The position numbers were made by a program, and so were the translations under genes. Positions 1-64,000 of a stretch of 64,000 nt of DNA are shown here, in pieces. The stretch covers positions 62,001 to 126,000 of the forward strand of contig CABYQM010000001.1 in assembly GCA_902521075.1 (NCBI GenBank), in the 5' to 3' direction. The DNA is from an uncultured Pelagibacteraceae bacterium (GTDB lineage Bacteria > Pseudomonadota > Alphaproteobacteria > Pelagibacterales > Pelagibacteraceae). The notes below the pieces were generated by a model. The model was given only the letters and a program-made list of their open reading frames with translations. It made no database searches and had not been told where the DNA came from. Numbering within the stretch: position 1 is the stretch's first letter; every line of letters begins with the position of its first letter.

Positions 1-116
1 TTTGCACTTGAGATTGCAATTGTAAACTTTGTTCCAATAATAGGGTTTCTTCTAAAGGTTTTTGGCTCAGTTTTTGCCTTTGTTGTGTCACTTAAACCTA
101 CTTTTTTACTGTCCAT
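1..116 (-). CDS. mrp: Mrp/NBP35-type P-loop ATPase, N-terminal fragment
   Basis: Partial gene: only the first 38 codons lie in the window, and the frame stays open to base 1. The ATG is at 116-114 on the minus strand. The visible peptide is a Lys/Thr-rich head followed by TKFTIAISSA and the start of an AAR/AAN codon, exactly where Mrp proteins have the strand leading into the deviant Walker A motif (typically S-x-KGGVGKS). The P-loop itself lies outside the window. Mrp proteins are Fe-S cluster carrier or scaffold ATPases. In several alphaproteobacteria mrp lies next to hflK-hflC-htrA, which matches the divergent neighbour here. The call rests on this short motif plus context. Confidence 0.55.
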   Translation of the reverse strand, partial: MDSKKVGLSDTTKAKTEPKTFRRNPIIGTKFTIAISSA

Positions 117-147
117 AATTTACCATTACCTTGTTTTTACTAATAAA

Positions 148-165
148 GACACTATATAGAGTGTC
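148..165. promoter_or_regulatory. Perfect 6-bp inverted repeat upstream of hflK
   Basis: GACACT (148-153), a 6-base ATATAG centre and AGTGTC (160-165) form a perfect inverted repeat ending 5 bases before the hflK ATG. A possible promoter overlaps it: TTGTTT at 131-136 and TATATA at 153-158, with a 16-base spacer. It could be an operator or a short 5' hairpin. No Shine-Dalgarno sequence is visible before hflK. Confidence 0.35.
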
Positions 166-170
166 GTATT

Positions 171-1262
171 ATGAGTGATTTTAAAAATCAAAGCCCATGG
201 GGAGCACCTCCAGGTGGAGGTGGTAGCGGAAATGGTGGATTTAGAAAAGGTCCTACTCCTCCAAATATTGATGAAGTTATTAGTAAACTACAATCAATAA
301 TAAACAGGTTTTTGGGCGGTGGAAAAGGTGGCGCTAAACCAATAATAATTGGTATTATAATTCTTCTAATTGTTTGGACTTTAAGTGGTCTTTATAGAGT
401 TTTACCTGATGAACAAGGTGTTGTTTTAAGATTTGGAAAATTTGTTAAAACTACACAACCTGGATTAAATTATCACCTTCCTTTTCCGATTGAAAATGTA
501 TTAACCCCTAAAGTTACAAAAGTTAATCGAATGGATATTGGATTTAGGTCAGAGAGGGACAGTGGATTTTCCTCAGGCGGAGTTGCAGATGTTCCAGAAG
601 AAAGTTTAATGCTAACAGGTGATGAAAACATAGTTAACATAGATTTTTCAGTATTTTGGGTAATTAAAGATGCTGGTAATTTTTTATTCAAAATTCAAGA
701 TCCAGAAGGAACAGTTAAAGCAGCAGCAGAAACAGCTATGAGAGAAGTTATTGCGAGATCTGATATTCAACCAATTTTGACAGAAGGTAGATCTATCATA
801 GAAGCTGATACTCAAGAAATAATTCAGGAAATTTTAGACGAATACACAAGTGGAATTCAAATTACACAAGTTCAAACACAAAAAGCCGATCCACCAGACC
901 AAGTTATTGATGCGTTCAGAGATGTCCAAGCTGCAAGAGCAGATATGGAAAGATCTAAGAACGAAGCAGAAGCATACGCTAATGATGTAATTCCAAGAGC
1001 ACGAGGAGAGGCCGCAAAAATTCTCCAAGCAGCAGAAGCTTATAAAAAAGAAGTTGTTGCTAAGGCAGAAGGAGAAGCAAGTAGATTTTTATCAATTTAT
1101 AATGAGTATGCAAAAGCTAAAAAAGTAACTCAAGAAAGAATGTATCTTGAGACAATGGAAGAAGTATTAGCCGATATTAATAAAATAATAATCGACAAAA
1201 ATTCAGGCGAGGGTGTAGTACCATATTTACCTTTGCAAGAGTTAAAAACAGGGACAAATTAA
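171..1262 (+). CDS. hflK: HflK, membrane SPFH/prohibitin regulator of FtsH
   Basis: HflK pairs with HflC in a large periplasm-facing ring that encloses and modulates the FtsH protease. The 363-residue protein has a Gly-rich cytoplasmic N terminus (about residues 1-55), one transmembrane helix (about 57-75), the SPFH domain starting near LPDEQGVVLRFGKF, and a long Ala/Glu/Lys-rich helical C-terminal region. Length and architecture are normal for HflK. hflC follows after one base (TAA A ATG), so the pair is almost certainly cotranscribed and translationally coupled. The first ATG after the divergent mrp gene is the natural start, although no clear ribosome-binding site precedes it. Confidence 0.93.
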   Translation: MSDFKNQSPWGAPPGGGGSGNGGFRKGPTPPNIDEVISKLQSIINRFLGGGKGGAKPIIIGIIILLIVWTLSGLYRVLPDEQGVVLRFGKFVKTTQPGLNYHLPFPIENVLTPKVTKVNRMDIGFRSERDSGFSSGGVADVPEESLMLTGDENIVNIDFSVFWVIKDAGNFLFKIQDPEGTVKAAAETAMREVIARSDIQPILTEGRSIIEADTQEIIQEILDEYTSGIQITQVQTQKADPPDQVIDAFRDVQAARADMERSKNEAEAYANDVIPRARGEAAKILQAAEAYKKEVVAKAEGEASRFLSIYNEYAKAKKVTQERMYLETMEEVLADINKIIIDKNSGEGVVPYLPLQELKTGTN

Positions 1263-1263
1263 A

Positions 1264-2133
1264 ATGAAAGCTGGAAAATTTTTACTACCAATAATCATAC
1301 TAATTGCTGCAACAATTTACTTTTCAGTTTTTATTGTCAAAGAGGTTAACCAAGCAATTGTTCTTCAATTTGGTGATCCTAAAAGAATTATATCAAAACC
1401 TGGAATTAATTTTAAAATTCCATTCATACAAAACGTTGTATTTTTAGATAAAAGAATTTTAAATCTTGATACACCACCGGAAGAAGTAATTGCATCAGAT
1501 CAAAAAAGACTGATCGTCGATGCTTTTGCAAGATTTCAAATAATTGATCCTCTTAAATTTTATATATCTGTTGGAAACGAAAGAGTTGCGAGATCAAGAT
1601 TAGCAACTATTATAAATTCAAGAATAAGAAACGTACTTGGTCAACAAGAACTACAAACACTTTTATCAGAAGATAGAACTAAACAAATGTCTCTAATTCA
1701 AGAAGGTGTAAATAATGAAGCAGAAAATTTCGGTATAAGTATTGTTGATGTTAGAATTAAAAGAGCAGACCTTCCTCAAGCAAACAGTGATGCAATTTTT
1801 AGAAGAATGCAAACTGAGAGGGAAAGAGAGGCAAAAGAATTTAGAGCAAAAGGTGCAGAGATGGCAGTAACAATTACCTCAACTGCTGACAAAGAAGTTA
1901 CAGTTATACTTGCAGATGCACAAAAAAAATCTGAGATTATGAAGGGTGAAGGTGATGGTTTGAAAAATAAGATTTTTGCTGATGCCTTTGGACAAGATCC
2001 TGAATTTTTTGCATTTTATAGAGCTATGCAGGCATACCAAAAAGCTTTAATTGGTGGAGAAACCTCAATGATACTTTCACCAGATAGTGAATTTTTTAAA
2101 TTTTTCGGAAATATTGATCAAAAAGTAGAGTAA
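1264..2133 (+). CDS. hflC: HflC, partner of HflK in the FtsH regulatory complex
   Basis: A 289-residue SPFH protein with an N-terminal membrane anchor (about residues 5-25), the family signature NQAIVLQFGDPKRII, and a helical region rich in R/E/A (QTEREREAKEFRAKGAEMA). This order is characteristic of HflC, which forms the hetero-oligomeric HflKC cage around FtsH. It starts one base after the hflK stop and is followed 5 bases later by a DUF2065 gene. No unusual substitutions are evident. Confidence 0.93.
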   Translation: MKAGKFLLPIIILIAATIYFSVFIVKEVNQAIVLQFGDPKRIISKPGINFKIPFIQNVVFLDKRILNLDTPPEEVIASDQKRLIVDAFARFQIIDPLKFYISVGNERVARSRLATIINSRIRNVLGQQELQTLLSEDRTKQMSLIQEGVNNEAENFGISIVDVRIKRADLPQANSDAIFRRMQTEREREAKEFRAKGAEMAVTITSTADKEVTVILADAQKKSEIMKGEGDGLKNKIFADAFGQDPEFFAFYRAMQAYQKALIGGETSMILSPDSEFFKFFGNIDQKVE

Positions 2134-2138
2134 ATTTC

Positions 2139-2324
2139 ATGAAAGAATTGATCATTGCATTTGGTCTATTCCTTTTTATTGAAGGTATTCTTTACGCCAT
2201 ATTTCCATCAAAAATGAAAAATATGATAATGAAATTAAAAGAGGCCACTGACAATCAACTAAGAACTGGTGGATTAGTATTTGCATTGATTGGTTTTTTT
2301 ATAATTTGGTACTTAAAAAGATGA
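2139..2324 (+). CDS. DUF2065 (YjeT-like) small inner-membrane protein
   Basis: A 61-residue protein with two hydrophobic helices (about residues 4-20 and 45-58) separated by a short basic loop. Size, topology and the GG-x-x-x-x-x-IG pattern before the second helix match the DUF2065 / YjeT family, which in proteobacteria often sits between hflC and a degP/htrA gene, as here. Its function is not established; the context suggests a link to the HflKC-FtsH complex. The stop overlaps the next start as ATGA (ATG at 2321), indicating translational coupling. Confidence 0.75.
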   Translation: MKELIIAFGLFLFIEGILYAIFPSKMKNMIMKLKEATDNQLRTGGLVFALIGFFIIWYLKR

Positions 2325-3724
2325 GATTCATAAAGATTTTATTACTAATATTATTTTCAATTAATATTCAAAATAGTTCTAACGCAGCAAACATGCCTGC
2401 GTCTTTTGCAGATCTAGCTGAAAAATTAATGCCATCAGTAGTAAATATCTCGACAACAACAACAGTAACCACAAGATCTAATCCATTTCCATTTGAATTT
2501 CCTCCAGGGTCTCCTTTTGAAGATATGTTTAAAGATTATGGAACTCCACAAAAGAGACAAACAAGTGCACTTGGATCAGGGTTTATTATTGATGAAAAAG
2601 GAATTGTTATAACAAATAACCATGTAATCCAAGGTGCGGAAGATGTTTTTGTTAGAGTAAATGGTGAAAAAAATATAAAGGCGAAAGTAATTGGAGCAGA
2701 TCCTGGTATGGATCTGGCAGTCCTTCAAATAGAGTCAGATCAGAAATTTACCCCAGTTAAATTTGGAGACTCTGATACTGCAAGGATTGGTGATTGGGTT
2801 ATTGCAATTGGAAATCCATTTGGCTTAGGTGGAACGGTTACTGCAGGAATTATCTCTGCAAGAAATAGAAGTATTGGTCTTTCTAGATATGAAGACTACA
2901 TTCAAACTGATGCATCTATAAACCAAGGTAATTCAGGAGGTCCATTGTTTAATATGGATGGAGATGTAGTTGGAATTAATACTGCAATATTAGGTCAATC
3001 AGGTTCAATTGGAATTGGTTTTGCAATACCTTCAAATAGTGCACAAAAAGTAATTAATCAATTAATTGAATTTGGTGAAACTAAAAGAGGATGGTTAGGT
3101 GTAAGGATCCAAACAGTCACAAAAGATATTGCAGATGTTGAAAAATTAGATGAACCAAGAGGAGCACTTGTTGCTAGTGTAGCTGAAAATAGTCCATCAG
3201 ATAAGGGTGGAATTAAAGCTGGAGACATAATTTTAGAATTTGATGGCAAAAAAATTAATGAAATGAGTGAGCTTCCGAGAATAGTTGCAGAAACCGAGGT
3301 TGGAAAAAAAGTAAAATTAAAAGTTTGGAGAAATAAAAGAGAAATAACAAAGGAAATTATACTTGGAAGACTAGAAACATCTGAAGATTTTAAATCCCAA
3401 GGTTTAGTAACAGAGAAACCTAAAGAAGATACAATTGATGGGTTAAAAATAAAAGTAAGATTACTGACTAAAGATGACATTAAAGAAAGAAATTTACCAA
3501 AAAATACAACAGGGTTAGTTATCACAGATATCGATAAAGATAGCCCAGTTAATTATCTTCAAGTAAATAATATTATTGTTGAAGCACAAAAGAAAAAGAT
3601 CAACACCATTGGAGATTTAGATAACATTGTAAAACTAGCGCTTAAAGGTAAAGATAAAAGTTTACTTATCGCAATTTACAATAACAATAACCAAAGAAGA
3701 TACATTGGTGTTAAACTAAATTAA
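2321..3724 (+). CDS. degP: Periplasmic serine protease/chaperone of the DegP/HtrA (Do) family
   Basis: A 467-residue secreted protease. An upstream in-frame TTG exists at 2306, but the ATG at 2321 overlaps the DUF2065 stop and begins a clean signal peptide (MRFIKILLLILFSIN, cleavage near residue 22), so I chose it. The catalytic triad is visible: His in TNNHVIQGA (about H101), Asp in GMDLAVLQIE (about D131) and Ser in GNSGGPLF (about S205). Two PDZ domains follow (about 262-345 and 375-465). DegP-type enzymes degrade or refold damaged envelope proteins. The hflK-hflC-degP order is conserved in alphaproteobacteria. The stop TAA overlaps the miaA start by one base. Confidence 0.93.
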   Translation: MRFIKILLLILFSINIQNSSNAANMPASFADLAEKLMPSVVNISTTTTVTTRSNPFPFEFPPGSPFEDMFKDYGTPQKRQTSALGSGFIIDEKGIVITNNHVIQGAEDVFVRVNGEKNIKAKVIGADPGMDLAVLQIESDQKFTPVKFGDSDTARIGDWVIAIGNPFGLGGTVTAGIISARNRSIGLSRYEDYIQTDASINQGNSGGPLFNMDGDVVGINTAILGQSGSIGIGFAIPSNSAQKVINQLIEFGETKRGWLGVRIQTVTKDIADVEKLDEPRGALVASVAENSPSDKGGIKAGDIILEFDGKKINEMSELPRIVAETEVGKKVKLKVWRNKREITKEIILGRLETSEDFKSQGLVTEKPKEDTIDGLKIKVRLLTKDDIKERNLPKNTTGLVITDIDKDSPVNYLQVNNIIVEAQKKKINTIGDLDNIVKLALKGKDKSLLIAIYNNNNQRRYIGVKLN

Positions 3725-4644
3725 TGGACTTAAAGTCCAAAATAATTCTTATTTCAGGACCCACAGCATCTGGAAAATCAAAATTTGCTATACAGCTTGC
3801 AAAAAAAATAAATGGAGAGTTAATAAATGCCGATAGTATGCAAATATTTAAAGAACTAAAAATTCTTACGGCAAGACCTCAGCGAAATGATTTAAAAAAT
3901 ATAAAACATCATTTATATGGATTTAAAAGTGTAAAAAATAATTATTCTACAGGAAATTGGCTTAAGGATGCCAAGAAAAAAATTAATAATATTAAGAAAA
4001 AGAATAAAATTCCAATTCTTGTTGGTGGTACCGGATTATATTTTAAAGCATTAATTGATGGAATAGTTAAAATCCCCGAAGTGCCTCAATATATTAGAAA
4101 TAAAATAAGAAAAAAACAATCAAAAATAGGACAAATTAAATTTTACTCTGAGCTTATTAAGCTAGACCCGCTCTGCAAAAAAAAAATTAATAAAAATGAT
4201 ACGCAAAGATCAATAAGAGCCTATGAAGTAAAAAAGTTTACAAATAAATCTTTGTTTGATTGGTACAGTGAAACATACTCTGATTTTAATCAGGACAGCT
4301 TTATAAAGCTACATATCGATTATCCTAGAGAGAAGTTAATAGAAAGAATTTCTGTAAGAACAAATGAAATGTTAAGAGATGGAGCAATAAAAGAGGCTAA
4401 GAGGTTTTATAAATTAAGAGTAAAGAAAGATTTATCATCTAATAAAGTTATTGGTCTAAGTGAGATTAAAGAATATCTCGACAAAAGAATAGATCTTACT
4501 GAATTGAAAGAAAAAATATCAATAAAAACAAGGCAATATGCTAAGAGACAGTCCACTTGGGCAAGAGGACAAATGTCTGATTGGAAAAAAATAAAATTTA
4601 ATACTCTTAAATCATATTTAAAAAAATTTCCTAAATCAGCATAG
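3724..4644 (+). CDS. miaA: tRNA dimethylallyltransferase (i6A37 synthesis)
   Basis: MiaA transfers a dimethylallyl group from DMAPP to N6 of A37 in tRNAs reading UNN codons. The 306-residue protein has the P-loop SGPTASGKS near the N terminus, the NADSMQ segment near residue 36, and GGTGLYFKALIDG near residue 100, all standard family signatures. Its start shares one base with the degP stop (TAATG), placing it in the same transcript. Length is typical. The C terminus is very Lys/Arg-rich, as expected for a tRNA-binding protein in an AT-rich genome. Confidence 0.93.
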   Translation: MDLKSKIILISGPTASGKSKFAIQLAKKINGELINADSMQIFKELKILTARPQRNDLKNIKHHLYGFKSVKNNYSTGNWLKDAKKKINNIKKKNKIPILVGGTGLYFKALIDGIVKIPEVPQYIRNKIRKKQSKIGQIKFYSELIKLDPLCKKKINKNDTQRSIRAYEVKKFTNKSLFDWYSETYSDFNQDSFIKLHIDYPREKLIERISVRTNEMLRDGAIKEAKRFYKLRVKKDLSSNKVIGLSEIKEYLDKRIDLTELKEKISIKTRQYAKRQSTWARGQMSDWKKIKFNTLKSYLKKFPKSA

Positions 4645-4649
4645 ATTGC

Positions 4650-4679
4650 TTGACCTATTAGCACAACTTCAGCTAGATT
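4650..4679 (+). promoter_or_regulatory. Possible sigma-70 promoter for ilvBNC
   Basis: TTGACC (4650-4655) and TAGATT (4674-4679) are separated by 18 bases. Transcription from such a site would begin very near the ilvB ATG at 4686, implying a leaderless or nearly leaderless message. No Shine-Dalgarno sequence precedes ilvB, which is consistent. The match is modest. Confidence 0.28.
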
Positions 4680-4685
4680 GTCTGA

Positions 4686-6452
4686 ATGTCAAAATTATAC
4701 TCAGGCGCTGAAATTGTATTTAAGTGTATGGAGGATCAAAATGTTGATCATATTTTTGGTTATCCAGGAGGTGCAGTTCTACCAATTTATGACGAATTAC
4801 AGAATTTTAAATCAATCAAACATGTTTTAGTTAGACATGAACAAGGTGCTGGTCATGCAGCAGAAGGATATGCAAGATCATCAGGTAAACCAGGTGTTAT
4901 TTTAGTAACTTCGGGTCCAGGTGCAACAAATGTAGTTACAGCTTTGACAGATGCATATATGGATTCAATTCCATTAGTTTGTATTTCTGGACAAGTTCCA
5001 ACTCATTTAATTGGTACAGATGCATTTCAAGAATGTGATACAACTGGAATAACCAGACCTTGTACTAAACATAATTGGTTAGTCAAAGATATAAATGATT
5101 TAGCTGAAACAATACATAAAGCATTTGAAGTAGCAACTACTGGTAGACCAGGACCAGTTTTAGTTGATATACCAAAAGATATTCAGTTTCAAAAAACAAA
5201 ATATAAAAAACCAAAAAAAGAAAATAAATTAAACGGTAAATCGCATAATCATTTTAATCAAAATAGCATTGATCAGTTAATTGATTTAATGAGCAAATCT
5301 TCAAAACCTATTTTTTATACCGGTGGAGGAGTGATTAATTCTGGACCTAAGGCTAGTGAACTTTTAAGAGAACTTGTTTATGCAACAGGTTTTCCTATTA
5401 CATCAACATTACAGGGATTAGGATCTTTCCCAGGTGATGATAATCAATTTTTGGGAATGTTGGGTATGCATGGAACCTATGAAGCAAATAATGCAATGCA
5501 CGATTGTGATTTAATGATTAATATTGGGGCACGTTTTGATGATAGGATAACAGGAAAAATAGATGAATTTTCACCAAATTCAAAAAAAGTTCACATTGAT
5601 ATAGATCCATCATCTATTAATAAAAATGTTAAAGTTGATTTAGCTATTGTGGGAGATGTAAAAACTGTTCTTTCATCTACTTTGAAAAGTTTAAAACAAA
5701 AAAAATCAAAATTTTTAAAATCAAATAAGCAAAAGACATCCAAGTGGTGGGAAAAAATTCAAAAGTGGAGGTCGGTTAGGTCTTTAGATTATATCGGAAG
5801 TGAAGAAACTATAAAACCTCAGTATGCGATTGAAAGATTGTATGAATTAACTAAAGATAAAGATTCCTACATTACAACCGAGGTAGGACAGCATCAGATG
5901 TGGGCTGCACAACATTATAAATTTAACAAACCAAACCGTTGGATGACATCTGGTGGTCTAGGTACAATGGGATATGGTTTACCAGCAGCAGTGGGTGTAC
6001 AAGTTGCTCATCCAAAAAAATTAGTTATTGATATTGCAGGAGAAGCCTCAGTATTAATGACAATACAAGAAATGTCTACAGCTGTACAATACAACCTTCC
6101 AATTAAAATATTTATTTTAAATAATCAATACATGGGTATGGTTAGACAATGGCAAGAACTTTTACATGATAAAAACTATTCTGAAAGTTACACTGCTGCT
6201 TTACCAGATTTTGTTAAATTAGCAGAAGCATATAACTGTGTTGGTATAAGAGCAAAAACACCAGAAGAGTTAGACGATAAGATTATTGAAATGTTGAATA
6301 CAGATAGACCTGTAATATTTGATTGTATGGTTGATAAAGTAGAAAATTGTTTTCCAATGATACCATCAGGAAAGCCTCATAATCAGATGATTTTAGGACC
6401 CAAAGATCAAGAAAATAAGAAGATAACTGGCAAAGGTAAGTCCTTAGTTTAA
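4686..6452 (+). CDS. ilvB: Acetolactate synthase large (catalytic) subunit
   Basis: This TPP/FAD enzyme makes 2-acetolactate or 2-aceto-2-hydroxybutyrate, the first common step of valine, leucine and isoleucine synthesis. The 588-residue protein shows GYPGGAVLPIYDEL, the catalytic Glu in VRHEQGAGHAAEGYA (E52), a central domain with GGGVINSGPKAS, and the C-terminal TPP domain ending in FILNNQYMGMVRQWQ. In the TPP/Mg motif the usual Asp of GDG/GDA is Glu here (IAGEAS, E453), a conservative change. The stop TAATG overlaps the ilvN start. The ilvB-ilvN-ilvC order is the standard alphaproteobacterial operon. Confidence 0.95.
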   Translation: MSKLYSGAEIVFKCMEDQNVDHIFGYPGGAVLPIYDELQNFKSIKHVLVRHEQGAGHAAEGYARSSGKPGVILVTSGPGATNVVTALTDAYMDSIPLVCISGQVPTHLIGTDAFQECDTTGITRPCTKHNWLVKDINDLAETIHKAFEVATTGRPGPVLVDIPKDIQFQKTKYKKPKKENKLNGKSHNHFNQNSIDQLIDLMSKSSKPIFYTGGGVINSGPKASELLRELVYATGFPITSTLQGLGSFPGDDNQFLGMLGMHGTYEANNAMHDCDLMINIGARFDDRITGKIDEFSPNSKKVHIDIDPSSINKNVKVDLAIVGDVKTVLSSTLKSLKQKKSKFLKSNKQKTSKWWEKIQKWRSVRSLDYIGSEETIKPQYAIERLYELTKDKDSYITTEVGQHQMWAAQHYKFNKPNRWMTSGGLGTMGYGLPAAVGVQVAHPKKLVIDIAGEASVLMTIQEMSTAVQYNLPIKIFILNNQYMGMVRQWQELLHDKNYSESYTAALPDFVKLAEAYNCVGIRAKTPEELDDKIIEMLNTDRPVIFDCMVDKVENCFPMIPSGKPHNQMILGPKDQENKKITGKGKSLV

Positions 6453-7000
6453 TGCCTAATTCAAAATCAGCGTATAGTTTTTCTAATAAAAAAGAAAAAT
6501 TTGATACACATATTATAGTCGTTTGGGTCGACAATGAAGCTGGTGTATTAGCTAGAGTAGTCGGTCTATTTTCTGGTAGAGGTTATAATATCGAATCTTT
6601 AGCAGTTGCCCAAGTTGATGAAAAACTAAAGATATCAAGGATAACAATTGTAACTACAGGAACACCACAAGTTGTTAATCAAATTAAACTTCAATTAAGA
6701 AAACTTGTTCCTGTTCATAAGGTTGCAGATTTTAAAAGAGAAGATAAAGCAGTCATTTTTAAGGAGATGGCGCTATTTAAAATTGTTGGTCCAAATAATA
6801 AATTAGAAGGTGCAATGAAAGCTTGTAAAAAATATAATCCTATATTATTAGACAAAACAAAAAAATCGAATGTAATTCAAATAACAGCTTTAAGACGAGA
6901 AATAGACAAAATGTCAAAGGATTTAAAAAAATTTGGATTGGTGAGTGTTTCAAGAACAGGAGCCGTAGCTATGACAAGAGGTGCAGAAATATTTAAATAA
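6452..7000 (+). CDS. ilvN: Acetolactate synthase small (regulatory) subunit
   Basis: A 182-residue regulatory subunit. An N-terminal ACT domain (about residues 20-95) contains NEAGVLARVVGLFSGRGYNI, the typical valine-sensing signature, and is followed by the ALS small-subunit C-terminal domain. It activates the catalytic subunit and confers feedback inhibition by valine. The start codon shares its A with the ilvB stop, so translation is coupled and stoichiometry maintained. The family is also called ilvH in some genomes. Eighteen bases separate it from ilvC. Confidence 0.93.
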   Translation: MPNSKSAYSFSNKKEKFDTHIIVVWVDNEAGVLARVVGLFSGRGYNIESLAVAQVDEKLKISRITIVTTGTPQVVNQIKLQLRKLVPVHKVADFKREDKAVIFKEMALFKIVGPNNKLEGAMKACKKYNPILLDKTKKSNVIQITALRREIDKMSKDLKKFGLVSVSRTGAVAMTRGAEIFK

Positions 7001-8041
<1,041 letters not shown>

Positions 8042-8077
8042 CTTCATGTCAAAATTGGGCTAATTCTCCAAATTATT

Positions 8078-8105
8078 TTGCAATCTGAGCGAGAGCATGT
8101 ATTAT
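8078..8105 (+). promoter_or_regulatory. Predicted promoter for leuA, overlapped by a palindrome
   Basis: TTGCAA (8078-8083) and TATTAT (8100-8105) are separated by 16 bases. An inverted repeat GAGCAT (8093-8098) / ATGCTC (8104-8109) spans the -10 element and could be an operator. Initiation would be expected near 8112, downstream of the first in-frame ATG (8104), so the ATG at 8125 would be the usable leuA start. Confidence 0.4.
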
Positions 8106-8124
8106 GCTCGAGCTAAAAAAAACA

Positions 8125-9699
8125 ATGTCAGATAAAGAAAAATTATACATATTTGATACTACCATGCGAGATGGTGAGCAATCGCCAGGCGCATCTATGA
8201 GTGTTGAGGAAAAAATTCAGATTTCAAGAGTATTTGACGAAATGGGAATAGACATCGTTGAAGCGGGTTTTCCAATAGCATCACCAGGAGATTTTGAGGC
8301 AGTTTCTGAAATAAGTAAAATAATGAAAAACTCAATTCCATGTGGTCTTTCAAGAGCACTAAAAAAAGATATTGATGCATGCTATGAGTCGTTGAAACAT
8401 GCTCCAAGATTTAGAATTCATACTTTTATTTCTACAAGTCCTTTACATATGAAACACAAGCTCGAAATGACAAATGACCAGGTTCTAGATGCAATTAAAG
8501 AAAGCGTTACTTATGCAAGAAACTTTACTGATGATGTTGAGTGGTCATGCGAAGATGGAACTAGAACTGATATGGATTTTATGTGTAAAACAGTCGAGCT
8601 TGCAATTAATTGTGGGGCTAAAACAATTAATATTCCAGATACAGTTGGATATTCTATTCCAGAAGAATTTGCAAAAACAATTAAACATTTAAAGAATAAT
8701 GTTCCTAATATTGATAAAGCAATATTATCTGCACACTGTCACAATGATCTTGGCTTAGCAGTAGCAAATGCATTGGCAGGAGTCTCTGAAGGTGTAAGAC
8801 AAATAGAGTGTACAATTAATGGAATAGGTGAAAGAGCAGGTAATGCTGCATTAGAAGAAGTAGTTATGGCAATTAAAACTAGAAATGATTTGATGCCCTA
8901 CAACACAGGCATTAAAACAGAATTAATAAGTAAAGCCTCCAAAATAGTTTCAAATGCAACTGGTTTTCCAGTTCAATTTAATAAAGCAATAGTTGGAAAA
9001 AACGCTTTTGCACATGAGTCGGGAATTCATCAGGATGGAATGTTAAAGAATAGAGAAACTTATGAAATTATGACTCCAGAGAGTGTAGGCGTTAAGAAAA
9101 CTTCACTTGTTATGGGTAAACATTCAGGACGACATGCTTTTAAAGACAAATTATCTGACTTAGGTTATTCAGATCTTACTGATGATATTATCCAAGCTGC
9201 TTTTGGAAAATTTAAAGTTTTAGCTGATAAAAAGAAACATATATATGATGAAGATATAGTAGCGTTAGTTGATGATAGTTTAATTGTAGATAATAAAATA
9301 AATGCGATTAATTTAAAATCTTTAAAAGTATTTGCTGGCACAGGGGAACCACAAAAAGCTGAAATGACATTAGATGTTTACGGTGAAATTAAAAATACAA
9401 CTGAAACAGGGGATGGGCCAGTTGATGCAATATTTAAATGTATAAAAAAATTATTTCCTCATGATGTAAAATTATCTTTATACCAAGTTCATGCAGTAAC
9501 CGAAGGTACAGATGCTCAAGCAACTGTTAGTGTGAAAATCGAAGAAAATGACAGGACAACCGTAGGTCAATCAGCTGATACCGATACTTTAGTTGCATCA
9601 GCGAACGCATATTTAAATGCATTGAATAAAATGCTTATAAAACGTGAGAAAAGAGCACTTTCTCAAAATATTAAACATCAAAAAGTGAAAGGAATATAA
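8125..9699 (+). CDS. leuA: 2-Isopropylmalate synthase
   Basis: LeuA condenses acetyl-CoA with 2-oxoisovalerate in the first committed step of leucine synthesis. From the ATG at 8125 the protein has 524 residues. It begins near the catalytic DTTMRDGEQSPGASM motif and contains the HMGL-like barrel metal site (HCHNDLGLA), NGIGERAGNAALEE, and the linker histidine region AFAHESGIHQDG. A C-terminal LeuA allosteric domain follows (about 400-524), so leucine feedback inhibition is likely. The frame extends upstream to an ATG at 8104, but that codon sits inside the predicted -10 region. It follows ilvC, completing a valine/leucine block. Confidence 0.94.
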   Translation: MSDKEKLYIFDTTMRDGEQSPGASMSVEEKIQISRVFDEMGIDIVEAGFPIASPGDFEAVSEISKIMKNSIPCGLSRALKKDIDACYESLKHAPRFRIHTFISTSPLHMKHKLEMTNDQVLDAIKESVTYARNFTDDVEWSCEDGTRTDMDFMCKTVELAINCGAKTINIPDTVGYSIPEEFAKTIKHLKNNVPNIDKAILSAHCHNDLGLAVANALAGVSEGVRQIECTINGIGERAGNAALEEVVMAIKTRNDLMPYNTGIKTELISKASKIVSNATGFPVQFNKAIVGKNAFAHESGIHQDGMLKNRETYEIMTPESVGVKKTSLVMGKHSGRHAFKDKLSDLGYSDLTDDIIQAAFGKFKVLADKKKHIYDEDIVALVDDSLIVDNKINAINLKSLKVFAGTGEPQKAEMTLDVYGEIKNTTETGDGPVDAIFKCIKKLFPHDVKLSLYQVHAVTEGTDAQATVSVKIEENDRTTVGQSADTDTLVASANAYLNALNKMLIKREKRALSQNIKHQKVKGI

Positions 9700-9703
9700 A
9701 TAA

Positions 9704-10735
<1,032 letters not shown>

Positions 10736-10740
10736 ATATT

Positions 10741-11577
10741 ATGTCAACAGAATCGAGTAGAGACGATTTTATTATAGCTATTCGTTCAGCATTTCTAAAA
10801 AAAGGAAATAGACAAAAATTTTCTTTATTCACTCTACTAATAATATCTATTTTAGTCTTATCCTTAGAGTATTTTAAAACTGGTCCAGTTAATCAATTTA
10901 GGTCAATTACAAAAGATATTATATTTAGAGGATCTTATGTAGTATCTAGTCCATTTAAATATGTAAAAGACAAATATTATCTTTTCCAAGATCATATGAG
11001 CATGTATGAAGAGTTTTCAGTTTTAAGAGATAAAGACCTAGATCTTGATTCGCTTAGAAAAGAAGTTGATTTTTATAAATCAGAAAATGCTCTTTTAAAA
11101 AAATTGATAGAAGAAAGAGAACTTTTTTCTAAAGAATATATGTTAACTAAGATTTTATTGGACAAACAAAGTCCCTATTTAAAATCTTTGATAATTAATA
11201 AAGGTCAAAAAAATGGAGTTAAATTAGGATCGGCTGTTAAAGATCGATTATATTACATTGGAAAAGTTGTAAATGTTAACTTTTTGAGCTCTAGAGTATT
11301 GCTAGCTAATGATCTAAATAGCAAAATCCCGATCATTATTGAGCCAAGTGGTATCAATGCAATACTATCAGGAAATGGAAATGATGAATACGCAGAATTA
11401 GAATATCTGCCGAAAAATAATGAGATAAAAGAAAATGAAATTGTATATACCTCAGGTTCAGATGGCACAATTCCCGCATCAATTCCTGTTGGAAAAATAA
11501 TAATTCAAGATAATAAAAAGTATGTGAAGTTTTACAGTAACTTAAATCAACTAAATTATGTACAGGTAAATAAGTAA
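10741..11577 (+). CDS. mreC: MreC, elongasome scaffold
   Basis: A 278-residue bitopic protein: a cytoplasmic N terminus, one transmembrane helix (about residues 28-45), a coiled-coil stretch (about 80-125, rich in E/K/L) and a periplasmic beta-rich domain with the family signature INKGQKNGVKLGSAV. MreC bridges MreB to PBP2 and RodA and activates the glycosyltransferase-transpeptidase pair. It lies five bases after mreB and two bases before mreD. Confidence 0.93.
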   Translation: MSTESSRDDFIIAIRSAFLKKGNRQKFSLFTLLIISILVLSLEYFKTGPVNQFRSITKDIIFRGSYVVSSPFKYVKDKYYLFQDHMSMYEEFSVLRDKDLDLDSLRKEVDFYKSENALLKKLIEERELFSKEYMLTKILLDKQSPYLKSLIINKGQKNGVKLGSAVKDRLYYIGKVVNVNFLSSRVLLANDLNSKIPIIIEPSGINAILSGNGNDEYAELEYLPKNNEIKENEIVYTSGSDGTIPASIPVGKIIIQDNKKYVKFYSNLNQLNYVQVNK

Positions 11578-11578
11578 A

Positions 11579-12100
11579 ATGGCTAGGGGAGATATAAAAA
11601 TTTATCAATTTTTATTAAATGGTTTTCCAATTATTTTATTATTTTTTTTTGCTTTGACAGGATATTCATTTTCATTCCAGATTTTCAAAATTAATATATC
11701 TTTTAATTTTATTCACTTAATTGTTTTTTATTGGGTTTTAAGGAAACCTGAAATGCTTGGATATGGCCTTATATTTTTTGCAGGTGTAATTAATGATGTT
11801 GTACAAAATCTACCAATTGGAGTTTCATCAATAAATTATCTTTTACTCTGTGTAATTGCATCTTTTTTTAGGACAAGAACTCTAGTTCCAAATTTAATTT
11901 ATGACTGGATACTATTCTTTATAGCAATATTAATAATTAGCTCAATTCATTTTACAGTATTAGCAATTTTTTTTGATGGAAGTATTAGTTACGGGGCTTT
12001 AATGTCAACGGCCTTTTTTTCATTTTTAATTTATCCAGCAGTGGCAAAAATATTCAATCAAATTTATTTACTAGGTTTAAAACAAGAAAATGTTGAATAG
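11579..12100 (+). CDS. mreD: MreD, rod-shape integral membrane protein
   Basis: A 173-residue, strongly hydrophobic protein with about five transmembrane helices. The motif GLIFFAGVINDVVQNLPIG resembles the conserved G-x-x-x-D-x-x-x-x-P-x-G signature of MreD. Position between mreC and mrdA supports the call. The 3' end overlaps mrdA by 11 bases. Confidence 0.88.
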   Translation: MARGDIKIYQFLLNGFPIILLFFFALTGYSFSFQIFKINISFNFIHLIVFYWVLRKPEMLGYGLIFFAGVINDVVQNLPIGVSSINYLLLCVIASFFRTRTLVPNLIYDWILFFIAILIISSIHFTVLAIFFDGSISYGALMSTAFFSFLIYPAVAKIFNQIYLLGLKQENVE

Positions 12101-14039
12101 AGGAAGAAACGTAGAGAAGGGCAGAGTTATAACAAGGAGGATGTTTATACTAGCTGCAGCGAAAATATTACTTTTTGCTGGTATTTCATCAAGATTATAT
12201 AATTTACAAATTTCTGATAGAGAAAAATATGAAATTTTATCTGATAAAAATAGAATACGTGAATGGAAAACTCCTCCTCAGAGAGGAATAATTGTAGATA
12301 ACTTTAATAAAGTACTAGCAAGTAACGATAGAGTTTTTCAGCTACACTTAATATTAGATGAAATTAATGATTTTGATGTAACAATATTTAAAATTAAAAA
12401 TATAATTGGATTAGATCAGTTTGAAATTAAAAAATTATATAAAAAGAAGGAAAGATTAAAGCCTTGGGATACATTGGTAGTTTCGGACAATTTAACTTGG
12501 GAACAATTCTCAAAAATTAATTTATATTTACATGAATTAGAGGGTGCAAAACCTGTATTATCGACATCCAGGTTCTACCCTTATGCAAATGACTTAGTAC
12601 ATATAGTTGGTTATGTTGGTGATGCTAGTCCAAAAGATCTTGAAAAACCTGAGATAAAAGAAAATTTTGTTCCAGGTCTTAAAGTAGGGAAATATGGAAT
12701 AGAAAGTTCTCAAGAGAAAATGTTAATAGGTAACTATGGTATTAAAAGATATGAAGTTAATGCATCTGGAAAAAGAATAAGCCAAATAGATTATATTAAA
12801 GAAAGACAAGGTAACAAAGTAAACTTAACTGTAGATATTGAAATACAAAAATATGCCCAAGAGCTACTTAAAGGAAAAGCAGGCTCAATATGCGCAATGG
12901 ACATATATACTGGAGAAGTTGTTGCAATGGCATCATCACCAACGTATGATCCAAATAAATTTACGCACGGAATTAATCAAAAAGATTGGCAAGAAATCAG
13001 AAATAATCCTTTAAAACCTTTGATAAATAAGTCTATAGCTGGACTTTATTCTCCTGGATCAACTTTTAAACCATTAGTTGCTCTAGCAGCTCTAGAGTAT
13101 GGAATATTAGATCCTAATAAAACAATAAGATGCAAAGGTCATAAGCATCCATTCGAACTATACGGAGTAAAATATCATTGTTGGAAAAAAGAAGGTCATG
13201 GTTACATGAAATTGAGAAATGCTATTAAACAATCTTGCGATATATACTTTTATGAAATGGCAAGATTACTTGGTGTTGATAAATTATCTATAATTGCAAA
13301 AAGGTATGGACTTGGAACCAATGTACTTGGAGATCTTTATAACGACGAAAAAAATGGATTGGTTCCAGATACGAAATGGAAGAGACGTGCATTGGAACAA
13401 AGTTGGTATTTAGGAGAAACTGTAATAAATGGTATTGGACAAGGCTATATACAGACTACACCTCTTCAACTTTGTTTAATGACTGCCCAGATTGCAAATG
13501 GAGGATATAAAATAAAACCTCATATAATTAAAGATGAAACTATAAATTATAAGGATGTAATAAATAAAATTAAAATAGATCAATCCAGTTTTCCTTTGCA
13601 TGAAAGAAATTACTTAGATGATATAAACGTTGAATATTATCAAAGAATGTATCACAAAAAGTCTAATATTAATTTTGTATTAGATGCAATGTTTGGTTCT
13701 ACAAATGAACAATATGGGACATCATATAAATCTCGTTATGATGATCCAAAGTATCAATTTGCAGGTAAAACTGGAACATCACAGGTAAGAAGAATAACCG
13801 ATCTTGATAGAGAACTAGATTTAGATACTGATCAAATTGAATACAAAAAAAGAGATCATGCATTATATGTAGCTTTTGCTCCATACAAGGATCCAAGATA
13901 TGCAATAAGTGTAATTATTGAACATGGAGGCTCTGGAAGCAAAGCGGCAGCTCCGCTCGCAAGCAAATTGATCAAAAGAATTATTGATAGACATAAATTA
14001 AGAGAACAATTTAAAAATGGAAATACAAGTTTAGCATAA
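12090..14039 (+). CDS. mrdA: Penicillin-binding protein 2, elongation transpeptidase
   Basis: This monofunctional class B PBP cross-links peptidoglycan during cell elongation together with RodA. The 649-residue protein has a short cytoplasmic tail, one transmembrane helix (about residues 18-35), the dimerisation/pedestal domain and the transpeptidase domain. The active-site SxxK is in SPGSTFK (Ser324, Lys327), the second motif is SCD (about 382-384) and the third is KTGTS near residue 557. The start overlaps mreD by 11 bases and the stop overlaps rodA (TAATG), so the operon is tightly coupled. Confidence 0.94.
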   Translation: MLNRGRNVEKGRVITRRMFILAAAKILLFAGISSRLYNLQISDREKYEILSDKNRIREWKTPPQRGIIVDNFNKVLASNDRVFQLHLILDEINDFDVTIFKIKNIIGLDQFEIKKLYKKKERLKPWDTLVVSDNLTWEQFSKINLYLHELEGAKPVLSTSRFYPYANDLVHIVGYVGDASPKDLEKPEIKENFVPGLKVGKYGIESSQEKMLIGNYGIKRYEVNASGKRISQIDYIKERQGNKVNLTVDIEIQKYAQELLKGKAGSICAMDIYTGEVVAMASSPTYDPNKFTHGINQKDWQEIRNNPLKPLINKSIAGLYSPGSTFKPLVALAALEYGILDPNKTIRCKGHKHPFELYGVKYHCWKKEGHGYMKLRNAIKQSCDIYFYEMARLLGVDKLSIIAKRYGLGTNVLGDLYNDEKNGLVPDTKWKRRALEQSWYLGETVINGIGQGYIQTTPLQLCLMTAQIANGGYKIKPHIIKDETINYKDVINKIKIDQSSFPLHERNYLDDINVEYYQRMYHKKSNINFVLDAMFGSTNEQYGTSYKSRYDDPKYQFAGKTGTSQVRRITDLDRELDLDTDQIEYKKRDHALYVAFAPYKDPRYAISVIIEHGGSGSKAAAPLASKLIKRIIDRHKLREQFKNGNTSLA

Positions 14040-15169
14040 TGTTAAGAGAGAGAATACAAGCTAGCAATTATAGTTTTTTAGATAAATTAAGATCTATTGA
14101 CTATTTATTAATATTATTAATCATTGCTATTGGATCAATTAGTGTATTTGCAATTTACTCAACAGAAGGAGGAAAATTTTCTTTTTATACTAAAAATCAC
14201 ATAATAAGATTATCCGTATTTTTTAGTTTGTTTTTAGTTTTATCTTTTGTGAGGGTTTCAACTTGGTATAAAAATGCTTACTTATTTTATATTGTTGGAT
14301 TAGTTTTATTAATAACAGTTTTATTTTTTGGAATTTCAGCCTCAGGAGCAACAAGATGGATAAACTTATACTTTCTAAATTTACAGCCTTCTGAGCTAAT
14401 GAAAATTGCAGTAATAATATGTTTCGCCAGATATTATCATAGAATTCAAAGTTCAGATATTCAAAGCTATAAATTTTTAATTCAACCAATTATACTTTTA
14501 ATAATTCCTTGTTATCTTGTTATACAGCAACCTGATTTAGGCACTTCTATTTTAATTGCAGGAAGTGGTATTGCTATAATCTGGCTGGCAGGATTAAATA
14601 TTAAATACTTTGTTTACTCAGGATTGTTGTTATTGGTCTCATTACCTTTTGCTATATCCATTTTAAAACCTTATCAAAAATCCAGAATTCTAACTTTCTT
14701 TAATCCTGATAGAGATCCCCTAGGAGCTGGGTATCAAATAATTCAATCTAAAATAGCTATTGGATCTGGCGGATTTTTTGGAAAAGGATATCTAAAAGGA
14801 ACTCAAAGCTATTTAGAATTTTTACCTGAAAAACATACCGACTTTATATTCACCCTTTTTTCTGAAGAATTTGGATTTCTTGGATCAATTATACTTTTAT
14901 TTTTATACATATTATTAATTTATAGAATAATAAACGTTGGGCTAGTCTCAAGGAGTTTCTTTGCAAAATTATATTGCTTTGGTTTTGCTACTGCAATTTT
15001 TTTATATGTATTTGTTAACATAGCAATGGTTTTAGGAATGCTACCAATTGTTGGTGCACCATTACCTATAATGTCTTATGGTGGATCATCTTTGTTATCA
15101 ATTATGTTGGGATTGAGTATTGTTATGAGTTGTAAAATTTATAATCAGGAACAAATATCAGTCTATTAA
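14039..15169 (+). CDS. rodA: RodA, SEDS peptidoglycan polymerase
   Basis: A 376-residue polytopic SEDS-family glycosyltransferase with about ten transmembrane segments. It carries family motifs: QPSELMKI, QPDLGTSILI, the periplasmic loop with EKHTDFIFTLFSEEFGFLG, and PIMSYGGSSLLS near the C terminus. It polymerises glycan strands that PBP2 cross-links. It is the last gene of the mre operon; its stop abuts the stop of the convergent GAF-SpoIIE phosphatase gene, with no gap for a terminator. Confidence 0.95.
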   Translation: MLRERIQASNYSFLDKLRSIDYLLILLIIAIGSISVFAIYSTEGGKFSFYTKNHIIRLSVFFSLFLVLSFVRVSTWYKNAYLFYIVGLVLLITVLFFGISASGATRWINLYFLNLQPSELMKIAVIICFARYYHRIQSSDIQSYKFLIQPIILLIIPCYLVIQQPDLGTSILIAGSGIAIIWLAGLNIKYFVYSGLLLLVSLPFAISILKPYQKSRILTFFNPDRDPLGAGYQIIQSKIAIGSGGFFGKGYLKGTQSYLEFLPEKHTDFIFTLFSEEFGFLGSIILLFLYILLIYRIINVGLVSRSFFAKLYCFGFATAIFLYVFVNIAMVLGMLPIVGAPLPIMSYGGSSLLSIMLGLSIVMSCKIYNQEQISVY

Positions 15170-16459
15170 CTATTTTCCATCTATAGCAACAATTGTTAAA
15201 TCATCTTTTTGTATGTGGCCTGCACCAAGAATATCGTCGATCATTGTTTTAAGTCTTTCATTAATTGCAGTTGATTGATATTTTTTAATATAATTTTCAA
15301 AACCTTCCGAACCCAACATTTCTCCATTTGGATTTTTTATTTCAGTAATTCCGTCTGTAAAAATATACATTGAGCTTTTTTCAAAAGGAATGGTGTGTTC
15401 AGGATATTTCGTTTTAGGCATTATACCCAAAGGGGGGCCTGCTTCAGAAAAATTACTAAAAGTACCATTGGAAGATAGTATCAATGGCGGTTCGTGACCC
15501 GCACTAGACAACAACAGCTCTTTTTTATTTGAATCGTATATTCCGATTAGCATCGTAACAAACATTCCTCTCGAAATTGTTTCACATATTTCATTATTAA
15601 GCTGAAACAGCAGATCTGATGCAGAAAGATTTGTTTTGCTTAAACATCTATAAAGACTGGATGCTTTTGACATCAACAAAGATGATTTAATCCCTTTTCC
15701 AGATACATCTGCAACTCCAAATCCATATTTTCCATCTCCTAAATCTGAAAAATTATAAAAATCCCCAGAGACAACTTTGGCTGGAATATTGATACCTGAA
15801 ATAGGAAAGTCTTTCTCTTTATTTTTAGACAATAAAGATCTTTGAATTTCTCCAACAATTTCTACTTCTTTTTGAATTTTATTTTTTTCAACCATTTCTT
15901 TTGCCATCTTTGCATTTCTAATTGCAAGTGCAGCAGGAGCAGATAGTGTTTCTAAAAGTTTTCTGTCATCTTCTATAAATAACTTATCTTCAGTTTTTTT
16001 ATTTAAACAGTGAATTACACCAATACATTCATTCGCTGCAATCAAAGGAGAGCATAAAACTGAGTATGTTGTAAAATTTGTTTTATTATCTAAATCAAAA
16101 TAAAACTCTGCAATTTCTCTTACATCTTTTCTAACGTTTCCTACACGAATACACTTTCTTTGCTGAACAGCTTTACCCATAACACCATCTTTTAGATCTA
16201 ATTCATATTCATCCAAATAATCTTGATGAAGTGATGCAATACATTCAAATTTTTTCTTTTGCTCATTTATTAAAAAAATGTTTGCAGCTTCTGCATTCAG
16301 TCTTGCAATAATTACTCGCAATGCGTTCATTAGGGTGTCGTTTAAATCAAGAGATAAAGCAAAGTCTTGATTCATTTTTGTTACAAGTTCTAAGTCGACA
16401 TTAACTTGTTCAGCTTCTTTTTTAGGTTCGATCGGTTTTTTTGATTTAAATAGAAACAT
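15170..16459 (-). CDS. GAF-domain SpoIIE/RsbU-type serine phosphatase
   Basis: A 429-residue soluble protein with a short charged N terminus, a GAF sensory domain (about residues 35-190), a coiled linker containing EIVGEIQRSLL (the usual signalling helix before SpoIIE domains) and a PP2C-like SpoIIE domain (about 222-428). Metal-binding and catalytic residues are intact: SGDFYNF (D233), DVSGKG (D251), FTDGITE (D369) and QKDDLTI (D419/D420). Such enzymes dephosphorylate STAS antagonists in partner-switching cascades. The gene is divergent from the prepilin peptidase gene, and the window also holds an RsbW-like kinase, a STAS protein and a second SpoIIE phosphatase, all beside pilus genes. The GAF ligand cannot be inferred. 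Confidence 0.9.
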   Translation of the reverse strand: MFLFKSKKPIEPKKEAEQVNVDLELVTKMNQDFALSLDLNDTLMNALRVIIARLNAEAANIFLINEQKKKFECIASLHQDYLDEYELDLKDGVMGKAVQQRKCIRVGNVRKDVREIAEFYFDLDNKTNFTTYSVLCSPLIAANECIGVIHCLNKKTEDKLFIEDDRKLLETLSAPAALAIRNAKMAKEMVEKNKIQKEVEIVGEIQRSLLSKNKEKDFPISGINIPAKVVSGDFYNFSDLGDGKYGFGVADVSGKGIKSSLLMSKASSLYRCLSKTNLSASDLLFQLNNEICETISRGMFVTMLIGIYDSNKKELLLSSAGHEPPLILSSNGTFSNFSEAGPPLGIMPKTKYPEHTIPFEKSSMYIFTDGITEIKNPNGEMLGSEGFENYIKKYQSTAINERLKTMIDDILGAGHIQKDDLTIVAIDGK

Positions 16460-16627
16460 TTATTTAACTAGTATTTTAAGCAATTTTTGATAAATTTTTC
16501 AACAATGGAGATTATAATTAATACACCTAATTTATACATCCACCTTCAGGATGCCGTACTAATGGTTCAGTATGTAATTGATGGGTTAATTCACATAACA
16601 TCAAACATTAAATTATAATCAGTTTCT
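16460..16627. other. Intergenic region between divergent phosphatase and pilD genes; three small inverted repeats
   Basis: This 168-base gap holds three consecutive hairpin-capable repeats: CATCC/GGATG (16537-16541 / 16549-16553), CGTACT/AGTATG (16555-16560 / 16569-16574, one G-U) and TTGATG/CATCAA (16578-16583 / 16599-16604). TATAAT hexamers occur at 16513 and 16614. The same stretch contains a 37-codon plus-strand open frame from ATG 16505 to TAA 16618. It may hold two divergent promoters, a small RNA or a short peptide; sequence alone cannot decide. Confidence 0.35.
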
Positions 16628-17389
16628 GTGGATCTAATATTTGTAATTATTCTAGGGGGCCTTTGGGGTAGTTTTGCAAATGTTTGTATTTATAGACTCC
16701 CTAAAGGTAAAGGGGTTGTATCAGGAAGATCATTTTGTCCAAACTGTAAAAAATTAATTACTTGGAGAGACAATATTCCTATAATTTCATTTCTATTTTT
16801 AAACGGCAAATGTAGAAGTTGTAGAAAAAAAATTTCACCTCAGTATTTAATAGTTGAGCTAATTACAATTATTTATTTTTTGGGGATTTATTATTTATTT
16901 GGTATTAGCCTAACTACTTTATCATTTTTAATTTTAGGGTTATCTCTTATAATAATTTTCTTCATAGACCTAAAACATTACATCATTCCTAATGTATTAA
17001 CTTTTTCTTTGATGATAATTGGTTTTATAAAATCTTTTGATCCAAATTTAAATCCAATTTTCCCAAACTATATTAATTCTCTAATTGGAGGAATTTTTGG
17101 TTACTTGATTATTTGGTCTATAATTTATTTCTATAAACAAATTAGAAAAAAAGAGGGCATGGGTTTAGGAGATGCAAAACTTTTGTCAGCAATTGGTTTT
17201 TGGTTTGGATGGATATCAATACCTTTTATAATATTTTTATCCTCTGTAATAGCTTTATTAAGTGTTATTCCAAGTTTGTTGAAACGTTCAAAATCTCTGT
17301 CTTCTCAAATTCCATTTGGACCATACATAATCATTGGAACATTAGTTTATCTTTTTTTTGAAAATAGCTTTAAATCACTTTTATTTTAA
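16628..17389 (+). CDS. pilD: Prepilin peptidase / N-methyltransferase (PilD, A24 family)
   Basis: This aspartic protease removes prepilin leader peptides and N-methylates the new N terminus, serving the six prepilin-like genes downstream. The 253-residue protein starts with GTG. It has the N-terminal methyltransferase segment GGLWGSFANVCIYRLPKGKG, two CxxC zinc motifs (CPNC, CRSC), and the two catalytic Asp motifs: IDLKHYIIPN and GMGLGDAKLLSAIGF. Several transmembrane helices follow. It sits about 16 kb upstream of the main pilus locus and next to the GAF-SpoIIE phosphatase. Confidence 0.93.
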   Translation: MDLIFVIILGGLWGSFANVCIYRLPKGKGVVSGRSFCPNCKKLITWRDNIPIISFLFLNGKCRSCRKKISPQYLIVELITIIYFLGIYYLFGISLTTLSFLILGLSLIIIFFIDLKHYIIPNVLTFSLMIIGFIKSFDPNLNPIFPNYINSLIGGIFGYLIIWSIIYFYKQIRKKEGMGLGDAKLLSAIGFWFGWISIPFIIFLSSVIALLSVIPSLLKRSKSLSSQIPFGPYIIIGTLVYLFFENSFKSLLF

Positions 17390-17431
17390 AGATTTTAATG
17401 ACAAACGGTCTCTAGAACTAATCCATTTAAA

Positions 17432-20011
17432 ATGTTTAAGTATATAAATATGAAATATTTTTTTATATTTTTGACTTTAATTATTCATAATCAAATATTT
17501 TTAAATATTGTCAAAGCTGAAGATATAACAATTTCATCTAATCACTCTAGTCAAATTGTTATGTCAAATAACGACACACTTACTGTTAATGCTGATGTTA
17601 CAGTTGATACAAGTGCAGCAGAACCTGTAGAACTAGAAGGCCATACTTTTTCAACAAGCTCGACAACTATAACTAATAACGGTACAATTATTGGAACGAC
17701 CAAAGGAATTGAAGCTGATCAATCTACAGATTTTAGTATAGATAATTCTGGAACAGTATCAGTGACTGATAATTTAAATAGACCTGGTTCAGCACTTTCA
17801 TTGCAACAGTCTAGTGGTACCGTATCAATTGTAAATAGTGGTACTTTAGAATCTGAACGAGCAGATACTATTAAGCTACACCCATCTACTGGAACAGTAA
17901 CAATTAATAATTCTGGAAATATTACATCTTCAAAAGATAGAACAATTAATTTTGGTCAACAGGCTAACGCAGGGACAATAATAAATTCTGGTACTATTTC
18001 GGGTAGAGCGAATACACTATATATATATTCATCAGGAACTGACTATTCAGCTGGCACTATTACAAATTCTGGGACGATCACCGCAACAGGAGGAAATGGC
18101 TTTGAAATTAATAATGTAAACGATGTCACTGTTACTAACACTGGTACTATCTCTGCTACAGGGGATGCAATTTTTGGTATTGGCGACAATGGCTCTAATG
18201 GAAACATAATTGTAAATAAAGGAACTATATCAAGTGGTTCAAGCAATCATGATTTAGTAGTGAAAACAAATGTAGGTCTTGAATCTCTAACAAATGATCA
18301 AGGAGGAAATGATGCTTTGAAATTGGAAGGCTATCTTCCAGTAAATTACGTCTTCCTAGCAAACAGCACAACTGATTATGGTAAGTTAGCTGTTGATCTG
18401 CAAAATGGTGCAACTACTTTCAGTATTAGCACAGATTCTGCTTTATCAGCTGGAACTTATACTTCTGTAATAACAGGAGTTTCTTCTAGTAGATTTACTG
18501 CTGGCTCTACAGGAACAGTAACTGTAACAAACGGAAAGTTTAATTGGACACTTAGTGAGACATCTTCGGGAAGCACGAATTGGAATTTAGTTGTTACAAA
18601 TTTTGATAATGATGCTCCAACTTTATCATCTTCAAGTCCATCCGATAATGCAACAGAAGTTGCAACAAATGCTAATATAGTTTTAACTTTTAGTGAAGCT
18701 GTTGATGCCGAAAGTGGAAATATTACTATAAAAAAAACATCTGATGATAGCACAATAGAAACAATTGACGTGACTGGAGCAAAAGTCAGTGGCAGCGGTT
18801 CTACAGCAATTACTATTAATCCAAGTACAGATTTTATAGCTGATATTGATTATTATATTTTAATAGATGCTACTGCTTTTGATGATACTAATGGCAATTC
18901 ATATGCAGGTATATCAAGCACAACTGCTTTAAATTTTTCTACAAAACCTGGTGAAGTTTTTAACGAAACTGTAAAAACACTTACAAAAAATCAAACCGTA
19001 GCTGCTATAAATTCTTTAAACCAGTCGTTAAATAGAATTTCAGGACGAATGAATTATATTAGATCTACAAATAATAATTTCTCAAATCAAAATATAAGAT
19101 TAGCAATGAATTTTGATAATCAATTATTAGCTCAACAAATAAATTCGCTTTCTGCAAAACTACTTAAAAAAGAAAAAGAAACAGAGAAATGGGGAGTTTG
19201 GAGCGAAGGTAATATATCATTTGGTAGAGTAGGGCATCAAGATGGGAATTTAGGCCAAGATATTCATAGTGATGGAATTACTTTTGGAATTGATAAGAAA
19301 ATAAATGAAGATAAGACTGTTGGTTTTGCAATCAATAAATCATGGCAAGAAACTGAAGTAGGTAGCAATGAAGCAAATATGGATGCTGCCACAATAAGTA
19401 TTATGAATTACACAAGTTTTAAAATTGAAGACAAGAGATTTTTCGAAATGGTTGTTGGAATTGGAGAAATGGATATAGAATTAAGCAGAGATGTTACAGG
19501 TGGAAAAAATAAAGGAGATAGAAAAGGAAATCAACTTTTTGGAAGCTTTACTTATTTATTAGAACCTGATGTTGAAGTTGTAGGTAGAAATTTAAATTAT
19601 TATTCTAGACTTGATTTAGGATTTACCCAACTAAAGGCATATACAGAAACAGGTGATGGAACAGCTGTAAGTTATAATAAACAAAACGTTAAAAGTGCAT
19701 CACTTTCTGCAGGTTTAAATTTAAGTAAAGTTATTGAGAATGAAAAAGGTATATTTGAACCATCTTTTAAATTTGAATTAGGAAAAGATAAAACAATCAA
19801 CTCACTATCAGAGGCATATTATATCAATAATTCTTCTGAAATTTATAGTAATGCTTTAGGCGATCAAAATTCTGGGCATTTATTGTTGAATTTAGGAATT
19901 GGGGCAAAACTCAACAGCAATTTGACTATAAATGCTACATATGAACACTACAGAAGTAGTGACAATACTTTTAATAATAGTTTTTCAATTTATTTAAGAA
20001 AACCCTTATAA
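17432..20011 (+). CDS. Autotransporter-like surface protein with NSGT-type repeats and an Ig-like domain
   Basis: An 859-residue secreted protein. The signal peptide is near residues 1-30; a second possible start is the ATG at 17450. Residues about 60-290 form repeated NNGTI / NSGTI units predicting a beta-helix passenger. Residues about 390-505 resemble a bacterial Ig-like SwmB/Big_5 domain (APTLSSSSPSDNATEV through ALNFSTKPGE). A helical linker follows, and residues about 585-859 look like an outer-membrane autotransporter beta barrel (EKWGVWSEGNISFGRVG onwards). The chain ends in RKPL rather than the usual terminal Phe/Trp. It lies 8 bases upstream of the moxR-like gene. Probably an adhesin or surface-structure protein; ligand unknown. 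Confidence 0.75.
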   Translation: MFKYINMKYFFIFLTLIIHNQIFLNIVKAEDITISSNHSSQIVMSNNDTLTVNADVTVDTSAAEPVELEGHTFSTSSTTITNNGTIIGTTKGIEADQSTDFSIDNSGTVSVTDNLNRPGSALSLQQSSGTVSIVNSGTLESERADTIKLHPSTGTVTINNSGNITSSKDRTINFGQQANAGTIINSGTISGRANTLYIYSSGTDYSAGTITNSGTITATGGNGFEINNVNDVTVTNTGTISATGDAIFGIGDNGSNGNIIVNKGTISSGSSNHDLVVKTNVGLESLTNDQGGNDALKLEGYLPVNYVFLANSTTDYGKLAVDLQNGATTFSISTDSALSAGTYTSVITGVSSSRFTAGSTGTVTVTNGKFNWTLSETSSGSTNWNLVVTNFDNDAPTLSSSSPSDNATEVATNANIVLTFSEAVDAESGNITIKKTSDDSTIETIDVTGAKVSGSGSTAITINPSTDFIADIDYYILIDATAFDDTNGNSYAGISSTTALNFSTKPGEVFNETVKTLTKNQTVAAINSLNQSLNRISGRMNYIRSTNNNFSNQNIRLAMNFDNQLLAQQINSLSAKLLKKEKETEKWGVWSEGNISFGRVGHQDGNLGQDIHSDGITFGIDKKINEDKTVGFAINKSWQETEVGSNEANMDAATISIMNYTSFKIEDKRFFEMVVGIGEMDIELSRDVTGGKNKGDRKGNQLFGSFTYLLEPDVEVVGRNLNYYSRLDLGFTQLKAYTETGDGTAVSYNKQNVKSASLSAGLNLSKVIENEKGIFEPSFKFELGKDKTINSLSEAYYINNSSEIYSNALGDQNSGHLLLNLGIGAKLNSNLTINATYEHYRSSDNTFNNSFSIYLRKPL
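17665..18240 (+). repeat. Degenerate NSGTI-type repeats in the first autotransporter passenger
   Basis: About ten imperfect copies of an Asn-Asn/Ser-Gly-Thr-Ile unit at roughly 20-30 residue spacing. DNA identity between units is low, so this is protein-level repetition typical of a beta-helix, not a DNA tandem array. Confidence 0.6.
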
Positions 20012-20019
20012 TCAAAATT

Positions 20020-20904
20020 ATGTTTAACGAAATAATAGCGAACACATCTAAAATTATAATTTCTAATGCAGATAAAATTAAATTGACATTGGCTGCAATA
20101 TTTTCTGAAGGAAGTATTTTAATAGAAGATTATCCTGGATCAGGGAAAACTACATTTGCAAAAGTTATTACTCAAAATCTTGGTCTTAACTTTAAAAGGA
20201 TACAGTTTACATCTGATTTATTACCCAGTGATATTCTTGGATTTAATATTCTTTCAGATGGGAAGTTAAACTTTCAACAAGGTCCAATTTTTACAAATAT
20301 AGTTTTAGCTGATGAACTTAATCGTGGAAGTCCAAAATCGCAAAGCGCATTCCTGGAGGCAATGGAAGAAAAAAATGTTTCTATAGATGGTGAAAGTTAT
20401 AAACTACCAGAACCATTTTTTGTTATTGCTACTCAAAATCCTATGGATTCTTCAGGCACAAATTCTTTACCAGATTCCCAGCTTGATAGATTTATGATTT
20501 CATTTTCTTTATCTGATCTAAATGAAAACGATAAAATTTTGATGTTAAAAAATACGAGTAAATTAAATGGTGCTTCATCAAAAGCTGTTGATTGGGAGAC
20601 AATCAAACAAAAAAAAGATCAGCTAACTATAAAAGATGAAATTTATAAATATGTTGTTGAAATAGAGCAGGTAATTCAAACGCTTGATCAAAAAATTTAT
20701 ATTTCTGCAAGATGTTTAAAGCAAATCTTAGATCTAGCTAAGGGTTGGGCAATTATTCATGATAAAGATTATGTAACTCATCAAGATATTAAGGAAACTT
20801 TGCCTTACATATTAAGACATAGAATTAAATTTCTTAACCAGGAGGATAAGATGAGCTTCATTAATGAGGAAATACTTCAAAAAATTAAAATAACCAATGG
20901 TTAA
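20020..20904 (+). CDS. MoxR-family AAA+ ATPase
   Basis: A 294-residue MoxR ATPase with Walker A in EDYPGSGKTTFAKVI, the family segment QFTSDLLPSDILGFNIL, Walker B in LADELNRGSPKSQSAFLEAM, sensor 1 in FFVIATQNPMDSSGT, and the arginine finger region LPDSQLDRFMI. MoxR proteins are chaperone-like ATPases usually encoded with DUF58/vWA proteins and acting on envelope complexes or metalloenzymes. It begins a three-gene operon with DUF58 and transglutaminase genes, overlapping the next by 8 bases. The client is unknown; neighbouring surface proteins are candidates. Confidence 0.9.
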   Translation: MFNEIIANTSKIIISNADKIKLTLAAIFSEGSILIEDYPGSGKTTFAKVITQNLGLNFKRIQFTSDLLPSDILGFNILSDGKLNFQQGPIFTNIVLADELNRGSPKSQSAFLEAMEEKNVSIDGESYKLPEPFFVIATQNPMDSSGTNSLPDSQLDRFMISFSLSDLNENDKILMLKNTSKLNGASSKAVDWETIKQKKDQLTIKDEIYKYVVEIEQVIQTLDQKIYISARCLKQILDLAKGWAIIHDKDYVTHQDIKETLPYILRHRIKFLNQEDKMSFINEEILQKIKITNG

Positions 20905-21817
20905 TCAGCTAGTACAGAGGTTAACGAACTTAGACTTTAAATATTTAATCAATCTTAAAAAAAAACTTAAAGTTTACATATATCCCAATCTTCACGGACT
21001 ATTATTAGGACTGTTTGTATTTTTTTGCTTTTTAATATCTGTATTTTATGAAAATAATTCAGGACTTCTTATTTCAATTGTTATTTTCTTTATTTTCTTT
21101 ATTTCAATTTTTATCTCACATCAAAATATTAACAATTTAAGAATAAATTTTCTAACAGAATACTTAGTTGAAGCAAATAAAACAGAACATATAAACTTTA
21201 AGATAATTAATGATGCAAAAGAGAAAAAATTAAATATTGATTTAGAGATCAATAAATCAATATTACAAAATTTTAATTTATCAGATAAAATAAAAGAATT
21301 TAATATAAAATATAATTATGACAAAAGGGGCGTCTATTCTTTAAATAAAATAATTTTAAAATCGATATATCCATTTGGAATAATAAGGACAAAAATAAAT
21401 TATCAACCTTTTAGTAAAGTATATGTATTTCCACAAAAATTAATTCCTAATCAAGAATTATTAGAAGAATTTAAAATTCACCAAAATAATAATTCTGATG
21501 AATTTGATGGTATAGATGAATACAAGAAAGGAGATAGTTACTCAAAAATCGCTTGGAAAAAATCAACTATTGGAGATAAAAAATTTGTAAAAGAATTTAA
21601 GTCTTTTAAAAGCTCAAAAAAATCAATCCTAGATTTAAACAAATACAGTCATATAGAATTTGAGAAATTATTAAGTTATTCAGTATTTATTTTAGATTAT
21701 TATTTCACAAAAAGTCTAAATTTAACCTTTAAACACAAAGATAATGTGTTCCATTTAAACGAAAATAAAAACTCTCTAAATAAAATTTTAAAGTATATTT
21801 CAAATGTTAAAAATTAA
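20897..21817 (+). CDS. DUF58 membrane protein
   Basis: A 306-residue protein with two adjacent transmembrane helices near the N terminus (about residues 33-75) and a C-terminal region containing the DUF58 core, seen as EFDGIDEYKKGDSYSKIAWKK (near residues 200-220; the canonical form is DF-x-G-x-R-x-Y-x-x-GD-x-x-x-x-I-x-W). DUF58 proteins are regular partners of MoxR ATPases and TgpA-like transglutaminases. It overlaps both neighbours (8 and 14 bases), so the three are made together. The biochemical role is not established. Confidence 0.85.
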   Translation: MVNQLVQRLTNLDFKYLINLKKKLKVYIYPNLHGLLLGLFVFFCFLISVFYENNSGLLISIVIFFIFFISIFISHQNINNLRINFLTEYLVEANKTEHINFKIINDAKEKKLNIDLEINKSILQNFNLSDKIKEFNIKYNYDKRGVYSLNKIILKSIYPFGIIRTKINYQPFSKVYVFPQKLIPNQELLEEFKIHQNNNSDEFDGIDEYKKGDSYSKIAWKKSTIGDKKFVKEFKSFKSSKKSILDLNKYSHIEFEKLLSYSVFILDYYFTKSLNLTFKHKDNVFHLNENKNSLNKILKYISNVKN

Positions 21818-23699
21818 ATCGCAAAATATTAGTCTTCTTACTTATATTATATTATTCTTTTGCTTAGTTTCGTTGTCTACAGATTTAATATTAACTAATA
21901 AAATATTTTGGGGTACTTTATTTATTTTAAGTTTCATTTTTTCAAAAATACACTTTAAGTTTAAGTCCATAGCAGTTGGAGTATTTGCTTTGGGAGCTTT
22001 ATATATTCAATTGATTCTCAATCAATATGTTTTGTCCGAAGATTTTTTTCTAAACTGTCTTGGAGTTTTGCTAATCATAAAGTTCTCAGAACTTAGCAAT
22101 AAAAATAACCTTTTGTCATTTAATTTAATCTCTATGATTATTGCTGTAGCAAGTTTAATTAAAGGGCAAGATATATTGAGTACATTAAATTCGTTTCTAA
22201 TCTTAATACTTTTAGTTGTTAACATGTATCTAATTCAACAAAAGGAAATTCTCGATTTCAGTTTAAAAAATATATTAAAATATTTAGGATTTGGTCTTAG
22301 TATATTTCCAATTATTATTATTTTTTATCTTGTATTTCCAAGGGCAGAAGTAAATTTCAGATTATTTGATACATCTGCAAGTTCAGTAGGTATTCCAGAT
22401 AGTATAGATCTTGGATCATTTAGCCAGTTTTCGAACTCAGATGAAGAAGTTTTTACTTTAATAAATAACAATTTTAAGAAGGAGGATCTTTATTTTAGGG
22501 TCAAAATCTTTGATTATATGGAAAAAGATCAATCTTGGAGACCTTCCTCAAGCTACTATCTTGTTAGTGAATTTAAAAATTCCATGAGAATAAATGGTAA
22601 TGAGGATTTAAATAAAAGTTATCAAATTATATTAGAGCCATATAAAAAAAAATGGATACCAAGTTTAAAAAACTCAAAATTAATCACTAACGATATTCAA
22701 ATTACAAAAGATTATTTTAACCAATCTTTTGTAAGTAGAGAACTAATTGACAGAAAAAAGAAATTAATTTTTAAAATGAATAAATCTGAATATTCCTTAG
22801 ATGGTCCACTTAAAAGTTATTATACTTTGTTACCAGAAAACATATCACCGAAAATAAAAGATTGGGTAGATAAAAATAATGTAAGCACTAAAGAAGAATT
22901 TATCGAAAAAATTTATAAAAGATTTTCTGATGGATCGTATTTTTATAACCTTAGCCCTCAGATAAACTCAAATAATAAATATGAAAACTTTTTCTTTAAT
23001 TCTAAAGAAGGATACTGCGAATATTATGCAGGAACATTTGTATTACTTACAAGATTAGCACAAATTCCAAGTAGGATAGTCACAGGTTACTATGGTGGAG
23101 ATTTAAATGAGATAGGAAATTTTTTTCAATTTAAACAAAAAGATACACATGCTTGGGCAGAAGTTTGGTTTGATGAAAGAGGGTGGGTTAGAATTGATCC
23201 AACTAGAGCAATACCTAATTCTAATATTAGAAATTCATTAAATAATTATTTTGTAAATAATGATAAATTTTCAAGTTCGATATTTTCTAATAATTTTTTT
23301 AAAATAATTAATTTTTATTTTAACTATGTTGATTTTGTATGGACTCAACATTTACTATCATATGACGATAACGAAAGAAAAAATTTTATAAAAGAATTAT
23401 TAAGTTTAAATTTTTCAAAAGTCATTATTTGGATATTCGTGCCAATATTATTATTTGTAAGCATAAAATTATTTTATAATTTCAATTCAATTAAATTGAT
23501 GAGGCTAAAATTGGATTTAATTCTTCTAGGAAAAAAAAGAAAACTTCAAATAAAAAATTCGGATACTATTCAAGAGATTTATTTTAAACTGATGGAAAAA
23601 GATAAATCAAAATATAAAAATTTCTTTAAATTTTATGAAAAGCAGATTTACTCAAATAACCAAATAAGTTTTATAAAAGCTTTGAAATTAGTTTTTTAG
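21804..23699 (+). CDS. TgpA-like membrane transglutaminase (DUF3488 + transglutaminase core)
   Basis: A 631-residue protein with about six N-terminal transmembrane helices (about residues 10-175), a periplasmic transglutaminase-like domain and one further membrane helix near 540. The Cys-His-Asp triad is visible in EGYCEYYAGTFVLLTR, DTHAWAEVWFDERGW and IDPTRA. This is the layout of Pseudomonas TgpA, an essential periplasmic transglutaminase there. The gene ends a moxR-DUF58-tgpA operon and overlaps the convergent autotransporter gene by 12 bases. Substrates are unknown; envelope or surface proteins are likely. Confidence 0.87.
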   Translation: MLKIKSQNISLLTYIILFFCLVSLSTDLILTNKIFWGTLFILSFIFSKIHFKFKSIAVGVFALGALYIQLILNQYVLSEDFFLNCLGVLLIIKFSELSNKNNLLSFNLISMIIAVASLIKGQDILSTLNSFLILILLVVNMYLIQQKEILDFSLKNILKYLGFGLSIFPIIIIFYLVFPRAEVNFRLFDTSASSVGIPDSIDLGSFSQFSNSDEEVFTLINNNFKKEDLYFRVKIFDYMEKDQSWRPSSSYYLVSEFKNSMRINGNEDLNKSYQIILEPYKKKWIPSLKNSKLITNDIQITKDYFNQSFVSRELIDRKKKLIFKMNKSEYSLDGPLKSYYTLLPENISPKIKDWVDKNNVSTKEEFIEKIYKRFSDGSYFYNLSPQINSNNKYENFFFNSKEGYCEYYAGTFVLLTRLAQIPSRIVTGYYGGDLNEIGNFFQFKQKDTHAWAEVWFDERGWVRIDPTRAIPNSNIRNSLNNYFVNNDKFSSSIFSNNFFKIINFYFNYVDFVWTQHLLSYDDNERKNFIKELLSLNFSKVIIWIFVPILLFVSIKLFYNFNSIKLMRLKLDLILLGKKRKLQIKNSDTIQEIYFKLMEKDKSKYKNFFKFYEKQIYSNNQISFIKALKLVF

Positions 23700-26336
23700 T
23701 AAAAGATTTCTTTCAGTCTTGAGTTTATTATTTTCTTTGATCAACTGAATAATCATTTCTTTCATTATTCTATTCTCTTCAACTGCTCTACCACTTATCT
23801 CAGCCAATCTCTCATTTTCTTTAGCTAGCTGCAATTGATCAAATAATTTTTCTAGTTCTGGATCAATAGGTAGACCCTCTATTCTTTTGCTAATATTATT
23901 TTGAATTACTTTCGTTAATGAAATACTTACTTGGCTGTCTTTAAGTCCATTTTGTTCATTAAACTCTAGATTAAAGTTTAATCCAAAATTTTCAGTATTT
24001 TTGCTGATATTTAAACCTGCTTTTACTGCTAAATCATCATTCATATAATGGGCCATGTCTTTTCTTTCACCGTCTGCAACAATGTCAATTTTTTCACTCA
24101 AAGTTTGATTTAAAGATAGGCCTGTATATGGCTTAAGAACGAAGCCATTTTCAAAAGATTTTGAATACTCAACATTAAATCCGCCTGATAATACTTGATC
24201 TATCGCATCATCAACAGAAAGATCTCCATCTGTAAAAGATGTTAGATAAGTTGGAAGTCTTCTTAGACCATATTTACCATCCACTTCAATATTTAAACTT
24301 TGACTATCATCAATTTCTATTTCTTTAGATGCTTTATAATTTACAGCAGCAAACTGACCTAGGTTTTCTTTTGAAATAGTTTGTTGTGTTTCAGTTTCAA
24401 GATCTAAATATTTATTTTGAGTTAACCCAAAAATTGAAACTACAGAAAATTTAAATTTCTCGTAATCGATTTCTTTTTTTAGACCAATAGCTAAATTTTC
24501 ACTATCTAAAGCTTCTCCATTATTAAATTTTGCTTGCTGACTAGAATAACTTAAAAACGGTGTAAAATTGTCATTTTCAATTTTAAAATCTCCAGTAACT
24601 CCTGTTGTTTCATTTTTATAAATATTGTCTCTTTTCTTTACAGAATAATATCCACTAGATTTTTTTTCTTCTGAAACTGAATTAAAAATATCGTTTAAAT
24701 TAGATAAAAATATTTCCGATCTATATTTTTTATTATGGCTATCAATATCTAAATCTTCACCATAAACATATAAGAAACCATTTGTTTCTGAATTATCAGC
24801 ATCTGGATCACTGTTGCTATCTAATATTTCATAGGTATCATTTCCACAAAGATTATTTGTGATTACCATATTTGTCTTATTATGAATTTCTATTTTTTGA
24901 TCTTTTGAAATACTGCAATCTAATGTCATGGTAGTATTGGTACTATTTAATTCAATTTCACCATTATAAGTACCTTCACCTTTTGTAACTATTTCTAATC
25001 CTGTGTTATTTGAATTTGCCATAACAATAGAATTGTCACCTCCTGAAATAGTTCCTGAATTATTAATTGTTAAGTCATCAAAGTTTTTATTGGCGTGATA
25101 ATCTCCAATTTTAATTCCGTCTGCATCACCATTAATTGCGCTAATTGTTCCAAAATTATTTAGAACTACATTTTCACCAGCTTCTACAGATGTTGAATCA
25201 TTACCAAATCCAATTCCAAAGTGACCTGTATCATTCTCACCTGTTGATGTTATCGTTCCATGATTATTTATGGTAAGGTTCTTTGTTCTACCAGCTCCAA
25301 TAGCAGCTGTTGTTGATTTTATTGTTCCAGTATTGTCGATAGTTGTTCCACCAGTGTTTCTAGCTATTTGTATTGCCGGTCCAAACGCCGAATCTATAGT
25401 TCCACTATTTGTAATTGTATGAGCATCGTCACTATCTCCTTGTCTATCAATAAGAACTGTACCTGTATTAGTACCTGTATTTGTTGAGCTGATTGTTCCT
25501 GAATTTATAAATGTAACTCCAGAGCACTCTCTACAATAAATAGTATTTCTATCTGAAGTTATTGTTCCACGATTATCTATTGTAATATTTGATCCATTTT
25601 CAGCTAGTATACCATATCTACCTGCACTCTCGATTGTTCCTCCCTCATAATTTATAATTTCACTATCTGTAAGATATTTTGCGATAATTGGGTTATTACC
25701 TGATGTAGATTTAATTGTTCCTCCATCATAGTTATAAATTTTAACACCTCGACTTCGTGGGTTTCCTCCTCCTCCAGTGCCTAACAAAATTGTTCCTTGT
25801 GTTGCACTAATCATACCGTGATTATGCAATATTAGCCCAACTGCAGTAGAGCCCGAGGATGATAAACTAGATTGACAATTATCGTTATTTCCAGCCTTAT
25901 CACACCAACCAACATTTCGACCCTCAATCGCATTTCCTGCTTCAGCGCTAATTGTGGCACCCGCATTATTTGTGATTGTTATATTTTCTGCGTAATCTAT
26001 ATAAATTCCTTCATTATTGTCTGAGTTGATAGTTCCATTATTAGTTATTGTTGTATTTAAAGATGATTGAGCATGAATTGCTTTTTGTTTATTAGTTCCA
26101 TCTTCTGTTTGGATTGTTCCATCATTTGTAATCTGAACTCCAGTTTCATCCTCTAGATCAACAGCCTTATGGTCATTGTAGGTAATAGAACCAGCAGAAG
26201 TAACATTTAAAATATCATCATCTGCACATGCTAATTGGTTTGTTGATGCGCTAGCTATTGTTGTTAAACAAGGACCAGCATAACCTATGGAACTAAATAA
26301 AAAGAATAAGATTATACTAAGTAAAATCTTTTTCAT
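23688..26336 (-). CDS. Autotransporter-like protein with beta-helix repeats and a post-barrel coiled coil
   Basis: An 882-residue secreted protein. The signal peptide spans about residues 1-20 (ends SSIGYAG). Residues about 70-470 are repeated N-x-GTI units predicting a right-handed beta-helix passenger. Residues about 560-812 have alternating beta-strand character of an outer-membrane barrel. Unusually, about 70 residues follow the barrel (813-882), rich in Glu/Lys/Leu with heptad-like spacing, suggesting a coiled coil. Classical autotransporters end at the barrel, so the tail would face the periplasm. The gene lies 13 bases downstream of the pilY1-like gene on the same strand and may share its transcript. 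Function unknown; surface adhesion is plausible. Confidence 0.7.
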   Translation of the reverse strand: MKKILLSIILFFLFSSIGYAGPCLTTIASASTNQLACADDDILNVTSAGSITYNDHKAVDLEDETGVQITNDGTIQTEDGTNKQKAIHAQSSLNTTITNNGTINSDNNEGIYIDYAENITITNNAGATISAEAGNAIEGRNVGWCDKAGNNDNCQSSLSSSGSTAVGLILHNHGMISATQGTILLGTGGGGNPRSRGVKIYNYDGGTIKSTSGNNPIIAKYLTDSEIINYEGGTIESAGRYGILAENGSNITIDNRGTITSDRNTIYCRECSGVTFINSGTISSTNTGTNTGTVLIDRQGDSDDAHTITNSGTIDSAFGPAIQIARNTGGTTIDNTGTIKSTTAAIGAGRTKNLTINNHGTITSTGENDTGHFGIGFGNDSTSVEAGENVVLNNFGTISAINGDADGIKIGDYHANKNFDDLTINNSGTISGGDNSIVMANSNNTGLEIVTKGEGTYNGEIELNSTNTTMTLDCSISKDQKIEIHNKTNMVITNNLCGNDTYEILDSNSDPDADNSETNGFLYVYGEDLDIDSHNKKYRSEIFLSNLNDIFNSVSEEKKSSGYYSVKKRDNIYKNETTGVTGDFKIENDNFTPFLSYSSQQAKFNNGEALDSENLAIGLKKEIDYEKFKFSVVSIFGLTQNKYLDLETETQQTISKENLGQFAAVNYKASKEIEIDDSQSLNIEVDGKYGLRRLPTYLTSFTDGDLSVDDAIDQVLSGGFNVEYSKSFENGFVLKPYTGLSLNQTLSEKIDIVADGERKDMAHYMNDDLAVKAGLNISKNTENFGLNFNLEFNEQNGLKDSQVSISLTKVIQNNISKRIEGLPIDPELEKLFDQLQLAKENERLAEISGRAVEENRIMKEMIIQLIKENNKLKTERNLLLKN
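24970..26120 (-). repeat. Degenerate N-x-GTI repeats in the second autotransporter passenger
   Basis: About fifteen imperfect protein-level repeats of the Asn-x-Gly-Thr-Ile type, interrupted by a Cys-containing insert (CDKAGNNDNC). The units diverge strongly at DNA level. They resemble, but do not duplicate, those of the autotransporter at 17432-20011. Confidence 0.6.
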
Positions 26337-26349
26337 AAATGTCTATTGA

Positions 26350-29300
26350 TTAATAGTTCTGTCTCCAAGAACTTCTATAACTAGATGTTCCACCTGCAGC
26401 AGCTTCAATGCTAACTAAGTCTTTTATACTTCCAGCAGATTGACCAGCAATGTTTGCAAACAGTTTACCTGCAAAAACTACAATTTTGGATAAAACACCT
26501 TGTCCAACATATTTACAAGTATCTCCTCTTCTCAAATTTTTAAGTTGAGATGAGAAATTTGTTCCACATTCATCATCAACTCCACAAATAAATGCATCAC
26601 CGAGACTACATTTATTAACTGATGATGTTGGTTGATAAATTGGAAAATATACCAACCCACTTGATACAGTTGGTTCAGCAGTAACTTTCTGAGATTTATC
26701 TAATTTTATATACCAACCGGTATCTGTTGACGTTGGACATTTATTACCTGTTTTGTCCTTTGTAGTATTTTTACATTTCGTTAAATCAGCAGCTTTTTTA
26801 GGAACTGCTACATCTCTATATTCTGGATAATGAGGATCTCTAATACCTATCATTAAGTTATCCGTACCATTACTCGTATTTCCTATTCTCTCATAATCTC
26901 CAGTTCCAGCATATAACCATAATGAATTGGTAGTCTGTCCAATTGTTGCGTCCATAGAATGATACATATATCTGCCATTAGTTTGGTTTGAACCTGCTTT
27001 AAATAATGTTGTGCTATCATACATCTTTAAAGATTGACCCGTTCCATCAGTCCTATTATTCGTCAAATTAAATTTAGTAATTTTTCCTTCAAGATCGCTG
27101 ATGTAGACAAGCGCACCTCTAAAATCAATTCCTCTTGCGGTATCTGCAGTTATTACAACAGGTGATCCTGGTGTTGAATTAACGATATCATTCGTCAACA
27201 TATCCTCTATGTCTATTCTTTTTTCAAGTTTACCTGGGAACGTTGTATCCTCAAGATTAACAATTGTTAAATTAGAACCAACACCGGAGTTTTGAACACC
27301 GTATCCTCCGCCCATAATTGCAACATAAATATCATCCTCTAAATTATTATCACCAGGACCTTTATTTGGCATTCTTATAATTCTAGGTGACGACCAAGTT
27401 CCACCTAATTCACTATAATCGTATTCAGGTTGGCTTAATACCCCAGTTTGTGCAGAGCCAGGCTTAATATGTAAAGCCATATTCGAACTACTTAAGGTAC
27501 AAGGTGCATTTGGATTGCTTGAACATGGATCTGCTCCATAAAATTTTAATGTTTTATTTATTAATGTGATCTCAGTTGCTGGCTTTGTTTGAGCTTGCCC
27601 ACCACTAGGAGGCGCAGGTATTGTGATTGTAGAGGATTTAACTGTAAAGTTATTAAACGGTTTATCGTCAATTAATATTGAAATATCAGATTTACTCAAA
27701 TTAGGAACATCTAAAGTCCAAACATTGCTCTCCTGACAGTCAGTTGATTGATCACTTTTACATGTTAAGTCACCTTTATTATTCGAACTTACAGTAATAG
27801 ACTCAAAGAAACTTGCTAAATCATAAATCTTTTTGATGTAATCATAACTTGAGATAGTTCCATTATGATCCATTACATGGACTTTAGTTTGAATACCATC
27901 ATTAAGCACTGAATATAAATGCATTGGTGCATCTCGATCTGTGATATCTAATACAGAAAATCCTGCACCACCTCTACCGTATGGAACCATTAGTATTGTA
28001 TGCCATTCTTTTTTGCTATCGTAAGGACCTTTATAAAACATATCATGCGCAGTAACGGATCCATCAACACCATAAATAGCATTAGATCCACCAACCCCAC
28101 TTCTATTTAAATTTACGTTAACCATATTTGGCATTGTTGATGCAATAAATGGTGGAACAAATGCCCAAATTTCCTTACCAGTTTTTCCATCAAATGCATG
28201 AAGCATTCCGTCATTTGCGCCAACATAAACTGTTTCTTTTCTTGAAGAATGTTTTTGTGCAAATGAAGAATAATTTTTCAAAGATCTCCAATAAGCTTCT
28301 TGATTTCTTCCTGCAAAAGCTGTTTCAGCTGATGGTTTTGAAACCACTACTAATTCTGAATGGTAAATATCTCCAAGAGGGTTAGGTCTTGTTTCAGTTA
28401 AATTACAATCACCATCATAATCAAAATAATCTTGTCCTCTAACAAACTGTATTAGGCCTTTAATGTCATCTTCATTATCATTTTGAACTGAGGAAACATT
28501 CTTACATCTTTGTGTATTAGTAGGGTTATCACTTTTACTATGATAATTTGGCACTTCATTATTTGTATGAGTAAATAACTTGTCAATATCCTGGTAATTT
28601 GATGTTACCCAATTATTTAAATTACCATAACCAGAATTTGCAGATGTGTTTGGAAGGTGGGTCCAAATTTTTCTGTCATCTGTATTTCTTTTTTCTAATA
28701 ATTCAGCTGCATCCCAATTCTTTTTACCAACAACTCCATTAGAGTCTATGGCGGTACTTTTTAAGGTTCCTTTCCACTCTTTATTTTGCTCATAATCAAA
28801 TTGTGCTTGATATAAAGATCCACCTTGTTCAATTGTAGCTGTAATTGCAGGCGCAGAGAAAGATAATTTTTGAGCAATAATTTGTGATATGGCAGCTTTT
28901 AATTGTGTCTTTAGAGATTGAGTGGTTCTTGCTACAATAACGCTATTAGTTCCACCTGTTTGTGCCATCCTATTAAAGTTTCTCACTCCACTATTTGAAA
29001 GTCCTGTTCCATAAGCTACAGTAAAAGTTTTTATCTTATGTGAATTTAATAATTTTGATACTCTCCTCGCGGCACGGTTATGATTATACCAATCTCCATC
29101 ACCTATAACTAAAACATAACTATTCTGACAAGTTAAGTTTTTATCTATTGGAGATAAAGTACTATGCAAATAATATTCTTCTGCTTGTTTTGCCCAGTTA
29201 TCAGCATTCGTTCCACCACCAGGCTGAACTGATTTTATGATAGAATTAATTTTTGCCGCCCCTTGTTTGTGAGCTCTTACTTTTATACAGGCTCTACTAG

Positions 29301-30495
29301 TACAAGGCGTAGCCCTTCCATTAGTTATATCGCCAGTCCAAGATCTAAAACCAGACCCATTATTATCCCACGACCAGTAACCAAATCCAAAATTTACTCC
29401 TGCTGTTAAAGAACTATCTGTAACAATTGATTGAATAGCTTCATGGGCACCTGACATTCTTGTTCCAGCAGAGCCTCCAAATTCTTTATCAAAATTTAAA
29501 TCTAGATCAAATGCATTAACACTTTGTTTATAATAACTGGTACTTAATACTCTGTTGTTGGTTTTATCTACGGTTACACCCCATGGACCATACATTCTAA
29601 CATTGCCAGTCTTTGATGCATTTCTTCCGTATCTACCAATATTTTTTATTGCAGTATAACCATTTCTTGATGAGTTTAATGTAACTTTAGTAACTCTATG
29701 ATTTCTCCAATCACTACCATATAAAATTAATTCATTTGATGGATGATGATCCATTCCATATGAGTAGTACCAATTACCAACATACGATCTGCTAGAATAG
29801 TTTGTATTTATGCAACCATTGCTTCCAATGGTGTATCTATAAATGTAACGACTATAATGCACATAATAATTTTCTCTTTTATAATCTGCAGTCTGACCAT
29901 AATAACGGGCGTAAGAAGATAAATTTCCGCTCCAAGAGCAACTTATTTTTGAAGGAGTTGCTCCAGATATATTATAAGTCAACATACCTCGATATCCTGT
30001 TGCATATAAAGTGTTTTGCGCAATGGAAATATTTCTTGGATAATTTAAGAATTGGTTCCAATCACAGCTACCGCTTGTAAGATCAATTCTAAAAACTCTG
30101 TTTTGATAAAAAGAAGCAACATACAATTTATTGTTATGTACTTTCATATTCAATGGGTAATAAGATCTACAATTACCACTTCCTCTATAAGTACCACTAC
30201 TTGCAAAGCTAGTATCATTACTCTTTGATGAATAAGTAAATTTTTTTATTCCACGTATCCAGTATTGACCAACATAAACATCGCCACTACTATCTGTTGC
30301 AACGCTATAAGGATAAGAAAAGCCAGCTCCGCTTGTCATTCTAACACTCATACTTCCAGATTTGTCTAAAAGGATTAATACATTAGCTGGAACATCAGAT
30401 ATTCCAGAACCAGGTGGTAAATTTTTTGCAAAACTATTATTTGAAAAAAAAGATAAAATTAAAATGATTTTTAAAATTAAAAGTTTTAATTTCAT
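26350..30495 (-). CDS. pilY1: PilY1-like type IV pilus tip adhesin with vWA and PilC-type propeller
   Basis: A 1381-residue secreted protein; signal peptide about 1-23. A vWA domain begins with the MIDAS motif LLDKSGSMS (D44, S46, S48) but is interrupted by about 280 residues of NHL-like propeller sequence (about 57-340) before resuming at TRMSGAHEAIQSIV, GGGTNADNW (T429) and VLVIGDGDW. The C-terminal half (about 690-1340) matches the PilC/PilY1 beta-propeller domain, with VYVGANDGMLHAFDGKTGKE and EF-hand-like loops such as FDYDGDCNLTE and MDHNGTISSYDY. PilY1 proteins prime pilus assembly with minor pilins and mediate calcium-dependent adhesion or surface sensing. The gene follows four minor prepilin genes, as in other bacteria. 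Confidence 0.88.
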   Translation of the reverse strand: MKLKLLILKIILILSFFSNNSFAKNLPPGSGISDVPANVLILLDKSGSMSVRMTSGAGFSYPYSVATDSSGDVYVGQYWIRGIKKFTYSSKSNDTSFASSGTYRGSGNCRSYYPLNMKVHNNKLYVASFYQNRVFRIDLTSGSCDWNQFLNYPRNISIAQNTLYATGYRGMLTYNISGATPSKISCSWSGNLSSYARYYGQTADYKRENYYVHYSRYIYRYTIGSNGCINTNYSSRSYVGNWYYSYGMDHHPSNELILYGSDWRNHRVTKVTLNSSRNGYTAIKNIGRYGRNASKTGNVRMYGPWGVTVDKTNNRVLSTSYYKQSVNAFDLDLNFDKEFGGSAGTRMSGAHEAIQSIVTDSSLTAGVNFGFGYWSWDNNGSGFRSWTGDITNGRATPCTSRACIKVRAHKQGAAKINSIIKSVQPGGGTNADNWAKQAEEYYLHSTLSPIDKNLTCQNSYVLVIGDGDWYNHNRAARRVSKLLNSHKIKTFTVAYGTGLSNSGVRNFNRMAQTGGTNSVIVARTTQSLKTQLKAAISQIIAQKLSFSAPAITATIEQGGSLYQAQFDYEQNKEWKGTLKSTAIDSNGVVGKKNWDAAELLEKRNTDDRKIWTHLPNTSANSGYGNLNNWVTSNYQDIDKLFTHTNNEVPNYHSKSDNPTNTQRCKNVSSVQNDNEDDIKGLIQFVRGQDYFDYDGDCNLTETRPNPLGDIYHSELVVVSKPSAETAFAGRNQEAYWRSLKNYSSFAQKHSSRKETVYVGANDGMLHAFDGKTGKEIWAFVPPFIASTMPNMVNVNLNRSGVGGSNAIYGVDGSVTAHDMFYKGPYDSKKEWHTILMVPYGRGGAGFSVLDITDRDAPMHLYSVLNDGIQTKVHVMDHNGTISSYDYIKKIYDLASFFESITVSSNNKGDLTCKSDQSTDCQESNVWTLDVPNLSKSDISILIDDKPFNNFTVKSSTITIPAPPSGGQAQTKPATEITLINKTLKFYGADPCSSNPNAPCTLSSSNMALHIKPGSAQTGVLSQPEYDYSELGGTWSSPRIIRMPNKGPGDNNLEDDIYVAIMGGGYGVQNSGVGSNLTIVNLEDTTFPGKLEKRIDIEDMLTNDIVNSTPGSPVVITADTARGIDFRGALVYISDLEGKITKFNLTNNRTDGTGQSLKMYDSTTLFKAGSNQTNGRYMYHSMDATIGQTTNSLWLYAGTGDYERIGNTSNGTDNLMIGIRDPHYPEYRDVAVPKKAADLTKCKNTTKDKTGNKCPTSTDTGWYIKLDKSQKVTAEPTVSSGLVYFPIYQPTSSVNKCSLGDAFICGVDDECGTNFSSQLKNLRRGDTCKYVGQGVLSKIVVFAGKLFANIAGQSAGSIKDLVSIEAAAGGTSSYRSSWRQNY

Positions 30496-30497
30496 AA

Positions 30498-31055
30498 TTA
30501 TTGTTCTTGCTCCATTTTCTCTAATTCAACTTCAAGATCATAGTAAAATTTACCTAATTTTTCATCATACTCTACAGTTGTAATCATTAATTCTTCTTCA
30601 AAAAGCTCTTCTTCACCAAGCATTCTTTTATATACAATGACATCATTATTACTTTTCTCCCAAATTTTGAAACTATCAAATATTTGTGGATTTTGTCCTG
30701 TATCGAAATCACCATAAACTTTTTTAACATATCTCATTAATGTTAATTTATTATTCTCAGTGTTTTTACCATCATTCATAACAATCATTCTAATGGCTGC
30801 TAATTTTGCAGCATCTTCTGTTTCACCTAAAAATACATATTCTACTGCAATATCATTGTTCAAATTATCATTTGGACATAACTCTGGTGATGGAACAGGC
30901 AAATAATATTGTCCTTTATATCCTGGTAGTGGCATATCAAATTTATCAAAAACTTTTTTACCACTATCTCCAATATCAATTAAAAAATCACAAGCAGCTT
31001 GGACAGGTGAACTAAAAGTTAAAAAAACTATAATAAATTTAATTAAATTTTTCAT
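30498..31055 (-). CDS. Secreted protein of unknown function in the minor-pilin operon
   Basis: A 185-residue protein with a clear signal peptide (about residues 1-20, ending PVQAA) and two mature-part cysteines (in ACDFLIDIG and ELCPNDN) that could form a disulfide. The mature region is acidic with a Glu-rich C-terminal helix. I do not recognise the family. It lies 2 bases upstream of the pilY1-like gene and 45 bases downstream of the pilX-like gene, so it is almost certainly expressed with the pilus tip proteins. A periplasmic assembly factor or PilY1 partner is possible. Confidence 0.7.
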   Translation of the reverse strand: MKNLIKFIIVFLTFSSPVQAACDFLIDIGDSGKKVFDKFDMPLPGYKGQYYLPVPSPELCPNDNLNNDIAVEYVFLGETEDAAKLAAIRMIVMNDGKNTENNKLTLMRYVKKVYGDFDTGQNPQIFDSFKIWEKSNNDVIVYKRMLGEEELFEEELMITTVEYDEKLGKFYYDLEVELEKMEQEQ

Positions 31056-31100
31056 AAAGATTTAGAAATATTATTATAACTCTTAAAATTTGTCGTCATT

Positions 31101-31793
31101 TTATTTAGGTAATACAATCACACTTTCTAATGCAACTACCATTCTTTCGCTACCCTTCTTTAAACCACAGCCATAAATTCGATAAGCCATTCCATCATTT
31201 CCTTTATCAGTTGAGCCTTTTTTGATACTAGAACCAGTACCTCTAAAAGGTGCAGCACCAATTCTTATTACAAAAAATTCATAAAAGTAATTGTAAAGTT
31301 TTTCAGCTTCTTTTCTCTCATCATTAGTTGCAGAATTAAAACTATCACGGACTAATTTTCCAAAATTCCAACTTTGTGCAGCTACAACATCATAGAAATT
31401 TCCACTTAACCTTACTTTGTCTAAATCCTTAAAGCTATTAGCACAGAAATTTTCTGTATTATAATAAAGAGAGCTATTGCTAGAATTATAATTGATCCTA
31501 TAATTAGCCATATTACCGTTCCATTGAGTGTTATTAGCTGGTAAATTTCTTTTTGATGTATCTCTAACATGATTTGAAGTACTCCAGGGACCTAAAAATT
31601 GATTGAGTACATATTTTTCACCTTCTATCAAAGCTGTTTCAGCAATATAGAAAGTTTGCTGATACTCATCACTCTTATTATTACTTTGATGGTCACCTGC
31701 TGATATTACAATTAACGCTCCTCCCATTAATGACATTGCAAGCATTAAGACTAAAGATAATACTAGCGCAAAACCTTGTTCATTTTTTTTCAT
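31101..31793 (-). CDS. pilX: PilX-like minor prepilin
   Basis: A 230-residue protein with a short basic leader ending in EQG and a hydrophobic helix beginning FALVLSLVLMLAMSLMGG, the PilX N-terminal pattern. As usual for PilX/GspK-type proteins, the Glu at position 5 of the mature protein is missing. The region FYIAETALIEGEKY fits the conserved A-E-x-A-x-x-x-G motif after the helix. PilX helps prime pilus assembly with PilV, PilW, FimT and PilY1. The start overlaps the pilW stop by one base. Confidence 0.82.
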   Translation of the reverse strand: MKKNEQGFALVLSLVLMLAMSLMGGALIVISAGDHQSNNKSDEYQQTFYIAETALIEGEKYVLNQFLGPWSTSNHVRDTSKRNLPANNTQWNGNMANYRINYNSSNSSLYYNTENFCANSFKDLDKVRLSGNFYDVVAAQSWNFGKLVRDSFNSATNDERKEAEKLYNYFYEFFVIRIGAAPFRGTGSSIKKGSTDKGNDGMAYRIYGCGLKKGSERMVVALESVIVLPK

Positions 31794-32629
31794 TATTCCA
31801 TTCCCAAATTTCTTGCATGAGCAGTTACAATAATTGTATCTCTTAAATATTTGTCAGTTTTCTTTTTATTTCTAGTTGAGTCTTTTAATGCAAATACATC
31901 TCTAATTTTAGAATTTCTAAAAAAATTTTTTGTTGACCTAACAGTCAATGCGATATCAACAGTTTTAATTTTATAAATTAAATCTTTATTTACATTTGTT
32001 GCAGAAGGTGGTGGATTGATTAACATTCCTTTTTCGTCAACAGGATTAAAAATCATATCATCTACGTAGTCTACAACTAGTTGATCATCGTATGTTTTAT
32101 CATTGTTATCTGTTGTAGGATCATCCCATCTACCTGATGTATTATTCCATTTAACTTTTTTTTTATAAACAGCAAAAGCATCGATTGGAGGGTATCCACC
32201 TCCACCTAATTGAGGTTGTGTTTTGTCAGGAATAGTAGATTTTTTGCATTTGTAAGTTATTTTATATCTCTCATATATGTATGCAGGTGTCCTACCTTGT
32301 TTATAATTTACATCTCCATAAACAATATCGATTTTATCACATTCTGAAAAATTCACATATTTAGTAATTAGAATTGGAATATGCTCATTTGATGTTTTGA
32401 TATTATCATTGAAATACATAAATCCAGCATTTCTAATATCTCTCATGATCATTCCAACAACATCTCTTCCAGCTGTTGAAATTTTTGCTCGATCAGTAAC
32501 TTGAGAGTAAGTATTATTAACTACGGTGTAAGAGGTGAACATTGCACCCATCATTACAACAGAAATTAAAATTCCAATTAGAATTTCTATTAAAGTTACA
32601 CCTGCAATATTGCTTAACTTTTTTTTCAT
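31793..32629 (-). CDS. pilW: PilW-like minor prepilin
   Basis: A 278-residue protein with leader MKKKLSNIAG, cleavage before VTLIEILIGILISVVMM (Glu5 present), and a long C-terminal globular domain. PilW family members are long minor pilins with this N-terminal helix. It sits between pilV and pilX genes and overlaps each by one base, so the minor-pilin set is translated in concert. The C-terminal half is not recognisable in detail, as is usual for this family. Confidence 0.82.
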   Translation of the reverse strand: MKKKLSNIAGVTLIEILIGILISVVMMGAMFTSYTVVNNTYSQVTDRAKISTAGRDVVGMIMRDIRNAGFMYFNDNIKTSNEHIPILITKYVNFSECDKIDIVYGDVNYKQGRTPAYIYERYKITYKCKKSTIPDKTQPQLGGGGYPPIDAFAVYKKKVKWNNTSGRWDDPTTDNNDKTYDDQLVVDYVDDMIFNPVDEKGMLINPPPSATNVNKDLIYKIKTVDIALTVRSTKNFFRNSKIRDVFALKDSTRNKKKTDKYLRDTIIVTAHARNLGME

Positions 32630-33204
32630 TAATTAAATTGAAAATATAAATATTTTTTCTTTTTGCCGTCGTTTAAATTGACTTCCATTTTTCCTAGATA
32701 CCATTTTTCGTAAACACCATTACCTTTGTAATTTGTAGTGTTATTATATTTGCAATTATTTGCTGCAGCGTTGTTATTACAGATTTCGTAAATTTTGAGA
32801 ATTTTATTATCTTTATTTCCCTTACATTTTAGTCTTTCTTTAGAAAATCTTTTATCCCATTTTTGAAATTTGTTTTGGACTGCATTATTAAAATTGGTAG
32901 ATGATGTACCTCTATTAGAACAGTTTGCCATACTCCAAGAATTATTTATTAAATAATCTTTAAATTTTACATCTGTAGTAGGAGAGTTAGAGTCTCTTTC
33001 AGAAATTAAGTCTTCTGCTACCATTGATACCAAATAATTTGCCTTTGTTCTTTCTCCAGAAACATCAATTGATTGAACTGAATAATTAACCATCTGAAAA
33101 ACTGCAACAAATCCAATGCCTATAATTGCTGTTGAAACCAAGGCTTCAAGCAGGGTCATTCCTTTTTCTGACAATTTAGTTTTGCCTAGTCCAATCACTT
33201 CCAC
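32629..33204 (-). CDS. pilV: PilV-like minor prepilin
   Basis: A 191-residue protein with leader ending SEKG and mature N terminus MTLLEALVSTAIIGIGFVA, the PilV signature (Glu5 present; the L-L-E-A-L/V core is typical). Four or more cysteines in the C-terminal part may form disulfides. The chosen start gives a 15-residue leader and overlaps the upstream fimT-like gene by 29 bases. The overlap is long for this locus, so a later in-frame start near the Lys-rich leader cannot be excluded. Confidence 0.8.
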   Translation of the reverse strand: MEVIGLGKTKLSEKGMTLLEALVSTAIIGIGFVAVFQMVNYSVQSIDVSGERTKANYLVSMVAEDLISERDSNSPTTDVKFKDYLINNSWSMANCSNRGTSSTNFNNAVQNKFQKWDKRFSKERLKCKGNKDNKILKIYEICNNNAAANNCKYNNTTNYKGNGVYEKWYLGKMEVNLNDGKKKKYLYFQFN

Positions 33205-33829
33205 TCCATTTAAATTTACTTATATTACCAAATCTAGTCCATTCAACCAAGTATGCAGGTTTTTCCAACCCACCTCCTTGATCCAAAGGACATTTGCCAC
33301 CATTACTTGCGTTTGATGTTGTACAAAGTATCAAATATTGGTTTGTTAATCTATTTTCGACTGTAACATTTAAATTATTTTTTAAGGTTCCATGTGCTTT
33401 AAAATAACTTCCATCCTTAGAAAAACAAACAGCACCGTCTTTGCTAATATGTGTTGATATTTTTTTTGTTGTTTCATCAACTTGGTTATTGTCCCAGTAA
33501 CTACCACTAGAAGTATTACATTCAATAGTTTGTGCATTATTTAATTTAATTGATAACGAAGTTGCATCCATTCCTTTTGAAACAAATTTTGTTGATGAGG
33601 TTCCGTTGGGTGTTACTCTAAATTGAACAAAGGGATAATTTCCTCTTTGAGATAATGTATTTACAGATGAAAGCATAGTTGCTGCTTTTTCCATTGCAGC
33701 TCTTAACTCTCTATCTTGTCGCCAATTTGAAAAATTTGGATAAGCAACAGCGGAAATTATTGCTACTATTGTAATAACAACTAATAACTCTAAAATTGTA
33801 AATCCTTTAATGTTCTGATCTTGCTGCAC
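33176..33829 (-). CDS. fimT: FimT/GspH-like minor prepilin
   Basis: A 217-residue prepilin with leader MQQDQNIKG, then FTILELLVVITIVAIISAVAYPNFSNW, a textbook class III signal and N-terminal helix with Glu5. The region after the helix (RELRAAMEKAATMLSSVNTLSQRG) resembles FimT/GspH proteins. FimT-type pilins take part in tip complex assembly and, in some bacteria, DNA uptake. The gene overlaps pilT by 23 bases and pilV by 29 bases. Confidence 0.82.
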   Translation of the reverse strand: MQQDQNIKGFTILELLVVITIVAIISAVAYPNFSNWRQDRELRAAMEKAATMLSSVNTLSQRGNYPFVQFRVTPNGTSSTKFVSKGMDATSLSIKLNNAQTIECNTSSGSYWDNNQVDETTKKISTHISKDGAVCFSKDGSYFKAHGTLKNNLNVTVENRLTNQYLILCTTSNASNGGKCPLDQGGGLEKPAYLVEWTRFGNISKFKWSGSDWTRQN

Positions 33830-34883
33830 CTGGATCTATTTTCCCTGATTTCGCTAATTCTTCAAGAGATTTTTCCATGGTAATCATTCCATCTCTAACT
33901 GCTGTTTGCATTATACTTGGAATTTGGTGAATTTTTGCTTCTCTAATCAAGTTTTGTATAGGTGCGGTACATTTCATTATTTCAAATGCACCAACTCTTC
34001 CTGCGCCGTCTCTAGTCTTTAACAATCTTTGGGTCACAACCATTTTAAGAGAAGTTGAAATTTGAGCTCGAATTTGTTCCTGTTGTTCAGGAGGAAACAC
34101 ATCTATTATTCTGTTAATTGTACTCGGTGCACCACTCGTGTGCAAAGTTCCAAATACTAAGTGACCAGTTTCTGCTGCTGTTAATGCAAGACTTATTGTT
34201 TCAAGATCTCTCATCTCACCAACAAGGATTACATCAGGGTCTTCTCTTAAAGCTGCTTTTAATGCCGCTGCAAAAGTTTCTGTTTGCTTTCCAACCTCTC
34301 TATGTGAGACAATACTTTTATTGTCTTTATGAATAAATTCTACAGGGTCCTCAACTGTGATTATATTTGCAGTTCTTGTTTTATTAATTTCATTTACTAT
34401 TGCTGCAAGTGTTGTTGATTTACCAGAGCCAGTTGGACCTGTTACTAAAACTAAACCTTTATGAAAATCAACAATGTCATATAGAGCTTGTGGTAAGTTG
34501 AATTGTTCCATATCTGGAATTTTACTTTCAACTCTTCTACAAACACATGCAGGTCCATTAATCGTTTTATAAAAATTCGCTCTAAATCTTAATCCACTAA
34601 GGGTAACAGATGTATCAAGTTCGTGTGTTTTATCAAATTTATTTAATTCATGTTCATTACAATTCATTGAAAGCAGATCTTTTAGATCTTGAGCTGTAAC
34701 CACGACTTCATTGACTTTGACAATTTCTCCAGTTTGTCTATATGCAAGTGGGGATCCTGCTCTGATATGAAAATCAGAGATTTTTTTATTGTCTTTAGCT
34801 AGTTGTTCTAACTTTTCAAACATACAACCCTTTGTACTATAAAATTGACTTGTTTTACCAATTAATTTTTGTAAAAAACCCAA
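33807..34883 (-). CDS. pilT: PilT, pilus retraction ATPase
   Basis: A hexameric ATPase that depolymerises pili for twitching and DNA uptake. Signatures: ISDFHIRAG near the N terminus, Walker A GPTGSGKSTTLAAIV, Asp box ITVEDPVEFIH, Walker B LREDPDVILVGEMRD, the His box GHLVFGTLHTSGAPSTINRI, and the retraction motif region VGAFEIMKCT. The open frame gives 358 residues from ATG 34883. A second ATG at 34823 would give a 338-residue protein starting MFEKLEQLAK, closer to the usual PilT N terminus. The gene heads the minus-strand pilus operon and is divergent from pilMN. Confidence 0.92.
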   Translation of the reverse strand: MGFLQKLIGKTSQFYSTKGCMFEKLEQLAKDNKKISDFHIRAGSPLAYRQTGEIVKVNEVVVTAQDLKDLLSMNCNEHELNKFDKTHELDTSVTLSGLRFRANFYKTINGPACVCRRVESKIPDMEQFNLPQALYDIVDFHKGLVLVTGPTGSGKSTTLAAIVNEINKTRTANIITVEDPVEFIHKDNKSIVSHREVGKQTETFAAALKAALREDPDVILVGEMRDLETISLALTAAETGHLVFGTLHTSGAPSTINRIIDVFPPEQQEQIRAQISTSLKMVVTQRLLKTRDGAGRVGAFEIMKCTAPIQNLIREAKIHQIPSIMQTAVRDGMITMEKSLEELAKSGKIDPGAARSEH

Positions 34884-34916
34884 TTTGAATATCAGTTGTT
34901 TTTATTCTAGTAAAAG

Positions 34917-34946
34917 TTGAGTATAAAGTTAAAATTCGTTTATAAA
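34917..34946 (+). promoter_or_regulatory. Possible promoter for the pilMN-O-P-Q-B-C operon
   Basis: TTGAGT (34917-34922) and TATAAA (34941-34946) are spaced by 18 bases in the 67-base gap between divergent pilT and pilMN. Initiation would fall almost on the pilMN ATG at 34951, again suggesting a nearly leaderless message. The region is AT-rich, so the match is weak. Confidence 0.25.
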
Positions 34947-34950
34947 ATTT

Positions 34951-36672
34951 ATGAAAAATCCTTTTGCAAATTTATTTAAAAAGAAAAAAAAAGATGATGC
35001 AAACACACCTCCAGTGCCACAAGGAGGGGAAAGCAAAAAAAAAGAAGGATTTTTTAGTAAGCTACTAAAAAATAGATTAGGAAAACAATCTATTAAAGGT
35101 GAGGAAATTTTAGGAGTTGAACTTACTCCTACAGAGATAAGATTATCGCAAGTTTCTAGCAACAAAGCCAATCAATGGGTTTTAGATAAATTCTATGTTC
35201 ATAAATTTGAGGGTATTCCAGAGAATGGAACGGTGCTTGAAAATCCCGATAAAGTTGCTGAAGAATTAAAATTAGCTTTACAAAAATCTAAAATTAATAC
35301 GACTAATGCTGCAATCGCAATTCCAGTAACTAGCGCAATTATAAGAGTTGTAACCGCACCTTTGATGACTGATGAAGAATTAAAAAAAGCGATAGATACA
35401 GACTCACTTTGGGAAAACTTAGTTCAATTAACTGATAATTTAAATGACTACTCTATATTCCATCAAGTAATAAATAGAGACAAAACAGGAAACACAATGG
35501 ATATCCTTTTTGTTGCATCAAAATTATCTGACATTAATAGCTACACAGACATCATTAAAAAAGGTGGATTAAATGCTGTTATTATAGATGTTAAATGTTT
35601 TGCATTAAAATCTGCTGTTGACCAAATTAATCAAATTGCGGGTTCAATAGAAGACTCTAACTTAACTGCTGTTCTAGAATTTGGTTTAGATGAAAACTAT
35701 GTAATGATACTTTACGAAAATAATCCAATAATAACTGATATTTTTATTAGATCCCAAGATAGAAAAACACTTCAAGAAAGCAATAATCAAGAAGAGATGG
35801 ATGCGCTTGTTAGAAGATATATGACGCAAGTCAAACAAGCAGTTCAAGACTTTGAACAAAAATATGAGAAAAGAATCAGAAATTTAAAAGTTACTTCAAA
35901 TTTACAAAATGTAGAAGATTATCTTGGTAGTTTTAGAAAAAACATGGTCAACACAGGTTACAATTTATTTGATCCATTTGATGGAATAAAAATTCCTGCT
36001 CAATTAGAAAATGATATAAAAATGGACAACCGTTCATACTTTTCTACAGTGATGGGACTTGCATTTAGAAAACTAGATGTTTTCGGTTACTATAAATTTG
36101 TTACCGCTGTTAAAAATATTAACCTTTTGCCTAATAGAGAAAATATGATTGCTCAGAAAAAAGCAAAAGCTTTTTCAAATTTTGCGTTTAAAGGTGTAGT
36201 AGGAATAGTTTCACTAATCTATGTAGTTTTATTTGGTTTATCATTCTGGCAAATTACAGATCTTAATAAAAAAATTGAAGGTTATGATGAAATTTTACAA
36301 ACGCATGAGCTTAAAACTTTAGAGAAAAATAAATATGCAAAAGAAATTGGTTTTATGCTTAAGTCACTACAATTAAGTAAATCAATTAAGTCTAATAAAA
36401 CAGTAAGCTTTAGAGTATTAGCACAGATTGCTTCTGCAGTTCCTAAAAGAGTTAAATTTAGCAAAATAGAGTATAATGGTTCAGATTTAGTTGTTATTGA
36501 AGGAACAGCATTTAGTGATCAAGATATTTTAAAATTAATTAGTAATTTGAACAATAAAAAACTGATCTCACAAGCTTCATTAGCAAGCATGACCCTACCT
36601 CAAGGTCAGCAGCAGCAGGGATCACAAACTATGAAGGGCTTTAAAGTAGCCTGTGTATTGGAGCAAGTATAA
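34951..36672 (+). CDS. Fused PilM-PilN type IV pilus alignment-complex protein
   Basis: A 573-residue protein joining two normally separate proteins. Residues 1-45 are a Lys-rich extension. Residues about 50-375 match the actin-like PilM fold (EILGVELTPTEIRLSQV, AAIAIPVTSAIIRVV, LWENLVQL, VIIDVKCFALKSA, TAVLEFGLDENYVMILY). The PilN part begins with the conserved cytoplasmic NLLP motif (INLLPNRE, 390-397), then a transmembrane helix (about 413-434), a coiled coil and a periplasmic ferredoxin-like domain (RVLAQIASAVPKRVKFSKIEY onward). PilM normally binds this NLLP segment of PilN, so fusion fixes the partners covalently. No stop or frameshift interrupts the frame. pilO follows with a one-base overlap. 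Confidence 0.87.
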   Translation: MKNPFANLFKKKKKDDANTPPVPQGGESKKKEGFFSKLLKNRLGKQSIKGEEILGVELTPTEIRLSQVSSNKANQWVLDKFYVHKFEGIPENGTVLENPDKVAEELKLALQKSKINTTNAAIAIPVTSAIIRVVTAPLMTDEELKKAIDTDSLWENLVQLTDNLNDYSIFHQVINRDKTGNTMDILFVASKLSDINSYTDIIKKGGLNAVIIDVKCFALKSAVDQINQIAGSIEDSNLTAVLEFGLDENYVMILYENNPIITDIFIRSQDRKTLQESNNQEEMDALVRRYMTQVKQAVQDFEQKYEKRIRNLKVTSNLQNVEDYLGSFRKNMVNTGYNLFDPFDGIKIPAQLENDIKMDNRSYFSTVMGLAFRKLDVFGYYKFVTAVKNINLLPNRENMIAQKKAKAFSNFAFKGVVGIVSLIYVVLFGLSFWQITDLNKKIEGYDEILQTHELKTLEKNKYAKEIGFMLKSLQLSKSIKSNKTVSFRVLAQIASAVPKRVKFSKIEYNGSDLVVIEGTAFSDQDILKLISNLNNKKLISQASLASMTLPQGQQQQGSQTMKGFKVACVLEQV

Positions 36673-37310
36673 TGGATTTAAAAAACATGACTATGGATGA
36701 TCTAAAGCAGAAGCTAGCTGCTGTAGATAAAAAAACTTTAATCAAATTTGGATCTGGATTTGGAGCAATAATTTTATTTTTAATAATTTACTATGTAATT
36801 TTAAATCCAATGGTCAAAGAAAGAAAAGCTAAATACAACGACAAAATACTAAAGCAAAACGAAATCTCACAATTTGAAAATGAAATAATTACTTTCAAAA
36901 CAAGAATAAAAAAAATGAAACCTGATTTTGACAAAACTTCAACATTATTCCATTCGAAAGCTGAGGTTGAAGATCTTTATGAAAGTTTAAGTAAGTATGC
37001 AGCTGTAAATGGATTGGTAATATCAAAAATTGAAAAGAAAAAACCCAAGCCAGTATTTAAAAAAGGAGTTGCTCAACAAGCTGAAAATAATATTACAAGG
37101 GATATGGTTTCTTATTATCAAATACCTGTTGATTATGAAATCAAAGGGAATTTTTTAGGTTACATAAAGTTTAAAAGAGCAGTTTCTAGACAAAATAAAA
37201 TGTTAAATTTTGACAAAGAGACCATAAGTATAGTACAAAACGATTCAACTGGAGCGATAATGGCGCAAGGTGAATTAACAATAGTAGGATTACCAGATGA
37301 ATTTTTTTAA
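36672..37310 (+). CDS. pilO: PilO, inner-membrane alignment subcomplex
   Basis: A 212-residue bitopic protein with a cytoplasmic N terminus, one transmembrane helix (about residues 25-46, GFGAIILFLIIYYVI), a coiled-coil segment (about 60-95) and a periplasmic alpha/beta domain. This is the PilO layout, and position between PilN and PilP confirms it. PilO pairs with PilN and binds PilP to connect the platform to the secretin. It overlaps pilP by 14 bases. Confidence 0.88.
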   Translation: MDLKNMTMDDLKQKLAAVDKKTLIKFGSGFGAIILFLIIYYVILNPMVKERKAKYNDKILKQNEISQFENEIITFKTRIKKMKPDFDKTSTLFHSKAEVEDLYESLSKYAAVNGLVISKIEKKKPKPVFKKGVAQQAENNITRDMVSYYQIPVDYEIKGNFLGYIKFKRAVSRQNKMLNFDKETISIVQNDSTGAIMAQGELTIVGLPDEFF

Positions 37311-37743
37311 AATTTTATTCATCATAATATTTTCTTTAATGGCAAACGTTGCATTTGCGGATAATCATGATCAAAAACAAGAAGTCTTAGATGCAGCAAA
37401 AGAAATTGTTAAAGAAATGGAAGAAGATGAAGAAGTTCCATTAAATGATCCATTTGCAGGAAATGAGGGAACTTCATCTTCAGCAAGTATACCACAAGAC
37501 GAACAAGATAATGAAATGAGCTTATATAATTTTAAATTAGCTGGGCTTATTTCTGGAAAAGATTATAGTTACATTTCTTTAGTTAATTCTGGTGGAGAAG
37601 TTTTAACAATGACATTGGGCCAATATCTTGGAGAAATACAATTAGTTGATTTAAGATTAACAGAAGCAATATTCAAAAAAGATGATGGTAAATTCATGAT
37701 AATTGATTTTAATAACCAGGTCCGGGAGTCAGATGACTATTAA
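37297..37743 (+). CDS. pilP: PilP-like pilus alignment protein
   Basis: A 148-residue exported protein with a signal peptide (about residues 1-21, ending NVAFAD), an acidic disordered linker with NDPF (the PilP-type segment that binds PilN/PilO), and a compact beta domain (about 75-140, FKLAGLISGKDYSYISLVN). PilP normally is a lipoprotein; here no lipobox Cys is visible, so it may be a soluble periplasmic form. The C terminus overlaps pilQ by 11 bases. Confidence 0.82.
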   Translation: MNFFKILFIIIFSLMANVAFADNHDQKQEVLDAAKEIVKEMEEDEEVPLNDPFAGNEGTSSSASIPQDEQDNEMSLYNFKLAGLISGKDYSYISLVNSGGEVLTMTLGQYLGEIQLVDLRLTEAIFKKDDGKFMIIDFNNQVRESDDY

Positions 37744-39286
37744 AAAAATATTAACATATTTTGGATTATTATTTTTATTAGTTGCATTAAATGCTTGTCA
37801 GAACTTGAAAAAATATGACAAGCCATTTAAACACAATACACCTCTTATAAAAAATAAAGATATTGTAAGTAGTGGACAATCAGAAATCGCTAAAACATTA
37901 GAAATGGGTCCTAAACCTATTGAAGGAGATGCAAAAAAACTTGGAAAAAGAAAAAAAATATCATCTGAAGCACAAAGAAATTACTTAATAATACCTGATG
38001 ACTATCCACTATTAAAACAACGGGTAACTCTTAAATTTAAAAACTTAGATTATAAAGAAACCATGAAATTGATGGGTAAAATAGGAGAGATAAATGTACT
38101 AGTTGGAGATGAAGTTGCAGGAGCAATATCAGCAGAATTAATCGATGTTCCTTGGGACAAAGCTTTTCAAGCACTTTTAGATATGAAAAATTATGCATCA
38201 GATGTTGATGTTGCAAGTAATTTGATAAGAGTTCATTCGCCTGAAACACTAACTGCACAAGAAACTTATAAGTCTGAAAGAGCGCAAGCTGTTAAAAAGA
38301 AAGTAGAATTAGAAGATAGTGTTGAGCCAATATATTCTGAGATTTTCAGACTTTATTATATAACTCCTGCTCAAGCTAAACAAACTATTGATGAGTTATT
38401 TACTTCGACTGCAGGAGATAGTTCATATACACCAATACAAATTACTGAAGAAGCAACAACACGATCTATAATTGTAAGAGGAAAAGAAAAAGATTTAGAT
38501 GTAGTTGATAAAGTTATTAAAGAAATAGATATAAGAACAAAACAAGTTTTAATAGAAGCTTTTATAGTTGAAGCAAATTCTGATTTTGAAAAAGCACTTG
38601 GAACTAGACTGGGTGGATACTATCAAAGAGCCGGTAAAGTTGCTGGTGGATTATCAGGTGGAAGCGCTGGAAGTGCTTTAGGTGTAGAACCAGGTGGAGC
38701 AGCTAATCTTGGTGATGCAACAGATAGTTTGGCAAATTTTGCAATTACAAATCCAACAAGTGGTATTGGAATTTTAAGACGAACTGGCTCGGGTGTTTTA
38801 AAAGCAGAAATTACAGCATTAGAAAGAATGGGAATGGGTAAAACTATTTCTAATCCAAAAGTATTCACTTTAGATAATCAAGTAGCAACCGTTACTCAAG
38901 GTGAGGAAATACCTTATGAAGCTCCAGGAGAAGGCGGAGGATCTCAAGTATCTTTCAAAGAAGCAGCTCTTAAATTAGAGGTTACTCCAAGCATTATTGG
39001 AGATGGAAATGTTTTGTTAAGTATTCAAGTTAATAATGATACACCAAATAGATCAGTTGCAGGTGATACGCCGGCAGTTAACAAAATGGAAATTGTAACA
39101 AAATTATTGGTGGCAGATGGTGATATAGTTGTAATTGGTGGAATTAAAAAGAATGTTTTATCAAAATCTAAAGACCAACTTCCAGCTATAGGCAATGTAC
39201 CTGTAATAGGTAATCTCTTTAAAGGAACTGAAAATTCTGATAACCTAGATGAATTGTTAGTGTTTATAGCACCAAGAATTTTATAA
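37733..39286 (+). CDS. pilQ: PilQ, outer-membrane secretin (lipoprotein form)
   Basis: The ATG at 37733 gives a 517-residue protein with a lipoprotein signal (lipobox LNAC); the frame extends upstream to 37703 but that start would spoil the signal peptide. An STN/N0-type domain (VPWDKAFQALLDMKNYA), an N1 domain (IFRLYYITPAQAKQTIDELF) and the secretin domain follow. The secretin shows VLIEAFIVEANSDFEKALG, MGKTISNPKVFTLDNQ, and the terminal signature NVPVIGNLFKGT...ELLVFIAPRIL. PilQ forms the pore for the pilus. It lacks the long AMIN domains of gammaproteobacterial PilQ and resembles short secretins. The stop overlaps the pilB start. Confidence 0.92.
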   Translation: MTIKKILTYFGLLFLLVALNACQNLKKYDKPFKHNTPLIKNKDIVSSGQSEIAKTLEMGPKPIEGDAKKLGKRKKISSEAQRNYLIIPDDYPLLKQRVTLKFKNLDYKETMKLMGKIGEINVLVGDEVAGAISAELIDVPWDKAFQALLDMKNYASDVDVASNLIRVHSPETLTAQETYKSERAQAVKKKVELEDSVEPIYSEIFRLYYITPAQAKQTIDELFTSTAGDSSYTPIQITEEATTRSIIVRGKEKDLDVVDKVIKEIDIRTKQVLIEAFIVEANSDFEKALGTRLGGYYQRAGKVAGGLSGGSAGSALGVEPGGAANLGDATDSLANFAITNPTSGIGILRRTGSGVLKAEITALERMGMGKTISNPKVFTLDNQVATVTQGEEIPYEAPGEGGGSQVSFKEAALKLEVTPSIIGDGNVLLSIQVNNDTPNRSVAGDTPAVNKMEIVTKLLVADGDIVVIGGIKKNVLSKSKDQLPAIGNVPVIGNLFKGTENSDNLDELLVFIAPRIL

Positions 39287-41034
39287 TGATAAATATTAGT
39301 AGAGAGTCTGAGATTAATTTAATTAATATTCTTATTGATCAGGATATTATTTCGGGGAAAGATTTAGTTGAAATTAAAAAAATATCTGGCGAAGGAGAAA
39401 AATCTCAGTTGGATGCAGTATTTGAGTTAAATCTAACTGATGAAGAAAAGATTTTAGATCTTTTAGTAAAAGATCAATCATTAGATGTAGTAGATTTATC
39501 GACAGTTGCTGTAACTGACGAATTGAAAGCTGTTCTTCCATCTAATTACATTAATATGAACTTTATAGCTCCTTTCAAAATTGAGGGAAAAGTATTGCAC
39601 ATTGCAATATCTGATATTTCAAAATTAAGTTTAATGAGAAATTTACGAACAATTACAAAAATGGATATAGAACTGCACGCAGCAAAAGTTTCTGATATTT
39701 CAAACTTTGTAGATAAATTGCTAGCAGACGGTGAGAGAACTATCTCTGATATTAGACAAACTAATGCCGAGAAGACCAAAACATTTGATTACGATGTAGA
39801 TGATCAAGCAGAAGTTTTAGAAAAACCACCTGAAGAAGATATTGAAGCTATAGAAAACGAGTCTGAAGTAATTAAGTTTAGTACAGCAGTTGTAGCAGAA
39901 GCAATTAAATCAGGAGTTTCAGATATTCATATTGAACCTTATCGATTTACATCAAGAGTTAGGTATAGATTAGATGGAATTTTACAAGAACAAGAACACT
40001 TTAAAAAATTTCTTCATTCAAATTATGGAGCCGTAGTCACAAGATTTAAGATTATGGGAAAATTAGACATTGCTGAAAGAAGACTTCCTCAAGATGGAGC
40101 AATTCCATTTAAAATTGATGGAAAAGTAGTTGATCTTCGTCTTTCGATTTTACCAACTGCAACAAATGAAAGAATAGTAATGAGGGTTTTAAATAAAGAT
40201 GCAGGAGACATCAGTTTAGAACAACTTAATTTTGAAGAAAACGATTTAAAAAATTTAAGAAAAGCAATTCATGGCACACAAGGTTTAGTTCTTGTAACAG
40301 GTCCCACTGGATCAGGTAAAACAACAACACTTTATAGTATTCTAAAAGAAGTTTCAAAACCTCACCTAAATATTTTAACTGCGGAAGATCCTGTCGAATA
40401 TGAATTGGATGGTGTTGGACAAGTTCAAATTAAAGATGATATTGGTTTTAATTTTTCTACTGCACTAAGATCTTTTTTAAGACAAGACCCAGAAATAATT
40501 CTTGTTGGTGAGATGAGGGATAAAGAAACAGTTGATATTGGATTGAAGGCTGCTTTAACAGGTCACTTGGTATTCAGTACACTTCACACAAATGATGCAC
40601 CAAGCACCATTACAAGATTACAAAACATGGGAACACCTGATTATTTGATTAGTGCAGCTGTTTCACTTGTTTTGGCACAAAGATTAGCAAGAAAAACTTG
40701 TGCAGAATGTAGAGTACCAGATGAAGATATAACCCCTAAAGCTTTAGCTGATTTGGGATTTACAGTTGAACAGGCTTCAAGGGCAAAAGTTCAAAAAGGC
40801 AGTGGTTGTCCAAAATGTAAAGATACTGGTTATAAAGGCAGAATGGGTATTTATGAAATTCTAAATGTTACAAAACCAATAAAAGAAGCAATTTTAAGAA
40901 AAGCAACAACCCCTGAACTTAAAGAAATTGCTTCAAACGAGGGTTTTAGGACAATGCAAGATATGGGAAGAGAATTAATCCTAACAGGTGATCTGAATTT
41001 TAGAGAGTATGATAGAGTCCTCTCTATGGAGTAG
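39286..41034 (+). CDS. pilB: PilB, pilus assembly (extension) ATPase
   Basis: A 582-residue GspE/PilB ATPase. An N-terminal GspEII-type domain (about residues 1-150) is followed by the ATPase core: SDIHIEPYRFTSRVRYRLDG, Walker A GPTGSGKTTTLYSIL, Asp box TAEDPVEYELDG, Walker B RQDPEIILVGEMRDKET, and the His box GHLVFSTLHTNDAPSTITRL. A zinc motif CAEC...CPKC is present, as in extension ATPases. It drives pilin polymerisation, opposing PilT. It shares bases with the pilQ stop and lies three bases before pilC. Confidence 0.94.
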   Translation: MINISRESEINLINILIDQDIISGKDLVEIKKISGEGEKSQLDAVFELNLTDEEKILDLLVKDQSLDVVDLSTVAVTDELKAVLPSNYINMNFIAPFKIEGKVLHIAISDISKLSLMRNLRTITKMDIELHAAKVSDISNFVDKLLADGERTISDIRQTNAEKTKTFDYDVDDQAEVLEKPPEEDIEAIENESEVIKFSTAVVAEAIKSGVSDIHIEPYRFTSRVRYRLDGILQEQEHFKKFLHSNYGAVVTRFKIMGKLDIAERRLPQDGAIPFKIDGKVVDLRLSILPTATNERIVMRVLNKDAGDISLEQLNFEENDLKNLRKAIHGTQGLVLVTGPTGSGKTTTLYSILKEVSKPHLNILTAEDPVEYELDGVGQVQIKDDIGFNFSTALRSFLRQDPEIILVGEMRDKETVDIGLKAALTGHLVFSTLHTNDAPSTITRLQNMGTPDYLISAAVSLVLAQRLARKTCAECRVPDEDITPKALADLGFTVEQASRAKVQKGSGCPKCKDTGYKGRMGIYEILNVTKPIKEAILRKATTPELKEIASNEGFRTMQDMGRELILTGDLNFREYDRVLSME

Positions 41035-41037
41035 TAA

Positions 41038-42279
41038 ATGTCAGCCGAAACTTTTTCTTACAAAGGAATATCTGCAGGTAAATATATTGAAGGTGAAATA
41101 GAGGCTATAAATCAAGAAGAAGCTTCCTTTAAACTTAAAGAGCAAAAAATAATCATTACCAACTTAACCAAACTTAAAAAGAAAAAAGCTGAAAAAGAAA
41201 AGGGCAAAAAAAGCGGTTTTTCTTTTGGTAAGAAAAAAGTCACCCCTGCAGATGTAATGCTTTTTTCCAAGCAATTTGCAACAATGGTAAAAGCGGGTTT
41301 GCCAATTTTAAATGTTTTAACGATGCTTAGAGACCAAATAGAACATCCAACGATGAAAGAAATAATAGAGGATGTAAGAAAAAGTCTTGAAGGCGGTGTA
41401 ACTCTTTCTAAATGTTTTGAGAAATATCCTAAAATATTTGATAATATTTATATAAACTTGATTAAAGCTGGAGAGGCCAGCGGTAAACTTGATGATTTCC
41501 TTTTAAAATTAGTAGACTCATTAGAAAAAAGAGAAAAAGTTAAAAAGAAAATTAAAAGTGCATTAACCTACCCAGTCGTTATGTTTACTGTTGCAATAAC
41601 AGTTATGGTGTTCATGTTAATTAAAGTTGTCCCCGTATTTGCTGAAATGTATGAGGGAATGGGTGTTGCATTACCTACACCAACAGCTGTAATTATGAAT
41701 GCAAGTAATTTTATGAGAGGTGCTGGTGGACTAACACTTGGAATAGTATCAATAATAGGTTTTGTGATATTTAAATATACAACAACTAAAATTCCTGCAA
41801 TTAGATATAAGTGGCATCAACGAGTTTTAAAGATGCCTGTATTTGGAGACATGATTTTAAAATCATTGATTGCTAGGATTGCATTAATAATGGGTAATCT
41901 TAGTGCAGCAGGAGTAAACCTTTTAGAAAGTATAGAAATCGCTAAACAAGTAAGTAATAACGATGTTGTAACTCAAGCGTTAGAAAATGTTAAAAAAGGA
42001 GTTTTTTCAGGAGACACACTTACAAAATTATTTTTAAAAGAACCAGTTTTTCCTCCAACATTTAGTCAATTAATTTCAGTTGGTGAACAAACAGGAAATT
42101 TAGATGAAATGTTTACATCTGTATCTTCATACTATGAAGAAGAATTTGATACAGCGGTAGATAATATGTCTAGTTTAATTGAACCAATCATGATTGTATT
42201 TATGGGAACAATGATTGGTGGATTGATGATCGCTATGTATTCACCAATCTTTAATGTTGGTGCAATTATTGGCGGTTAA
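41038..42279 (+). CDS. pilC: PilC, inner-membrane platform protein (GspF family)
   Basis: A 413-residue protein with an N-terminal basic region (about 40-65), two GspF domains and three or four transmembrane helices. Signatures are FSKQFATMVKAGLPILNVL, GEASGKLDDFL in the first repeat and SVGEQTGNLDEMF in the second. PilC is rotated by PilB and PilT during pilus dynamics. It ends the pilMNOPQBC operon. Its stop overlaps by 4 bases the stop of the convergent RsbW-like gene. Confidence 0.94.
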   Translation: MSAETFSYKGISAGKYIEGEIEAINQEEASFKLKEQKIIITNLTKLKKKKAEKEKGKKSGFSFGKKKVTPADVMLFSKQFATMVKAGLPILNVLTMLRDQIEHPTMKEIIEDVRKSLEGGVTLSKCFEKYPKIFDNIYINLIKAGEASGKLDDFLLKLVDSLEKREKVKKKIKSALTYPVVMFTVAITVMVFMLIKVVPVFAEMYEGMGVALPTPTAVIMNASNFMRGAGGLTLGIVSIIGFVIFKYTTTKIPAIRYKWHQRVLKMPVFGDMILKSLIARIALIMGNLSAAGVNLLESIEIAKQVSNNDVVTQALENVKKGVFSGDTLTKLFLKEPVFPPTFSQLISVGEQTGNLDEMFTSVSSYYEEEFDTAVDNMSSLIEPIMIVFMGTMIGGLMIAMYSPIFNVGAIIGG

Positions 42280-42707
42280 GAGTTTAAATTTTTAGTTAAG
42301 ACTAAATGATTTATCCAAGGCTTCTCACCTTCTTTAAAAACAACTGCGTCCATTATTTGTTGAATAAAAAAAGTTCCTAATCCACCTGGTTTAATATCAT
42401 CAATTTTTCTGTGTCTCACATTTTTTTCTTCAACTGGTCTTCCTTTATCAAAAAAACCAATTTCAAGTTGACCGTTTTCAAGTGAAATTTTAATTTCCAT
42501 TTTATCATCTGTGTCTTCACCTTGATAAGCATGTTTAACAATATTTTGTGCTGCCTCTGCTATCGCTAGTACCAGTTCATCTTTTAAATCTTGATTAATA
42601 TTTACTTTTTCAAATACTTCTCTTGAGAATGATCTAACTTCTTTTAGACTTGATGAACTTACTACGAAATCTCTTTGTTCAGTTATCGATTTTATAGCAA
42701 CATTCAT
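42276..42707 (-). CDS. RsbW/SpoIIAB-like serine kinase (HATPase_c)
   Basis: A 143-residue GHKL-fold kinase of the anti-sigma type. The N box is ELVLAIAEAAQNIVKHAYQG (E51, N55), the G1 box FFDKGRP (D87, G89, P91) and the G2 region PGGLGTFFIQQIMD (108-111). These are the ATP-binding residues of RsbW/SpoIIAB. Such kinases phosphorylate a STAS antagonist and sequester a target, often a sigma factor. The STAS gene lies 3 bases upstream on the same strand. No sigma factor gene is visible in the window, and the pair sits between pilC and the pilin genes, so the target may be pilus-related rather than sigma; that is inference. Confidence 0.9.
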   Translation of the reverse strand: MNVAIKSITEQRDFVVSSSSLKEVRSFSREVFEKVNINQDLKDELVLAIAEAAQNIVKHAYQGEDTDDKMEIKISLENGQLEIGFFDKGRPVEEKNVRHRKIDDIKPGGLGTFFIQQIMDAVVFKEGEKPWINHLVLTKNLNS

Positions 42708-42710
42708 TTA

Positions 42711-43010
42711 TCAGTCCAAATTTAAAATTTGTTCAAGTTTTGCCATCATAATTACTTTCAAAACTGACTTGCTGATCTCTTTCAAAATTACTTTTGTTCC
42801 AAGTTCAGTTGCTTTTTGGTGACTTTCAATTAAAACTGATATTCCAGAAGAATCCATGTACTGTACTTCTTTTAAGTTAAGATGAACTTCTTTTTTGGCT
42901 TCAATTAAAGGCATAATAATTTCTTTTGCCTTTTCAGTGACGTCCATATCTATTTCACCGTCTAGATGAACTGTAGATATGTTACCTTCTTCAGTAACTT
43001 TATATGACAT
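42711..43010 (-). CDS. STAS-domain antagonist (anti-anti-sigma-factor-like)
   Basis: A 99-residue single-domain STAS protein of the SpoIIAA/RsbV type. The phosphorylation segment is QYMDSSGISVLIE, with S55 aligning with the phosphorylated serine of SpoIIAA. When dephosphorylated by a SpoIIE-type phosphatase, such proteins bind the RsbW-like kinase and free its target. It is cotranscribed with the kinase gene downstream. The two SpoIIE-domain proteins in this window (15170-16459 and 44377-46527) are its natural candidate phosphatases. Confidence 0.92.
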   Translation of the reverse strand: MSYKVTEEGNISTVHLDGEIDMDVTEKAKEIIMPLIEAKKEVHLNLKEVQYMDSSGISVLIESHQKATELGTKVILKEISKSVLKVIMMAKLEQILNLD

Positions 43011-43101
43011 AATTATTAATATTTATTAGATTTCTTTGCTAAATCAACAAAAATGACCCATTTTGAATACTAATCGAGTATAGATATTGCCTTTTAAAAG
43101 A

Positions 43102-43107
43102 TATAAT
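43102..43107 (+). promoter_or_regulatory. Candidate -10 element for the pilin genes
   Basis: A consensus TATAAT lies 44 bases upstream of the first pilin ATG, in the 141-base gap shared with the divergent STAS gene. No convincing -35 hexamer is at the right distance, and no sigma-54 GG/GC pair is visible. A TAGGA ribosome-binding site at 43138-43142 precedes the ATG at 43152. Confidence 0.3.
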
Positions 43108-43151
43108 TTATATGTATACACATATTTTTATTAATTATAGGATCATGACTT

Positions 43152-43622
43152 ATGAAAAAAAATAGTAAAGGATTTACACTTATAGAATTATTGGTCGTTG
43201 TAGCAATTATTGGTATTCTTGCAGCAGTTGGTGTTGTTGCATACTCTGGCTACACTTCAGGAGCTAAAAAACAGGCAGCAAAATCTACACATGCAAACGT
43301 CGTTAAATATATTTCTGCTGAATTACAAAAATGTAACTTAGGAGAAACAAGTGCAATGGGTGGTAAATTAACTTGTAGTGGTAAGACCCCAACAACTGTT
43401 ATTAATGCAGCTATTGCAACTGACGGTCCTTTTGCAGATTTTAAAAACCCATATGTTACTGCTGATGCAGCAGTAAGAAGTGGCTCAACTACAAGTAATG
43501 GTGGTTATGTTAATCTCGCAACTAACGGATCGGACAAAGTAGATGTTAAAACTTGTTTTACACAAGACTCAGAATGTTCAACTTCAAGTAACGTTCTGAC
43601 AAAAACCATTACGATTGAATAA
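43152..43622 (+). CDS. pilA: Type IV pilin, probable major subunit
   Basis: A 156-residue prepilin with leader MKKNSKG and mature N terminus FTLIELLVVVAIIGILAAVG (Glu5 present), followed by a globular domain with four cysteines, including a C-terminal pair in KTCFTQDSECS typical of a D-loop disulfide. It should be cleaved by the PilD encoded at 16628. A second pilin gene follows 8 bases later. Whether this or the neighbour is the major pilin cannot be told from sequence; the ribosome-binding site favours this one. Confidence 0.9.
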   Translation: MKKNSKGFTLIELLVVVAIIGILAAVGVVAYSGYTSGAKKQAAKSTHANVVKYISAELQKCNLGETSAMGGKLTCSGKTPTTVINAAIATDGPFADFKNPYVTADAAVRSGSTTSNGGYVNLATNGSDKVDVKTCFTQDSECSTSSNVLTKTITIE

Positions 43623-43645
43623 TTCATAATTTGAATAAAATTTTT

Positions 43646-44059
43646 ATGACTTCCAAAAGCTCAGGCTTTACGCTTATTGAGCTTTTGGTGGTTGTTGCAA
43701 TCCTTGGAATTATAGCTGCTATCGGTATTGTGAGTTATAATGGATATGTCAGCTCAGCCAAAAAAAGATCTGCTGAAAATGTTATGCAACAAATATCTTT
43801 AGGGCAAACTGAATATTACTCAGACAACGGAATTTATTACAGAAATAGCACAGGAACTTCATGCAATCCAACAAGTACCACATCAAGTGCAATAGAAACT
43901 AATTTATTAGGTGGTACTGATAGCATTACAAGTGAAATGGGTTACGAACTATGTGTCGCAAATGATGCAACAAATTATAAAGTTATTGCAAAAGAAAACG
44001 GTGGAAATTGTGAAATCACCATGACAGCACTCGGTGCTTTTGTAAGAACCAATTGCTAA
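43646..44059 (+). CDS. Second type IV pilin, tandem paralogue
   Basis: From the ATG at 43646 this is a 137-residue prepilin (a TTG at 43631 would add five residues). Leader MTSKSSG precedes FTLIELLVVVAILGIIAAIG with Glu5. The N-terminal 30 residues closely match the preceding pilin, while the globular domain differs. Cysteines in SCNPTS, ELCVAND, GNCEIT and the terminal TNC could form two disulfides. It may be a minor or alternative pilin. It lies eight bases after pilA by the longer frame, so cotranscription is likely. Confidence 0.87.
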   Translation: MTSKSSGFTLIELLVVVAILGIIAAIGIVSYNGYVSSAKKRSAENVMQQISLGQTEYYSDNGIYYRNSTGTSCNPTSTTSSAIETNLLGGTDSITSEMGYELCVANDATNYKVIAKENGGNCEITMTALGAFVRTNC

Positions 44060-44066
44060 ATACCTC

Positions 44067-44312
44067 ATGAACTATCAAGAAATTTTAGAAAAAGTAAAAG
44101 TAGCATTTTCAGGTGGATTACCAAAAAATGTTAAAATTTATTTAACTATAAGTTTAGCCTGGATAATATTGATTGGATATTTAACATGGTGGAATGGATT
44201 AAAAAGTCCAATGTTAGATAAAAGCTTTAGGTGGGACGAATGGTTTTGGTTTGGGATAGTCCCAGCTGTTTCACCTTATATTTTCTATTATATTTGGAAG
44301 AAAAAAGAGTAA
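44067..44312 (+). CDS. Small two-helix membrane protein, unknown
   Basis: An 81-residue protein with two hydrophobic helices (about residues 24-41 and 60-75) separated by a short charged loop with LDKSFRWDEWFWFG. I do not recognise a family. It follows the second pilin by 7 bases and precedes the Amt-SpoIIE fusion by 64 bases on the same strand. Sequence character (Trp-rich, regular helices) supports a real protein. A role in the pilus or near the Amt fusion is only a positional guess. Confidence 0.6.
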   Translation: MNYQEILEKVKVAFSGGLPKNVKIYLTISLAWIILIGYLTWWNGLKSPMLDKSFRWDEWFWFGIVPAVSPYIFYYIWKKKE

Positions 44313-44376
44313 TAACCTATTTTGAGCATCTATTATCTATGATGTATACTTTTTTATAATAACCTAGAGGAAAAAT

Positions 44377-46527
44377 ATGGAGAGTGTTGATCTGGAGTCA
44401 GTAAAATCATTTGTTGATACCCTTTGGGTTATAGATTGTGCAATTCTTGTTTTTATTATGCAAGCAGGCTTTATGTGTATGGAAACAGGTCTATCAAGAC
44501 ACAAAAATAGCATTAATGTTGCTCTTAAAAATGCTGCTGACTTTGGTCTTGCGGTTGTAATTTTCTGGTTATTTGGTTTTGGCTTGATGTTTGGGAAAAG
44601 TTTTAATGGCTATTTTGGAACCGATTTATTCTTTTTTAAAACAGATCAGGCTGAATATATGACTTACTTTGTCTTTCAAGCAATGTTTGTTGCAACAGCA
44701 GCCACAATTGTATCAGGTGCTGTTGCTGAAAGAATGAAATTTAATGGATACTTAATCATTACAATAATAGCTACAGGAATTATATATCCAATTGTTGGTC
44801 ATTGGGCATGGTCTTCTAGTTATTTAAATAATATTGATGCAACAAGACAACTGCTTGCTGTTACAGGACAAGTTAAAACAACTGGTTGGTTAACAGATAT
44901 AGGATTTGTAGATTTTGCTGGAAGTACAATCGTACATTCAGTTGGTGGTTGGATTGCTTTATCAGCAGTTTTAATTTTAGGTCCGAGAATTGGAAAATAT
45001 TCAGATGCAAATAAAGGAAAGTTCACTGGCTCAAGTTTCCCTTTAGCAGTTTTAGGAACCCTAATTTTATGGTTTGGGTGGTTTGGTTTTAATGGTGGAA
45101 GTAATGGTGCTATGGATGATGCCGTTCCTTTAATTTTAATTAATACATTTCTAGCTGCTTCATTTGGATTACTAACAGGTCTTGGAATTTCATTTGCATT
45201 ATTTAAAAAACCAGATCCTTACTATGTAATTCTTGGACCACTTGCAGGGTTAGTAGCAATAACAGCAGGATGTAATTCGATGACATCAGTGACTTCAATC
45301 TTTGTTGGGATTATAGGAGCGGTAGTTGCAATTTTTGTAAATGAATTTTTAAATAAATTTGAAATAGATGATGTTGTTGGAGCAGTACCTGTTCATTTGG
45401 CAGCAGGGGTTTGGGGTACTATTGCAGTTGGATTATTTAGCGATCTTGAAATTTTAGGAACAGGACTATCCAGACTAGAACAAATTAAAGTACAATTTAT
45501 TGGAATTGTTTCAATTGGTGTATTCTCATTTTTTGGGTCATATATTTTATTAAAAATTTTGAATTATATTTATCCATTAAGAGTAAGCCCGTTACATGAA
45601 GAGTTAGGGCTTAATATTGCAGAACACAATGCAACGTCTGTAGAACACGATTTAATTACAATTTTAGAAAAACAATCTGAGTCAGGCGATTTAACTATAA
45701 GAGGACCTCAAGATCCATTTACAGCTGGAGGTGTGATCGGTCTTTATTACAATAGATTGATGAGCAAACTAGAAAATAGTGAAGCTGAAAAAAAAGTATG
45801 GAGAGACAGAATATCTAATGAAGTAAAACTTGCTGTAAAAGTTCAAGAAAATTTTCTACCTAAGAGGAATTTAGAAAATTACCCTGTGCACGGAATTAAT
45901 ATTGCTGCTAGAGAAGTTTCTGGAGATTTCTTCAGCTTTTATCCTCACAATGATAGTGTTTACTTTATTATTGCAGATGTTGCGGGCAAAGGAATTCATG
46001 CTGGGATGGTAATGGCAAAAGCATCAACTTTATTTGAGATTATGTCTAGAGATCAAGTAGATCCAGATGAAATGATGTTTCATATGAACAATGATCTATT
46101 TTTAACAAAAACTGGAGGAATGTTTGTTACCAGTATATTGGGAGAATATAATATGAGGACTGATGAATTAAGATGGGTAAATGGAGGTCATCAACCAGCA
46201 TTAATTAGATCATCATCTGGAAATTATGAACAATTTGAGAGTAATTCACCGCCTATGGGTGTAATACTTCAAAAGGATAAATCAGTCTATAAAACGCACA
46301 AAGTTAAGTTAGAAAATAACAGGTTTTATGCTTTCACTGATGGTTTGTCTGAAAGCTTGAATAGCTCAGGTGAAGAAATAGGAATAGAGGGATCATTAAA
46401 AATAATAGAGCAAAATTTTAATACAGATTCTAGCAAACAATTATCTGATATATCAAATAGTGTAATTGATACTGCTGGAGACAACAAGTTAAGCGACGAC
46501 TTAACCTTAATATCTATAGGTAAATAA
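44377..46527 (+). CDS. Ammonium transporter fused to a SpoIIE/PP2C serine phosphatase
   Basis: A 716-residue two-part protein in one uninterrupted frame. Residues 1 to about 415 are a complete Amt/MEP channel with about 11 helices; twin pore histidines are present as AGSTIVHSVGG (H187) and VGAVPVHLAAGVWG (H340), and the Phe-gate region is VFQAMFVATAATIVSGAVAER. A cytosolic linker (about 415-490, including GPQDPFTAGGVIGLYYNRL) leads to a SpoIIE phosphatase domain (about 490-716) with intact metal residues: EVSGDFF (D517), DVAGKG (D534), FTDGLSE (D655), LSDDLTL (D707/D708). A strong ribosome-binding site AGAGGA is at 44366-44371. It lies just after pilin genes and near the RsbW/STAS pair. Ammonium-dependent dephosphorylation of the STAS protein is the obvious hypothesis. 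Confidence 0.92.
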   Translation: MESVDLESVKSFVDTLWVIDCAILVFIMQAGFMCMETGLSRHKNSINVALKNAADFGLAVVIFWLFGFGLMFGKSFNGYFGTDLFFFKTDQAEYMTYFVFQAMFVATAATIVSGAVAERMKFNGYLIITIIATGIIYPIVGHWAWSSSYLNNIDATRQLLAVTGQVKTTGWLTDIGFVDFAGSTIVHSVGGWIALSAVLILGPRIGKYSDANKGKFTGSSFPLAVLGTLILWFGWFGFNGGSNGAMDDAVPLILINTFLAASFGLLTGLGISFALFKKPDPYYVILGPLAGLVAITAGCNSMTSVTSIFVGIIGAVVAIFVNEFLNKFEIDDVVGAVPVHLAAGVWGTIAVGLFSDLEILGTGLSRLEQIKVQFIGIVSIGVFSFFGSYILLKILNYIYPLRVSPLHEELGLNIAEHNATSVEHDLITILEKQSESGDLTIRGPQDPFTAGGVIGLYYNRLMSKLENSEAEKKVWRDRISNEVKLAVKVQENFLPKRNLENYPVHGINIAAREVSGDFFSFYPHNDSVYFIIADVAGKGIHAGMVMAKASTLFEIMSRDQVDPDEMMFHMNNDLFLTKTGGMFVTSILGEYNMRTDELRWVNGGHQPALIRSSSGNYEQFESNSPPMGVILQKDKSVYKTHKVKLENNRFYAFTDGLSESLNSSGEEIGIEGSLKIIEQNFNTDSSKQLSDISNSVIDTAGDNKLSDDLTLISIGK

Positions 46528-46599
46528 CATTCTAAGTAAAATAAACCCGCGATCAAATATCATCTATAATAAGGATATCTTAGAAAATATATTTCTGAT

Positions 46600-47841
46600 G
46601 TGGACGAAAAAAATCTAAAAATTGGAATTATTGGTGCTGGTATACAAGGTGTTTGTAATGGTTTGTTTCTACAAAAAAAAGGTTTTCAAGTAACACTTTT
46701 TGATAGAGAGGAGCCAGGAAGTGCAGCATCATATGGGAATGCGGGTCATTTTTCTCCATATGCATCTGTACCTTTAAACAGACCCGATGTAATTGCAGAT
46801 GTTCCTTCAATGTTAATTAGCTCAAGAGGACCTCTTGCTTTAAAATGGAACTATGTACCAAAAATGATACCTTGGTTTGCAAGATTTATCTTAAATTGTA
46901 GGGAAGAAAAAATGATGCACACAGCTAAAAATATGCATCAAATTTTAGATCAATCATTACCAGCATTCGACGAATTATTTGACGAAATTGATTTAGAAGG
47001 ATTAGTTGAAAATAATGGCATTCTCTATGTTTGGACTGATCAAAATATGAAGAGTAGAGAATTAGAAATTAGAATTAGAGATCAACTTGGTGTGAAGCAA
47101 CAACTAGTTAATAAAAAAGAAATTCACGATTTGGAACCAAATTTAAAACCATTTTATCATGGTGGGGTATTTTATGATTATGCAAGACACGCAAGAAATC
47201 CAAGAAAAATTTTAATTAAATTGTTTGAGAACTTTGTAAATAAAGGCGGAAAATTTTTAAAATTAAATATTCAAGATATAGATTTTGATGAAGAAAAACC
47301 GGTTCTTAGAACTGAAACACAAAGATTTATTTTTGATAAACTTGTAGTAGCATGTGGAGCATTTTCAAAAAGATTAACTGATAAGTTACATGAAAATATT
47401 CCTTTAGATACTGAAAGAGGTTATCATGTTCACTTCAAAGATTATGATCATTTAATTTCAAGACCTATAGTTTATGCAAATAGAGGTTTTGGAATGACAC
47501 CAATGGAACAGGGGTTGCGTGTTGTTGGTACAGTAGAATTTGGAGGTTTAGAAAACTCCCCATCTAAATCTAGAATAAAAAACTTGATATTAAACGCAAA
47601 AGATATGCTGGATGGTCTACCAGAGCATAAAGATGAGTGGCTTGGATTTAGACCTACATTACCAGATTTTCTTCCAGTTCTAGGTCCTTCAAAAAACTAT
47701 AAAAATGTTTTCTATTCTTTTGGACATCATCATTTAGGTTGGACACTTGGTGCAATATCAGGAAAAATCATATCTAAAATGATCTCAGGTGAGAATACTA
47801 ACTTAGATCTGCAACCATACAGCTCAATAAGGTTTAGTTAA
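46600..47841 (+). CDS. FAD-dependent D-amino-acid dehydrogenase-like oxidoreductase (DadA family)
   Basis: A 413-residue DAO-fold flavoenzyme that starts with GTG directly before the FAD-binding motif IGIIGAGIQGVCNGLFL. Further signatures: FDREEPGSAASYGNAGHFSPYA, GACGAFS-like VVACGAFSKRL, and the C-terminal WLGFRPTLPDFLPVLGPS and FGHHHLGWTLG, which are typical of DadA. DadA enzymes oxidise D-amino acids to 2-oxo acids and ammonia, feeding electrons to the respiratory chain. A DMT permease and a 2-hydroxyacid dehydrogenase follow, suggesting an organic-acid or amino-acid use module. The exact substrate is not determinable. Confidence 0.85.
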   Translation: MDEKNLKIGIIGAGIQGVCNGLFLQKKGFQVTLFDREEPGSAASYGNAGHFSPYASVPLNRPDVIADVPSMLISSRGPLALKWNYVPKMIPWFARFILNCREEKMMHTAKNMHQILDQSLPAFDELFDEIDLEGLVENNGILYVWTDQNMKSRELEIRIRDQLGVKQQLVNKKEIHDLEPNLKPFYHGGVFYDYARHARNPRKILIKLFENFVNKGGKFLKLNIQDIDFDEEKPVLRTETQRFIFDKLVVACGAFSKRLTDKLHENIPLDTERGYHVHFKDYDHLISRPIVYANRGFGMTPMEQGLRVVGTVEFGGLENSPSKSRIKNLILNAKDMLDGLPEHKDEWLGFRPTLPDFLPVLGPSKNYKNVFYSFGHHHLGWTLGAISGKIISKMISGENTNLDLQPYSSIRFS

Positions 47842-47868
47842 AAGTAATCTTTTATAGTACTCTATTTA

Positions 47869-48774
47869 ATGCTTGAAAATAAAAGTAATATCATAATTGC
47901 ATCTATTTTGCTTTTTTTAGCAGCTTTGTTTTGGTCCGGAAATTTTATTGTTGGAAAGATCGCAGGCTTGAATGAAATACCTCCAATTTCATTAAATATA
48001 TTAAGATGGTCACTGGCATTTCTAATTTTACTACCTTTCACTTACAAAGAGATGATTGAAAAAAAGGAATTAATTTTCAAAAATATTTATCTCTTGTGTT
48101 TTTTAGGGATAACGGCGGTAAGTATTTTTAATTCGGCTCTTTTTTATTCTTTAAAAACTACACAAGTAATTACGGGTGTACTTATGATTTCAACTGTTCC
48201 AGTTATGATAATTTTATTTTCTATTATTTTAAAAATAGAAAAAACAAATACCTTTCAAGTTTTGGGAGTTATTTTTTCTTTATTAGGTGTATTATTTATA
48301 ATTTCTAAAGCAGATTTTGAAGTCTTTAAAAATTTAGCTTTTGAAAAAGGAGATTTATTTGCATTATTTGCGATGATATCCTGGTCACTTTATTCTGCTC
48401 TTTTAAAGAAAAAAAATTATGGATTATCTCCTATAACTTTACTTCAAGTTGTTATTGGTCTTGGTGTAATATTTCTTATACCAATGTATGCAATAGATTA
48501 TATTTACATTGGTAATCGAATTACAATTAATACAAATTTCATTCTTGTTTTATCTTATGTTGTTTTGTTACCTGGTATCATTTCTTTTTTCTTCTGGATA
48601 AAAGGTGTTGCTTTAATAGGCGCTAATAGAGCAGGAATTTATTTACATTTAATGCCAATTCTTGCAGCAATTCTTGCAATGATAATATTTGATGAAGTAT
48701 TGCTATTTTATCATTATATCGGTGGAATATTTATTATTTCAGGGATATTACTTTCAAACAAAAAAAATGCTTAA
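47869..48774 (+). CDS. EamA/DMT-family permease
   Basis: A 301-residue membrane protein with ten predicted helices in two EamA repeats, starting with LFLAALFWSGNFIVGKIAG, the repeat hallmark, and a second repeat beginning GDLFALFAMISWSLYSALLKK. DMT proteins export or import metabolites such as amino acids or nucleotide precursors. The gene overlaps the 2-hydroxyacid dehydrogenase by eight bases, so the two are coupled. The substrate is unknown. Confidence 0.88.
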   Translation: MLENKSNIIIASILLFLAALFWSGNFIVGKIAGLNEIPPISLNILRWSLAFLILLPFTYKEMIEKKELIFKNIYLLCFLGITAVSIFNSALFYSLKTTQVITGVLMISTVPVMIILFSIILKIEKTNTFQVLGVIFSLLGVLFIISKADFEVFKNLAFEKGDLFALFAMISWSLYSALLKKKNYGLSPITLLQVVIGLGVIFLIPMYAIDYIYIGNRITINTNFILVLSYVVLLPGIISFFFWIKGVALIGANRAGIYLHLMPILAAILAMIIFDEVLLFYHYIGGIFIISGILLSNKKNA

Positions 48775-49717
48775 AGTAGCTATACTCGACGATTATCAAA
48801 ATATCGCAAAAGATTTTATTGATCTTAAAAAATTATCTTCAAAATATGAATTTCAGGTATTTAATGATTCATTTGAAAACGAGGATGATGCAATTGAAAA
48901 ATTAAAAGAATTTGAAGTTCTTTTTATAATGAGAGAGAGAACAAAAATAACAAAAAAACTTATAGAGAGTTTAAAAAAATTAAAATTAATTGCCACTAGT
49001 GGAATGAGAAATAAATCGATAAATTTAGAAGTAGCTAAAAAAAATAAAGTTGTGGTCACTGGTACTGAAATCAATAGTAACCCAACACCAGAGTTAACCT
49101 GGGCATTAATTTTAGGACTTGCAAGAAATTTTAAAACGGAAATAGATAATATGTATCAAGGTTACTGGCAGTCAACTATTGGAGTGGAGCTTAAAGGTAA
49201 GATATTAGGTTTGCTCGGATTGGGTAGAGTAGGTTCTGAAGTTGCTAAAATTGGTAAAGCTTTTGGTATGCAAATTATGGCTTGGAGTGAAAATTTAAAT
49301 CTAGATAAATGCAAAGAGCTCGATGTTTTGCCGTGTAGCAAGGAGGATTTAATCCAAAATTCAGACTTTCTGTCAATTCATGTTCAAGGAGGAGATAGAT
49401 ATAGAGATTGTATTACTATTAAAGAATTTGAGAAAATGAAAAAAACTTCATATTTAATAAATACTTCAAGAGGTGAAATAGTTAATGAAGATGATTTAAT
49501 TATCGCATTATCAACAAATATTATAGCTGGCGCAGGCATAGATGTTTATGAAAAAGAACCTTTGCCAGAAAGTCATAAGCTTAGATTCGTACAAAACGCT
49601 CTTCTACTCCCTCATATTGGATATGTTACCGCAGAAAATTATGAAACTTTCTACACCCAAATGATAGAGAATCTTGATAGTTTTATATCTGGTAAACCAA
49701 AAAGGGTTATTGAGTAA
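48767..49717 (+). CDS. D-2-hydroxyacid dehydrogenase family protein
   Basis: A 316-residue NAD-dependent dehydrogenase from the ATG at 48767 (MLKVAILDDYQNIAKDF). The frame runs upstream into the DMT gene but that extension is out of character. Rossmann motif GLLGLGRVGSEVAKIGKAFGM, catalytic Arg in NTSRGEIVNEDDL, Glu in DVYEKEPLPESH and His in LLPHIGYVT are present. It resembles phosphoglycerate or glyoxylate reductase-type enzymes; exact substrate is uncertain. Overlap with the upstream permease gene suggests joint expression. Confidence 0.88.
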   Translation: MLKVAILDDYQNIAKDFIDLKKLSSKYEFQVFNDSFENEDDAIEKLKEFEVLFIMRERTKITKKLIESLKKLKLIATSGMRNKSINLEVAKKNKVVVTGTEINSNPTPELTWALILGLARNFKTEIDNMYQGYWQSTIGVELKGKILGLLGLGRVGSEVAKIGKAFGMQIMAWSENLNLDKCKELDVLPCSKEDLIQNSDFLSIHVQGGDRYRDCITIKEFEKMKKTSYLINTSRGEIVNEDDLIIALSTNIIAGAGIDVYEKEPLPESHKLRFVQNALLLPHIGYVTAENYETFYTQMIENLDSFISGKPKRVIE

Positions 49718-49776
49718 ATTAAATTAAGACAATTTTTACAGATATAAATTTAGATTTTTTGTGTATAATTATTTAG

Positions 49777-52431
49777 ATGAGCAAAGAATTCAAAGCTAAT
49801 CAAAACCAAAAATTAGATAATCAAGAATTAAATGATTGGTTAGACTCTCTTGATGCAGTAGTTGAAAATCATGGTAGAGAGGGCGCCAAACTAATTTTAG
49901 AAAAACTTGAGAAAAGAGCAAAAGATTTAAGAGTATTATATTCACCTATTCCATATTCACCATACAGAAATACGATATCTCAATATGATCAAGGAATTTA
50001 TCCTGGAGATTTAGCAATTGAAGAAAAAATAACAGCAATTTTAAGATGGAATGCTTTAACTATGGTTATGAAAGCAAACAAGAATTATGGAGGTCTTGGA
50101 GGACATATAGCAAGTTACGCATCTTTTGCTGAAGTATTTGAAACCGGATTTAATCATTTTTTTAAAGGCGGTGATGAAGCAGATTTAATTTTTTATCAAT
50201 CACAGTGTACAACTGGGATATATGCAAGATCTTTTTTAGAGGGAAGATTAACTAAAAATCATTTGGAACATTATAGACAAGAATTAAACGAGCAAGGACT
50301 GTCTTCATACTGCCATCCATACTTAATGAGAGATTACTGGACATTTACCACATCATCGATGGGAATAGGTTTAGTTAATGCAATTTACCAAGCTCGTTTC
50401 ATGAAATATTTAGAAAATAGAAATTTATTAAAAACAAATAAAAGAGTATGGGGTTTATTTGGAGATGGTGAAATGGATGAACCTGAAAGTTTGGCTGGAT
50501 TATCTATCGCTTCAAGAGAAAAATTAGATAATTTAACCTTTATTATAAATTGTAATCTCCAAAGATTAGATGGACCTGTAAGAGGTAATGGACAAATAAT
50601 TCAAGAACTTGAGACAATCTTTAAAGCTAATGGATGGAATGTAATTAAAGTTCTATGGGGATCTGAATGGGATAAAATTTTTCAACAAGATAAAGATCAT
50701 TTGTTGTTAAAGCGTTTTGCTAAAACTGTTGATGGAAAATATCAAACTTTAGGTGCAAGAGATGGAGAGTATAATCTTAAAAACTTTTTTGCAGAGGATC
50801 CAGAAGTTTTAAAATTGGTTTCTTCACTTAGTAAAGATGAAATTGATAAACTTAAAAGGGGAGGCCATGATTTTAAAAAACTTTATGCTGCCTTTAATGC
50901 TGCTGTTAAAACTAAAGATAAACCTACAGTTATTTTAGCTAAAACAAAAAAAGGTTATGGAATGGGTAAGGCTGGAGAGTCAAAAATGACTAATCACCAG
51001 CAAAAAGAATTAAATCTTGATGCATTGAAAGAGTTTAGAGATCGTTTTCAATTAGATATTCCAGATAATAAATTAGAAAATATGGAGTTTTATAAACCAG
51101 ATGAACATTCAGAGGAAATAAAATACTTAAAGAAAAAAAGGGAAGCTTTAGGAGGATCTTTACCCAAAAGAAGTTTTAAAGAAGTTGAATTGGTTACTCC
51201 AAAAATTGAAAAACATTCAAACTTTTTATTCGAAGAAAGTGATAGAGAATATTCAACAACAACTGGACTTGTTAGATCTTTAGGAAATATAATGAGAGAT
51301 AAAGAGTTTGGAAAAAGAGTCGTCCCAATAGTTGCTGATGAAGCAAGAACTTTTGGAATGGCTAATTTATTTTCACAAATTGGAATATATTCACCAGAAG
51401 GTCAGTTATATGAACCTGAAGATGCGACTTCCATTTTGAAATATCAAGAATCAAAAACAGGACAACTATTAGAAGAGGGAATTAATGAAGCTGGAGCAAT
51501 ATCCTCATGGCTAGCAGCAGCCACTTCTTACAGTAATCATAATTTTCCAATGATGCCTTTTTATATTTTTTATTCTATGTTTGGCTTTCAAAGAATTGGA
51601 GATCTTATTTGGGCGGCAGCCGATCAAATGCCTAGGGGATTTTTAATTGGTGCTACAGCTGGACGAACTACTTTGGCAGGAGAAGGATTACAACATCAAG
51701 ATGGACAAAGTCATATAATTGCATCAACATTCCCAAATTTAAAATCTTATGATCCTTGTTTTGCAAGTGAGCTAGCAATTATTTTTGATGAAGGAATGAA
51801 AAGAATGATGACAGAATGTAAAGATGAATTTTATTATATTACTGTGAATAATGAAAAGTACTCTCATCCAAAAATTGATATAAAAAATAAAGATGGAATA
51901 ATTAAAGGTGGCTACCTTTTTAAAGATAATTCTAATGATAAAATTAATATAAATTTATTAGGATCTGGGCCAATATTTAGAGAATGTATCGAAGCTTCTA
52001 AAATACTTAAAGATGAATATGGAATTGGTTCAAGATTGTATAGCATAACAAGTTATTCAGAGTTAGAAAAAAATGCTAAATCAATTTTAAGACAAAACAC
52101 ATTGTCTCCTGCAAATAAAAAACAAAATTATTTGCAGCAGCTAATTTCTAATGAAGATCCTGTAATTGCAACTTCAGATTATGTAAGAGCATATTCACAA
52201 TTAATCTCTAGCCACATAAATAATAAGTTTATAGCGATGGGCACAGATGGATTTGGAAGAAGTGATACGCGAAAAAATTTAAGAGATTTTTTTGAGGTAG
52301 ATAGCAAACATATAGTCGTCAGTTCTTTATATACACTTTATGAAGATAAGAATGTCTCCTTACAAACATTAGAAAAAGCGATTAATAAATATAATCTCAA
52401 TAATAATAAAAATAATCCTTGGGAAATATAG
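49777..52431 (+). CDS. aceE: Pyruvate dehydrogenase E1 component, homodimeric type
   Basis: An 884-residue TPP-dependent E1 of the AceE family, decarboxylating pyruvate to feed acetyl-CoA formation. The TPP motif is FGDGEMDEPESLAGLS...FIINCNLQRLDGPVRGN. Other matches: YSPYRNTISQYDQG near the N terminus, GAISSWLAAATSYSNHNFPMMPFY, and GRTTLAGEGLQHQDGQSH in the pyrimidine domain. Length matches the gammaproteobacterial-type single-chain E1. E2 (aceF) and E3 (lpd) genes are not in the window, so the complex is encoded at dispersed sites. Confidence 0.94.
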   Translation: MSKEFKANQNQKLDNQELNDWLDSLDAVVENHGREGAKLILEKLEKRAKDLRVLYSPIPYSPYRNTISQYDQGIYPGDLAIEEKITAILRWNALTMVMKANKNYGGLGGHIASYASFAEVFETGFNHFFKGGDEADLIFYQSQCTTGIYARSFLEGRLTKNHLEHYRQELNEQGLSSYCHPYLMRDYWTFTTSSMGIGLVNAIYQARFMKYLENRNLLKTNKRVWGLFGDGEMDEPESLAGLSIASREKLDNLTFIINCNLQRLDGPVRGNGQIIQELETIFKANGWNVIKVLWGSEWDKIFQQDKDHLLLKRFAKTVDGKYQTLGARDGEYNLKNFFAEDPEVLKLVSSLSKDEIDKLKRGGHDFKKLYAAFNAAVKTKDKPTVILAKTKKGYGMGKAGESKMTNHQQKELNLDALKEFRDRFQLDIPDNKLENMEFYKPDEHSEEIKYLKKKREALGGSLPKRSFKEVELVTPKIEKHSNFLFEESDREYSTTTGLVRSLGNIMRDKEFGKRVVPIVADEARTFGMANLFSQIGIYSPEGQLYEPEDATSILKYQESKTGQLLEEGINEAGAISSWLAAATSYSNHNFPMMPFYIFYSMFGFQRIGDLIWAAADQMPRGFLIGATAGRTTLAGEGLQHQDGQSHIIASTFPNLKSYDPCFASELAIIFDEGMKRMMTECKDEFYYITVNNEKYSHPKIDIKNKDGIIKGGYLFKDNSNDKININLLGSGPIFRECIEASKILKDEYGIGSRLYSITSYSELEKNAKSILRQNTLSPANKKQNYLQQLISNEDPVIATSDYVRAYSQLISSHINNKFIAMGTDGFGRSDTRKNLRDFFEVDSKHIVVSSLYTLYEDKNVSLQTLEKAINKYNLNNNKNNPWEI

Positions 52432-52447
52432 TCCCTACTAATTTTTT

Positions 52448-53341
52448 ATGGAATTACCTGTAGTTAATCATAAAGATTATGAAGCTCAATTAAATGATGA
52501 CAATAAATTTCCTATAAAAAAATTTGGAGAATTGGCTAAAGCGTTAATTAAAAATAAAATAGTTAAAAATTTTCATATCCCAGAGCCATGCTCAGTAGAA
52601 ACTTTAAAAGAGGCACATACAGAAGACTATATAAATAAAATAAAAAATAAAACTTTAGATAAAAACGAGATTAGAAAAATTGGCTTTCCTTTAGTTGACA
52701 GCGTAGTTAGAAGATCTTTTATTGCAACTGGAGGAACTGTACTCGCTACAAAGTTGGCACTAAATTATGGAATAGCATGCAATACTGCAGGAGGCAGTCA
52801 TCATGCAACATCTAATGAGGGAGCTGGATTTTGTGTTTTTAATGATGTTGCAGTAGCAGCTAAATATTTAACTACAAGAGGTCTGGCAAACAGAATTTTA
52901 ATTATTGATTTAGATGTTCATCAGGGTAATGGCAATTCTGAAATATTTAAAAATGATAATCAAGTTTTTACATTCAGCATGCACTCGAAAGTTAATTATC
53001 CAGCAAAAAAATCAGTAAGTGATCTTGATATTGAATTAGAGGAAAATTTAGAAGATATTGAATATATCGATATTTTAAAAAAAAATTTAAAATATCTGAA
53101 CCAAGAAGAGTTTGATTTTGTTTTCTATATCGCTGGAGTTGATATTCACTATAATGACAGGTTGGGTAAACTAAAAATTTCTGATAATGGTATATTTCAG
53201 AGAGATGAATTGGTTATTGATAATTTTTTCTCAAATAAAATTCCTATATGTGGAGTATTAGGAGGTGGATACAACGAAGATTTTAATAAACTAGTAGAAT
53301 TACATTCTAGTTTACATAAAACATGTGCTAAATTTTTATGA
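52448..53341 (+). CDS. Histone-deacetylase-family amidohydrolase (AcuC/HDAC-like)
   Basis: A 297-residue zinc hydrolase of the arginase/deacetylase fold. Catalytic motifs: GGSHHATSNEGAGFCVFND (His-His pair), DLDVHQGNG (Asp, His zinc and charge relay), and IAGVDIHYNDRLG (second zinc Asp). Bacterial members deacetylate acetyl-lysine proteins, acetylpolyamines or acetoin-related substrates; which applies here is unknown. Adjacent to aceE, a role in reversing protein acetylation would fit acetyl-CoA metabolism, but that is inference. The stop overlaps msrB by four bases. Confidence 0.88.
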   Translation: MELPVVNHKDYEAQLNDDNKFPIKKFGELAKALIKNKIVKNFHIPEPCSVETLKEAHTEDYINKIKNKTLDKNEIRKIGFPLVDSVVRRSFIATGGTVLATKLALNYGIACNTAGGSHHATSNEGAGFCVFNDVAVAAKYLTTRGLANRILIIDLDVHQGNGNSEIFKNDNQVFTFSMHSKVNYPAKKSVSDLDIELEENLEDIEYIDILKKNLKYLNQEEFDFVFYIAGVDIHYNDRLGKLKISDNGIFQRDELVIDNFFSNKIPICGVLGGGYNEDFNKLVELHSSLHKTCAKFL

Positions 53342-53709
53342 CGAAAAAAAATTCGAATTTAACTATAGATCAAGAAAACATTTTATTTAATGAAGCAACT
53401 GAACCTCCAGGTTCAAGTGAATTAAATAATGAAAAAAGAGAAGGCTCATATCACTGCGCAAACTGTGATACTGAATTGTTTAAATCCTCAACAAAATATG
53501 AAAGTGGATCAGGATGGCCGTCATTTTATAAATCCCTTCCAGATGTCTTTGAAACTAAAACAGATCACCATATCGGTTATGCTAGGACAGAGTATCATTG
53601 TAAAAAATGTGGCGGACATCATGGGCATATATTTGATGATGGTCCAGAACCTACTGGTAAAAGGTATTGTAATAACGGGGTTTGCTTAGTTTTTAAGCCT
53701 CATAAATAA
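53338..53709 (+). CDS. msrB: Peptide methionine-R-sulfoxide reductase
   Basis: MsrB reduces methionine-R-sulfoxide in damaged proteins. The 123-residue protein has both zinc CxxC motifs (CANC, CKKC), the GSGWPSFYK signature, the HHGHIFDDGP loop and the catalytic Cys in RYCNNGVCLVF. The usual R-Y/H-C-I-N-S reads R-Y-C-N-N-G, retaining the catalytic Cys. ATGA overlap with the deacetylase gene indicates translational coupling. It appears cytosolic (no signal peptide). Confidence 0.93.
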   Translation: MTKKNSNLTIDQENILFNEATEPPGSSELNNEKREGSYHCANCDTELFKSSTKYESGSGWPSFYKSLPDVFETKTDHHIGYARTEYHCKKCGGHHGHIFDDGPEPTGKRYCNNGVCLVFKPHK

Positions 53710-53745
53710 TTGTAATTAAAACAAAAATAAAATAAATCTATATGT

Positions 53746-54621
53746 ATGAATTTAATAAATAAGCTTTTTTTTGCGCTTTGCTTATCTCTGTTCACAACTT
53801 TTGCGTATGGAGATACAGCTAATGATATACTGAACAGGCTTACAGACAAAATTTCATCAATTGTTGAAAATACTTTAGGAGGAGATACAGAATTCTCTTT
53901 AGAGTTTCCAGAGGATGATGATGTTGAATTAGAAATACTAAAATTTAAAGAATTAGATAGCTCGGATGGTCAGAATTCATTTTCACAATTAAGTATTCAC
54001 ACTCAAGAAGTGAATGATGATACAAGATATATTTTAAATTTTGGATATGGACAAAGATATATATCTTCAGACAAATCGATGATCACGGGTATAAATGGAT
54101 TTATTGATTACGATACAGAAGGCCATTCTAGAACAAGTTTAGGTTTTGAGGCAAAAGCTCCAATTTTAGAACTTACTGGAAACTATTATTTAGGTCTGTC
54201 AGGAGTAGAAACGATTAATGGTGTTAAAGAAAAAGTATTAGATGGTCATGAAATAAACTTATCATCACAATTACCGTACATGCCGTGGACAAGATTAAAT
54301 GTGCAAAATTATGATTTTGAAAAAGACAAAGCTTCAGAAAATACTGATGGAAACTTAGTTTCTTTAGAAATGAACTTGACACCCAGTATACAATTTGAAG
54401 CATCTAAAAACTTTATAAGCACTACAGGTGTAGAAGATGAAGAAAATTTTAAAATCATGTATTATAATCCACCAAGAAATAAATCATCACTTCAGGATGG
54501 ATTAATATCAGCAAATGCATTTGAAAAAGGTGATGTAGAAGCAAAAATGAAGGATAAGGTTAGAAGAAGAAATGCAATGACAATTGAGGTTCAAGGAGCA
54601 GTAGTATTAACTAAGCAATAA
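53746..54621 (+). CDS. Inverse-autotransporter-type (intimin-like) beta-barrel protein
   Basis: A 291-residue exported protein: signal peptide about 1-22, an acidic helical segment (about 25-75), then a barrel-like region (about 85-250) with strands matching the inverse autotransporter beta domain, notably LNFGYGQRYISSDK, GINGFIDYDTEGHSRTSLGF and LELTGNYYLGLSG, which parallel intimin/invasin barrels. Intimin-type proteins carry Ig-like passengers C-terminal to the barrel. Here only about 45 residues follow, basic and without an Ig fold, so no passenger is attached. The next gene, 3 bases downstream, encodes a secreted 232-residue protein that could act as a separate partner. Confidence 0.72.
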   Translation: MNLINKLFFALCLSLFTTFAYGDTANDILNRLTDKISSIVENTLGGDTEFSLEFPEDDDVELEILKFKELDSSDGQNSFSQLSIHTQEVNDDTRYILNFGYGQRYISSDKSMITGINGFIDYDTEGHSRTSLGFEAKAPILELTGNYYLGLSGVETINGVKEKVLDGHEINLSSQLPYMPWTRLNVQNYDFEKDKASENTDGNLVSLEMNLTPSIQFEASKNFISTTGVEDEENFKIMYYNPPRNKSSLQDGLISANAFEKGDVEAKMKDKVRRRNAMTIEVQGAVVLTKQ

Positions 54622-54624
54622 TTT

Positions 54625-55323
54625 ATGAGAAATTTAATCAAATCAATATTAATTTTGTTTATCTCAATTTATTCAGTTAACGCATTTGCAGCAACAGGAG
54701 CAGCAACTGAGTATGGGGTAACAATGACAAAACTTGAGCTTTGCGAAACTGGAAGTACCACAGCGAATTGTTTAAACCCATTAACTATATCACCAAGTGG
54801 AACATCAGGAGTTGTAGATATCGCATCAGTGGACGCAGGAGCCACAGCTGGATCTTATGGAAATATTGCAAAAGCAAAAATAGGAACTTTATATACTTTT
54901 ATTCAAATTACTATGAGTAGACAATTTACAATGACTGGAACAGCAGGAAGTTGTGCAACCAAAGCTGGGGAGTCTGGAACTAAAACTACAGATGCAAAAG
55001 GACAAACCGGTGGCACTCCAGGATCTTCAACTTTATATGTTCCTGACGGTACTACTTATGATGATCATATGAATGGATCAGTAGACTCATTGGGTGCAAC
55101 AGTTTCAAATGATGGAGTAGTAGGAAGTAGTGACGAGTATTTTCAATATAGAAAAATTATTTCAGGAGGCGGTTTAAAAGTTAAAGCGGGAGACTTTCCA
55201 ACAGTAAAAGTGGCATTTGATGTATCTAATGCAGTTGGTGAAGCTACTGGTGGTGCAGCTGCATGCACTGCTAATGTTATGTATGCCAATGAACCTGGAA
55301 TGATAATATCATTCGTTGATTAA
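54625..55323 (+). CDS. Secreted Gly/Thr/Ser-rich protein, unknown, paired with the barrel gene
   Basis: A 232-residue protein with a signal peptide (about residues 1-23, ending NAFAATG). The mature part is rich in Gly, Thr, Ser and Ala, with beta character and four cysteines after the signal (ELCETGS, ANCLNP, GSCATKAG, AACTANVM) that could form disulfides. I do not recognise a family. It lies 3 bases after the inverse-autotransporter-like gene and is surely cotranscribed. A detached passenger or a fibre subunit exported through or anchored at the barrel is a reasonable guess, unproven. Confidence 0.68.
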   Translation: MRNLIKSILILFISIYSVNAFAATGAATEYGVTMTKLELCETGSTTANCLNPLTISPSGTSGVVDIASVDAGATAGSYGNIAKAKIGTLYTFIQITMSRQFTMTGTAGSCATKAGESGTKTTDAKGQTGGTPGSSTLYVPDGTTYDDHMNGSVDSLGATVSNDGVVGSSDEYFQYRKIISGGGLKVKAGDFPTVKVAFDVSNAVGEATGGAAACTANVMYANEPGMIISFVD

Positions 55324-55326
55324 AAA

Positions 55327-55581
55327 TTATTCTAAAGAACTTAAAAGTTTTCCAGTTTTCTCTAATTCTCTTAATTCCTGATAGCCTCCAACGTGATAGT
55401 CATCAAAAAAGATTTGAGGAATTGTTCTTCTTCCATTTGCTCTCTTTGTCATTTCGTCTCTTAGACCTTCTTTTGTTGAAATATCTATCTCGTTATAATT
55501 AAGGTTATTTCTAGATAATAATCTTTTTGCTGCATCACAAAAGTTACACATTGGACCAGAGTAAACAGTTATATTTTTCAT
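55327..55581 (-). CDS. grxC: Glutaredoxin 3 type thiol oxidoreductase
   Basis: An 84-residue class I glutaredoxin. The N-terminal active site is CNFCDAAKRLL, a dithiol CxxC with N-F in place of the common P-Y. The glutathione-binding segments GRRTIPQIFFDDYHVGGYQEL are intact. It reduces protein disulfides and mixed disulfides with glutathione. It is convergent with the secreted-protein gene, three bases apart. Confidence 0.92.
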   Translation of the reverse strand: MKNITVYSGPMCNFCDAAKRLLSRNNLNYNEIDISTKEGLRDEMTKRANGRRTIPQIFFDDYHVGGYQELRELEKTGKLLSSLE

Positions 55582-55613
55582 TAAGCAATATATAAGTGAT
55601 GTTTCATAAATTA

Positions 55614-55913
55614 CTATAGTAAGTAATCATTTTTATTAATTTTTGATTTAATTAATTTTCTGGAATATTCAAATTTTTTTCTATGTTTAATGCTTTGTGA
55701 GCTTGCTCTTTTTCTCCAAAGTCTAAATGATGATGGCTTTAAAGATCTTCTCATAATTTTAATAACTTCACCTTCAGTCTTACCAGTTTTTTTTTCAATC
55801 TCTTCAAAAGTGATCCGATCTGCCCAAGCTGCCCATATGACCCAATCTGGACTCTCCAAAGGAGGCTCTGGATTCTTAACTCTGGTTGTAGGTCTGTGAC
55901 TTTTTTTCATCAA
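55614..55913 (-). CDS. TIGR03643/DUF2805 family protein
   Basis: A 99-residue basic protein with the family core DWVIWAAWADRITFEEIEKK followed by TEGEVIKIMRRSLKPSSFRLWRKR, matching TIGR03643 (DUF2805). The helical pattern and Arg/Lys content suggest a helix-turn-helix-like nucleic acid binder, but function is unknown. It is divergent from the LysE-type gene across a 117-base gap that contains a strong hairpin. Confidence 0.82.
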   Translation of the reverse strand: MMKKSHRPTTRVKNPEPPLESPDWVIWAAWADRITFEEIEKKTGKTEGEVIKIMRRSLKPSSFRLWRKRASSQSIKHRKKFEYSRKLIKSKINKNDYLL

Positions 55914-55972
55914 AATTCAACAAATTACTAAAATTATTTTAATGCAAATACTTAAGGCTATGATATTATCAC

Positions 55973-56030
55973 TTTTAGATAGTCCTATCTAGCCATCTTT
56001 AGCTCCCGGTTTTTTAGGACTATCCTAAAA
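55973..56030 (+). promoter_or_regulatory. Long hairpin abutting the LysE-type start codon, occluding the ribosome-binding region
   Basis: Left arm TTTTAGATAGTCCTA (55973-55987) pairs with right arm TAGGACTATCCTAAAA (56015-56030) over 15 base pairs with one bulged C (56024) and a 27-base loop. The right arm contains the only AGGA (56016-56019) and ends at the base before the ATG at 56031. In RNA this would sequester the ribosome-binding region; as DNA it could be an operator. There is no T-run, so it is not an intrinsic terminator for the plus strand. Confidence 0.55.
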
Positions 56031-56645
56031 ATGCTTCCCTTAGATTTTATTCTTTTTTTACAGATCATTATTTTTATGTTCATAACTCCTGGTACACCTA
56101 GAATTGTTATTATTTCTTATTCTATGAACTACGGCGTTCAAAAATGTGTTTGGACTGCATTAGGAGATGTAACTGCAAATATAATTCAGGCAACTCTTGT
56201 AATATTTGTTATTGGATCTTTTTTGTCTGACAATCCAACAATATTAAATACTTTAAAATGGTTAGGTATCGCCTATTTAACATATCTCGCATATGATATT
56301 TATAAATCGAGACCTAAAGATATAAATACAAAAGATATTTTAGATAAAAGTTTTTTTTCATTTTATAAAGATGGATTTTTAGTTGCAGGAACAAGTCCAA
56401 AAGCATGGATGTTTTTTCCGTTTATATTTCCGCAATTTATTGATTTTAATTCTAATTATGTGATTCAATTTATTATTTTAATTACTACTTATGTAGTATT
56501 AGATTTTCTATCTTTAGTTGGTTATGCTATTCTAGCTAATAAATTAATTATTTGGATTAAAGCTAATCCTAAAATTATAAATACAATTTCAGCTTGTGTA
56601 ATTATTTTGATAGCCATAATTATTGCATTTACTCAACAATACTAA
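56031..56645 (+). CDS. LysE/RhtB-family exporter
   Basis: A 204-residue membrane protein with about six helices. The family N-terminal signature, usually F-x-x-x-x-PGP, reads MFITPGTPRIVIISYSMNYG here, and GDVTANIIQATLVIFVIGS and LKWLGIAYLTYLAYD fit the second and third conserved blocks. LysE/RhtB proteins export amino acids or related compounds. The first ATG follows directly after the hairpin at 55973-56030, which suggests translational control. The substrate is unknown. Confidence 0.85.
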   Translation: MLPLDFILFLQIIIFMFITPGTPRIVIISYSMNYGVQKCVWTALGDVTANIIQATLVIFVIGSFLSDNPTILNTLKWLGIAYLTYLAYDIYKSRPKDINTKDILDKSFFSFYKDGFLVAGTSPKAWMFFPFIFPQFIDFNSNYVIQFIILITTYVVLDFLSLVGYAILANKLIIWIKANPKIINTISACVIILIAIIIAFTQQY

Positions 56646-56733
56646 GGCATATTGCGTTACTACTCCCACTTGCAATTAAATAATTTTTGTTATTAATTTA
56701 AGCTTTATTAATTAATTAATTAAAGGGGAATAA

Positions 56734-57972
56734 ATGAAAATAAAAAACATTTTAATTACATTTGTTTCTGCAATAGCATTATTATTTTCAACTTCAGTTG
56801 TATCATTTGCAAAAGTAGTTGGAGATAAAATTATTTTAGGTGCTGCAATCTCTTTAACTGGAAAATATTCATCTAATGGTGTTCACACTCAAAATGGCTA
56901 TAACATGGCTGTTGATAGAATTAACAGCATGGGTGGAGTAAAAGTTGGAGGAAAAACTTATAAGTTTGATATCATATATTATGACGATGAATCAAACCCA
57001 AAAAGAGCAGCTCAGCTTGCAGAAAGATTAATTTCACAAGATAAAGTAGAGTTCATGCTTGGGCCATACAGTTCAGGTTTGACAAAAGCGATAGCACCAG
57101 TGACAGAAAAATACGGTGTTCCAATGGTTGAGGCTAACGGTGCTTCTAGATCTTTGTTTACGAAAGGTTACAAATATCTGTTTGCAGTATTAGCACCAGC
57201 AAACTTATATCTTGATGTAGCAATAAGAACAGCTGTTGAGTTAAATGGCGGTAAAGGTGTAAGAATTGCACAAGCGTTTGAGCAAGATGCATTCTCGCAA
57301 GACGTAAGATTAGGTATTTTAGATGCTGCAAAAGAAACTGGATCTGAAATTATAATCGACGATAAACTTCCAAAAGAGCTTAATGATATGGCTGCTACAT
57401 TAGTTAAAGTAAAACAAATGAAGCCAGATGTATTGGTTGTTTCAGGTCATACAAAAGGAGCTTTAACAGCAATAAGACAAATTTCAGAAATGAAAGTTGA
57501 TGTTCCGATGTTGGCAATGACACACTGTGATGCTGCAAAATTATCTAAGCAACATGGTAAAAATTCTCAATATGCATTATGTGCTTCTCAATGGCATAAA
57601 ACATTAACTTACAAAGATGATTTCTTTAAAGATGGTATGACATATGCGGCAGATTTTGAAAAAGAATTTGGCTATGATCCACCATATCAATCTGCAGAGT
57701 CTTCAGCTGCATTGTTAGTATTTAAAGATGCTTTTGAAAGAGCAAATACTTTTGATCAGAAAAAAGTAAGAGATGCTCTTGCTGCAACTAACATGCAAAC
57801 ATTCTATGGAAATATTAAATTTGCACCTGGTGGTCAAAATGTTGACAAACCAATGGTACTTTTCCAAGTAATGTGTGATGATGCTGGTAAGTGTGAAAAT
57901 AAAGTTGTTGCTCCATTAAAATGGGCTTCAGCTGAGTTAATACACCCAGTACCAAAGTGGTCTGAAAGATAA
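56734..57972 (+). CDS. livK: Periplasmic substrate-binding protein of a Liv-type ABC importer
   Basis: A 412-residue type I periplasmic binding protein with a signal peptide (about residues 1-26). Landmarks: IILGAAISLTGKYSSNG, NGYNMAVDRINSMGG, YYDDESNPKRAAQLAERLI and LGPYSSGLTKAIAPVTEKY, standard for LivK/branched-chain amino acid or amide-binding proteins. It captures ligand for LivH/LivM/LivG/LivF encoded downstream. A strong ribosome-binding site (AAAGGGGAA, 56723-56731) and the terminator at its 3' end are consistent with abundant production relative to the permease. The ligand is inferred from family only. Confidence 0.9.
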   Translation: MKIKNILITFVSAIALLFSTSVVSFAKVVGDKIILGAAISLTGKYSSNGVHTQNGYNMAVDRINSMGGVKVGGKTYKFDIIYYDDESNPKRAAQLAERLISQDKVEFMLGPYSSGLTKAIAPVTEKYGVPMVEANGASRSLFTKGYKYLFAVLAPANLYLDVAIRTAVELNGGKGVRIAQAFEQDAFSQDVRLGILDAAKETGSEIIIDDKLPKELNDMAATLVKVKQMKPDVLVVSGHTKGALTAIRQISEMKVDVPMLAMTHCDAAKLSKQHGKNSQYALCASQWHKTLTYKDDFFKDGMTYAADFEKEFGYDPPYQSAESSAALLVFKDAFERANTFDQKKVRDALAATNMQTFYGNIKFAPGGQNVDKPMVLFQVMCDDAGKCENKVVAPLKWASAELIHPVPKWSER

Positions 57973-57984
57973 AAAAAAATAATT

Positions 57985-58014
57985 AAGCCCCCTAGAAATA
58001 GGGGGCTTTTTTTT
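57985..58014 (+). terminator. Rho-independent terminator after the binding-protein gene
   Basis: A 10-bp perfect stem AAGCCCCCTA / TAGGGGGCTT with a GAAA tetraloop (57985-58008), running directly into eight Ts (58007-58014). This is the clearest terminator in the window. It sits between the binding-protein gene and livH, so partial readthrough would give excess binding protein over permease. Confidence 0.95.
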
Positions 58015-58034
58015 ATAGAAATCAAAATTAAATT

Positions 58035-58928
58035 ATGGATTTTTTAGTCTTCCAATATCCAATGATAACCATTCAAGCATGTCTTGATGGACTTCTACTT
58101 GGAATACTTTTTGCATTAATCGCTTATGGAATGGCACTGCAGTGGGGAGTCATGAATATAATAAACATTGCACAGGGAGACCTTGTTATTTTGGGTGGTT
58201 ACATTGCATATTTTATGTATCTATATGGAATTCATCCAGCTTGGGGAGTAATTGTTTCACCCATTATTATGTATTTTGTCGGAATTGCAATTTACAAATT
58301 AGTTATAAATAAAGTTGTTGATAGAGATCTCTTCATTTCAATATTAGCAACTTTTGGAATTAGTATTCTGTTTATGCAATTAATGAACTTTGCATTTGGT
58401 GCAGATGTTGTTTTAGCTAATTCTGGATACGGGACTACAATGTTGTTTGATAATAACGTTGTTTTGCCAAACTCTAAAATATTCTCTGCTTTTATCAGTA
58501 TTGTATTTGCAATTTGTTTAGTTGTTTATATGAAAAGATCAAAATTAGGTCGTGCGATTAGAGCAACAGCACAAAATGCAAGAGCTGCTAAGATTTTAGG
58601 AGTTGATACGGAAAAAGTTTATGCAGCAACATTTGGTATAAACGCTGCACTATGTGGTGTCGCTGGAGCATTAATTTCAATAACGTTTACGATCCACCCT
58701 TACATGGGATTACCTTACACCATAAGATCATTTATGATTGTAATTGTTGCAGGATTAGGAAATTTACCTGGAGTAGCAATGTCAGGTATGGGATTAGGAA
58801 TATTTGAAGAATTTGCAGATTATATTCTTGGTACAGAATTTAGAATTGGTTCAGTATTTTTATTATTAGTTTTAATTTTAGTTTACAGAAGATTTAAACT
58901 TTCAAGAAAAAGAGAGTACTTGAAGTGA
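58035..58928 (+). CDS. livH: LivH-type branched-chain amino acid ABC permease
   Basis: A 297-residue inner-membrane permease with about eight helices, matching LivH: DGLLLGILFALIAYGMALQWGVMN, IAQGDLVILGGYIAY, RAIRATAQNARAAKILGVDTEKVYA (the ATPase-coupling EAA-like loop) and FGINAALCGVAGALI. It forms the channel with LivM. It follows the terminator and begins the permease/ATPase part of the operon, where every junction overlaps. Its stop overlaps a small open frame at 58925. Confidence 0.93.
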   Translation: MDFLVFQYPMITIQACLDGLLLGILFALIAYGMALQWGVMNIINIAQGDLVILGGYIAYFMYLYGIHPAWGVIVSPIIMYFVGIAIYKLVINKVVDRDLFISILATFGISILFMQLMNFAFGADVVLANSGYGTTMLFDNNVVLPNSKIFSAFISIVFAICLVVYMKRSKLGRAIRATAQNARAAKILGVDTEKVYAATFGINAALCGVAGALISITFTIHPYMGLPYTIRSFMIVIVAGLGNLPGVAMSGMGLGIFEEFADYILGTEFRIGSVFLLLVLILVYRRFKLSRKREYLK

Positions 58929-59107
58929 GAAAAGTAAGAATTAAAGACGATAATGGCAAACTGATAGAAATAGATATTGAAAAATTTAAAAAACATTTAG
59001 ATGAATATCACTCAACAGGATCCAGTCTTCATGAAGAAAATGGACATTATTTTACAGTTAATAAAGATTTTAGAGATAAAATAGAGAGCTTATATGAACA
59101 AAAATAG
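58925..59107 (+). CDS. Small protein of unknown function between livH and livM
   Basis: A 60-residue frame with GTG start, overlapping livH by four bases and livM by 14 bases, so both junctions look like translational coupling. The peptide is charged and soluble (KVRIKDDNGKLIEIDIEKF, then a His-containing helix, HLDEYHSTG). I recognise no family. The tight embedding argues that it is real, and it might be an accessory of the transporter. It could also be a fortuitous frame. Confidence 0.6.
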   Translation: MRKVRIKDDNGKLIEIDIEKFKKHLDEYHSTGSSLHEENGHYFTVNKDFRDKIESLYEQK

Positions 59108-60146
59108 TTGGATTTTGTATATAGGAATTTTGGTATTTGGTTTATTTGCACCATTTATTTTTCCAGCTTTTAAAGTTCAATTATCAATTTTATGTGTATT
59201 AATTGTCCTTGCAACTACTTGGAATATCCAAGGCGGTGAAATGGGCTACAACACATTTGGAAATATTCTTTTTTATGGTTTGGGAATGTATCTTTGTGCA
59301 TCCGTACAAGTTGGTATGTTTTTTCCATTAGCAGAATGGACAGAAAGTGGCGGTGAAAAAACTTTCGTTCATACACCTTCACAATTTTTCCAAGGTATGG
59401 CAGCTGGACTTGTAGTTGCTGCTGTAGTCCCAACAATTGTTGCTGGATTAATTGGTTACGCAATCTTAGGATTAAGAGGTCATTATTTTGCAATTTGCAC
59501 CTTAGGTTTAGGAGTTGCGGCAGGAGAAATTTCTGGTGGTATTGAAATTATTGGAGCTGGACAAGGCTTTACCACCCCTCCTTTTCCAAACATAGGAGGT
59601 CTTGAGGCAAGAGGTGAGTTTTTTTATTTTTTAAGTTTTGGTGCATTGGTACTTACATTCATTGCTGTAAGAGCAATTTATACAACAAGATTTAGATTAA
59701 TTCTGAATGCTATCAGAGATAATGAAGACAAAGCTGAAGCAATGGGAATCGAGACTATGAAATACAAAATAACTGGATGGATGATCTCAGCTTTCTTTTG
59801 CGGTCTTGCTGGCGGAATAATGGGAGGTCTAGTTGGATACATAGACTCAACAGATGTTGCATTTGATGGAAGAGAGATGGGTGTTTTTATGGTTTTAATG
59901 GCGATCCTTGGAGGTAAGGGAACTTTATGGGGGCCAATAATTGGTGCAACTTTATTTCATTTTTTTAAAGAAGGTTTTTGGACATTCTTCCTTGGTTGGC
60001 AATACGTTGCATTAGGAGTTTTAATTGTAGTTATAGTAATTTATTTCCCAGAGGGATTAATGGGATGGTTAAGAGAAAAATATCCAGAAAGATTTGGTGA
60101 AGTTGTCGATGAAGCTGATCGAAAAGCACAGGTAGAGTTAAAATGA
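59094..60146 (+). CDS. livM: LivM-type branched-chain amino acid ABC permease
   Basis: A 350-residue polytopic permease matching LivM: WNIQGGEMGYNTFGNILFYGLGMY, LRGHYFAICTLGLGVAAGE, and the coupling loop RFRLILNAIRDNEDKAEAMGIE followed by GWMISAFFCGLAGGIMG. It pairs with LivH. The N terminus overlaps the small upstream frame; the stop overlaps livG by four bases (ATGA). The protein is of standard length. Confidence 0.93.
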   Translation: MNKNSWILYIGILVFGLFAPFIFPAFKVQLSILCVLIVLATTWNIQGGEMGYNTFGNILFYGLGMYLCASVQVGMFFPLAEWTESGGEKTFVHTPSQFFQGMAAGLVVAAVVPTIVAGLIGYAILGLRGHYFAICTLGLGVAAGEISGGIEIIGAGQGFTTPPFPNIGGLEARGEFFYFLSFGALVLTFIAVRAIYTTRFRLILNAIRDNEDKAEAMGIETMKYKITGWMISAFFCGLAGGIMGGLVGYIDSTDVAFDGREMGVFMVLMAILGGKGTLWGPIIGATLFHFFKEGFWTFFLGWQYVALGVLIVVIVIYFPEGLMGWLREKYPERFGEVVDEADRKAQVELK

Positions 60147-60883
60147 GCATTCTAGAAGTTAATAATGTAAGTAAATCATTTGGTGGTGTTAAAGCCAATG
60201 TTGATATTTCTATGTCAGTTGACAAAGGAAAAATAGTTGGACTTATAGGACCTAATGGATCAGGAAAAACTACTTTATTTAATTCAATAGTTGGCACGTA
60301 TCCAATAGATAATGGTTCAATTAAGTTTAATGGAAAAGAAGTTTCAGAATTACCTGTTCCAGTAATTGCAAAACTGGGATTATTAAGAACATTTCAACAA
60401 ACTAGAATTTATGGAAAATTAAATTGTGTAGATAACATGCTTATCAGTCACAAAGGTAGTGATGAAAGTTTGTTTAAAATTTTCTCTAAAATTCCAAAAG
60501 AGCTTACAGAAAAAGCAGAAAACTTACTTAATTTTGTTGGATTGTATCAAAAAAGAAAACTCAGGGCAGGCGACCTATCTTTTGGACAACAAAAGTTATT
60601 AGAACTTGCAATGGCACTAATGAATGAGCCAGAAATGCTATTATTAGATGAGCCAACAGCAGGTATAAATCCTACTTTAATTAATGGAATTATTGATAGA
60701 TTGATCAAAGTTAATCAAGATTTTGGAATAACATTACTTGTTATTGAGCACAATATGAGAGTAATTATGCAATTAGCTGAAGACATATTTTGTCTTGCTC
60801 ATGGCAAAATGCTTGCGAATGGCACTCCAGAAGAGATTAAAAATGACAAAAGAGTAGTTGATGCATATTTGGGGGCTCAATAA
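60143..60883 (+). CDS. livG: LivG-type ABC transporter ATPase
   Basis: A 246-residue ATPase: Walker A GLIGPNGSGKTTLFNSIVG, Q-loop region RTFQQTRIYGKL, signature LSFGQQKLLELAMALM, Walker B MLLLDEPTAGINP and H-loop VIEHNMRVIM. The C-terminal extension GTPEEIKNDKRVVDAYLG is typical of LivG. It overlaps livM by four bases and livF by one base, fixing stoichiometry with its partner ATPase. Confidence 0.93.
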   Translation: MSILEVNNVSKSFGGVKANVDISMSVDKGKIVGLIGPNGSGKTTLFNSIVGTYPIDNGSIKFNGKEVSELPVPVIAKLGLLRTFQQTRIYGKLNCVDNMLISHKGSDESLFKIFSKIPKELTEKAENLLNFVGLYQKRKLRAGDLSFGQQKLLELAMALMNEPEMLLLDEPTAGINPTLINGIIDRLIKVNQDFGITLLVIEHNMRVIMQLAEDIFCLAHGKMLANGTPEEIKNDKRVVDAYLGAQ

Positions 60884-61668
60884 TGTCTAATCAATATGAA
60901 GTTTTAGGAAAAGCACCTGGTGCAGAAGATTTAAAAAACTTATCTTCTGAAGATATTCATTTAACAATAAAAAATTTGAATGCTGGATATGGTAAAATGG
61001 AGATTTTACATAATTTTGATTTATTTGTAAGCAAAGCACAATCATTATGTTTAATTGGTCCTAATGGAGCAGGTAAATCAACAATTCTTCATTCTATATA
61101 TGGATTTACAAATATTTTTTCTGGTAAAATAGAAATAGATGGAAAAGAAATAACAAATTTAACTCCAGCTGAAAAATTAAAGTCAGTTGGTATAGCTTAT
61201 ATTCTACAAGATAATTCAGTTTTTCCAGATATGACTGTTGAGGAAAATTTGTTAATGGGTGGTTTTATCAAAGATAAAACAGAAGAATCATATCAAGAAG
61301 CAGAAAAGATTTTAGATAAATATGAAAGATTAAGGAATAGAAGAAATCAACCGGCAAAAGTATTATCAGGTGGAGAAAGAAGATTATTAGAAATATCTAG
61401 AGCTTTAGTAATGAAACCTTCTGTTCTATTAGTTGATGAGCCTTCTATTGGATTGGAGCCAAGATATATTGATATGGTATTTGAAATTTTGGGAGACTTA
61501 CAAAAAAATGAAAAGAAAACAATTATTCTAGTTGAGCAAAATGCCAAAAAAGGTTTAGAGTTTTCTGATATTGGATATGTATTAGTATCTGGCCAAACGG
61601 CAATAGCTGGAAGAGGTGATGATTTACTTAAAAATGATGATGTTGGACGTCTATTCCTAGGCGGATGA
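60883..61668 (+). CDS. livF: LivF-type ABC transporter ATPase
   Basis: A 261-residue ATPase: Walker A LIGPNGAGKSTILHSIYG, signature LSGGERRLLEISRALV, Walker B VLLVDEPSIGLEPRY and switch His replaced by VEQNAKKGLEF, as usual in LivF. An N-terminal extension of about 25 residues (before IHLTIKNLNAGYG) is longer than in typical LivF. It overlaps livG by one base and azlC by four bases, so the exporter genes are part of the same transcript. Confidence 0.92.
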   Translation: MSNQYEVLGKAPGAEDLKNLSSEDIHLTIKNLNAGYGKMEILHNFDLFVSKAQSLCLIGPNGAGKSTILHSIYGFTNIFSGKIEIDGKEITNLTPAEKLKSVGIAYILQDNSVFPDMTVEENLLMGGFIKDKTEESYQEAEKILDKYERLRNRRNQPAKVLSGGERRLLEISRALVMKPSVLLVDEPSIGLEPRYIDMVFEILGDLQKNEKKTIILVEQNAKKGLEFSDIGYVLVSGQTAIAGRGDDLLKNDDVGRLFLGG

Positions 61669-62369
61669 TTAATTCAAAATATTTTTTTAAAGGAATTCTT
61701 TGTGCAAAAGAATTCGATAGCCCTGCAATTGCTCTTGGTTTAAGCTTTTTAGCAATTGGTGCTTTATTAAAAAATTTAGGTTTTACAATTCAAGAAAGTA
61801 TTTTTTCTACCTTTCTAACTTATGCATTACCTGGCTCGCTTGTGATGGCAGAATCGATTTTGATTGGCGTTTCATTACTAAATTTATTTTTTGCAGTTTG
61901 GTTAGTAAATGCAAGATTATATCCGATGACTGTATCTTTAATGCCATTGTTAAAGCACCAAAGTCAACCAAGATGGAAGTATTATCTTTCATGTCATTTT
62001 GTTGCAGTATCTTCGTGGTTAATTCTTAAAAATAATTATAAAGATATTGAAAAAAAATATAGAGTCGATTTTTGGATAGGAATTGGAACTGCAACTTGGT
62101 TAATAGCAATTTTTTCAACTATCTTAGGTTATTACTCTGCTGATTTCTTAAATAGAGAAATGATGATTGGATTAGCTATAATTAATCCAATTTATTTTAC
62201 TTGCACAATGATAGGAGTGATGAAGTCTATACAATTAAATGTTTCAATAATTTTAGGAGCTATCTTAGGACCTTTATTTTATTTTATTAGTCCTGATTGG
62301 TGTGTTTTGATTGGCGGGTTTGTAGCTGGAACTACTGCTTTTGTAATTGGAGAGAAAAATGTCAGCTAA
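61665..62369 (+). CDS. azlC: AzlC-type branched-chain amino acid exporter subunit
   Basis: A 234-residue membrane protein with the AzlC fold, including LGLSFLAIGALLKNLGFTIQESIFSTF, a WLVNARLYPMTVSLMP loop and C-terminal hydrophobic helices. With AzlD it exports branched-chain amino acids or analogues. It overlaps livF by four bases and azlD by eleven bases, so importer and exporter are cotranscribed. Confidence 0.9.
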   Translation: MINSKYFFKGILCAKEFDSPAIALGLSFLAIGALLKNLGFTIQESIFSTFLTYALPGSLVMAESILIGVSLLNLFFAVWLVNARLYPMTVSLMPLLKHQSQPRWKYYLSCHFVAVSSWLILKNNYKDIEKKYRVDFWIGIGTATWLIAIFSTILGYYSADFLNREMMIGLAIINPIYFTCTMIGVMKSIQLNVSIILGAILGPLFYFISPDWCVLIGGFVAGTTAFVIGEKNVS

Positions 62370-62685
62370 TATTGTTTTAATAATAGTTATTACATCTTTA
62401 GCTACTTATATCTCTAGGTTTTTGGGAGCTTTTACATCTGAAATAATAGATGAAAATACTAAAATATATAGGTGGTTTAATTATTTAGCTTATTCTACAT
62501 TGGCTGCTTTAATTTCTAGAATGATAATATTTCCAGCTGGTGCACTTTCTGAAAGTAATTATTTGTCTAGATTTATTGTTGTGCTTTTAGCAATAATAAT
62601 TTTTAAATTAACTAGAAATAATTTAGTTTACCCAACTTTATTCTCTGCTATCATTATGTTTTTATTAACTAGCTTTACGATATAA
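62359..62685 (+). CDS. azlD: AzlD-type exporter small subunit
   Basis: From ATG 62359 (a GGAG ribosome-binding site at 62349-62352 fixes this start) the protein has 108 residues with four hydrophobic helices, the AzlD size. It contains TYISRFLGAFTSEI and WFNYLAYSTLAALISRM, matching the family pattern. It completes the AzlCD pair and overlaps azlC. The stop abuts the start of the pentapeptide-repeat gene. Confidence 0.88.
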   Translation: MSANIVLIIVITSLATYISRFLGAFTSEIIDENTKIYRWFNYLAYSTLAALISRMIIFPAGALSESNYLSRFIVVLLAIIIFKLTRNNLVYPTLFSAIIMFLLTSFTI

Positions 62686-63192
62686 ATGAAAAAAATTATT
62701 TTACTATTGTTCTTGGTTTTAATACCAGGTATTTCACAAGCAGCATGTGATGATCCTTTAACCGATGGCGTTGATTATACTAACTGTAGATTTTCAGATG
62801 GACAAGATTTACAAGGCAGTTATTTGCCTAACTCAAATTTATCATTTGCAAGTTTTATACAAGTAAATTTTGATAAAAGTATTATGATGACATCAAATTT
62901 GTCATTTGGAACTTTTCCAGAGTCAACATTTATAAGAGCTAACTTATATGAGTCAATTCTAGTTGGTGGAAATTTTGAAAAAGCTAATTTTACAGGAGCA
63001 AATATGACAAGAGTAGATTTTATGGGCTCAACATTAATTGAAGCAAATTTTCAAAATGCAAATTTAATGGAAGCTAATTTTACCTCATCAAATATGACTA
63101 ATGCTAATTTTGATGGAGCAAATTTAATTGGAGCAACATGGACTAATGGTGAAACATGCGGACCAAATTCAATTGGAGTTTGTAACAAATAA
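62686..63192 (+). CDS. Secreted pentapeptide-repeat protein
   Basis: A 168-residue protein with a signal peptide (about 1-19, ending ISQAACDD). Residues about 40-155 contain pentapeptide units of the A(N/D)LxX type (QGSYLPNSNLSFASF, ANLYESILVGGNFEKANFTGAN, ANFQNANLMEANF), forming a right-handed quadrilateral beta-helix. Two Cys pairs may stabilise the ends. Being secreted, it differs from cytosolic fluoroquinolone-type pentapeptide proteins; function is unknown. It follows azlD without a gap. Confidence 0.85.
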   Translation: MKKIILLLFLVLIPGISQAACDDPLTDGVDYTNCRFSDGQDLQGSYLPNSNLSFASFIQVNFDKSIMMTSNLSFGTFPESTFIRANLYESILVGGNFEKANFTGANMTRVDFMGSTLIEANFQNANLMEANFTSSNMTNANFDGANLIGATWTNGETCGPNSIGVCNK

Positions 63193-63197
63193 TTATA

Positions 63198-64000
63198 ATG
63201 GATAGCTTAGATACTATTCAAGGGTTTGATATTTCATTTAGCGTTTATTCCAAAAGAATTATCAATATTAAAATTGAAGATGAAATTATAGATAAACTAA
63301 TATTTCCTTTTAAAAAATTTGATATTACAGCTCTTGAATATAAACCTTTTACTAGATTTACACTTGCAAAATCTTTAGATGATTCTACAGGTGGAAAGCT
63401 AGGAAAATTTACAAACACTATATTAAGAGATAGAGACACAGGTTGTTTTACTATAGGACCTAAAAATAAATCTAAAAAAATCGATAATAATTTTCTTATT
63501 AAACTATCTACAGCTGTAACCCACTTACTTGGTAATCCAAATTTTGACTCAATGGCTGGAAAATATTATGCAAGATTTCATGTTAAACATGAGGACAATA
63601 GCGACTCATATCTTAGAAAAGCATATACAAATATGGATCTTCATACTGATGGTACTTATGTTAAAGAAAAAACTGATTGGTTATTAATGTTAAAAATGGA
63701 GGAAGAAAATGTACAAGGTGGAGAAACTGCAATGTTGCACCTTGATGATTGGGAACATTTAGATAGCTTAACTAATGATAAAGTTGGAAAACAAAACTTC
63801 TTATGGGGCTCTCCGAAAAGTAAAAATGTTGACTATAAAGTAGAACATCCTGTTTTTTCAGAGGATGAAAATGGAAAACCACAAATTTCTTATATTGATC
63901 AATTTCCTGAGCCTAAAAATATGGAACAGGGATTATTTCTACAAAAATTATCAGACTCTTTAGAAGGAAGTCAAAATAAGATCATAATGCCTTTACCAGT
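63198..64000 (+). CDS. glaH: Glutarate 2-hydroxylase (CsiD/GlaH), 5' part
   Basis: An open frame from ATG 63198 to the window edge (267 codons, 3' end missing). The translation matches the CsiD/GlaH family: ITALEYKPFTRFTLAKSLDD, AVTHLLGNPNFDSMAGKYYA, the Fe(II) ligand motif MDLHTDGTYV (H149, D151), QGGETAMLHLDDWEHLD and YIDQFPEPKNMEQG. The enzyme is a 2-oxoglutarate-dependent dioxygenase that hydroxylates glutarate to L-2-hydroxyglutarate in lysine/glutarate catabolism. The second His ligand lies outside the window. It is 5 bases after the pentapeptide-repeat gene, so it may share the operon. Confidence 0.88.
   Translation, partial: MDSLDTIQGFDISFSVYSKRIINIKIEDEIIDKLIFPFKKFDITALEYKPFTRFTLAKSLDDSTGGKLGKFTNTILRDRDTGCFTIGPKNKSKKIDNNFLIKLSTAVTHLLGNPNFDSMAGKYYARFHVKHEDNSDSYLRKAYTNMDLHTDGTYVKEKTDWLLMLKMEEENVQGGETAMLHLDDWEHLDSLTNDKVGKQNFLWGSPKSKNVDYKVEHPVFSEDENGKPQISYIDQFPEPKNMEQGLFLQKLSDSLEGSQNKIIMPLP

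Follow-up and report, generated by a model that had tools for sequence, protein, structure and literature searches.

The window analysed here, a stretch of 64,000 nucleotides from an uncultured member of the Pelagibacteraceae, carries a gene in which an Amt domain continues in frame into a SpoIIE/PP2C phosphatase domain (Table 1). We consider it probable that the encoded protein is an ammonium-gated phosphatase, which would act on the STAS protein encoded beside it as part of a partner switch. The original prediction of an Amt channel in frame with a SpoIIE domain was confirmed by one open frame containing both Pfam domains. Ammonium_transp (PF00909) covers residues 17-420 (E 2.8e-111, model positions 2-397 of 399), and SpoIIE (PF07228) covers residues 526-714 (E 4.3e-35, model positions 3-189 of 192). 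The Amt half also matches TIGR00836 above cut-off. The residues predicted as functional, namely H187/H340, D517, D534, D655 and D707/D708, are all present and invariant in 20 of 20 aligned sequences, window included; the alignment combines the window sequence and its orthologues (18 in all, identity to the window sequence 73-98%) with two divergent copies (53%). The metal-site aspartate D517 sits just N-terminal of the Pfam SpoIIE match. By motif, D517, D534, D655 and D707 correspond to D610, D628, D746 and D795, the metal ligands of Bacillus subtilis SpoIIE (PMC3517971, available part). The aspartates of the fusion are also invariant in 14 sequences comprising eight fusions and six SpoIIE proteins in which the sensor is of another kind or no sensor was recognised. 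The dN/dS ratio of the SpoIIE part is 0.035-0.16 for the window sequence against six orthologues, with synonymous sites near saturation. The RNA-family scan gave no match at the fusion locus, and the promoter and terminator scan remained near the shuffled level (14 promoters found, 19.0 expected; 2 terminators found, 1.4 expected).

Table 1. Coordinates of the fusion gene, its domains and related genes in the window.
Feature	Position	Strand	Evidence
Amt-SpoIIE fusion gene, 716 aa	44377..46527	+	Single ATG-started open frame; PF00909 and PF07228
Amt domain, receptor-type, aa 17-420, twin His H187/H340	44425..45636	+	Pfam; sensory-fusion clade; nearest solved chains 8qj3/8qpf, 6eu6
Linker aa 421-525, predicted helix aa 469-493 into phosphatase	45637..45951	+	17-linker alignment; model
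SpoIIE/PP2C domain, Pfam aa 526-714; D534, D655, D707, D708	45952..46518	+	Pfam; invariant residues; SiaA-PP2C structure match
STAS anti-sigma-antagonist-like protein, 99 aa, phospho-acceptor-like motif S54/S55	42711..43010	-	Pfam STAS, E 2.6e-16
RsbW-like serine kinase (HATPase_c_2), 143 aa	42276..42707	-	Pfam, E 2.2e-20
Type IV pilus-like genes: secretin, PilB/GspE-like ATPase, PilC/GspF-like protein	37703..42279	+	PilB, GspE, PilC and GspF models below cut-offs
Two pilin-like genes between switch genes and fusion	43152..44059	+	Pfam N_methyl
81-aa protein, two hydrophobic stretches, no family match	44067..44312	+	Adjoins pilins in several loci
Second phosphatase, GAF-SpoIIE, 429 aa	15170..16459	-	Pfam; only other SpoIIE match of the genome (78.5% complete)

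The kinship of the Amt half was assessed with a quick tree of 138 Amt domains, midpoint-rooted and with SH-aLRT support only. Domains shorter than 330 aa and duplicates of identical sequence had been excluded, and domains more than 93% alike merged (156 to 138). All 13 rows fused to SpoIIE fall into a single clade (SH-aLRT 100), the sister of which comprises nine fusions labelled GGDEF (support 72; one of them, L141, shows PAS only in its available part). The enclosing clade of 39 rows, defined under midpoint rooting, holds fusions only (SH-aLRT 97): 13 SpoIIE, 17 GGDEF-group, two histidine kinase (HK), five HisKA_3-group and two of the four MCP fusions. Its inner branches are weakly supported (35-85) and two MCP fusions fall outside this sensory Amt clade, both of which we counted against our best explanation. 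The 15 rows of stand-alone SAR11 Amts form a separate clade (SH-aLRT 100). Immediately behind the final membrane helix, 17 linkers are clearly similar to one another, those of ten GGDEF-group, five HK and one MCP fusion and that of the SpoIIE fusion. Nesting among Amt fusions with signalling outputs and the linker common to them both support the sensory reading of the Amt half proposed at the outset. The accompanying statement on kinase or GGDEF outputs in known Amt fusions was likewise borne out by the classified frames, with MCP to be added.

Compared by sequence and outside the tree, the nearest solved chains are Sd-Amt1 (8qj3/8qpf) and Ks-Amt5 (6eu6), whose PDB entries bear the titles "Receptor Sd-Amt1" in ON/OFF-state and "Sensor Amt Protein". 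Sd-Amt1 from Shewanella denitrificans (PDB 8qj3/8qj4/8qpf) is the closest solved relative (E 6e-120), with a match running from the Amt domain into the linker up to residue 480 and a chain of 644 residues as compared with the 716 residues of the fusion. For the Amt half, the whole-protein model is of low quality (mean pLDDT 60.5), and the fold ranking there (rmsd about 12) served for the entry titles only. Ks-Amt5 from Kuenenia stuttgartiensis is also an Amt receptor with a cytoplasmic C-terminal signalling domain, but its output is a histidine kinase (PMC5764959, available part), whereas the fusion carries a SpoIIE phosphatase. Among the seven ligands of the second ammonium site of Ks-Amt5, the fusion retains Q29, E36, N52, D55 and T110, in addition to the twin histidines and the Phe gate. 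T112 of Ks-Amt5 is conservatively replaced by S113, and T51 is lost (F56). The ligand set is full in 25 of 25 SpoIIE, 14 of 17 GGDEF-group, 2 of 2 HK and 3 of 4 MCP fusions, and in 0 of 5 HisKA_3-group fusions, 0 of 20 SAR11 stand-alone Amts and 39 of 83 other stand-alone Amts. Because it is so common among the last group, we rejected the set as a diagnostic mark of receptors; it fits a receptor without proving one.

Could the Amt half still be a working ammonium transporter, with a tethered phosphatase that reads transport or runs constantly? We regard this as unlikely. The pore is well preserved, as none of the 20 aligned sequences departs from H187/H340, the Phe gate (F104/F238) or W145 and 18 of them keep S242 (positions mapped from Ks-Amt5). 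Among the bulky helix I residues blocking the channel of Ks-Amt5 (F27, Y30, F34), one of three is present, as F32, with M35 and L39 in place of Y30 and F34, which would also suit a transporter. However, non-transporting Ks-Amt5 keeps the filter, the gate and the His pair (PMC5764959, available part), and the pore residues therefore do not decide between transporter and receptor. A transporter is disfavoured by the separate stand-alone Amt already present in the genome and by the grouping of the Amt half with signalling fusions instead of the stand-alone Amts of its own order. Judged by its sequence, the Amt half is probably a known ammonium-receptor module that received a new output.

As for the output half, a model of residues 404-716 reached a mean pLDDT of 77.9, with values of at least 85 for most ten-residue blocks within the phosphatase, and in this model the helix of residues 469-493 leads to the phosphatase fold. 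The best structural match is SiaA-PP2C from the SiaA/SiaC system of Pseudomonas aeruginosa (Z 26.2, rmsd 2.4, 237 residues, 16% identity over the phosphatase); further matches are the RsbU domain of Rv1364c (Z 24.3), SpoIIE (Z 23.1) and RssB. SiaA is a membrane-bound protein acting on a STAS protein, and its sensor domain differs from Amt. In the available part of PMC12143880, coiled-coil linkers are proposed to dimerise and activate PPM phosphatases, and sensors are proposed as common to these phosphatases, to kinases and to GGDEF enzymes; its main text nowhere uses the word transporter. Ks-Amt5 is a trimer, as opposed to the published activation of phosphatases by dimers (PMC12143880, available part), which we counted against our best explanation.

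The source genome (1.09 Mb, 27 contigs) is 78.5% complete. Among the matches listed, named relatives with proteins up to 98% identical are uncultured Pelagibacteraceae, which supports SAR11 as the source, and the Amt-SpoIIE architecture occurs in at least 11 named records of this family, ten orthologues and one divergent copy (L043). By hand count over 297 genomes of the family, an intact full-length orthologue is found in 34 of 101 genomes of the genus, our own included, and in 0 of 196 genomes of other genera; 14 genomes without a match were assigned to other genera, as the match list puts genomes of the same genus first. The copy in G748 is broken by two stops, and that in G586 is cut by a contig end. 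A divergent second Amt-SpoIIE protein (52-55% identity; e.g., L045:9876-12125) was observed in 14 of the 297 genomes, one of them of another genus (G461); 10 of these genomes have it and the orthologue arranged in tandem. Three genomes listed with one contig each (G482, G491, G499) carry both the orthologue and the divergent copy; in G491, the divergent copy, not the orthologue, adjoins the STAS gene. Four others, also listed with one contig each (G460, G473, G519, G012), carry neither.

Outside the Pelagibacteraceae, no Amt-SpoIIE protein was found among the matches listed and classified from 398 genomes of the phylum and 385 genomes of the class. Among the matches listed, loci from non-SAR11 named genomes (at least 69) match the fusion only up to residue 473; for other phyla, the coverage consisted of this named-genome scan and the plasmid and phage searches. 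In the phylum sample, 18 of the 20 listed Amt frames of at least 700 aa from outside our own group were classified, with some loci cutting the frame short; they comprise 15 GGDEF, one PAS (in the available part), one HK and one MCP fusion. The class-sample set of 11 frames, drawn from the matches listed and leaving out G853 and G949, two rows similar to G755, as well as rows starting later in the query, gave seven Amt-HK fusions and four SpoIIE proteins without Amt. A SpoIIE output is accordingly seen in 0 of 18 and 0 of 7 classified long Amt frames, as far as these are available. One candidate, G755, which matches from query residue 2, was rejected as a non-SAR11 Amt-SpoIIE protein and represents a GAF-PAS-GAF-SpoIIE protein without Amt. 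The Amt half and linker of the Amt-GGDEF, Amt-HK and Amt-MCP fusions (L046-L048, L134-L148, L170-L171, L175-L179 and others) are homologous to those of the fusion. The plasmid search returned no record covering 80% of the fusion protein, and a phage search using the protein from the linker through the phosphatase returned seven records, all partial. In the open-licence literature, we found no relevant paper on Amt with SpoIIE/PP2C or on Pelagibacter with SpoIIE, and none on Sd-Amt1 or Amt-GGDEF. The pairing of Amt with SpoIIE thus appears new as far as these searches reach, with receptor-type Amt fusions and partner switches both being known.

The STAS and kinase genes reside on the opposite strand, 1.4 kb upstream of the fusion and between the pilus-like genes. 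The STAS protein matches the NCBIfam model ant_ant_sig above cut-off, and its DSSG motif is invariant in 13 of 13 aligned sequences. The NCBIfam RsbW models match the kinase below their cut-offs, and its ATP-site motifs are invariant in 10 of 10 aligned sequences. The order secretin, ATPase, PilC-like protein, (kinase, STAS), pilins and fusion is conserved in 8 of 11 named loci; L037 and L042 do not show it, and the contig of L043 ends too near. Between the window locus, L035, L036 and L045, the two pilins are 48-61% identical and the secretin 71-83%; the pilins seem to diversify fast, because identity reaches 91-99% for the PilB-like, STAS, Amt and DAO genes of these loci. Elsewhere in the window, we observed a match to the rhtB sRNA family at 55960-56036 (+, 78.4 bits) and an 859-aa protein at 17432-20011 (+), which by eye resembles an autotransporter-type outer membrane protein.

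A gene for a candidate STAS partner, as anticipated in the original prediction, was found close by. All 34 genomes with an intact fusion have a strong STAS match (72-100% identity); among the remaining 67 genomes of the genus, 14 have one (Fisher 5.5e-16 for co-occurrence over 101 genomes, kinship not corrected). In this comparison, weak or partial matches in G473, G519 and G012 (34-37%) and a fragment in G728 were counted as absent. Fusion and STAS gene are no more than 5 kb apart in 30 of the 34 genomes and more than 20 kb apart in the other four. The 14 genomes of the genus with STAS and no intact orthologue, which count against our best explanation, include G586 with its contig-cut copy and G624 with a divergent copy. 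No STAS match was obtained in G748, whose fusion contains two stops, a single case; G496, from another genus, has an 84% STAS match and no fusion among the matches listed. The genome analysed here gave one STAS match. From the sequences and the locus, the STAS protein is likely the substrate of the fusion phosphatase, and the RsbW-like kinase is likely the partner of the STAS protein. A close parallel is the RsbU/RsbV/RsbW system of B. subtilis and Chlamydia (PMC4552016, available part), in which a PP2C phosphatase with a sensor domain, a STAS protein with a serine motif and a HATPase kinase likewise occur together; the sensor of the fusion differs in being an Amt domain.

An ammonium-gated phosphatase might instead have another phosphoprotein as its substrate, for which the four genomes with distant genes would speak, together with the less complete 61-genome sample, where only 10 of 14 fusion genomes have STAS and 4 show none. 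We consider this quite improbable, given the co-occurrence in 34 of 34 genomes, the close linkage in 30 of them and the single STAS match in our own genome (78.5% complete). Moreover, SpoIIE itself (PMC3517971, available part) and chlamydial RsbU (PMC4552016, available part) act on STAS-type proteins.

For the favoured reading, a phosphatase gated by ammonium and acting on the neighbouring STAS protein, we infer ammonium as the signal, the direction of its effect, the enzyme activity, the substrate and the target of the kinase. The receptor-type Amt domain in the membrane would bind external ammonium, as in Ks-Amt5 and Sd-Amt1, and a shape change would travel via the linker common to the receptors into the helix entering the SpoIIE/PP2C domain. 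A change in this helix could alter the pairing or closing of the phosphatase domains, and the phosphatase would then dephosphorylate the STAS protein encoded nearby at its serine. The dephosphorylated STAS protein would bind the RsbW-like kinase, thereby releasing whatever the kinase holds.

Gene position by itself suggests control of the pili by the switch. In Chlamydia, RsbU-RsbV1-RsbW acts on the primary sigma factor (PMC4552016, available part). The genome analysed here (78.5% complete) encodes two sigma-70-type proteins, in frames of 608 and 299 aa. The window contains the GAF-SpoIIE phosphatase gene beside cell-shape-like genes (mreB, rodA and mrdA, assigned by eye). A second gene arrangement was observed in L038, where a FecR-domain protein followed by a CHASE2-SpoIIE phosphatase lies some kilobases downstream of the fusion (L038:11572-14878) and two STAS genes stand in tandem. 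Because of the GAF-SpoIIE protein in our own genome and the CHASE2-SpoIIE protein in the L038 arrangement, several sensor phosphatases may feed one switch, and the GAF-SpoIIE protein is a possible second input to the same partner switch. It seems less tightly tied to the switch, because SpoIIE frames of about 430 aa, taken as the GAF type, occur also in genomes without a STAS match, e.g., G009. As a tentative and rather doubtful extension, the Amt phosphatase together with GAF- and CHASE2-type inputs could set the phosphorylation of one STAS protein and thereby control a kinase that holds the housekeeping sigma factor or else the type IV pilus system. If true, ambient ammonium would govern transcription or the use of pili, with neither PII nor a two-component system involved.

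The original prediction had the fusion take over the reading of ammonium status from GlnB/GlnK (PII) in SAR11 without PII, which we now regard as very doubtful. PII was found in none of 37 genomes of the genus, our own (78.5% complete) included, with a search that recovered it in 13 of 14 reference genomes used as control; another family in the order has it in 21 of 24 genomes. This shared lack of PII in our own genome and 36 others would be compatible with a replacement. However, the full-length fusion occurs in only 14 of these 37 genomes, many of which are incomplete, and the intact orthologue in only 34 of 101 in the larger sample. Because 23 of the 37 PII-less genomes are without a full-length fusion, PII replacement is not its general role, and we rejected the PII substitute as the main reading, most PII-searched genomes of the genus being without both PII and a detected fusion. 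PII senses 2-oxoglutarate and ATP/ADP inside the cell, signals that the fusion would not sense.

An assembly error joining two genes, raised in the original prediction, is ruled out because intact full-length copies exist in 34 of 101 different genomes, three of them listed as one-contig, and in at least 11 named records, and with the low dN/dS and nothing found against the window copy, as opposed to the one broken relative (G748), the chance of an artefact or a pseudogene is negligible.

A receptor and linker known with kinase, GGDEF and chemotaxis outputs are here joined to a serine phosphatase. With this fusion, the notion that sensors can be swapped among kinases, cyclases and phosphatases gains support and now takes in an entire channel-like membrane protein. 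In SAR11 bacteria, a partner switch located in a type IV pilus gene cluster would thereby be connected directly, and in a testable way, to ambient ammonium.
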